Source: an uncultured Desulfobacterales bacterium
Lineage (GTDB): Bacteria; Desulfobacterota; Desulfobacteria; Desulfobacterales; JAFDCJ01
Assembly: GCA_945787595.1 (NCBI GenBank)
Contig: CALZJV010000427.1
Coordinates: 1 to 7,946 of the forward strand
DNA: 7,946 nucleotides
Direction: 5' to 3'
The notes beneath the pieces were generated by a model that saw nothing but the letters and a program-made list of their open reading frames with translations, ran no database searches and was not told the origin of the DNA. Positions 1 to 7,946 of this stretch are shown in pieces (position 1 is the first letter of the stretch; each line of letters begins with the position of its first letter). Made by a program: the position numbers and the translations under genes.

Positions 1-151
1 TGAGCTCTTCTATCAGGGGAAGGACCTTCCAGCGATCGCCTTCATTTAACTGGCGGTAATATTCCCTCTCATTGGGATAGATATTCGTATCCATAAATGC
101 TTTGAGCCGTTGCTGCAGATCCCTGGTTTTATCTGAAAATTCAAAAAACAT
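1..151 (-). CDS. Acyl-CoA dehydrogenase, N-terminal fragment (cut by window edge)
   Basis: The reverse strand reads ATG at 151-149 and stays open for 50 codons to the window edge. The peptide begins [20 protein letters not shown] and continues with a YPNE...YY motif and an EGDRW segment. I recognise this as the N-terminal helical region of a flavin-dependent acyl-CoA dehydrogenase, of the type related to the ACAD10/11 group. These soluble enzymes oxidise acyl-CoA thioesters to enoyl-CoA using FAD and pass electrons to electron-transfer flavoprotein in fatty-acid or related acid degradation. The start is supported by AAGGAGG (157-163 on the plus strand, read in reverse) 5 nt upstream of the ATG. 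The catalytic base and FAD-binding regions lie outside the window, so chain-length specificity cannot be judged. It is divergent from the chaperone cluster and probably unrelated to it. The identification is from memory of the family N-terminus, not a search. Confidence 0.82.
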
Positions 152-170
152 GGACGCCTCCTTTTGATTG

Positions 171-198
171 AAATTGAGTTGTTACTCAATTTTGTCAA
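171..198 (-). promoter_or_regulatory. Promoter with overlapping palindromic operator for the acyl-CoA dehydrogenase
   Basis: Read on the minus strand, a perfect TTGACA (198-193) is followed immediately by a perfect inverted repeat, AAATTGAGT-AACA-ACTCAATTT (192-171). The repeat fills the place where the spacer and -10 of a sigma-70 promoter would lie; the -10 itself is poor (AATTTC or CAATTT). An exact 9-bp dyad inside the core promoter, about 20 bp upstream of the start codon, is the expected architecture for a dimeric repressor that blocks RNA polymerase. TetR-family regulators commonly control acyl-CoA dehydrogenase genes with sites of this size, so a TetR-type repressor is the best guess. 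No regulator gene is in view. Confidence 0.6.
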
Positions 199-348
199 TG
201 CTCTCCACCGTAACTTTAGATATTACTTACCAGAAACTATCTGAATCCTTCAAGTATTTTCGCATATCACATCTTTGAACCGCTGAATTCATGCCAACCG
301 GAACATCAACCTCGTATGAAACTACACAAAATGGCACGGTTTCTTGAT

Positions 349-580
349 GATTAAACTGGCCGCTTTGGCATCCGGGCTAAACAGCGAACCGCAGAATGTC
401 GAATAACGAATATCGAATGCCGAAGGATGGAATCGCTTCGCGAAATCTTTTTTATAACAGAGAGAATACATTCATTCGCCGTTCGATGTTGGACGTTCGA
501 TGCTTACAGTCCGCCTTGGAGGATTCGACGTTCATTAGTTTCTTTCTCGATTAAACTAGCCGCTTTTCAGTCCGGCGGCT
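349..580. repeat. Inverted pair of short-repeat arrays bracketed by 200-bp-spaced direct repeats
   Basis: The divergent spacer (152-793) holds no convincing gene. A direct repeat, GATTAAACTNGCCGCT, occurs at 349-364 and 549-564 with one mismatch, exactly 200 bp apart; similarity continues loosely to about 378 and 580 (TCCGG...GCT). Between the copies lie AT/CG-patterned short repeats: 394-419 is built of GAAT/CGAATA-type units and 469-502 of CATTCG/GTTCGATG units. The second is roughly the reverse complement of the first, with a further TTCGACGTTC at 524-533. A small hairpin, CGAAG (421-425) with CTTCG (436-440), sits in the middle. The block resembles a miniature, non-coding, inverted-repeat element. 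I see no target-site duplication or transposase. Confidence 0.5.
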
Positions 581-642
581 GAGTTGCACCTTGAACCCTG
601 ATATGGTAACAAAAAATGTTTTTCCATATTATCCGTACCTTA

Positions 643-709
643 TTAAAATACACTATATATTGTGCTTATAATGCTCTTGACATACAATTTCTTTTCAGCC
701 ATGTATGGC
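643..709 (+). promoter_or_regulatory. Candidate promoters of the chaperone cluster, one sigma-32-like
   Basis: Two overlapping candidates are visible. The first is sigma-70-like: TATAAT at 667-672, preceded after 18 bp by the weak -35 TTAAAA (643-648). The second is CTTGACA (676-682), a 14-bp spacer, then AGCCATGT (697-704). This matches the E. coli heat-shock consensus CTTGAAA-N13-15-CCCCATNT at 6 of 7 and 6 of 8 positions with correct spacing. The same TTGACA could also serve a sigma-70 promoter, but no good TATAAT lies 16-18 bp downstream. A palindrome GCCAT-GT-ATGGC (698-709) overlies the putative heat-shock -10. The leader to the ATG at 794 would be about 80 nt. No CIRCE element was seen. 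Whether the host's sigma-32 uses the E. coli consensus is assumed. Confidence 0.42.
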
Positions 710-793
710 AGATCTAAACATAGGTTGAGCGGTTTGGGGTTCAACGTTCCGGATTGAAAAAGCTTACACAGCTCATATCAAAGGGATTCTGTA

Positions 794-3706
794 ATGTCAT
801 CGAGAAAAAAGAGCCGCAAAAAACGTAAAACATTTAACCACCGCGTATCCGCTGGAACACATAAGCGGAATGGCGCGATTGATGATACCAGCCGTCTGAC
901 TCCAGGTAAATTTCAGTCTACATCCTCCGGTTTCGCACACGAGGTTAACCGGTTGATATCCAAAGATAAAATCAAAGCAGCGGTCAGCAGGGCCAAATTT
1001 CATCACAAACGTCTGGGTACGGCGGAATCTGAAATGGTTCTGGTGGATGCGTATGTAGCTCGAATCCGTGAAATGATGGACAGAGGCTTCACCGTTGAGG
1101 CCAAAACATTGCTGAAATTGGTTCGGGGGCGATATAATTGCCCAGATCATCGCTTAACTGAATTAAATGCCGTCATTTCCCTCCGAGAGGGAAGGATAGA
1201 CGAACTGGTTTGGTCTCTTGAGAATCCCGGTTTGCCACAGGAACAGCGTGCAGCCATAGAAAAAATAATCACCAATGAGCTGGTTGATCTCAGCCTGTTG
1301 GCTCGGTGTGAAACTCTACCTTCCGGCCACCCACTGAAAACCGCCGCGCTGGCGACTGCGGAAGCGTTTGCAAGGGTGACATCCGGTTTTGTCAGGGATG
1401 AGGAAGTCGCCTTGCCGGCTGTCTCGCGCCGGAGTCCGCTGGCACCGTGGAAAATACTTATCAGGGCGATTGCCTCTTTTTATCGCCATGACGATGAAAT
1501 CTGCGAGAAGTATCTGGATGCGGTTGATCCCGAATCAGCGCCGGGACGTCTTGTGCCTTTACTCCGTGAGCTGATTGCAGGCCAATTGGAGGTCGGCTTC
1601 GATAAAAACTCAGCCCTTCTGGCTGAAAAAGTCGTTGGAAACAATAAAACGACCCAGGATGCCTTGCAAAGGCTTGACGCCGTGCTGGCCGCGAACAAAC
1701 CGCGTAAGCTCTTTAAGGCAGTTCGCAAGGCCGTCGATGTCTGTGAGCAGTCCTGCCCCGAACTTCTTGATAAACTCAAGCAGCATGCTTCCATTCGATC
1801 CTGGATGCTCGACGTTGATGCCGAAGATGTAAACAGGGCCCTGGGAGGACCTTCGCTGAAAAACGCCTATTTCTGGCTATTGCATGCCCGGGCGGCAGAC
1901 ATAAAGGGGAAATATCTATGGGCATGTGCGCTGTTGGAAGAGTTTCGCAAGCACGTTCTTCACGAGGGATGGTTCTCCGAAAAAAGCATAGAGGTTTCGG
2001 TGATCTATCTCTACATGGCGGATTTGTTGGGGAGGCTGCCGGCAGAGGACTTTGAATGGCTGCAGTCCAGATTTAAAAGAGAATTCACAGGATTCGAATC
2101 TTACTATCACGGACAGCCGGAGTCTGTCCTAGAAGCCCTTCGCGAAGATAACCCAAGTGCCGTGGATATGTATTTTCTTTATCCCGCACGTCTGTACAGG
2201 CTGGCCAGCGAGATCGACCCCGCTGCTGATACATTCCGGCAATGGCTGGAGTGGACTGAAAATTACTCTTCGCATTGGAAGCATTCCGATGCGGTGGCCA
2301 CCGCCTGGCATGCAGCGATCCCGGATGATACGCGGCCGCTGCTATATTTAATGAAATCGGCCGAGAATAGAAACGCTTTTAAAAAGGCCCTGGGCTATTT
2401 AGAGAAGGCCGAACGTCTTGACGGATTGAATCCGGATGTGAAAAAAGCAAGACTGCGTTTACTGGCGGCAACTGCCATCCGTCATCTGAAACAAAAAAAG
2501 ACCCATTTGGCCCAAAAAGATTTTACTGAAATAGAGGCTTTGCCTCAGTTCGGTGAGGGGGATCGTCCTGCTTTCCTGGTGGCATTGAAATCCGTATGTG
2601 CGGTGATTGACGGTCAGAAATCCCAATTAAACCGTTTGAACGATGAGCTGATTACCCTGCTTGAATCTCCAGTGACAGCCAAGGTGGTTATGCAAGGATT
2701 GCTGCGGGCATGCGGCCTCTCCGACCGGCAAATTAATTTGCCCGCACATACCAAAGCTCCGATGACGCGTGATGATCTATCGATCGTATTGGCGCGAGGC
2801 TGTCAACTTGGCAATGACATGGGTATTCCAATTACGATTCCGTTGGAGTATGAAAAAAAATTAAGGAATGTTTTTACCGCTGAAGACAGCTCGCATGATA
2901 TTGCCACCATCAGGGTTATTGCTGAAACCGCCTTACGAAATAAATATTTTGAATTGGCGTATGCGGCGGCGGGAGTCGGTTTGGTGAAGCAAGGAGCCTC
3001 AACCGCAAGGTTTTTGCTTTTACGCGCTCGATCATTACCGACATGGGAGATAGAGCGGAAGGATGATTGCCTTACGGCGGCCATCGAGCTTGCCCGACGC
3101 GAACGAGATTTGGATCTTATTGATGAGGCCATCGAATTGCGCCGGAACGGCAATAGAATGCCGTTCGGGTTTTCATTATTCAACAGCATGATCGGTGAAG
3201 ACAAGCCATCCATGGATGCAGAAGAACTGAATGATGTCTTGGAGCTTGAAAAGGAGGCGCGCGAATACCCATCTCATTATATGTCGGATGATTTTTTTGG
3301 TGATTATGACGACGACGATGATGACGATGAGGAAAGCGATTGCCGCTATTGCGATGCCAAAAATTGTCGAGACCGGAAAGCCCCGTACCGGCCGGACGAA
3401 CTATATGCTGAAGAATTCGATGATGACGATGATATGGATGACTTTCCGGATTTTAATACCCTTCTGGATGATTTTCTACCTGATTTGCCGCCGGATTTGA
3501 TGTCACTTATCATGAAAGTGTTCGCAAAGCATGGCAGAAATGGGTCTTTTCCCGACCCGGATGAACTAGCGCGCAAAGACCCCTGGTTGGCGGATCAATT
3601 ACAACGAGAAATGCAAAAAGCCGAGGCTGACGGGACCCTGCCGGATTTGGGCCAGGATTGGTTTCCTGGTCGGCGATCAAGAAAAACGAAGCGCAAACGG
3701 CGCTAA
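794..3706 (+). CDS. Large helical-repeat (TPR-like) protein of an Hsp70 cluster, function unknown
   Basis: This 970-aa protein has no catalytic domain that I recognise. It starts at an ATG preceded by AAGGGA (781-786). The first 17 residues are strongly basic (MSSRKKSRKKRKTF). Residues about 50-820 are a succession of amphipathic helices with TPR/HEAT-like spacing, for example the ALGYLEKAERLDGLNPD segment. A segment at about 211-240, SPLAPWK followed by an aromatic and acidic stretch (FYRHDDE), looks like a conserved family core. Near the C-terminus are an acidic run at about 836-845, a cysteine cluster C850-x2-C853-x4-C858, and a second acidic run at 873-883. The last residues (about 960-970) are again very basic. 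No signal peptide or membrane segment is visible, so it is probably cytoplasmic. It lies 15 bp upstream of the J-like gene in the same direction, implying co-transcription and a role as scaffold, client adaptor or co-chaperone. That role is inference from context only. Confidence 0.8.
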   Translation: MSSRKKSRKKRKTFNHRVSAGTHKRNGAIDDTSRLTPGKFQSTSSGFAHEVNRLISKDKIKAAVSRAKFHHKRLGTAESEMVLVDAYVARIREMMDRGFTVEAKTLLKLVRGRYNCPDHRLTELNAVISLREGRIDELVWSLENPGLPQEQRAAIEKIITNELVDLSLLARCETLPSGHPLKTAALATAEAFARVTSGFVRDEEVALPAVSRRSPLAPWKILIRAIASFYRHDDEICEKYLDAVDPESAPGRLVPLLRELIAGQLEVGFDKNSALLAEKVVGNNKTTQDALQRLDAVLAANKPRKLFKAVRKAVDVCEQSCPELLDKLKQHASIRSWMLDVDAEDVNRALGGPSLKNAYFWLLHARAADIKGKYLWACALLEEFRKHVLHEGWFSEKSIEVSVIYLYMADLLGRLPAEDFEWLQSRFKREFTGFESYYHGQPESVLEALREDNPSAVDMYFLYPARLYRLASEIDPAADTFRQWLEWTENYSSHWKHSDAVATAWHAAIPDDTRPLLYLMKSAENRNAFKKALGYLEKAERLDGLNPDVKKARLRLLAATAIRHLKQKKTHLAQKDFTEIEALPQFGEGDRPAFLVALKSVCAVIDGQKSQLNRLNDELITLLESPVTAKVVMQGLLRACGLSDRQINLPAHTKAPMTRDDLSIVLARGCQLGNDMGIPITIPLEYEKKLRNVFTAEDSSHDIATIRVIAETALRNKYFELAYAAAGVGLVKQGASTARFLLLRARSLPTWEIERKDDCLTAAIELARRERDLDLIDEAIELRRNGNRMPFGFSLFNSMIGEDKPSMDAEELNDVLELEKEAREYPSHYMSDDFFGDYDDDDDDDEESDCRYCDAKNCRDRKAPYRPDELYAEEFDDDDDMDDFPDFNTLLDDFLPDLPPDLMSLIMKVFAKHGRNGSFPDPDELARKDPWLADQLQREMQKAEADGTLPDLGQDWFPGRRSRKTKRKRR

Positions 3707-3721
3707 AACGAGGGCCAATCG

Positions 3722-4039
3722 ATGGCGAAAAATTATGACTTACCTATATTGGACGAAGATCCCCAAACTATTCTCGGCGTGTCGCAAGATGCCGATGCAG
3801 GGGCAATTCGCTCGGCCTACCTGAACAAAATCAAAGAATACCCGCCGGAAAGGTGTCCGGAGGAATTTGAGCGTGTTCGAGATGCTTATAAAATATTGAG
3901 CGATCCGCGCCGCCGCGCGCGAGTTATGCTGCAATCGGCCAATCCTGAAGCGCCTTTGGTGACATTGCTGGATCATCAAAAGCAAGACAGACAATTTGTC
4001 GGGCCCGATGCATGGCTTGCGGCCATGCGGGAGAGGTGA
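3722..4039 (+). CDS. Small J-domain-like co-chaperone with degenerate HPD motif
   Basis: This 105-aa protein consists mainly of a J domain (about residues 12-68). It has the helix I signature DPQTILGVSQDADAG, helix II AIRSAYLNKIKEY, and helix III with the typical RVRDAYKILSDPRRR ending. J domains bind Hsp70 and trigger its ATPase through an invariant His-Pro-Asp between helices II and III. Here the aligned residues are P41-P42-E43 (context EYPPERCPEEF), and the loop before helix III is shorter than in DnaJ. There is no Gly/Phe region, zinc-finger domain or C-terminal client-binding domain; residues 69-105 are a short tail. The ATG has GAGGG (3710-3714) 7 nt upstream and follows the repeat-protein stop by 15 bp, so the two are probably translated from one mRNA. 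The helices and ending are well kept, so it looks like a functional specialised subfamily and not a decayed gene. Activity on the downstream Hsp70 is inferred. Confidence 0.85.
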   Translation: MAKNYDLPILDEDPQTILGVSQDADAGAIRSAYLNKIKEYPPERCPEEFERVRDAYKILSDPRRRARVMLQSANPEAPLVTLLDHQKQDRQFVGPDAWLAAMRER

Positions 4040-4046
4040 AATTGAG

Positions 4047-4179
4047 AAAATGAGCTAAAATTTAAAATGAACTAAAATGATCTAAAATTGTGGTATTCTG
4101 TCAATTTAAAAAACAGATAGAGCTTAGCGTTTCCTTAATTTTAGTCATTTTAGGCAATTTAGTTCACTTTAGGCATTCG
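4047..4179. repeat. AT-rich short-repeat arrays in inverted orientation
   Basis: The spacer between the J-like gene and grpE has no gene. Its left part carries three copies of AAAATGANCT (4047-4056, 4064-4073, 4074-4083) joined by AAAATTT/AAAATTG units. Its right part (4134-4179) carries the reverse-complement pattern (TTTTAGTCATTTTAGG, TTTAGTTCACTTTAGG). The two arms can pair imperfectly around a loop of roughly 43 nt, which itself holds TCTGT (4097-4101) and ACAGA (4113-4117). The transcript could form a long, weak, AU-rich hairpin, possibly attenuating read-through from the J-like gene. It is not a classical terminator. Similar arrays of other sequence occur in the two other long spacers of the window. 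Confidence 0.6.
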
Positions 4180-4258
4180 TTTATTCCGCTATGTCAGTCT
4201 GCTATAACAAGAGACTGAAGCAAAAATAAGTATGGCAAAGTAGAATTATTCACTTTAT

Positions 4259-4273
4259 GAGGGGACGCCATTG
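4259..4273 (+). promoter_or_regulatory. Ribosome binding site fixing a TTG start for grpE
   Basis: GAGGGG (4259-4264) stands 6 nt before TTG at 4271. An in-frame TAG at 4241 excludes longer forms, no ATG or GTG lies between it and 4271, and the next in-frame ATG is codon 107. The TTG start is therefore the best supported one. Confidence 0.7.
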
Positions 4274-5209
4274 GAATCAGCAGGTCAAAGTCCGCAGCTT
4301 GAGCTTTCGCATTTAAATGACCATTTTGCGGAAGCGAAAACAAAAGAAGCGCTCCGGGTGCTGATTTTACAGCGCTTTGCAAAATGGCTCGACGATGTTC
4401 TGGCTGAAGAAAAACCACTGGAAGGAGTTGCGGCTGAATTGCTCAGCGAGTTGTATGATGGAAGAGATTCCGATACCACCGGCCCGGCTGAAGGCACCTA
4501 TGACCTGCATTCAACCTGGTCCGCGCTGACGGCGCTCACTCAGGAGATTAAATTGCAGGGCCGAGCATTTAAACAGCTAAGTGACAAAATGGAACCCTTT
4601 GCGGGTCTGGATGCGTCAATTGACCGGCTCCTTGCAGCACACAGGGACGCACTCTCCGATGCGCGGCGCATTGCAGAAGAGGGTCGGACGGATCGCACCC
4701 AACGCGAATCTGAGTTGAAACGCGAGGCCCATGACCGTGTCCGGCGTGAACTCATCGGGATTATTATCGATATCCGGGACCGGTTGATCCTTGGACAGCG
4801 ATCAGCCCATGAGAGTCAGCGGAAACTAAATGAATACCGAAATTTGCGCCGGCTGGATAAATTCACCATCAGCAAATTTTTCTTTGGCAAAACGGCTGAT
4901 AAAAATCACATGTTAGAAATCGTCAATTCACTGAAAAAGGGTTACCGGATGGGTCTTGATCGTATTGACGAAGCTTTGCAGCAGCTTGGGGTAAGTGAAA
5001 TTATTTGTGAAGGCAAACCTTTTGATCCCCGCAAAATGAATGCCGTGGATGTCGAAGAAACCGCAGATGTGCCCGACGGGATCGTACTTGAAGTATATCG
5101 AACCGGATATATGATTGACACAGATGTTCTTCAGACGGCCCGGGTAAAAGTTGCCCGTGTGCCTGAGAAGGACATTAAATTGGGAGATTCGCCCCAGTTA
5201 GGCCCTTAG
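4271..5209 (+). CDS. grpE: GrpE-type nucleotide exchange factor, divergent, with N-terminal extension
   Basis: GrpE proteins act as dimers that open the Hsp70 nucleotide-binding domain to release ADP and let ATP rebind. At 312 aa this one is much longer than E. coli GrpE (about 197 aa). Residues 1-85 are an acidic helical extension without recognisable domain. Residues about 85-165 form a long charged helix compatible with the GrpE dimer coiled coil, followed by the segment ELIGIIIDIRDRL, which matches the region leading into the GrpE core. The C-terminal beta domain is clear: FDP at 251-253, then MNAV where classical GrpE has HEAI, VPDG at 267-270, VLEVYRTGY, and a closing ARVKVARV strand. 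A KFFFG-containing segment between coiled coil and beta domain looks family-specific. It lies between the J-like gene and the Hsp70, so it is presumably dedicated to that Hsp70 and separate from the housekeeping grpE. The symbol marks family only. Confidence 0.85.
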   Translation: MESAGQSPQLELSHLNDHFAEAKTKEALRVLILQRFAKWLDDVLAEEKPLEGVAAELLSELYDGRDSDTTGPAEGTYDLHSTWSALTALTQEIKLQGRAFKQLSDKMEPFAGLDASIDRLLAAHRDALSDARRIAEEGRTDRTQRESELKREAHDRVRRELIGIIIDIRDRLILGQRSAHESQRKLNEYRNLRRLDKFTISKFFFGKTADKNHMLEIVNSLKKGYRMGLDRIDEALQQLGVSEIICEGKPFDPRKMNAVDVEETADVPDGIVLEVYRTGYMIDTDVLQTARVKVARVPEKDIKLGDSPQLGP

Positions 5210-5216
5210 GGAATTT

Positions 5217-5240
5217 TTTCTGACAAGATGTTGTCAGAAA
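5217..5240. other. Perfect 9-bp hairpin just after grpE
   Basis: TTTCTGACA (5217-5225) and TGTCAGAAA (5232-5240) are exact reverse complements around a 6-nt loop, beginning 8 bp after the grpE stop. A T-run precedes the stem but no T-run follows it. On the plus strand it is therefore not a textbook intrinsic terminator, though it may protect the 3' end or weaken transcription. The stem is AT-rich and modest in strength. Confidence 0.5.
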
Positions 5241-5243
5241 CTG

Positions 5244-5323
5244 AAGGTTTCAGGTTTCAGGTGTCGGGTGTCAGGGAAAAGAGATGTTAGATACTGAAAC
5301 CTGACACCCGACACCTGAAACCT
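5244..5323. repeat. Perfect 24-bp inverted repeat made of heptad units
   Basis: The left arm (5252-5275) and right arm (5300-5323) are exact 24-bp reverse complements separated by 24 bp. Each arm is itself a run of 7-bp variants: on the left CAGGTTT, CAGGTGT, CGGGTGT and then CAGG, with an extra AAGGTTT at 5244-5250. Transcribed, it would form a strong GC-containing stem with no downstream U-run. A third, direct-orientation copy of the core lies at 5552-5568. The heptad period and multiple copies suggest an expanding intergenic repeat family and not a gene-specific operator. Confidence 0.8.
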
Positions 5324-5347
5324 ATATAAAATATCAGCGTGCTTGCT

Positions 5348-5510
5348 GCCCCGCAGGGGCCACTTTTTCCGAGCGTCCTTTCGGAAAAAGCTTACCATCT
5401 TTTCTTTGTGGCTTAGTGCCTGATTTATTAAAAGTAAAGATCCGGGTCCAGAGGGCCCGGCTTTGGTCCACCCCGGCTTCCGGCTCGTAGAGCCTAAGAG
5501 CCTATAGCTC
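5348..5510. other. Hairpin-rich non-coding block between grpE and hsp70
   Basis: Several perfect or near-perfect stems follow one another. GCCCC-gca-GGGGC is at 5348-5360. CTTTTTCCGA (5363-5372) pairs with TCGGAAAAAG (5381-5390), a 10-bp perfect stem with an 8-nt loop. CCGGG (5442-5446) pairs with CCCGG (5456-5460), GGCTC-gta-GAGCC is at 5482-5494, and GAGC-ctata-GCTC is at 5498-5510. GAGCCTA is also directly repeated at 5490-5496 and 5498-5504. No open reading frame with a ribosome binding site was found. It could be a structured leader of the hsp70 mRNA, a small RNA, or remnants of palindromic repeats. None of the stems matches an RNA family I can name. Confidence 0.45.
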
Positions 5511-5551
5511 GGAGAGAGGGGTGATATGGGTGATTACGTTTGCCAGCAGTG

Positions 5552-5577
5552 TTCAGGTGTCGGGTGTCTGGTGTCAG
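5552..5577 (+). repeat. Third copy of the heptad repeat
   Basis: Positions 5552-5568 (TTCAGGTGTCGGGTGTC) are identical to 17 bp within the left arm of the upstream inverted repeat and in the same orientation. The heptads continue as CTGGTGT and then CAG (to about 5577). It lies roughly 290 bp downstream of the first copy, so the hairpin-rich block is bracketed by repeat copies. Confidence 0.7.
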
Positions 5578-5635
5578 CAACCGAATTCGACCCGCTATCT
5601 CGGAATTTGATCTATGGCAGAGCCGATCACCTCTG

Positions 5636-5660
5636 ACCTGGCCCTGAGGACCAGGTTTTC
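5636..5660 (+). terminator. Weak terminator-like hairpin ahead of hsp70
   Basis: ACCTGG (5636-5641) pairs with CCAGGT (5651-5656) around a 9-nt loop and is followed by TTTTC and, shortly after, GATTTTG. The stem is short and the T-run only four bases. It could be a weak terminator or attenuator about 65 nt before the hsp70 start, or chance. Confidence 0.25.
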
Positions 5661-5721
5661 GATTTTGAATAAATAACAGGTAGATCCATCGAATTTTGGA
5701 AACGTGAACCGGAGGTCAACA

Positions 5722-7611
5722 ATGAACACGGATGACTGTATCATCGGTATTGATCTTGGAACCACCAACTCCGAGGTTGCTGCATTTATTGACGATAATG
5801 TGAAAATCATCGGAAGCGGAGAAACAAAAATTCTGCCGTCCTGCGTCGGGCTTTCGCAGACGGGTGAACTGCTTATCGGTGCACCTGCCAGAAACCAGCA
5901 ATTACTTTATCCCGAGCGCACCGTACGCAGCATCAAACGTAAAATGGGCAGTGATGAAACGGTGACCCTGGGTGAGCGAACGTTTACGCCGCCGGAAATA
6001 TCCGCATTTCTCCTGCGGGAACTGGCGCAGTGGGCCCAGAGGAAACTGGGTTACGCGGTGGGAAAAGCAGTCATTTCGGTACCGGCTTATTTTTCGGATG
6101 CTCAGCGCAACGCAACGCGTGAAGCCGGTAAGCTCGCGGGTCTGGAAGTTGTGCGGATACTCAATGAACCGACGGCTGCCAGTCTTGCTTACGGATACGG
6201 ATCGGATGAAAATCGAACGGTTATGATTTACGACCTTGGCGGAGGCACCTTCGACGTTTCGATTGTCACCATCGAAAAAAATGTTACCGAGGTGCTGGCA
6301 AGCCACGGCAATAATCGTCTGGGAGGAGACGATTTCGATCAGCTCCTGGTAGATCGTCTGGTGAATGAATTTCGTGATCAGCATGGCGTCGATCTCAACG
6401 ATAATCATCGCGTAGCCTTATCCCGTCTGTGGTGGACGGCCGAAGAAACCAAAAAGAAGCTCAGCCTTGAGCCGTTTGCCAAAATACGGGAAGAAGCGCT
6501 GGTTGACATCGACGGCAAGCCACTGCATCTCGAGACCGAGATATCACGGGAAGAATACGAGCAGATGATCGGCCCTCTGATCGAGTCCACGCTGGATAGT
6601 GTATCCAGGGCCATGGATATTGCCGCTAAAAAACCGGGTGATCTCGACGCTATTTTACTGGTCGGCGGATCGACTCGGATTCCTCTGGTGTCCCGCGTAT
6701 TGGAAGAACGGGCGGGCATTGTTCCGCGCCATGATATCCATCCGGACCTGTGCGTGGCCCTGGGCGCCGGGGTGCTTGCATCGCGGCTTTGCGGACATGG
6801 GGTAGACAGGGTACTGGTTGATGTCACACCCTATTCATTTGGCCCATCCTATCTGGGAGAATGCGGCGGTGTCCCTTACCAATATTGTTACCATCCGATT
6901 ATTCGATCCAACACGGCCCTGCCGGTGACACGAACGGATAAATACTATACTTCTTACCCATACCAGGAGGAGGTCGATATCGATATCTATCAGGGTGACG
7001 ACCCGGATGCGATGAAAAACATTCCGGTTGGACATTTTCGGGTAGAAGGGCTCAGGCCGACCAGAGAGTTGAACCCGGTTTTGTGTCGCATGAGCCTCGA
7101 TATTGACGGTATCCTGAAAGTGACCGCCATCGAAAAAGAGACCGGGAAAACAAAGCAGATTACGATCGATAATGCGCTTAAGCCCAAAAGTGATGCGGAG
7201 ATAGCTGCCGCCAGAGAGCATCTGGATGCGCTATTTGATGGGCGTAAAGCAGATCTTGAGGACACATTCAATGATCATGGGGACTTACAGCAGGAAAACG
7301 GGGAAAGCGATGACCATGGTGTGATTGAGGTTCCATTCCATACCATTCATGGAAGCCGGGGGATTCCGGCAGCTGGAGAAAGGGAAAGCAACGTATTGGA
7401 ATTCAATTCTTCATTGGTCAGGGCCCATCAGGATGCGAAGGCCCTCCTGGAGCGTTCACGGCGGTTGCTCGACCGCATGCACGCTGAGGACCAGGAAGAG
7501 GCCATCGATCTTCATGAAAAGATTGAATCCGCTATCGCTTCGCGGGATGTCAAAGAGGTGACCGGAGCCTGTGAAGAATTAAAGGAGCTTCTCTTTTTTG
7601 TAGGGAGTTGA
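5722..7611 (+). CDS. Hsp70-family molecular chaperone, divergent from housekeeping DnaK
   Basis: Hsp70 proteins use ATP-driven opening and closing to bind and release unfolded peptide segments. The 629-aa protein has an intact ATPase domain (about 1-363): phosphate-1 IGIDLGTTNS (8-17), the VPAYFSDAQRNATREAG and LNEPTAASLAYG signatures, phosphate-2 DLGGGTFDVS (171-180), and adenosine motif VGGSTRIP (314-321). The linker reads VLVDVTP (about 364-370). The substrate-binding beta domain departs from DnaK: YSFG replaces LSLG. A GVPYQYCYHP segment (383-392) seems inserted before IIRSNTALP, and tyrosines cluster at 408-414. The sheet ends in the recognisable DGILKVTAIEKETGK. The helical lid (about 500-629) has an acidic, glycine-containing interruption and ends FFVGS, without the EEVKD-like tail common in DnaK. 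ATG 5722 is chosen over GTG 5704 because GGAGGT (5711-5716) sits 5 nt before it. Its neighbours are a J-like protein, GrpE and a zinc ribbon, so this is a specialised, self-contained Hsp70 and not the housekeeping dnaK. Confidence 0.93.
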   Translation: MNTDDCIIGIDLGTTNSEVAAFIDDNVKIIGSGETKILPSCVGLSQTGELLIGAPARNQQLLYPERTVRSIKRKMGSDETVTLGERTFTPPEISAFLLRELAQWAQRKLGYAVGKAVISVPAYFSDAQRNATREAGKLAGLEVVRILNEPTAASLAYGYGSDENRTVMIYDLGGGTFDVSIVTIEKNVTEVLASHGNNRLGGDDFDQLLVDRLVNEFRDQHGVDLNDNHRVALSRLWWTAEETKKKLSLEPFAKIREEALVDIDGKPLHLETEISREEYEQMIGPLIESTLDSVSRAMDIAAKKPGDLDAILLVGGSTRIPLVSRVLEERAGIVPRHDIHPDLCVALGAGVLASRLCGHGVDRVLVDVTPYSFGPSYLGECGGVPYQYCYHPIIRSNTALPVTRTDKYYTSYPYQEEVDIDIYQGDDPDAMKNIPVGHFRVEGLRPTRELNPVLCRMSLDIDGILKVTAIEKETGKTKQITIDNALKPKSDAEIAAAREHLDALFDGRKADLEDTFNDHGDLQQENGESDDHGVIEVPFHTIHGSRGIPAAGERESNVLEFNSSLVRAHQDAKALLERSRRLLDRMHAEDQEEAIDLHEKIESAIASRDVKEVTGACEELKELLFFVGS

Positions 7612-7613
7612 TA

Positions 7614-7880
7614 ATGGATATTAAAGAATCTTTGCGCTGTCCGGTGTGCCGTGCCAAATTCAGGGGCACCCGAGAATGCTCACGGTGTGGCGCGGATCTC
7701 AGCAGTATCATGATGCTGTCGGCCAGAGCTCAACTTTACCGCGCAGACGCGAGAAAATCCATTTATGCACTCAATTTCGAAAAAGCCCGGGAACTTACCG
7801 CAGCGGCGCAAAAAGAACATGCAACCGAAACGGGCAGACGGCTTTTGCTGTTGACCTCATGGCTCAATGCGGAGCTGTAA
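7614..7880 (+). CDS. Small four-cysteine zinc-ribbon protein coupled to hsp70
   Basis: This 88-aa protein opens with a probable zinc ribbon: C9-P-V-C12 and C22-S-R-C25 flank a short FRGTRE loop, followed by GADL. The remainder (about 30-88) is helical, with a TPR-like look (ARKSIYALNFEKARELTAAAQ), and ends in a leucine-rich helix. No enzyme motif is present. The ATG lies two bases after the Hsp70 TGA with AGGGAG (7601-7606) inside the hsp70 end, so translational coupling is very likely. The first two in-frame codons of the longer reading (TTG at 7608) overlap the stop and are not needed. The tight link suggests an obligate accessory factor of the Hsp70, perhaps analogous to the zinc-binding and client-holding functions that classical DnaJ has and the upstream J-like protein lacks. 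That analogy is my inference; the cysteine spacing is directly seen. Confidence 0.8.
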   Translation: MDIKESLRCPVCRAKFRGTRECSRCGADLSSIMMLSARAQLYRADARKSIYALNFEKARELTAAAQKEHATETGRRLLLLTSWLNAEL

Positions 7881-7889
7881 TCCGATTCA

Positions 7890-7946
7890 ATGTATCTATT
7901 AGAACTTTACTATACCAACGCCCGCCTGAATCAAACCGGTAAATTT
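7890..7946 (+). CDS. Possible start of a further gene, running off the window
   Basis: An ATG at 7890 opens 19 codons (MYLLELYYTNARLNQTGKF) to the window end, in the same frame as the zinc-ribbon gene and 9 bp after its TAA. No Shine-Dalgarno sequence is close: the nearest GGAG (7871-7874) is 15 nt away. It may be the next gene of the cluster, or chance. Too little is visible to name a product. Confidence 0.2.
   Translation, partial: MYLLELYYTNARLNQTGKF

Follow-up and report, generated by a model that had tools for sequence, protein, structure and literature searches.

A conserved five-gene operon combining an HscC-related Hsp70 with GrpE and a J-domain protein that lacks HPD

HscC is an Hsp70 described as lacking the GrpE-binding loop and thought not to use GrpE, while the J-domain protein DjlC is tail-anchored and is reported to stimulate it (PMC8215388). 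According to a 2026 review, whether J-domain motifs that deviate from HPD in ways other than HPE reflect accident or selection "remains enigmatic," and a designed J-domain analog is described there that functions without HPD (PMC13254874). Two other described proteins are relevant: SglK of Myxococcus xanthus, which has a PRK00290 domain, allowed an E. coli dnaK mutant to grow again (PMC8265645), and refolding by Hsp70 is promoted by Ruc (Rv0991c), a small protein that binds zinc (PMC7448276). Here we analyze five co-directional genes on the plus strand of a 7,946-nucleotide stretch of DNA (the window) from an uncultured Desulfobacterales bacterium, which encode a repeat protein (REP), a J-like protein, GrpE, an Hsp70, and a zinc-ribbon protein. 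A literature search found no published description of this five-gene set.

Layout and distribution of the five-gene set

The first-pass annotation had placed Hsp70, GrpE, and J-like genes together with genes for a 970-aa repeat protein and an 88-aa zinc ribbon, with gaps of 15 bp (REP/J-like) and 2 bp (Hsp70/zinc ribbon). All five genes are present, both gaps are as described, and the features are as follows:

794..3706, + strand: REP, a 970-aa TPR-like alpha-solenoid protein according to its predicted fold
3722..4039, + strand: J-domain protein, 105 aa, with PPE replacing HPD (PF00226, 8.2e-11; DnaJ alignment)
3842..3850, + strand: PPE codons of the J gene, equivalent to DnaJ H33-P34-D35
4271..5209, + strand: GrpE, 312 aa, with an extended N-terminal region (PF01025, 3.7e-19, residues 208-295)
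5722..7611, + strand: Hsp70, 629 aa from ATG, member of the HscC-sister clade (PF00012, 1.8e-126; trees)
6775..6777, + strand: Leu of the Hsp70 at the DnaK Q378 position, which contacts the J-domain Asp (alignment)
6808..6810, + strand: Arg of the Hsp70 at the DnaK V389 position in the interdomain linker (alignment)
6856..6891 (approximate limits), + strand: region of the 8-residue insertion in SBDbeta loop L1,2 of the Hsp70 (alignment)
7261..7407, + strand: mostly acidic, low-confidence stretch that splits the Hsp70 lid (pLDDT <50, residues 514-562)
7402..7605, + strand: C-terminal three-helix bundle of the Hsp70, its last helix carrying the conserved ELLFF-type motif (pLDDT mostly 92-97)
7614..7880, + strand: zinc-ribbon protein, CxxC...CxxC, 88 aa from ATG, with a C-terminal TPR-like helical part (family alignment)

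A search for the CIRCE heat-shock operator gave no site with 3 or fewer mismatches, and no RNA family matched at the gathering threshold.

The gene order, proposed at first pass as something to look for in distant taxa, is indeed conserved there. A scan of GTDB genomes recovered the full order REP / J-like / GrpE / Hsp70 / zinc ribbon in 31 of 37 loci, and 5 of the remaining 6 run off the contig; one locus (L098), with a 146-aa REP fragment and a weak GrpE match, was excluded from the order count. The J, GrpE, zinc-ribbon, and Hsp70 profiles behind this count were built from the same loci; when the window sequences themselves served as queries, Hsp70 and J were each recovered in 34 of the 37 loci, GrpE in 33, and the zinc protein in 32. 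Ten further loci comprise eight with the full order, one permuted, and one running off the contig. A diverged version of all five genes lies on a Nostoc plasmid, with a plasmid copy also in Acaryochloris. The plasmid REP of cyanobacteria has diverged beyond the reach of the REP profile, and the window REP had no match among the plasmid sequences; synteny and the accompanying J, GrpE, and Hsp70 provide the link.

A canonical DnaK is additionally encoded in 17 of 17 operon-bearing genomes, selected by us from the 37 loci, with scores of 802 to 924 bits that are well above those of the operon Hsp70. This excludes the operon Hsp70 as the sole dnaK in the 17 relatives examined. The conserved order in distant phyla and the coexisting DnaK support the earlier suggestion of a self-contained accessory chaperone system, and the five products probably form a single accessory machine, built around an HscC-lineage Hsp70 and insulated from the housekeeping DnaK system.

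Across three phyla, with phylum names taken from record titles, the operon occurs in 3 of 297, 4 of 297, and 8 of 246 genomes, seed genomes included; these values are lower bounds because some hits were partial and scoring was limited to three candidates in each genome. This patchy distribution and the plasmid copies in Nostoc and Acaryochloris would suit a conflict or anti-phage module whose regulated switch is assembled from Hsp70, J, GrpE, and TPR components, similar to the GAP1-N2 GTPase theme, in which such parts have a published precedent (PMC7159879). We consider this quite improbable: the PADLOC anti-phage models yield just one weak match to the five proteins (Hsp70, 16.5 bits), domain profile searches found neither a GTPase nor an effector domain in them, and no flanking ORF family is common to more than 6 of 45 loci (by clustering, with many flanks short). 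The same clustering led us to reject a conserved wider neighborhood. A phage origin was also rejected, with a REP relative in 0 of 28 pattern matches among viral contigs; in PHROGs, J, GrpE, and Hsp70 matched, mostly to families of unknown function, and REP and the zinc protein had no match.

Loss of the HPD histidine and the lineage of the Hsp70

The J protein scores 42.3 bits against PF00226 (cut-off, 27.8). Its lack of HPD, the motif by which a functional J-domain is recognized, had been noticed at first pass and is sharpened by an ungapped alignment with DnaJ, in which H33-P34-D35 corresponds to P-P-E; the His is replaced by Pro, while the following Pro and the acid are kept. The helix II-III loop is six residues shorter than that of DnaJ. 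The His is missing in all 46 readable operon J sequences (47 in total, one truncated), distributed as PPD (32), PPE (10), PAH (2), GPD (1), and SPE (1), with the Pro and acidic positions retained in 44. PPE or PPD is present in every one of the 120 J homologues listed from a total of 211. As a control, the 17 operon-bearing genomes contain 93 J-domain matches, 17 on operon contigs (assigned by contig) and 76 elsewhere; 71 of these 76 contain HPD and none contains PP(D/E). The remaining 5 lack HPD too, which shows that the motif has also been lost outside the operon.

The Hsp70 is a clear family member (423 bits against PF00012; cut-off, 20.6), with a fold and catalytic residues resembling DnaK, and measures 629 aa in the window against a median of ∼612 aa over 42 hits, fragments included. 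It falls below both DnaK equivalog cut-offs (458.4 versus 648 for PRK00290 and 449.9 versus 822.6 for TIGR02350). Phylogenetic analysis placed the 42 operon Hsp70s into a single clade (SH-aLRT, 99). Together with five HscC sequences, this clade forms one side of a branch supported in two trees (SH-aLRT, 97 and 99.9), and both trees place it beside HscC, rather than inside it, and not with DnaK. The trees were quick reconstructions without bootstrap and have long HscC branches; pieces shorter than 480 aa were omitted from the alignments and the first tree, and an 847-aa paralogue at L066 (Tyr at Q378) was dropped from the first tree and the alignment. A simple second copy of the housekeeping dnaK-dnaJ-grpE genes, lacking special partners, which the DnaK-like fold and catalytic residues and the reported commonness of DnaK duplication in Acidobacteria (PMC11019930) might suggest, is very improbable given the scores below the equivalog cut-offs, the grouping with HscC, the divergence of J and GrpE as well, and the two additional conserved genes.

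An altered substrate-binding domain, the other departure of this Hsp70 claimed at first pass, is borne out in three respects. Loop L1,2 carries an insertion of 8 residues in 42 of 42 operon Hsp70s, compared with 4 to 8 residues in 5 of 5 HscC and none in 23 DnaK-group, 11 paralogue, and 2 HscA sequences. In the AlphaFold2 model, a low-confidence stretch (median net charge of −8 in 37 relatives) splits the lid, and the disordered C-terminal tail is absent. An ELLFF-type C-terminal motif is present in 35 of 40 Hsp70s; its possible reading as an EEVD-like tail recognized by TPR proteins was dropped, since it sits in the final helix of a confidently predicted bundle and not in a free tail.

The side facing the J-domain is also changed in most operon Hsp70s. 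The residue equivalent to Q378, kept in 23 of 23 DnaK-group and 5 of 5 HscC sequences, is Leu or Met in 36 of 40 operon Hsp70s; V389 in the linker is replaced by Arg, Lys, or His in 37 and T417 by Pro in 35, while R167, L391, D393, and P419 are retained in all 40 non-cyanobacterial sequences. R167 of DnaK is described as contacting Asp35 of the J-domain (PMC8215388). Both cyanobacterial systems have Gln at R167 and the J motif PAH, in which Asp35 is replaced by His, and this may represent a single event in two related systems. Q378 is kept in four operon Hsp70s (L037, L089, L090, and L091), and L089 to L091 carry Ser instead of Arg at 389 beside a J motif of PPE or SPE. In these deep branches the His was lost without the pocket and linker changes, indicating that the J and Hsp70 changes are not strictly paired.

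The J-like protein could alternatively be a pseudo-J, similar to Pam16, that is unable to trigger hydrolysis and whose sole role is to tether or hold back the Hsp70, with the cycle driven by ordinary HPD-bearing DnaJ proteins; HPD J-domain proteins are available in the checked genomes (71 of 76 matches). In the 2026 review, HPE is the sole HPD replacement that seems tolerated, with other deviants presumably nonfunctional (PMC13254874). However, the Pro and acid conserved in 44 of 46 sequences would be needless in a dead domain, and the designed analog works without HPD (PMC13254874). J genes beside HscC already deviate in our alignment (HPE and RPD), and DjlC is reported to stimulate HscC (PMC8215388). 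Most operon Hsp70s, moreover, are altered on the J-facing side and may be a poorer match for a standard DnaJ. A pseudo-J is in our view an unlikely explanation. An extra folding machine without the supposedly essential HPD His is a natural test of J-protein switching, and the conservation, in several phyla, of a non-HPD motif beside an altered Hsp70 encoded with it makes the question of HPD deviations directly testable.

GrpE, the repeat protein, and the zinc-ribbon protein in a candidate machine

The GrpE gene starts with TTG, preceded by an AGGGG-type ribosome-binding site. Its product had been described as about half again as long as usual, which agrees with 312 aa against 197 aa for E. coli GrpE. 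The PF01025 match (69.5 bits; cut-off, 25.8) is confined to residues 208 to 295, and the protein is below the cut-off in all 25 NCBIfam GrpE equivalog models shown. Among 377 homologues, several of the closest are likewise 312 aa, and the family median over the 37 loci is ∼261 aa (heuristic starts).

REP and the zinc protein have no Pfam family above cut-off. REP consists of a basic disordered N terminus (residues 1 to 44), helical repeats (46 to 786), an acidic Cys-containing tail, and a basic C terminus. The fold model of the window REP agrees with a TPR-type solenoid, and the Pfam TPR cut-off, which the window REP does not reach, is passed by the syntenic Nostoc protein as well as by the distant homologues at L089 and L091. 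The counterpart of the zinc protein at the same place in Nostoc combines CxxC pairs with a Pfam TPR. Foldseek matched REP to generic TPR solenoids, among them RNA-linked ones such as Ski3; no named closest fold stands out, and there is accordingly no evidence that the fold is new. Among 78 near-full-length REP homologues (3 of 81 shorter rows dropped), the net charge is at least +3 in the first 30 residues in 53 and in the last 15 residues in 49. Such charged ends and the Ski3 match could point to a ribosome- or RNA-associated folding machine, in which the basic ends dock and the Hsp70 acts on nascent chains. This remains improbable in our view, as the matches are generic TPR solenoids, the charged ends are missing in about a third of the homologues, and domain profile searches of the five proteins found no RNA-binding domain.

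A bolder reading, slightly less likely than not, is a widespread orthogonal machine in which a non-HPD J protein (PPD/PPE, or PAH in cyanobacteria) is an active trigger for a co-evolved, GrpE-using Hsp70 of the HscC lineage and client choice has passed from the J protein to the TPR solenoid and the zinc-ribbon/TPR protein as adaptors. In the account we favor, that of one insulated accessory machine, the PP(D/E) J protein would trigger ATP hydrolysis in the operon Hsp70 but leave DnaK unaffected, owing to the linker (V389 to Arg) and Asp-pocket (Q378 to Leu or Met) changes that accompany it, and the long GrpE would eject ADP from the same Hsp70. Since the minimal J protein has no recognized client-binding domain, the solenoid and the zinc-ribbon/TPR protein would supply client selection or localization. 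With its tethered lid and larger L1,2 loop, the Hsp70 would be suited to clients that are bulky or few in kind. The machine may have the client range of its own that the first-pass annotation had envisaged. The PPD/PPE J protein might still work with DnaK. The operon suggests a route by which a cell can run two Hsp70 machines without cross-talk.

Comparison with described chaperone systems

The gene composition had been held to differ from that of hscC neighborhoods. This stands against the four annotated hscC neighborhoods seen, which contain no GrpE, TPR solenoid, or zinc ribbon; the Hsp70 itself is not unrelated, being in a sister clade to HscC. In E. coli and relatives HscC is paired with the J proteins DjlB and DjlC, and stimulation of its ATPase by J proteins of this type alone counts among its defining traits. 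The two share the L1,2 insertion and a deletion of NBD 76-101, with 17 to 18 residues between DnaK positions 70 and 110 in 42 of 42 operon Hsp70s and 17 in 5 of 5 HscC, although 5 of 23 DnaK-group sequences also have the deletion and it is therefore not diagnostic. Lid helix B is disturbed in the operon Hsp70 model and, as described, in HscC (PMC8215388). The window Hsp70 lies outside the 550 to 580 aa of HscC, and the operon Hsp70s, with GrpE co-encoded, retain the GrpE signature loop that HscC lacks: it is at DnaK length (19 to 20 residues) in 38 of 40 sequences and both cyanobacterial ones and 15 residues in L090 and L091, compared with 13 in 5 of 5 HscC and a shortened loop in both HscA sequences. 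An HscC-related line that kept GrpE bears on why neither HscA nor HscC uses an exchange factor. J-domains beside HscC share the non-HPD tendency and the 6-residue-shorter loop of the operon J, while DjlC is 483 aa against 105 aa. An operon-J profile scores HscC-type partners (29.5 to 38.5 bits) no better than ordinary J-domains (22.3 to 45.8 bits), so loop length is what points to a possible DjlC-like ancestry.

The operon follows the three-part Hsp70/J/GrpE logic of DnaK-DnaJ-GrpE but differs in lacking HPD, in its lid and linker, in its two extra conserved proteins, and in coexisting with DnaK. HscA-HscB is likewise a dedicated Hsp70/J pair; the operon module has no Fe-S genes, and its Hsp70 forms a separate clade. 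In M. xanthus, the accessory Hsp70 SglK adjoins a second GrpE, GrpS (MXAN_6671 and Mxan_6672 by locus tag); this pair was rejected as the same system, SglK being a PRK00290 DnaK by published call and the window Hsp70 scoring under the PRK00290 cut-off. GAP1-N2 conflict systems have similar HSP70/GrpE/DnaJ-TPR parts in one neighborhood (PMC7159879), together with a GTPase that is absent from the five genes. Ruc and the operon zinc protein are both small and of zinc-binding type, a likeness by description, while the latter continues past its ribbon into TPR-like helices and shares an operon with its own Hsp70.

Gene content, conservation and spread of the operon

Five co-directional genes occupy positions 794 to 7880 of the window and encode the following proteins:

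REP, a TPR-like alpha-solenoid protein, 970 aa, no Pfam family over cut-off
J, a J-domain protein, 105 aa, above its Pfam cut-off
GrpE, 312 aa, above its Pfam cut-off
Hsp70, 629 aa, above its Pfam cut-off
ZN, a zinc-ribbon protein, 88 aa, no Pfam family over cut-off

The window Hsp70 falls under the curated NCBIfam cut-offs for both DnaK and HscA, and the window GrpE under those of all 25 GrpE equivalogs among the matches listed. A PADLOC search with the five proteins returned a single weak match, to the Hsp70. Inverted repeats of 24 to 30 nt (5245-5323 and 5552-5577), including one perfectly complementary 24-nt pair, occupy part of the GrpE-Hsp70 gap and look like mobile palindromic repeats inserted into the operon. 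A second set lies in the J-GrpE gap (4063-4171), with arms of 16 to 17 nt that are 81 to 88% complementary.

One genome per GTDB species was scanned with an alignment of 19 REP homologues, which yielded 49 stretches fitting a pattern, 37 of them encoding a relative. Searches of these 37 loci with the window sequences identified J in 34, GrpE in 33, Hsp70 in 34, and ZN in 32. The first-pass annotation had read the five genes as a self-contained accessory chaperone system, and the order REP-J-GrpE-Hsp70-ZN proved to be conserved on one strand in 31 of the 37 loci when family profiles were used. Five of the remaining loci end at a contig edge, and the sixth (L032, 8977-11516) lacks J and GrpE, the start of REP adjoining the end of Hsp70 because of either a deletion within the operon or a join made during assembly. 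Ten further loci comprise eight with the full order, one running off its contig, and one permuted to Hsp70-ZN-REP-J-GrpE (L088, 7236-13632), which resembles a rotated operon. An apparent tandem repetition of REP segments at another locus (L031, 1-3846) is probably a misassembly. Among the flanking open reading frames of 45 loci, many with short flanks, any given gene family is found at 6 loci at most, so the module appears to consist of the five genes alone.

The operon is carried by distant taxa, and its carriers include a cultured bacterium, Edaphobacter aggregans DSM 19364 (L019). By record labels, the 37 loci include 25 from Acidobacteriota, 3 from Planctomycetota, and 2 from Thermodesulfobacteriota, with one or two each from Hydrogenedentota, Rokubacteria, Sumerlaeota, "Deltaproteobacteria," "Proteobacteria," and an unplaced bacterium. 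The distribution of REP is patchy in three phyla (at least 3 of 297, at least 4 of 297, and at least 8 of 246 genomes; lower bounds that count seed genomes and some partial matches). A Nostoc plasmid encodes, in order, a TPR protein, a DnaJ-domain protein, GrpE, Hsp70, and a TPR protein, and related sets in which genes are broken occur on Acaryochloris plasmids: the Hsp70 of pMB01 (L072) is split over two reading frames and the TPR gene of pMB03 (L073) is shortened. Both Acaryochloris sets stand upstream of a gene for an RNB domain or ribonuclease catalytic domain, and a similar Hsp70 match occurs on a third plasmid.

A canonical DnaK (best matches, 802 to 924 bits) was found besides the operon Hsp70 in all 17 operon-bearing genomes searched; the operon Hsp70 is thus not the sole Hsp70 in these genomes, and the operon is an accessory system. 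Many operon-bearing genomes encode a further Hsp70 type of about 600 to 665 aa (L055 to L065), which groups with DnaK or near HscA and has a shortened GrpE loop in 8 of these 11 sequences. One such genome also encodes an unusually long Hsp70 (L066, G013:C68; 987-aa open frame, Hsp70 domain at 435 bits).

The J protein motif and its contact with Hsp70

The J protein had been described as lacking HPD, and an ungapped alignment bears this out, with P-P-E in the window at DnaJ H33-P34-D35. Across 47 operon J sequences this position reads PPD in 32, PPE in 10, PAH in 2 (both cyanobacterial), GPD in 1, and SPE in 1, with one truncated. A search with the J protein (E value, 1e-8) found 211 homologues; HPD is present in none of the 120 listed, which carry PPE (113) or PPD (7, one of them missed by the pattern and assigned by eye). 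For control, 93 J-domain matches were collected from 17 operon-bearing genomes and the 17 on operon contigs were set aside; 71 of the other 76 have HPD (30/30 in a first batch and 41/46 in a second), and none has PP(D/E), the five non-HPD matches deviating otherwise. Among J proteins encoded beside HscC, E. coli DjlC has HPE and four others have RPD. A 2026 review describes HPE as the one substitution for HPD that appears to be tolerated, and other deviations as unexplained (PMC13254874); RPD, which J genes next to HscC encode in Rahnella, Rhizobium, and Duffyella (L074, L075, and L104), is a deviation other than HPE. A loop shorter by six residues is common to operon J and the J proteins beside HscC, and operon-J profile scores do not set the latter apart.

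In the DnaK-DnaJ structure, as described in part of PMC8215388, His33 forms a bond with the L391 backbone in the linker, and Asp35 forms bonds with R167 and Q378. All 40 non-cyanobacterial operon Hsp70s retain R167, L391, D393, and P419; Q378 is replaced by L or M in 36 of the 40, linker V389 by R, K, or H in 37, and T417 by P in 35. Q378 is retained in every DnaK-group (23/23), paralogue (11/11), HscA (2/2), and HscC (5/5) sequence, and the extra paralogue L066, outside those 11, has Tyr. In both cyanobacterial systems, J Asp35 is changed to His and Hsp70 R167 to Gln. Read from the alignments, these residue changes fit co-evolution of the trigger (J) and the engine (Hsp70). Against co-evolution, however, Q378 is retained in L037 and in the deep-branching L089 to L091, the latter with Ser at 389, which indicates that His can be lost without the pocket change (Q378 to L or M) and the linker change (V389 to R, K, or H); the paired cyanobacterial change may also be a single event.

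Lineage and structure of the operon Hsp70

All 42 operon Hsp70s, cyanobacterial sequences included, formed one clade in an 83-sequence tree (SH-aLRT, 99) that joined HscC (SH-aLRT, 97), away from DnaK and HscA, and operon plus HscC sequences formed one side of a branch (99.9) when the longest branch and five near-duplicates were removed; both trees are quick ones without bootstrap, and their HscC branches are long. The grouping agrees with signature indels, which are also given in the part of PMC8215388 describing HscC. Loop L1,2 is longer by 8 residues in 42/42 operon Hsp70s and by 4 to 8 in 5/5 HscC sequences, and is unchanged in the other 36. A deletion in the nucleotide-binding domain (NBD) is common to operon Hsp70s and HscC, and is also present in 5 of 23 DnaK-group sequences. 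The GrpE-binding loop, in contrast, sets the operon Hsp70s apart from HscC: it is 13 residues long in 5/5 HscC sequences but as long as in DnaK in both cyanobacterial sequences and in 38 of the 40 other operon sequences (exceptions, L090 and L091); the same part of PMC8215388 suggests that HscC does not interact with GrpE.

The AlphaFold2 model of the window Hsp70 (pLDDT, 83.7; pTM, 0.64) predicts that the NBD and SBDbeta are folded normally and that the lid is broken by a low-confidence stretch at residues 514 to 562. The protein ends, without a tail, in a three-helix bundle that is predicted with confidence. Most of 37 relatives have an acidic residue content in the interrupting stretch, which has a median length of 27 residues and a net charge of -8; the stretch is nearly missing from L089 and L094.

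Proposed working and relation to HscC

We propose that REP and ZN would supply or hold clients, or provide a location, while the small J would trigger ATP hydrolysis in the operon Hsp70 through a PP(D/E) contact suited to its altered linker and pocket. GrpE would then reset the Hsp70, and the housekeeping DnaJ-DnaK pair would be left unengaged. Unlike HscC, the system has kept an exchange factor, which by an argument made in part of PMC8215388 suggests that it serves more than one client or that its cycle is regulated.

No description of the gene set turned up in the open-licence literature searched, with subscription papers mostly outside that search. In a bacterial Hsp70 review, the tree of organisms that have all three Hsp70s contains one member of the Acidobacteria and one of the Planctomycetes, whose HscC may belong to the operon clade. 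The operon is a real and conserved variation on the HscC-type Hsp70 machine; it is self-contained and does not constitute a new category of system, and its non-HPD trigger and retained GrpE lift it above the routine.
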